Assembly: GCA_934635545.1 (NCBI GenBank)
Contig: CAKTZN010000032.1
Coordinates: forward strand, 1-12,928
Direction of reading: 5' to 3'
From: an uncultured Oscillospiraceae bacterium
Lineage (GTDB): Bacteria; Bacillota; Clostridia; Oscillospirales; Oscillospiraceae
DNA length: 12,928 nucleotides
Of this stretch, positions 1 to 12,928 are shown one piece after another. A program made the position numbers and the translations under genes. The number at the start of each line of letters is the position of its first letter. Within the stretch, counting starts at the first letter, position 1. The notes beneath the pieces were generated by a model. The model was not told the DNA's origin. It saw only the letters and a program-made list of their open reading frames with translations, and did no database searches.

Positions 1-818
1 GGGCCGCAGCCCGCCTTCAGGAAGGCGATGCCGGCGAAGAAGCTGGCGGTCACGAACTCGTCCAGATACTCGAACCGGGCGTCCTGGCCCTTCTCGTCGA
101 TGAGCTGGAAGCCCTTCAGGATCATGTCCATGGCCTTCTCCGAGAACATCTCGCTGGTGATGGTCTTGCGGTGGGGGCTCAGGAAGGACTCGGTGGCGTG
201 GACCAGGGCGTCGATGGCGGAGCAGGCAAAGGGCTTGTAGGGCAGCGTCTTGATGAGCTCCGGGATCAAACACACCTTGTTGGGGATGATGTCGTCGGAC
301 ACCAGGCCCAGCTTGGTCTCGCCGCCGGTGAGCTGGCCGTCGATCTCCGTCTTCACGATGGCCACGGAGATGTTGGTGCACTCGCTGCCGGTGCCGCAGG
401 TGGTGGGGATGGCGATGACATCCTTCTCGTGGACAACGGGGAAGCGCTTGTAGTACAGCTCGTGGACGCTGTCGGGCCGCTTGCAGCCCAGCAGCTTGCA
501 CAGATCCATGATGGCGCCGCCGCCCACGGCGATGACCCGGTCATAGCTGTCGTAGGGGATGGCGTCGTACATGGTCTGGATCATGGCCTCGGAGGGCTCG
601 CCCGCGCCGAACTTCTCCTGGAACACGAAGCTGCACTTGAGGCTCAGCTCCTTCATGAAGGGGGTGTAGATGAACTCGTTGGTCAGCACCACGTCACGCT
701 CGTTCAGCTGGAACTCCTCCGCCATCTGGGCGAAGGTCTGGAACTTATACACGGTGGGCGCGAAGATGATCTCGCGCTTGTCCGCCATCAGACTGGCGGA
801 AAATGCATCCATTGCCAT
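1..818 (-). CDS. 4hbD: 4-hydroxybutyrate dehydrogenase-like iron-containing alcohol dehydrogenase (C-terminus cut by window edge)
   Basis: This is a group III, iron-dependent alcohol dehydrogenase that would interconvert an alcohol and an aldehyde or ketone with NAD(H) in the cytoplasm. The 272 visible residues resemble Clostridium kluyveri 4-hydroxybutyrate dehydrogenase along their length, as I recall that sequence, including LTNEFIYTPF near residue 45, the nucleotide loop AVGGGAIMD (97-105), PTTCGTGSE (138-146) and AGIAFLKAG near the cut. Asp203 and His207 in the IDALVHATE stretch are the first two iron ligands. The two later histidines lie outside the window. The ATG at 818 is chosen because AGGAG lies 9 bases upstream. 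An ATG two codons later is possible. It starts 46 bases after the sigma-54 activator with no terminator between, so the two are probably co-transcribed. The family is certain. The exact substrate is not: a ketone or aldehyde made by the neighbouring operon is an alternative. Confidence 0.85.
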   Translation of the reverse strand, partial: MAMDAFSASLMADKREIIFAPTVYKFQTFAQMAEEFQLNERDVVLTNEFIYTPFMKELSLKCSFVFQEKFGAGEPSEAMIQTMYDAIPYDSYDRVIAVGGGAIMDLCKLLGCKRPDSVHELYYKRFPVVHEKDVIAIPTTCGTGSECTNISVAIVKTEIDGQLTGGETKLGLVSDDIIPNKVCLIPELIKTLPYKPFACSAIDALVHATESFLSPHRKTITSEMFSEKAMDMILKGFQLIDEKGQDARFEYLDEFVTASFFAGIAFLKAGCG

Positions 819-864
819 TGCTTTTGTCTCCTTTTCTTACGGTGAGCCGGAGCGCAGCGGCAGG

Positions 865-2781
865 TCATGCCCTGTCCGGCTCGTTCAGCAGCCGCCAGAG
901 CTGCGTGCGGCTGATCCCCAGCAGCTTCGCGGCCTTGGTTTTATTGCCGCCGGCCTCCGCCACGGCGAACTGCGCCTCCTGCACCGTGAGCCTCTTCCGG
1001 GATGGGGCGGCAAGCTCCTTGATGTCGGGGATCACGGCCACCGGCGAATTGTTCAGCAGCGCGGCGATATCCTTGCAGGCCAGCACCTTCTCATAGGCGC
1101 TCAGGGCAAAAATGCGGTGGACAAAGTTTTGCAGCTCACGGACATTTCCCGGCCACTGATAGCTCAGCAGGTATTTTTCCGCGTCCTCGGTCAGCTCACC
1201 GGTGAATTTCAGATTGTACTTCTCCTCATACTGCCGGAGGAAGCTTTTGATCAGCGGCATGATGTCGGACTTCCGCTCACGCAGCGGCGGGACGACGAGG
1301 AAGACCGTATTCAGCCGGTAGAAGAGATCCTGACGGAAGCGGCCCTCCGCCGCCTCGCGGCTGATATCCTTATGGCTGGCGGCGATCATGCGCACGTCCA
1401 CGGGGATGATGGTGTCGCTGCCGATCCGGCGGACCTCCTTCTCCTGCAGCACGCGGAGCAGCGCGCTCTGGGAGGCGGGAGACAGCTCCCCCACCTCGTC
1501 CAGGAACACCGTGCCCTTATGGGCCAGCTCGAAGATGCCCGGCTTTCCGCCCTTTTTCGCACCGGTGAAGGCGCCCTCGGAATAGCCGAACAGCTCACTC
1601 TGCAGCAGCGTATCCGGCAGAGCGGCGCAGTTGATGGCGTAAAAGGGCTCCTTGCAGCGGCTGCTCTCGTTGTGGATGCACTGGGCGAACAGCTCTTTTC
1701 CCACGCCGCTCTCGCCGTAAATCAGAATATTGGAGTCGAATTTGGCGCACTGCTGGGTCTGGGCCTTGCACATCCGGATGGCCAGGCTGTGGCCCTTGAT
1801 GTCCTCCAGGGAGAATTTGGCGTACTGGCCCTTTTTATACAGCTCGGAGCGGATCAGCTTTTCCTCCTCCACAACGTTGGAGGACTTGCGCAGGAATACG
1901 AACGCCTCGGGCTCGTCGTTGGAGTTGTTCAGCACGCGGGAGTTCAGCAGCACACGGGTGCCGCCCTCCACCTCCACCACCTCGTTGCGGATGTCCCGCT
2001 TCAGCACCTGGCTCCAGTCCAGGCTGGGCAGGCGGCTCTGGATATTGATGCGGTCCTTGCTTTCGTTCAGCGGGATGCCCAGGATGTTGTGGGCATATTT
2101 GTTGATCCACTCCACACCGAAGCGGCTGTTGATGTTGATGATCCCCTCATTCTTGTCGTCCATGATGGTTTCCATCTTTTTGCTGTGCTCCGCCTGCTTC
2201 TTCCGGATCTCCACGATCCGGGCCGCCTCGTTGATGGAATCCCGCATGGCATCCTTGCCCACCAGCAGCGGTGAGCACCGCTCGTGCAGCTCACGGGCGC
2301 GGCGGATGCCGTTATGGCCGGTGAAGAGGATGCGCTTGCGCAGCAGCACGTCGTCCACCACCCGGTAGTAGTCGTCCATGTCGTGGTAGCTGAGCACCTC
2401 CGGCCAGCAGCCGAACAGCTCGTTGATGTAGTGGGGCAGCTCCTCGATCTTCAGCAGGCTGTTGCTCTCGTGAAGCAGCAGCGTGATCTCGTCCTGCCGC
2501 CGGATGCCGTATTTCAGCGCGGAATCCAGCACATCCTGCAGATTTGGCTCCACGGTGATCAGGGGGACGCTTACATAGTCCTTGATCAGGTTGCAGGTAT
2601 AGCCCCGGGCCACGATGGCCTCGTAGCCCATTTTTTCGATCTGCTCGGCCCGCTGGCGCAGAATATCGTATGAAAAGTCACTGCCGTACTGCACGACGGA
2701 GGTGTTTTCAAATTCGTTGGCAAATTGGTCGTCGTATTTCTCGAACCGGTCCTGCCATGTCAATATGGCTATTTTTTTCAT
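865..2781 (-). CDS. Sigma-54-dependent transcriptional activator, PrpR-N / PAS / AAA+ / Fis HTH
   Basis: This 638-residue enhancer-binding protein would activate sigma-54 RNA polymerase in response to a small ligand. Domains in order: a PrpR-type N-terminal sensor (about 1-190, containing YTCNLIKDYVSVPLITVEP), a linker and PAS-like region (about 200-310), and an AAA+ motor (about 325-555). The motor has Walker A GESGVGKE (356-363), the sigma-54-contacting GAFTGA loop (403-408), Walker B VFLDE (425-429) and PGNVREL (544-550). A Fis-type helix-turn-helix follows (about 600-633, ending LGISRTQLWRLL). The ATG at 2781 is preferred over 2787 because GAGGG sits 6 bases upstream of it but directly touches the earlier ATG. 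A long upstream in-frame extension would cross the promoter and is rejected. Intact GAFTGA means it should be a true sigma-54 activator. The only good -24/-12 promoter I found is upstream of the dehydrogenase at 9195, which makes that operon its likely target. The ligand is unknown; other PrpR-N proteins respond to organic acids or their products. Confidence 0.93.
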   Translation of the reverse strand: MKKIAILTWQDRFEKYDDQFANEFENTSVVQYGSDFSYDILRQRAEQIEKMGYEAIVARGYTCNLIKDYVSVPLITVEPNLQDVLDSALKYGIRRQDEITLLLHESNSLLKIEELPHYINELFGCWPEVLSYHDMDDYYRVVDDVLLRKRILFTGHNGIRRARELHERCSPLLVGKDAMRDSINEAARIVEIRKKQAEHSKKMETIMDDKNEGIININSRFGVEWINKYAHNILGIPLNESKDRINIQSRLPSLDWSQVLKRDIRNEVVEVEGGTRVLLNSRVLNNSNDEPEAFVFLRKSSNVVEEEKLIRSELYKKGQYAKFSLEDIKGHSLAIRMCKAQTQQCAKFDSNILIYGESGVGKELFAQCIHNESSRCKEPFYAINCAALPDTLLQSELFGYSEGAFTGAKKGGKPGIFELAHKGTVFLDEVGELSPASQSALLRVLQEKEVRRIGSDTIIPVDVRMIAASHKDISREAAEGRFRQDLFYRLNTVFLVVPPLRERKSDIMPLIKSFLRQYEEKYNLKFTGELTEDAEKYLLSYQWPGNVRELQNFVHRIFALSAYEKVLACKDIAALLNNSPVAVIPDIKELAAPSRKRLTVQEAQFAVAEAGGNKTKAAKLLGISRTQLWRLLNEPDRA

Positions 2782-2843
2782 GGTCATCCCTCGCTTGTTT
2801 CCGGCGGCGCTGCCGTGCCGTTTTCTGTGAATAAGCTGCCAGA

Positions 2844-2872
2844 ATTGTACCACGCCCCGCCTGTTTTCGCAA
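2844..2872 (-). promoter_or_regulatory. Sigma-A promoter of the activator gene
   Basis: On the minus strand TTGCGA (2867-2872) and TACAAT (2844-2849) are separated by 17 bases. A TG one base before the -10 gives an extended -10, TGGTACAAT. The activator's ribosome site lies about 50 bases downstream. This lets the activator be expressed independently of the operon it is predicted to control. Confidence 0.7.
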
Positions 2873-2908
2873 CCGGAGGGACGCGGCGGACTGCGCCCCG
2901 CAACGGCA

Positions 2909-2941
2909 AAGAGATACCCCGCAGGCCGCAGGATATCTCTT
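2909..2941 (-). terminator. Hairpin terminator after the cupin gene
   Basis: An 8-bp outer stem AAGAGATA/TATCTCTT encloses a further CCTGC/GCGGG stem. On the minus strand it is followed by only a short, weak T-rich run. It lies just downstream of the cupin stop and just upstream of the activator's promoter, so it most likely ends the operon transcript. The palindrome could also act from the other strand. Confidence 0.6.
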
Positions 2942-2976
2942 CGCGGCGGTTCGTCTGTCTGCGGAAAGCCCAGGGG

Positions 2977-3345
2977 TTACAGCGCCACCTGGCTGCCGTA
3001 GATAAACAGGATCTCCAGAGAACCGCCCTCTTCATATTCAAACACATGCCACTCACGAGGGGGGATATGGAGCGTCATGTCCTTTTCCAGCAGGATCTTG
3101 TTGGGCAGGTCGTCCTTGCTGGGCCCGAAGCGCACCCAGGCTCTGTCGGAGGAGAGGATCTGCACCGTCTCCTCGGCGTGCATATGGGGCTCCATGGGGC
3201 CGGCCTCCGCGCAGTAGCGGCAATAGCCGATGTTCAGGATCCGGCTGTCGGACAGGTAGCCGTCCTCCGTCTTGCCCACGATCTTCTGCATGAATCTGCC
3301 GGGCAGAAGCTGCTCGGGAACGTCCTTGCGCACGATCAATTCCAT
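2977..3345 (-). CDS. Small single-domain cupin protein
   Basis: A 122-residue protein consisting of one cupin barrel. The metal-binding motif is visible as HMHAEE (His54, His56, Glu59), and the second motif supplies His100 in PPREWHVF. The three histidines and one glutamate usually hold Fe, Mn, Zn or Ni. Single cupins of this size are isomerases, decarboxylases, dioxygenases or ligand-binding proteins, and nothing in the sequence picks one. The ATG at 3345 follows AAAGGAG by 9 bases. An out-of-frame ATG lies a few bases upstream. It is the last gene of the operon, 26 bases after the ASCH gene and just before a hairpin. That position suggests an accessory step in handling the imported carboxylate, but this is inference. 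Confidence 0.8.
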   Translation of the reverse strand: MELIVRKDVPEQLLPGRFMQKIVGKTEDGYLSDSRILNIGYCRYCAEAGPMEPHMHAEETVQILSSDRAWVRFGPSKDDLPNKILLEKDMTLHIPPREWHVFEYEEGGSLEILFIYGSQVAL

Positions 3346-3371
3346 GTGTCATTGCTCCTTTCGTATTTCAT

Positions 3372-3974
3372 TCATTTTGTTGCCGGGATATGTGATCCCG
3401 GCAAATAGGCCACCCGGAACTGCTCAAACAGCACCTGGTTTTCCGGGCTGTCTTCAAGGCCGATCTTCTGCCAGACCTCCCGGAACCGGTCAAGACGGGC
3501 GGTCTTCCACGCCTCAGCATCCGGATAGCCCTCTATGGCCGCCAGCCGGTCTGTCACCTCCGCGAACTTGCAGTGCTCCACCGACACCGTCTGCACGACG
3601 CAGATGGGAGTGCGGTCACGGCCGCAAAGGACATAGAAGGCGCCGGGCTGCGGCAGAGGACGGTCATGGCGGGTGAAGTAGTCCACGGAGAAGGACTCGC
3701 CCGAGATCTCGCCCCGGCGCACCCTTTCCGCCAGATCCTTCCCGCCGGCGGGCAGTGTCCAGATCTGGAGGGCGGCACCTGCCGCCTCCGGCGATCCCGC
3801 CGTGAACCGGTCCCACATCGTCTGGATCCGGCGATCCCGCCATTTTCCGGCGCAGATCTGCCAGGTGGGAACGGCGGCAAAGAGCAGGCTGACCGCCATG
3901 ATGCCCCAGCGGCCCGTAACGGCGCCATAGATGAAAAAGCCATACCACACGGCGATCCTGATCCACTTGCCCAT
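3372..3974 (-). CDS. ASCH-domain protein with an N-terminal membrane anchor
   Basis: A 200-residue protein. Residues about 5-41 form two hydrophobic segments around a short turn, followed by a basic stretch (KWRDRR), so the rest should be cytoplasmic. Residues about 50-191 match clostridial ASCH proteins: TMWDRFTAG, LQIWTLP, DLAERVRRG, PICVVQTVSVEHCKFAEVTDRLAAIEGY and a terminal FEQFRVAYL. ASCH domains have a PUA-like fold that binds RNA or nucleosides; one member, YqfB, hydrolyses N4-acetylcytidine. In ungapped alignment the usual GxKxxT motif reads GEISGE, so the catalytic-type Lys and Thr are missing. The start at 3974 has an excellent AAAGGAGG site 6 bases upstream, so the membrane part is genuinely translated. 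It lies 41 bases after tctA and 26 before the cupin. The fused membrane anchor is unusual for this family. Function unknown. Confidence 0.8.
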   Translation of the reverse strand: MGKWIRIAVWYGFFIYGAVTGRWGIMAVSLLFAAVPTWQICAGKWRDRRIQTMWDRFTAGSPEAAGAALQIWTLPAGGKDLAERVRRGEISGESFSVDYFTRHDRPLPQPGAFYVLCGRDRTPICVVQTVSVEHCKFAEVTDRLAAIEGYPDAEAWKTARLDRFREVWQKIGLEDSPENQVLFEQFRVAYLPGSHIPATK

Positions 3975-4015
3975 GACAGTCCTCCTTTCGTCAGTCCGGA
4001 ACGCGCCGGGTCACA

Positions 4016-5512
4016 TTACACCTGCTGCGGCTTCTTTCCCTTGGAGAGCACGTTCAGGATCTTGGGGATGAACAGCATCACCACGGCGAAAATGAGCAGG
4101 CCGACGGCGATGGGCTTGCTGAACAGGGAGAGGAAATTGCCGTTGTTGGCGATCAGCGCGGTGCGCATGTTGCTTTCGATGATCTTGCCCAGGATGAAGC
4201 CCAGCACGATGGGCGGCAGGGGGAAGCCGTTATTCACCAGGAAGTAGCCCAGCAGACCGATGACCACCAGCACCCAGCTATCGAACAGGCGGTTATTCAC
4301 CGTGATGGTGCCGATCACGCACATCAGCAGGATGATGGGGAACAGCAGGTTCATGGGCACCATCAGCAGCTTGATGAACACGCGCATCAGGCCCATCTCC
4401 ATGATGAACATGATGATATTGGCCAGCAGATAGGCGGCAAAGATGACACCCACCACACCCTTGCTGGTCTGGAACAGCAGCGGGCCGGGCTGCAGGCCAT
4501 GCACCACCAGGCCGCCCAGCAGGATGGAGGTCACCAGGTCGCCGGGAATGCCCAGCGTCAGCATGGGGATCAGCGCGCCGCCGCAGCAGGCGTTGTTGGC
4601 GGACTCGGAGGCCACGATGCCCTCGGGGATGCCGGTGCCGAATTTCTCCGGATGCTTGGAGGTCTGCATGGCCACGGAATAGGACAGCATCGACGCCGTC
4701 GCCTGGCCGATACCGGGTAGGATGCCGATAAACGTACCGATGATGGAGCCGGTAATATGGGTCTTGGTGGTGCCGCGGAGCGTTTCCCGGGTGGGGAGCA
4801 GGCGGATCTTGCCGGGGGCGAGGGTATCAAACTTCTGGGCGATGGTCTTGAGCTGCGTCAGCACCTCGGTGATGGCGAACAGGCCCATCAGCACGTCCAA
4901 CTGGGCCAGGCCGCCGTTCAACTGCCAGGCGCCGAAGGTCAGGCGGGGCGCGCCGGTAACGGCGTCCATGCCCACCATGGCCAGCAGCATGCCGACGATG
5001 GCGGAGATGAAGCCCTTGATCATATCCTTGGAGCAGAGGCTCACCACGACGGACAGGCCCATCAGGCCCATGGCGAAGTACTCCCACGCGCCGAACTTCA
5101 GGGCGATCTTGGCCAACTCCGGCGCGATGATCACCAGGGCCAGGGCGCTGATAAGGCCGCCGATGAAGGAGGAGAACACGCCCAGGGTCAGGGCCTCTCC
5201 CGCCCGTCCGTTGCGGGCCATGGGTGAGCCGTCAAAGCAGGTCACGATGGACGCCGGGGAGCCGGGGATATTCAGCAAGACTGCGGCGATCAGGCCGCCG
5301 GAGATACCGCCGACGTAGATGCCGATCAGGGTGGTGATGCCCTCCGACGCCTGCATGGCAAAGGTGAAGGGCAGGATCAGGGAGACGCCGAGCGCTGCCG
5401 TCAGGCCCGGTATGGCGCCGAAGACCATACCGAAGAAGACACCGGCGGCCAGCAGCAGGAACAGCATGGGCTCCTGTATAAAATTAGCCAGTCCCGAAAA
5501 AAGAGTTCCCAT
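4016..5512 (-). CDS. tctA: Tripartite tricarboxylate transporter large permease, TctA family
   Basis: The large membrane subunit of a binding-protein-dependent secondary transporter for carboxylates. The 498 residues match the usual TctA length of about 500. Family signatures are clear: FGAIPGLTAALGVSLILPF (about 32-49), GIYVGGISGGLIAAVLLNIPGSPAS (about 64-88), GILPGIGQA, and TLGIPGDLVTSILLGGLVVHGLQPGPLLF. There are about ten or more hydrophobic helices. The ATG at 5512 follows AAGGAG with 6-7 bases spacing; an earlier in-frame GTG at 5629 would translate the hairpin region and is rejected. It would use the ion gradient to take up the ligand delivered by TctC together with TctB. It lies 258 bases after tctC, separated by three hairpins, which suggests its level is set separately. 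The substrate cannot be read from sequence. Confidence 0.95.
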   Translation of the reverse strand: MGTLFSGLANFIQEPMLFLLLAAGVFFGMVFGAIPGLTAALGVSLILPFTFAMQASEGITTLIGIYVGGISGGLIAAVLLNIPGSPASIVTCFDGSPMARNGRAGEALTLGVFSSFIGGLISALALVIIAPELAKIALKFGAWEYFAMGLMGLSVVVSLCSKDMIKGFISAIVGMLLAMVGMDAVTGAPRLTFGAWQLNGGLAQLDVLMGLFAITEVLTQLKTIAQKFDTLAPGKIRLLPTRETLRGTTKTHITGSIIGTFIGILPGIGQATASMLSYSVAMQTSKHPEKFGTGIPEGIVASESANNACCGGALIPMLTLGIPGDLVTSILLGGLVVHGLQPGPLLFQTSKGVVGVIFAAYLLANIIMFIMEMGLMRVFIKLLMVPMNLLFPIILLMCVIGTITVNNRLFDSWVLVVIGLLGYFLVNNGFPLPPIVLGFILGKIIESNMRTALIANNGNFLSLFSKPIAVGLLIFAVVMLFIPKILNVLSKGKKPQQV

Positions 5513-5607
5513 CTCTTTCTCCTTTCTATTTTTATGGATCAGCCGTCCGCCGCGGCGGGGCGGCTGTGGATCTTCAGATTCAAATGGTTTTGCTTGGATG
5601 CCGCGTT

Positions 5608-5647
5608 CTCCGGGAGCGGCCGGCGGCACTGCCGGCCGTTCCCGGAG
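5608..5647 (-). repeat. Large inverted repeat between tctC and tctA, hairpin 1
   Basis: Two 17-base arms (5608-5624 and 5631-5647) flank a 6-base loop. One position pairs as G-U when read on the plus strand and is a C-A mismatch on the minus strand. A small AGCGC/GCGCT stem (5646-5658) follows directly. There is no T-run on the minus-strand exit side, so it does not look like a standard terminator. Confidence 0.8.
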
Positions 5648-5662
5648 CGCTGTGCGCTGTTT

Positions 5663-5699
5663 CCGTCAGGCGATCCCGGCTGCCGGGATCGCCTGACGG
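5663..5699 (-). repeat. Perfect 17-bp inverted repeat between tctC and tctA, hairpin 2
   Basis: Arms 5663-5679 and 5683-5699 are perfect reverse complements around a 3-base loop. The stem starts CCGTCAGG and closes with CCCGG. It lies about 70 bases after the tctC stop. There is no T-run on either side. Placed after a binding-protein gene, it most likely protects the tctC message or limits read-through into tctA. Confidence 0.85.
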
Positions 5700-5770
5700 C
5701 GGTCAGCCATTCAGGTTCATGATAGCCGCGTACTTGATCGTAACGGGAAAGGTCCTCGTTTCCGGGTCTC

Positions 5771-6754
5771 TTATTTGACCAGGGCAGCCCACTTCTCCAG
5801 ATCAGCAGCGATCGTCGCGGTCTTGCCGGCCAGCTCATCGCCGGTGGCAAAGGCGGGCGTGTAGCCCAGGCCCTCCAGCGTCTCCTTGCAGGAGGCATCA
5901 TTGCAGGCGGCCTGGAAGGCGTTGACCAGGTACTCCTTCACCTGGGCGTCGATGCCGCCGGTGGCCCAGATGGAGCGGTGCAGGCCAAACTCGATATCAT
6001 AGCCCTGCTCCTTGAAGGTAGGGGCATCGATGTAGCTGACGCGCTCCGCGGAGGAGACGCCCAGCACACGCATCTCGCCGGAATCCACCAGCGCCTTGAT
6101 CTCGGACACCTGGCAGACAACGGCGTCGTTCTCGCCGCCCAGGACGGCCGTTCTGGACTTGGAGCCGCCGTCATAGGGGACGTAGGTGAACTCATAGCCG
6201 GCCACATCCGCCAGGCCATAGGTGAAGAACTCGTTGGAGCCGCCCTTGGAGGTGGAGGCGATGGTGCAGGAGGCACCGGCGCCCTTGGCGTAGTTCACGA
6301 AATCATCGAAGGTCTGCCAGTCGGACGACGCAGCCACGGCCAGCACGTTGGGGTCTTCCGCCACCACGCAGATGGGGGTCAGCTCCTCGTACAGGGGGTC
6401 GGACAGGGCGCCGGACATGTACTGGGCGATCCACGCCTCAGGGGCCACGGAGACCAGCGTATAGCCGTCCGGCTCGGCATTGTAGCACTCATAGCTGCCG
6501 GTCAGGGCGCTGGCACCCTCAATATTGGTGACGACCATGGTCTGGCCGTCGAGATTGATGGCGCTGGCCACGCTGCGCACCATCAGGTCGGTGCCGCCGC
6601 CGGCGGAATAGGGAACGATGCAGTTCACCGCTTCGGTGGGGAAGTTCAGGGTATTTTCGCCGTCAGCGGCAGGGGCGTCACCGCCGCCGCAGCCAACCAG
6701 GCACATCAGAGCCAATACCAGGCTCATTACCACTACCATTGCTTTTTTGATCAT
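5771..6754 (-). CDS. tctC: Tripartite tricarboxylate transporter substrate-binding lipoprotein, TctC/Bug family
   Basis: The extracytoplasmic solute receptor, 327 residues. Residues 1-22 are a lipoprotein signal: MIKK, a hydrophobic core, then the lipobox LVGC with Cys22, so the mature protein is lipid-anchored on the outer face of the membrane. A glycine/aspartate linker follows. The Bug-family ligand loop appears as IVPYSAGGGTDLMVRS, and later GGSNEFFTYGLADVAGYEFTYVPYDGG is also typical. Bug receptors grip carboxylate groups through water-mediated contacts, so the ligand is probably a mono-, di- or tricarboxylate. The ATG at 6754 follows AAGGAGG by 7 bases. It lies 49 bases after tctB and is followed by the hairpin cluster. 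The order B-C-A differs from the more usual C-B-A. Confidence 0.95.
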   Translation of the reverse strand: MIKKAMVVVMSLVLALMCLVGCGGGDAPAADGENTLNFPTEAVNCIVPYSAGGGTDLMVRSVASAINLDGQTMVVTNIEGASALTGSYECYNAEPDGYTLVSVAPEAWIAQYMSGALSDPLYEELTPICVVAEDPNVLAVAASSDWQTFDDFVNYAKGAGASCTIASTSKGGSNEFFTYGLADVAGYEFTYVPYDGGSKSRTAVLGGENDAVVCQVSEIKALVDSGEMRVLGVSSAERVSYIDAPTFKEQGYDIEFGLHRSIWATGGIDAQVKEYLVNAFQAACNDASCKETLEGLGYTPAFATGDELAGKTATIAADLEKWAALVK

Positions 6755-6803
6755 GTTGAATCCTCCTTGTTACTCTTCTGTTGATACGATCATTCTGCTA
6801 TCA

Positions 6804-7298
6804 TTATTTGAACAAACTGCCGTTTGGTAGTCTGACGCTGAGAACGCGGGTGAACAGCAGCTTTGTGGCAATGGTCGCCACCACCGCGATCACGATATAG
6901 ACGACGATGCGAAGGATCTTCGTCTTTTTGTCGCAGTTCAGCTTGCCCATCTTCCAGCTATAGAAGATGATGAGGCCCGCCTCGAACAGGAATGTGGTGA
7001 TATTGAAGCCCACGGGCTTCATCAGCAGCAGATACAGCACCAGGGCCGCCAGCGTGACGACACCCTCGCGGCTCCAGATGGGCGCGCATTCCGTCTCGTC
7101 CTTTTTGATCACCGCCTTGATGATCATGGCCACCGCCAGGACTGCCAGGATCGCCAGCCAGATCCAGACATAGACATCAGGCCGGGTGATCCAGTACATG
7201 GTGCCGGTGATCTTTACGTCCATGGTGGCCAGAACGCCGGCCACGCAGGCCACCAGGATCGCGATCCCGTATATTACGTCTCGTTTCCATTTTGCCAT
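6804..7298 (-). CDS. tctB: Tripartite tricarboxylate transporter small membrane subunit, TctB family
   Basis: The small four-helix membrane partner of TctA, 164 residues. Hydrophobic segments lie near residues 8-25, 43-61, 82-111 (probably two passes close together) and 128-148, separated by a charged loop containing KKDETE. The GFNITTFLFEAGLIIFYSW stretch is typical of TctB. The ATG at 7298 is chosen over the ATG at 7304 because AAGGAGG lies 7 bases before the former and only 1 before the latter. It begins 27 bases after the decarboxylase-family gene and ends 49 bases before tctC, so it belongs to the same transcript. TctB proteins are poorly conserved, but the position between carboxylate genes and tctC settles the call. 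Confidence 0.9.
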   Translation of the reverse strand: MAKWKRDVIYGIAILVACVAGVLATMDVKITGTMYWITRPDVYVWIWLAILAVLAVAMIIKAVIKKDETECAPIWSREGVVTLAALVLYLLLMKPVGFNITTFLFEAGLIIFYSWKMGKLNCDKKTKILRIVVYIVIAVVATIATKLLFTRVLSVRLPNGSLFK

Positions 7299-7325
7299 AG
7301 CCATACCTCCTTATATTGCCGCCGG

Positions 7326-8186
7326 TCATTCCACCACATGCTGGGCGTACACATCCGCGTGGGAGTACACCGTCAGCTTCTGGGCACCGACATATTTTAC
7401 GCAGCCAAGGTCGTACAGATACTGAAGGATCCGGGCCTGGGCGGGGGCGTCCTTCCACTCGGGCCGGTGCCAGAACACCTTGCCGCGGCAGAACACGCTC
7501 TCTGTGGGAGGACAGTCGGAATTATCGATATCCTCGGGCGCCAGATAGCCCTTCGTTCCCCAGACGGAATAGCAGGCGTCTGCCGTCAGGAAGGGCGCCT
7601 CCGTATGGGGCATATACTTGAAGTGTACCTTGCCCTCGATCTCCGGGTTGGCCAGCACCTTCTTCAGTGTGTCCAGATCCTCCGGCTCTTCCTCTACACG
7701 CACCTGCATATCCAGGAAGGTGAAATCGTGGGTGGCGATGCTGCCGCGGCTGATGCCGTCCAGCTCGTCCATGGTCTTGATAAAACCAAACAGCTTTGAA
7801 TAGCCCAACTGCTCACGTCCGGTCAGGATGGCATCGGGCACATCCTCCCACAGGACGGGCTCAAAGAACGCCTTGAAATCGTCCTTCTCGCCCCTGAAGT
7901 GCACGGGCACCTCCACATGCACGATATCGTAGCCGCCGCCCTGGAGCCAGGCAATGTTCCGCAGGGCGGAAAAGGTCACCACGATATGGGGGGACAGCAG
8001 CTCGTACTTCTCCGGCAGGATCTCCTGCAGCTTTTCGGCGGGCACCTCATACACGACCTTGTAATGAGTGGTCTTGGTGGGGGCGTCATATACCCAGCGG
8101 CCGCCCTCCGGCTTCTGGCGGGGCGTTACGCAGGGGCCGAAGACGGCGGGCATCATGTACATTTTTCCTTCTTCAAACTGAAACAT
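7326..8186 (-). CDS. Acetoacetate decarboxylase family protein
   Basis: A 286-residue cytoplasmic member of the acetoacetate decarboxylase superfamily. Enzymes of this family form a Schiff base between a lysine and a 3-keto acid, releasing CO2 and a ketone. The segment GREQLGYSKLFG aligns with the GREL..YPKK segment of Clostridium acetobutylicum Adc, and Lys131 falls on its catalytic Lys115. The catalytic lysine is therefore kept. The protein is about 40 residues longer than classic Adc and otherwise divergent, so the substrate may not be acetoacetate; some relatives act as hydratase-aldolases or cyclases. The ATG at 8186 follows AAAGGA by 10-11 bases; an upstream in-frame ATG at 8222 lacks a good ribosome site. 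It lies 43 bases after the dehydrogenase and 27 before tctB. Its pairing with a 3-hydroxy-acid-type dehydrogenase supports a 3-keto acid substrate. Confidence 0.85.
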   Translation of the reverse strand: MFQFEEGKMYMMPAVFGPCVTPRQKPEGGRWVYDAPTKTTHYKVVYEVPAEKLQEILPEKYELLSPHIVVTFSALRNIAWLQGGGYDIVHVEVPVHFRGEKDDFKAFFEPVLWEDVPDAILTGREQLGYSKLFGFIKTMDELDGISRGSIATHDFTFLDMQVRVEEEPEDLDTLKKVLANPEIEGKVHFKYMPHTEAPFLTADACYSVWGTKGYLAPEDIDNSDCPPTESVFCRGKVFWHRPEWKDAPAQARILQYLYDLGCVKYVGAQKLTVYSHADVYAQHVVE

Positions 8187-8229
8187 CGTATTCTTTCCTT
8201 TCTGGATGACGATCCGGTCCACTTCCCTG

Positions 8230-9195
8230 TTACACAGGGTCCTTCATGAAGTCACGCACCAGGGCGAAGGACTTGCAGAGCTGCTCGTCCCGCTTGCTCA
8301 GAAGCGCCTCGATATCCTGGCCGGTATAGTCATAGAAGCCCTTGCCGGTCTTGATGCCGAACTCGTGGGCCTGCTCCATTCTGACCAGCGTGGCGGGCAG
8401 CTCCACCTCCGGCGGCATCTGGTAGCTGTGGTTGCGGTAGTTGTTGATGGTCATGTCCACGCCGCCAAAGTCGATCTTCTTGCACAGGCCCAGCACCATG
8501 GCGCGGGGGATGAAGCTCATTCTGGCGGCAAAGTCGATGTCCTCCGCCGTGCAGTAGTCGTTGTCCAGCAGGAAGAACACCTCGCGGTTGATGCACTGCA
8601 GCAGGCGGTTCACGATGTAGCCCTTGATGAATTTCTTCATCTGCACCGGCTCCTTGCCGCACTTGCGCAGCACCGCCAGCACGGTGTCCGCCAGCTCCTG
8701 GGGCGCGCTTTCGCTCTTGACCACCTCCACCAGCGGGACCAACTGGGCCGGGGCGTACCAGTGCATGATAAGCTGGCGGTCCAGCAGCTCCGGCGGAACG
8801 ACCTCGAAAATGTTCAGGGCGGAGGTGTTGGAGGCGATGATGGCGTCCTTGTTCAGGGCGGCCAGCTCCGTGTAGAGGGAGATCTTGGCGTCCACCTTTT
8901 CCACGATGCACTCCACGATCAACTGGGCGTCCTCCACCGCGGCCTTCAGGGAATCGGCAAAGCGGACGCGTCCGGCCACCGCAGCCTCTTCCTCCGGCGC
9001 GATATCGCCCATGGAAACGGACGTGGCCACGCCGTCACGCACTCTGACTCTGGCCAGCTCACGGTTCTTTTCCACCGGCTCCCAGACATCCACTATATAG
9101 CCGCCCATGGCAAACGCCTGCGCGATGCCCGGCCCCATGGTGCCGGCGCCGATCACGGCAATTTTTTTCATTTCTTCCGGCGAGTATTTGTACAT
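8230..9195 (-). CDS. 3-hydroxyacyl-CoA dehydrogenase family protein (3-hydroxy acid oxidation)
   Basis: A 321-residue NAD-dependent dehydrogenase of the 3-hydroxybutyryl-CoA / L-gulonate dehydrogenase family. It has a Rossmann domain with GAGTMGPGIA (16-25), an acidic residue at the end of the second strand (EP, 39-40), IASNTSALNI, and the catalytic pair His145 (MHWYAP) and Glu157 (LVEVV), with Asn196 in VNRLL. The C-terminal domain ends GIKTGKGFYDY. The usual HFFNP reads HWYAP, with Asn replaced by Ala, so the substrate may be a free 3-hydroxy acid or unusual acyl-CoA rather than standard 3-hydroxybutyryl-CoA. The ATG at 9195 follows AAAGGAGG by 8 bases; the ATG at 9237 lies upstream of the ribosome site and inside the promoter. 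It is the first gene of the operon, behind a sigma-54 promoter. The family is certain, the substrate is inferred. Confidence 0.9.
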   Translation of the reverse strand: MYKYSPEEMKKIAVIGAGTMGPGIAQAFAMGGYIVDVWEPVEKNRELARVRVRDGVATSVSMGDIAPEEEAAVAGRVRFADSLKAAVEDAQLIVECIVEKVDAKISLYTELAALNKDAIIASNTSALNIFEVVPPELLDRQLIMHWYAPAQLVPLVEVVKSESAPQELADTVLAVLRKCGKEPVQMKKFIKGYIVNRLLQCINREVFFLLDNDYCTAEDIDFAARMSFIPRAMVLGLCKKIDFGGVDMTINNYRNHSYQMPPEVELPATLVRMEQAHEFGIKTGKGFYDYTGQDIEALLSKRDEQLCKSFALVRDFMKDPV

Positions 9196-9232
9196 AATGC
9201 TGCCCTCCTTTAGGTTTTCACCTCGTATATAC

Positions 9233-9248
9233 AGCAATTACCATGCCA
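9233..9248 (-). promoter_or_regulatory. Sigma-54 (-24/-12) promoter of the dehydrogenase/decarboxylase/Tct operon
   Basis: The minus strand reads TGGCAT-N5-TTGCT. The consensus is TGGCAC-N5-TTGCW, so 10 of 11 fixed positions match, with GG and GC at exactly the required spacing. The predicted transcript starts near 9222, leaving a leader of about 26 bases that contains AAAGGAGG before the ATG at 9195. A sigma-54 activator gene lies at the other end of the same locus. Confidence 0.8.
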
Positions 9249-9390
9249 TAGTTGCGATATTTTCAAACCCTTGTAGGCATCCACAATTTCCGACGCTCTT
9301 TTTTGTCATTTCAGAAAAAGAACCCGGGGCCGCGGCGGTCCACTGTTCCGTTTGCGGCGTTGCGTCGCGTTTCATTGTAACACCTCTTGA

Positions 9391-9415
9391 TGTAACACTT
9401 TCGGAAATTGTTACA
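9391..9415. promoter_or_regulatory. 25-bp dyad, likely upstream activating site for the sigma-54 activator
   Basis: TGTAACA and TGTTACA arms flank an inner TTTC-G-GAAA, giving a 25-bp palindrome centred on 9403 with only one mismatched pair. It lies about 181 bases upstream of the predicted sigma-54 start, within the usual range for enhancer sites. Further single half-sites of the same 7 bases occur at 9376-9382 and 9504-9510. Assignment to this activator is inference. Confidence 0.65.
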
Positions 9416-9490
9416 GATTTAACGGAGACGATATATGGAGGCAGGCCCTCCCCTGTGTGTATGTAAAATTTTCGTTAAGACCTCTTCCTT

Positions 9491-9519
9491 TTTTTACCAG
9501 AACTGTTACAATATGTCAA
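9491..9519 (-). promoter_or_regulatory. Possible sigma-A promoter upstream of the operon
   Basis: On the minus strand a perfect TTGACA (9514-9519) is followed after 17 bases by TAAAAA (9491-9496), preceded by TG one base earlier. The -10 matches only four of six positions. A TGTAACA half-site (9504-9510) sits in the spacer, so a bound regulator could block it. The leader would be nearly 290 bases. Confidence 0.35.
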
Positions 9520-9534
9520 CCAAAAAGCCCGGCG

Positions 9535-9580
9535 TCCCATTTTCCCGCGCAGAAGTAACATTCTGTGCGGGAAAATGGGA
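9535..9580. repeat. 20-bp inverted repeat in the control region
   Basis: Arms 9535-9554 and 9561-9580 pair over 20 positions with a 6-base loop. The single imperfect position is G-U on the plus strand and C-A on the minus strand. On the minus strand it is followed by GACGCCGGGC and then a T5 run, which could make it a second, backup terminator for the acetyltransferase transcript. Confidence 0.7.
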
Positions 9581-9588
9581 TATGAAGA

Positions 9589-9629
9589 AGCGGAAGGCCC
9601 GCCTTGCAAAGCAAGGCGGGCCTTCCGCT
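9589..9629 (-). terminator. Terminator hairpin after the acetyltransferase gene
   Basis: Perfect 19-bp arms (9589-9607 and 9611-9629) flank a 3-base loop, 17 bases past the acetyltransferase stop. The minus-strand exit reads TCTTCATA, only mildly T-rich. The very stable stem and position make a terminator the best reading. Confidence 0.7.
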
Positions 9630-9645
9630 CTATCTGACGATATGG

Positions 9646-10299
9646 TCATTGTTCCGCTTTCAGCCCGCAGATGCTCTCCTGCAGGCGCCGCAAAAAGCGG
9701 CCGGCGTGGGCACCGTCCATCTGGGTGTGATGGAACTGGAACGACAGCTTCAGCGTCGATTTGAAAAGGCCCCTGTGGTACCGGCCCCAGATGAGGAAGG
9801 GGTTGTTGAAGATGCCGCTGTTCATACCGACGGCACCGTCAAGCTCGGTATCCACGATGGCGGAGGTGCCGATGACCATGCTGTCGGTGAGATCATGGTT
9901 CTCGCAGCGCTCCGCCGCCTCACGCGTCAGGCGCAGATAATCGGCATTGAACTGCGCCAGGCCGGCGGAGTAAGGGATATCGCAGGAGGTGACCTCGCCG
10001 TTCCGGTTCTTCACGATGGTATTCACCGCCAGGGTGTCATATCGCAGCAGGTCGCGGCCCACCGGGAGCGTATAGAACTCCCGGATCTCCTCCGCCGCCC
10101 GACCGATGCACCAGCACAGCAGCATGTTGAATTTCAGCCCTTTCTTCCGGCTGAGCCGGACAAGGGGCGTCACATCCAGCGTTTTGAAAAAGGTCACCAT
10201 GGGGTTGGGCGCGTCCATCCAGAGGGCGTAAGCCTCTGCCCGCGCGGTGGTTTTGGGATCGACGATGACCGGCTTCCTCGGGTGGTCTTGAAAATTCAT
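9646..10299 (-). CDS. Chloramphenicol acetyltransferase-fold acyltransferase (CatA-like)
   Basis: A 217-residue protein, the same length as type A chloramphenicol acetyltransferases (about 213-220). The active-site motif HHTQMDG (190-196) supplies His191 as the general base and Asp195, matching HHAVCDG in classic Cat. The YALWMDAPNPMVTFFKTLDVTPLV region and GAVGMNSGIFNNPFLIWGRY fit the fold. Overall it is divergent from known resistance enzymes, so an acetyl-CoA-dependent O-acetyltransferase of unknown substrate is safer than a resistance call. The ATG at 10299 follows GGAGG by about 10 bases; longer in-frame starts overlap the upstream TetR gene and a terminator. It lies 85 bases after the TetR gene, with an intrinsic terminator between, and no clear promoter of its own. 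It may be expressed only by read-through, or controlled by attenuation. Confidence 0.85.
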   Translation of the reverse strand: MNFQDHPRKPVIVDPKTTARAEAYALWMDAPNPMVTFFKTLDVTPLVRLSRKKGLKFNMLLCWCIGRAAEEIREFYTLPVGRDLLRYDTLAVNTIVKNRNGEVTSCDIPYSAGLAQFNADYLRLTREAAERCENHDLTDSMVIGTSAIVDTELDGAVGMNSGIFNNPFLIWGRYHRGLFKSTLKLSFQFHHTQMDGAHAGRFLRRLQESICGLKAEQ

Positions 10300-10318
10300 G
10301 GTTCTGGTTCCTCCTCTC

Positions 10319-10358
10319 AAAAAAAGCAGCGCGTGACCGGTTTTACGATCCGCGCTGC
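10319..10358 (-). terminator. Intrinsic terminator between the TetR gene and the acetyltransferase
   Basis: On the minus strand GCAGCGCG and CGCGCTGC (10326-10333 and 10351-10358) form an 8-bp GC-rich stem around a 17-base loop, followed immediately by seven Ts. The acetyltransferase ribosome site starts within a few bases of the T-run. This is the cleanest terminator in the window and sits where an attenuator would be. Confidence 0.8.
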
Positions 10359-10384
10359 GTCTTTGCGTCTGGCTGATTTGGTTT

Positions 10385-11014
10385 CTATTGGGCAGATGGG
10401 TGTACCATGCGGAAGAAAAGAGACACATGCTGCCGGAGCTTTTCCAGGCACTCCGCCTCTCTCTCCGGCTGGCGGTCGCAGATCCCGATGAGTGTCAGGA
10501 CAGGCGACACATACAGCATGGCCAGGGCGTCCGGATCCTCCGCGCAGAGTTCGCCGGAGGCGATCAGTGCCCGGAAAATACCGGCATGGTAGGCCAGCAT
10601 GCGATCCACATACCGCTGGGAATACAGCGCCGCCAGCTCTGTTGAGCGAAACTGCTCGATGGTCATCATGCGGCGAAAGCGGCTGATGGTCTCGTCATGC
10701 AGAGAGTAGTCGAAGATCTGCCGCACCTTTTCAAACAGGGCCTCCTCCGTGGTCTGCGTAAACACCGGAATATCCCGGGCCACGTCCTGGACATGGATGT
10801 CGATCTTCCCGGTGTCCGCCTGGTACCGCGCCGCCGTGGATTCCACGATGGCGTCAAAAATAGCCCGTTTACCGGGAAAATGATTGTAGAGGGATGGCGC
10901 CTTGATGCCCACCGCCTTTGCAATTTCACCCACGCTGACGGAATCGTAGCCCCGGACGGAAAACAGCTCCAGCGCCTTGTCAAGGATCCTCTGCTTCGTA
11001 TCTTCCTGCTTCAT
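10385..11014 (-). CDS. TetR/AcrR family transcriptional regulator (first of two)
   Basis: A 209-residue repressor-type protein. The N-terminal DNA-binding domain is typical: ILDKALELFSVRGYDSVSVGEIAKAVGIKAPSLYNHFPGKRAIFDAI (split here over residues 10-56), with the recognition helix near 38-46. The rest is a helical ligand-binding domain with no recognisable subfamily. The ATG at 11014 follows GGAGG by 6-7 bases. A strong promoter lies at 11049-11076, and a small dyad at 11031-11044 sits just downstream of the -10, where a bound TetR would block its own transcription. The acetyltransferase downstream is the natural second target, although a terminator separates them. The inducer is unknown. 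Confidence 0.92.
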   Translation of the reverse strand: MKQEDTKQRILDKALELFSVRGYDSVSVGEIAKAVGIKAPSLYNHFPGKRAIFDAIVESTAARYQADTGKIDIHVQDVARDIPVFTQTTEEALFEKVRQIFDYSLHDETISRFRRMMTIEQFRSTELAALYSQRYVDRMLAYHAGIFRALIASGELCAEDPDALAMLYVSPVLTLIGICDRQPEREAECLEKLRQHVSLFFRMVHPSAQ

Positions 11015-11030
11015 GGGTGCCCTCCGAAAG

Positions 11031-11044
11031 CTAACGATTGTTAG
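11031..11044. promoter_or_regulatory. Small dyad, likely autoregulatory operator of the first TetR
   Basis: CTAAC-N4-GTTAG lies between the -10 box (11049-11054) and the ribosome site of the TetR gene. Its place over the start of transcription suits self-repression. The half-sites are short, so the assignment is tentative. Confidence 0.5.
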
Positions 11045-11048
11045 TTTT

Positions 11049-11076
11049 ATTATAGCTCATTTTTGGAAATCGTCAA
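11049..11076 (-). promoter_or_regulatory. Sigma-A promoter of the first TetR gene
   Basis: The minus strand has TTGACG (11071-11076), 16 bases, then a perfect TATAAT (11049-11054). The -10 overlaps the stop codon of the upstream hydrolase gene, and the -35 lies inside its last codons. The two transcription units are therefore packed end to end with no spare DNA. Confidence 0.75.
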
Positions 11077-11679
11077 GGGGGAAGCTTCTTTTTGGAGCCA
11101 GGCATCCAGGAAAGCCATCTGCTCCCGGGTGTGGAACCAGTGCTCTCCGCCGGGCATGACGGTCAGCGGCGCGCCGGTCCTTTCCGCGAAGGCCGATATG
11201 GTCTCCATAGAGGTCAGGTCGTCGTGCGCTCCGTACAGGATGCAGGTGGGGACGCGCCACGAGATGGGATGCGCCCGCACATAGCAAAGATAGTCCCACG
11301 ACAGGGTCTCCCCAAAGGCCGTGGGGATCTCCCGCTTTTCCGCAAGCTCCGTCTCCGTCACGTTGGCCCACCGCATCATGTCGCCGATGAGCCGCTCCAT
11401 GTCCACCACCGGGGAGATGAAATATGCCCTGTCCACCAGCGTCTCATCCAGGGCGGACAGCGAAAAAAACGCGCCGATGCTGTTGGCGATCAGCGTAAGG
11501 CGGCCGCAGCAGCGCCGCTGCTGCGCGAAAAACGCCGGGAACTCCTCCGCGGCCTCCCAGGGTGTCTGGGCGTGATAATCGAAGCCAATGACTTCGCTGT
11601 CCGGGAACAGGGGCTTATAATGCCCGGCTTCCTCCACCGAGCCGCCCTTCCCGTGGACGTATATGATCCGTTCTTTCAT
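11050..11679 (-). CDS. Alpha/beta hydrolase family protein
   Basis: A 209-residue hydrolase with all parts of the catalytic triad visible: Ser67 in LIANSIGAFF (nucleophile elbow, with Asn in place of the first Gly), Asp153 or Asp154 in LYGAHDDLT, and His180 in GGEHWFH. The N-terminus IIYVHGKGGS carries the oxyanion HG motif. It is short for the family, like small esterase/peptidase-type members of the RBBP9 or BAAT-like kind, so the substrate is open. The ATG at 11679 follows GAGG by 7 bases and overlaps the stop of the membrane-protein gene as ATGA, so the two should be translationally coupled. A longer in-frame extension to 11934 lies entirely within the upstream gene and is rejected. It belongs to the TetR / membrane protein / hydrolase unit. 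Confidence 0.88.
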   Translation of the reverse strand: MKERIIYVHGKGGSVEEAGHYKPLFPDSEVIGFDYHAQTPWEAAEEFPAFFAQQRRCCGRLTLIANSIGAFFSLSALDETLVDRAYFISPVVDMERLIGDMMRWANVTETELAEKREIPTAFGETLSWDYLCYVRAHPISWRVPTCILYGAHDDLTSMETISAFAERTGAPLTVMPGGEHWFHTREQMAFLDAWLQKEASPLTISKNEL

Positions 11680-12149
11680 CTGTTTTCCTCTTTTCTGAAT
11701 GATTGCAGCGACACCGTGATATGCGCCGCGCCGAAGATCAGCATTATGATCACTGCCGGGACATTGTGCAGCCAGATGGCGGCGCACAGGTAATACAGCA
11801 CCGGAAACACCGCCAGCGGCAGCGGGACAAGGAGAAACGCCCGGCGCAGCAGCTCCGTTTTCCTTCCGCCCGCGAAATAGCGGAGCCAGACGGCGTAATA
11901 CAGTACAAGGAAGCAGGCGGCCAGATACAGCCACACACCGCAGCGATCCAGGGGCTCACGGCTGACCAGGAGCACCACCGCCAGCAGATACGCCATGCGG
12001 CTGCCCTGCTCCACCAGCTCCACCCAGCGGGTGACCGCCGCGGGTTCCGTCTTTTCCGCCGGCGGAAGGAGGACATAGGCGATGTTGATCAGCATGGGCA
12101 GGGCGAAGATCACCAAGCCGATCCAGGAGAAGGATACCGTCAGATTCAC
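11676..12149 (-). CDS. Five-helix integral membrane protein of unknown function
   Basis: I do not recognise a named family. The 157 residues contain about five hydrophobic segments: near 7-28, 51-63, 71-90, 103-127 and 130-147, joined by short basic loops (for example YFAGGRKTELLRRAF). No transport or catalytic motif is visible. The start is a GTG at 12149 that overlaps the stop of the TetR gene as GTGA. Its own ribosome site is weak, so it probably depends on ribosomes finishing TetR. The stop overlaps the hydrolase start as ATGA. The tight coupling on both sides means the three proteins are made together, and the TetR probably senses something this pair exports, imports or hydrolyses. That link is inference. 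Confidence 0.78.
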   Translation of the reverse strand: MNLTVSFSWIGLVIFALPMLINIAYVLLPPAEKTEPAAVTRWVELVEQGSRMAYLLAVVLLVSREPLDRCGVWLYLAACFLVLYYAVWLRYFAGGRKTELLRRAFLLVPLPLAVFPVLYYLCAAIWLHNVPAVIIMLIFGAAHITVSLQSFRKEENR

Positions 12150-12751
12150 AGCACGACACCCGCTTTCACGGCGAAGGGCGGCAGCTTCGTGGGCTTGCCG
12201 TAGATGGAAATGAGGGCGCGGAACTCCCGCCGGAAGGCCTCGCGCAGCTCCGTCTCCGACAAAAACAGATGGCCGGTATTGGCGAGGATGGCCAGGCCAT
12301 AGGTGAAGTAGACCATATCCTGATGAAACCGGCGGGCCGTCTCCTCATCATAGCCGAATTCGTCCACGATCACGCCGATGACCTCCGGCAACAGGACGTC
12401 GCTGCGGTACGGCCCCCGCTGCTCACCCTCCAGATAGAGCCAGCGAAAGAGCTGCTTCTCCTCCGCCGCGAATCTGACGAATCCCATGCCGTAGCTGCTG
12501 TAACGGCTGTCGTTCCCCTGGTGGGCGCGCAGGGAGTCCCGCACGCGCTGGGTGTGCATGGCGATGGCACGCTCCGTCAGGGCAGCCTTCAATTCGTCCA
12601 TATTCCGAAAGGCAAAATAGATGGGCTGGGTGGAGCAGCCGAGCTTTCTGGCAACGCTGCGGGCATTGATGGCGGAAAAGCCGCCGTCGCGCAGCACCGC
12701 CAGCGCGGCGTCCATGATCTGCTCCCTTGAAACCTTTTTTGCGGCAGGCAC
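12146..12751 (-). CDS. TetR/AcrR family transcriptional regulator (second)
   Basis: A 201-residue regulator with a clear TetR DNA-binding domain: REQIMDAALAVLRDGGFSAI, then ARSVARKLGCSTQPIYFAFRNMDEL (about residues 9-55). The C-terminal domain includes FRWLYLEGEQRGPY and resembles the WHG-type TetR ligand domain. The start is chosen as the GTG at 12751, because GAGGTGATC, a nine-base match to the end of 16S rRNA, lies just upstream. The earlier GTG at 12760 is itself part of that site. The gene sits behind a perfect promoter with overlapping dyads, so it should repress its own three-gene unit. Its stop overlaps the next start as GTGA. Confidence 0.9.
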   Translation of the reverse strand: MPAAKKVSREQIMDAALAVLRDGGFSAINARSVARKLGCSTQPIYFAFRNMDELKAALTERAIAMHTQRVRDSLRAHQGNDSRYSSYGMGFVRFAAEEKQLFRWLYLEGEQRGPYRSDVLLPEVIGVIVDEFGYDEETARRFHQDMVYFTYGLAILANTGHLFLSETELREAFRREFRALISIYGKPTKLPPFAVKAGVVL

Positions 12752-12777
12752 AACGATCACCTCAACAACAACAATTA

Positions 12778-12799
12778 GTTATACATAACAATATGTTAT
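12778..12799. promoter_or_regulatory. Two overlapping dyads, likely operator of the second TetR
   Basis: GTTAT-AC-ATAAC (12778-12789) and ATAACA-ATA-TGTTAT (12785-12799) are both perfect and share the middle half-site. The second overlaps the -10 box. This arrangement fits TetR dimers covering the transcription start in tandem. Confidence 0.65.
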
Positions 12800-12826
12800 T
12801 ATAAAGCGCAAAGATACGGTTGTCAA
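12798..12826 (-). promoter_or_regulatory. Consensus sigma-A promoter of the second TetR unit
   Basis: TTGACA (12821-12826), 17 bases, TATAAT (12798-12803): a perfect match to the housekeeping consensus in both boxes and spacing. Such a strong promoter on a TetR gene usually means tight repression by its own product. Confidence 0.88.
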
Positions 12827-12843
12827 GAGGAATTTCTCCTGAC

Positions 12844-12859
12844 AACCTGCCGGCAGGTT
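12844..12859. repeat. Perfect 16-bp palindrome
   Basis: AACCTGCC meets its own reverse complement GGCAGGTT with no spacer, just upstream of the -35 box of the TetR promoter. It could be an activator site or part of a tandem terminator with the next hairpin. Confidence 0.55.
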
Positions 12860-12869
12860 TTAATATATG

Positions 12870-12914
12870 TTTGCAGGGTACAGCCCTCCGAAAGGAAGCT
12901 CTGTACCCTGCAAA
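12870..12914. terminator. 14-bp hairpin, probable terminator of a gene beyond the right edge
   Basis: Perfect 14-base arms (12870-12883 and 12901-12914) flank a 17-base loop. On the plus strand the exit reads TTTTATA. On the minus strand it is AT-rich (CATATATTAAAA). It could work in either direction and separates the TetR unit from whatever lies to the right. Confidence 0.55.
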
Positions 12915-12928
12915 TTTTATACATCGAA

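What the first reader, a model, noticed from the sequence alone, without database searches (positions are those of the whole stretch)
865..9248. Sigma-54-switched carboxylate operon with a probable 3-hydroxy acid decarboxylation route
Seen: one leftward gene series with a 3-hydroxyacyl-type dehydrogenase, an acetoacetate-decarboxylase-family protein with its catalytic Lys, a complete TctABC carboxylate importer, an ASCH protein and a cupin, plus a sigma-54 activator and an iron alcohol dehydrogenase. Known: such dehydrogenases make 3-keto acids or acyl-CoAs, and Adc-family enzymes decarboxylate 3-keto acids. Inference: an imported 3-hydroxy acid is oxidised, decarboxylated to a ketone, and the ketone may be reduced by the iron dehydrogenase, giving a redox-balanced route that also consumes a proton inside the cell. 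I know of no described pathway with this set of genes. No CoA ligase or transferase is visible, which favours a free acid over a CoA ester.
Basis: partly seen in the sequence, partly recalled or inferred. Interest (0 to 1): 0.75.

Follow-up and report, generated by a model that had tools for sequence, protein, structure and literature searches.

The report
Gut acid-decarboxylating butyrate-feeding operon
A probable gut bacterium carries a switchable gene set that likely imports a small hydroxy acid, oxidises it, removes CO2 and feeds the product into a known butyrate-making route; the gene set recurs in a few relatives, but which acid it eats is not yet known.

Summary
The gene series is real and recurs: a dehydrogenase (HADH) directly before an acetoacetate-decarboxylase-family protein (ADC), with a carboxylate importer, in four other genomes. 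A sigma-54 site lies about 50 nt before HADH in five of six loci. HADH forms a clade beside the triacetate-forming dehydrogenase type of phloroglucinol breakdown, keeps catalytic residues and lacks CoA-binding ones, so it should act on a free 3-hydroxy acid. "No CoA enzyme" is a window-edge effect: relatives add CoA-transferase, 4-hydroxybutyryl-CoA dehydratase, acyl-CoA dehydrogenase and Etf, in three loci behind a divergent, weaker sigma-54-like site. The iron dehydrogenase groups with enzymes of AbfT-AbfD operons. Best reading: free 3-hydroxy acid, beta-oxo acid, CO2 plus succinic semialdehyde, 4-hydroxybutyrate, crotonyl-CoA, butyrate. If the product is succinic semialdehyde, the substrate should be 2-(hydroxymethyl)succinate (itamalate); this is inference. 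ADC lacks the glutamates of solvent-making ADCs. Known enzyme families, new combination; substrate untested.

The parts
9234..9248 (-). sigma-54 type -24/-12 site TGGCAT-N5-TTGC, about 50 nt upstream of HADH
   Evidence: 1 mismatch; best upstream site also in L001, L002, L003, L146, not L004
9377..9560 (.). probable activator binding sites: five GTAAC/GTTAC half-sites, two of them in TGTAACA-N11-TGTTACA
   Evidence: 5 found, 0.78 expected, 1 of 1000 shuffles reaches it
8230..9195 (-). HADH: 3HCDH-family dehydrogenase, predicted NAD-dependent, for a free 3-hydroxy acid
   Evidence: S125, H145, E157, N196 kept; HBD Lys56 is Asp64, Asn221 column empty
7326..8186 (-). ADC: acetoacetate-decarboxylase-family enzyme with the Schiff-base Lys position kept (K132)
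6804..7304 (-). TctB, small membrane subunit of carboxylate importer
   Evidence: PF07331
5771..6754 (-). TctC, solute-binding protein
   Evidence: PF03401
5663..5699 (.). 18-bp perfect hairpin between TctC and TctA
4016..5512 (-). TctA, large membrane subunit
   Evidence: PF01970
3372..3974 (-). ASCH-domain protein; relatives at 32% in the same operon in L001 and L002
2977..3345 (-). cupin-like protein; no match in L001-L004 in the BLAST comparison
   Evidence: two relatives carry PF07883; no direct Pfam hit
865..2781 (-). PrpR_N / sigma-54 activator; relatives at 57-58% in the loci L001, L003 and L146
3..818 (-). iron alcohol dehydrogenase of the 4-hydroxybutyrate-dehydrogenase-like clade, cut by the window edge
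   Evidence: L001 relative

Best explanation
A sigma-54-switched catabolic operon for a free 3-hydroxy carboxylate. TctABC imports the acid (domain evidence). HADH oxidises its 3-hydroxyl with NAD to a free beta-oxo acid (residue and clade evidence). ADC decarboxylates that beta-oxo acid through a Lys Schiff base (family evidence, inferred for this subfamily). The iron dehydrogenase reduces the product, most likely succinic semialdehyde, to 4-hydroxybutyrate (clade evidence), using the NADH from the first step. In relatives a CoA-transferase, 4-hydroxybutyryl-CoA dehydratase (AbfD), acyl-CoA dehydrogenase, EtfAB and enoyl-CoA hydratase then take it to crotonyl-CoA and on to butyrate or acetyl-CoA; in the window's own organism those genes are not visible and are assumed. 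If the product is succinic semialdehyde and ADC removes a beta-carboxyl, the beta-oxo acid should be 2-formylsuccinate and the imported acid 2-(hydroxymethyl)succinate (itamalate); this last step is inference. My confidence is about 0.6 for the route into 4-hydroxybutyrate and about 0.3 for itamalate.
For: HADH directly before ADC in L001-L004, the four ADC relatives closest to the window among 73 loci. L001: divergent AbfD-ACAD-EtfB-EtfA arm, FeADH-ECH-CoA-transferase at the operon end. L002: divergent ACAD-EtfB-EtfA, same operon end; AbfD on another contig. L004: AbfD, 4-hydroxybutyrate-CoA-transferase-like protein, HADH, ADC, FeADH in one stretch. L146: HADH (68%, contig end) divergent from AbfD-ACAD-EtfB-EtfA-activator. 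L001 AbfD matches 1u8v at 905 bits. Sigma-54 site before HADH in five of six loci, 0-3 of 300 shuffles reaching the score; reversed sites facing the AbfD/ACAD arm in L001, L002, L146, reached by 11, 24 and 2 of 500 shuffles; half-site enrichment in five loci, 0-19 of 1000 shuffles. HADH clade of 39 rows, support 99/98: Ser, Glu, Asn kept in 39 of 39, His in 38; HBD Lys56 replaced in 39 of 39, Asn221 column empty in 39. CsTfD has the same losses and acts on free 3-hydroxy-5-oxohexanoate (PMC10470551 section 8). FeADH clade of 11 rows, 97/98, with five enzymes that stand beside AbfT and AbfD genes. L135 has ADCs beside ApbA-family dehydrogenases and an aldehyde dehydrogenase, hinting at an aldehyde product.
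Against: ADC lacks the residues matching E61, E76 and K116 of C. acetobutylicum ADC, so another Schiff-base reaction is possible. SDRs in L002 and L004 could serve the other enantiomer of a chiral secondary alcohol, which fits itamalate less well. L003 has a different FeADH in the operon; the 91% relative of the window FeADH stands elsewhere in that genome. An iron dehydrogenase between AbfT and AbfD in G343 (L169) falls outside the clade, on a long branch. AbfD is common (123 of 247 genomes of G001's family), so only neighbourhood counts. Relatives of the beta-keto-acid cleavage enzyme occur in all 7 genomes tested, so a beta-oxo acid might be handled by one of them too. The reversed sites have GA, not GC, at -12, and the L002 one is weak. 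L004 has no sigma-54 site before HADH. None of the 25 NCBIfam matches shown for the aldehyde dehydrogenase of L135 reaches its cut-off. The window's genome is not held.
Confidence: 0.58

Rival explanations
1. The substrate is a linear secondary 3-hydroxy acid such as 3-hydroxyadipate: HADH makes 3-oxoadipate, ADC makes levulinate, FeADH makes 4-hydroxyvalerate, and AbfD acts on 4-hydroxyvaleryl-CoA.
For: TfD, the characterised type next to this clade, acts on a linear secondary 3-hydroxy acid; only 4 columns separate the two groups at the 85% level; SDRs near ADC could handle the other enantiomer.
Against: FeADH groups with enzymes of AbfT-AbfD operons, some of them beside a GABA-transaminase-like gene; L001 AbfD is 79-81% identical to the AbfDs of those operons; L135 carries an aldehyde dehydrogenase.
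Confidence: 0.15
2. ADC is not a decarboxylase here but a Schiff-base aldolase or dehydratase, as in the Streptomyces bingchenggensis enzyme or MppR, acting on the oxidised acid in another way.
For: E61/E76/K116 equivalents are lost; 4zbt and MppR are among the fold matches; ApbA (ketopantoate reductase family) partners in L005/L133 and L135 could give 2-oxo acids.
Confidence: 0.15
3. A plain 3-hydroxybutyrate (ketone body) route: 3-hydroxybutyrate to acetoacetate to acetone and isopropanol.
For: Family names alone.
Against: CsTfD has 0.02% relative activity on acetoacetate; FeADH is in the 4-hydroxybutyrate-type clade; ADC has lost the glutamates of the acetoacetate enzyme.
Confidence: 0.05
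4. A lower branch of phloroglucinol breakdown with ADC in place of triacetate acetoacetate-lyase.
For: HADH stands beside the TfD type in the tree; all five relatives tested hold some beta-keto-acid cleavage enzyme relative.
Against: The ring-opening cyclase is not found at E up to 1e-15 in G001, G003, G004 and G595; G002 has a partial match of 41%. A carboxylate importer sits in the operon.
Confidence: 0.04

Closest known systems
Triacetate-forming dehydrogenase (TfD) of Clostridium scatologenes phloroglucinol degradation (PMC10470551, section 8 and passages read)
   Same: 3HCDH family, Ser/His/Asn kept, CoA-binding Lys56 and Asn221 lost, next to an enzyme that disposes of the beta-oxo acid
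   Different: separate clade; partner is ADC, not a beta-keto-acid cleavage enzyme; Glu/Asp where the TfD-type rows have Thr at the cofactor strand end (38 of 39 rows against 27 of 27); importer in operon; no ring-opening cyclase found in four of five relatives tested
4-aminobutyrate / succinate branch of gut butyrate synthesis: AbfH, CoA-transferase, AbfD (PMC5715108, PMC9403272, passages seen)
   Same: 4-hydroxybutyrate-dehydrogenase-like enzyme, CoA-transferase, AbfD, acyl-CoA dehydrogenase with Etf
   Different: would be fed by an oxidised and decarboxylated imported acid rather than by GABA or succinyl-CoA
Acetoacetate decarboxylase of Clostridium acetobutylicum type (3bh2)
   Same: fold, Schiff-base Lys, Arg-Glu before it
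   Different: E61, E76 and K116 equivalents are Thr, Ile and Leu; nearest structure is 3cmb, for which I know of no shown function
Nicotinate fermentation of Eubacterium barkeri, 2-(hydroxymethyl)glutarate / 2-formylglutarate (recalled, not from a call)
   Same: 2-(hydroxymethyl) dicarboxylate and 2-formyl dicarboxylate as redox pair
   Different: one carbon longer, other enzyme families, no decarboxylation at that step

Membership tests
TfD-type free 3-hydroxy-acid dehydrogenase | catalytic Ser, His, Asn of HBD kept | tested here: met
   S125, H145, N196 in window
TfD-type free 3-hydroxy-acid dehydrogenase | HBD CoA-binding Lys56 and Asn221 absent | tested here: met
   Lys56 is Asp64, Asn221 column empty; no Lys at that column in 39 of 39 rows
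TfD-type free 3-hydroxy-acid dehydrogenase | within the TfD group and beside cyclase and BKACE | tested here: not met
   own clade 99/98; no full cyclase in five relatives tested
Acetoacetate decarboxylase family PF06314 | domain score above gathering cut-off, ADC fold | tested here: met
   63.7 bits against 29.8
Acetoacetate decarboxylase family PF06314 | Schiff-base Lys115 | tested here: met
   K132 in 19 of 19
Solvent-making acetoacetate decarboxylase proper | E61, E76 and K116 (roles recalled) | tested here: not met
   T72, I89, L133, from the HMMER alignment
4-hydroxybutyrate dehydrogenase (AbfH) | groups with Fe-ADHs of AbfT-AbfD operons | tested here: met
   clade of 11, 97/98, in a tree of 17 rows with some long branches; window copy truncated
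4-hydroxybutyrate dehydrogenase (AbfH) | reduces succinic semialdehyde | not testable with these tools
   needs an assay
TctABC tripartite tricarboxylate transporter | TctA, TctB, TctC all present | tested here: met
PrpR (propionate regulator, TIGR02329) | score above equivalog cut-off | tested here: not met
   336.8 bits against 499.2; PrpR-like, not PrpR
sigma-54-dependent operon | -24/-12 site conserved, activator with PF00158 | tested here: met
   site in five of six loci
4-hydroxybutyryl-CoA dehydratase (AbfD) pathway | AbfD in the same locus | tested here: inconclusive
   L001, L004, L146 yes; L002 and L003 elsewhere in the genome; window not visible

The most novel reading that the evidence does not exclude
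A dedicated catabolic pathway for 2-(hydroxymethyl)succinate (itamalate, a hydrate of itaconate): import, oxidation to 2-formylsuccinate, Schiff-base decarboxylation to succinic semialdehyde by an ADC subfamily without the classical glutamates, and fermentation to butyrate; that is, a further entry into the gut 4-hydroxybutyrate-butyrate branch.
Probability: 0.28. Interest if true: 0.78.

Novelty: new variant of a known kind. Interest (0 to 1): 0.6.

Why it matters
One published overview names acetyl-CoA, glutarate, 4-aminobutyrate and lysine routes to butyrate in the colon, and another describes the succinate and 2-oxoglutarate branches (passages of PMC5715108 and PMC9403272). A route in which an imported hydroxy acid is oxidised, decarboxylated and then passed to 4-hydroxybutyrate would add an entry point and would give a functional setting to an ADC subfamily without the classical glutamates. 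It also shows an exchange of modules: a similar dehydrogenase is paired with a cleavage enzyme in phloroglucinol-type clusters and with a decarboxylase here. The prediction narrows the substrate enough to be tested with two purified enzymes.

Tried and rejected
Own-genome search: no genome is held for the window. A viral-contig scan gave no HADH relative. NCBIfam gave no match above its cut-off for HADH, ADC or FeADH among the rows shown. Cupin and ASCH gave no functional clue. The amidohydrolase after the L004 cluster matches an amidase and dihydroorotase-like entries, not clearly informative. The genome-level AbfD count was dropped as evidence because AbfD is common. Phloroglucinol route rejected. 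Searches for more window-clade HADHs gave few: 6 of 247 genomes of G001's family at E up to 1e-110, three of them at 66-68% to P0043, and 1 of 394 of G003's order; ADC 1 of 6 genomes of G001's genus. Papers: formylsuccinate, itamalate, hydroxymethylsuccinate or paraconate gave three listings, none on this route by title and abstract; 4-hydroxybutyrate dehydrogenase with acetoacetate decarboxylase and gut gave none; two of ADC, AbfD, tripartite tricarboxylate or 3-hydroxyacyl-CoA dehydrogenase family gave one genome paper; further listings. So no description was found by those searches of an open-licence library; that is not proof that none is in print.

Rows dropped: the HADH tree used rows among P0035-P0071 of the 120 listed (of 7447 that passed, 7999 scored), left out five duplicate loci, rows under 290 aa and identical sequences; the residue count also dropped L068. 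Cyclase and BKACE labels in that tree are from short motif matches in the locus. ADC alignment A1 used 18 of the 34 listed relatives plus the window. The neighbour count of distant ADCs used 69 of 73 loci.
Full report
What is there. The window holds one leftward series: HADH, ADC, TctB, TctC, TctA, ASCH, a cupin-like gene, a PrpR-like sigma-54 activator, and an iron alcohol dehydrogenase cut by the window edge. Gaps are short apart from one of 258 nt with a perfect hairpin after TctC and one of 195 nt before the activator gene. Upstream of HADH lie two strong hairpins (9535-9580, 9589-9629), which may be terminators of the CatA-like gene beyond.

Is it conserved? A scan of genome contigs with the ADC alignment gave 73 loci. 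The four closest (57-79%) all have HADH directly before ADC: L001, L002, L003 (Oscillibacter sp. 1-3) and L004 (a Tissierellia MAG). L001-L003 have TctABC; L004 has a TRAP transporter. L001 and L002 also have an ASCH gene (32% to the window) and an iron dehydrogenase at 58-59%. The ADC is rare: 34 proteins in the large protein collection (that search reaches only relatives sharing exact words) and 4 of 400 genomes of G003's family at E up to 1e-20.

Control. A -24/-12 site is the best match upstream of HADH in the window, L001, L002, L003 and L146, about 50 nt before the start codon, with 0 to 3 of 300 shuffles reaching the score; L004 has none (260 of 300). GTAAC/GTTAC half-sites are enriched there: 5, 4, 4, 2 and 6 in window, L001, L002, L003 and L146, against 0.2-0.8 expected; 1, 0, 1, 19 and 0 of 1000 shuffles reach these. 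In L001, L002 and L146 a reversed site (TGGCA[CT]-N5-TTGAA) faces the AbfD or ACAD arm; 11, 24 and 2 of 500 shuffles do as well. Its -12 part departs from consensus, so shared control of both arms is suggestive, not shown. The pattern weights are recalled. A relative of the activator (57-58%) lies in L001, L003 and L146.

HADH. 7447 of 7999 scored candidates pass the cut-off. In G003's family, 49 of 200 genomes have a relative at E up to 1e-60; of 29 short loci read besides G003, 27 show a cyclase-type or BKACE-type motif, 15 of them BKACE. Longer stretches show cyclase, HADH and BKACE in a row in several genomes and a molybdopterin enzyme in some. This is like the layout published for phloroglucinol degradation (PMC10470551, section 8 and passages); I did not test the ring reductase. 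The tree of 71 rows puts window, L001-L004 and 34 metagenomic rows in one clade of 39 (99/98), apart from the cyclase/BKACE rows. The published TfD lost HBD Lys56 and Asn221 and acts on a free acid; the window clade shows the same loss (39 of 39) with catalytic residues kept (Ser, Glu, Asn 39 of 39, His 38 of 39). At HBD Asp31, at the end of the second strand, the window clade has Glu or Asp in 38 of 39 rows and the TfD type Thr in 27 of 27, with Pro (38 of 39) against Arg next to it; this would fit NAD use by the window enzyme, which is inference.

Where the product goes. L001: AbfD-ACAD-EtfB-EtfA divergent from the operon, FeADH-ECH-CoA-transferase at its end. L002: ACAD-EtfB-EtfA divergent, FeADH-ECH-CoA-transferase at the end; AbfD on another contig. 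L146: HADH at a contig end, divergent from AbfD-ACAD-EtfB-EtfA-activator. L004: AbfD, 4-hydroxybutyrate-CoA-transferase-like protein, HADH, ADC, SDR, TRAP and FeADH in one stretch. L003: a different iron dehydrogenase, MaoC and CoA-transferase in the operon; ECH, CoA-transferase, AbfD, ACAD and Etf in a separate cluster of the same genome. L001 AbfD is a clear match to the solved enzyme 1u8v (905 bits); a TASCFQRCVG stretch is present in all five AbfDs checked and an HRQSYGGCK stretch in four of five, not in L004. L004's transferase matches 3eh7 and 3gk7. The iron dehydrogenases of window, L001, L002, L004, L005 and G003 group with five from operons that hold AbfT and AbfD genes (clade of 11, 97/98; L169, from an AbfT-AbfD stretch of G343, falls outside on a long branch). 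In L165 the next gene has 4-aminobutyrate transaminase models as best NCBIfam matches, below their cut-offs (495.7 against 506.65 bits for TIGR00700); L167 and L168 have genes with similar letters in the same place. AbfD as such is common (123 of 247 genomes), and relatives of the beta-keto-acid cleavage enzyme occur in all 7 genomes tested.

Which acid. If the iron dehydrogenase meets succinic semialdehyde and ADC removes a carboxyl beta to the carbonyl, the oxo acid should be 2-formylsuccinate and the imported acid 2-(hydroxymethyl)succinate. A cluster in G082 has two ADC relatives, an ApbA-family dehydrogenase on either side (one divergent) and an aldehyde dehydrogenase of no specific NCBIfam assignment, which fits an aldehyde product. 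Against it, SDRs in L002 and L004 and SDR-type genes within 6 kb of ADC in 35 of 69 loci, of which one was identified by NCBIfam, would suit a chiral secondary alcohol. I give itamalate about 0.3.

Verdict. Real, conserved in a few genomes, probably co-regulated, and not found described in the searches made. The enzymes are of known families; their combination seems new and the substrate is open.

Noticed in passing
   Followed up: no
L133 / L005 (Flavonifractor plautii) and L135: ADC relatives (28-40%) beside ketopantoate-reductase-family dehydrogenases; L135 has two ADCs, two such dehydrogenases (one divergent) and an aldehyde dehydrogenase.
   Followed up: partly
L006, L007, L134: ADC relatives (35-40%) near AtuA-family proteins (L007 by its first letters only), a citrate-transporter-like gene in L006.
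   Followed up: no
L005-L073: SDR-type genes within 6 kb of ADC relatives in 35 of 69 loci counted, median distance 173 bp.
   Followed up: partly
window 9646-11014: CatA-like O-acetyltransferase family 2 (above NCBIfam cut-off) and a TetR-family regulator, upstream of the operon behind hairpins.
   Followed up: no
L136:8872-10059: The Oscillibacter sp. 1-3 genome carries a 91% relative of the window iron dehydrogenase away from its ADC operon.
   Followed up: partly
window 5663-5699: Perfect 18-bp hairpin between TctC and TctA, of a kind that may set the binding protein's transcript level (the role is recalled).
   Followed up: no
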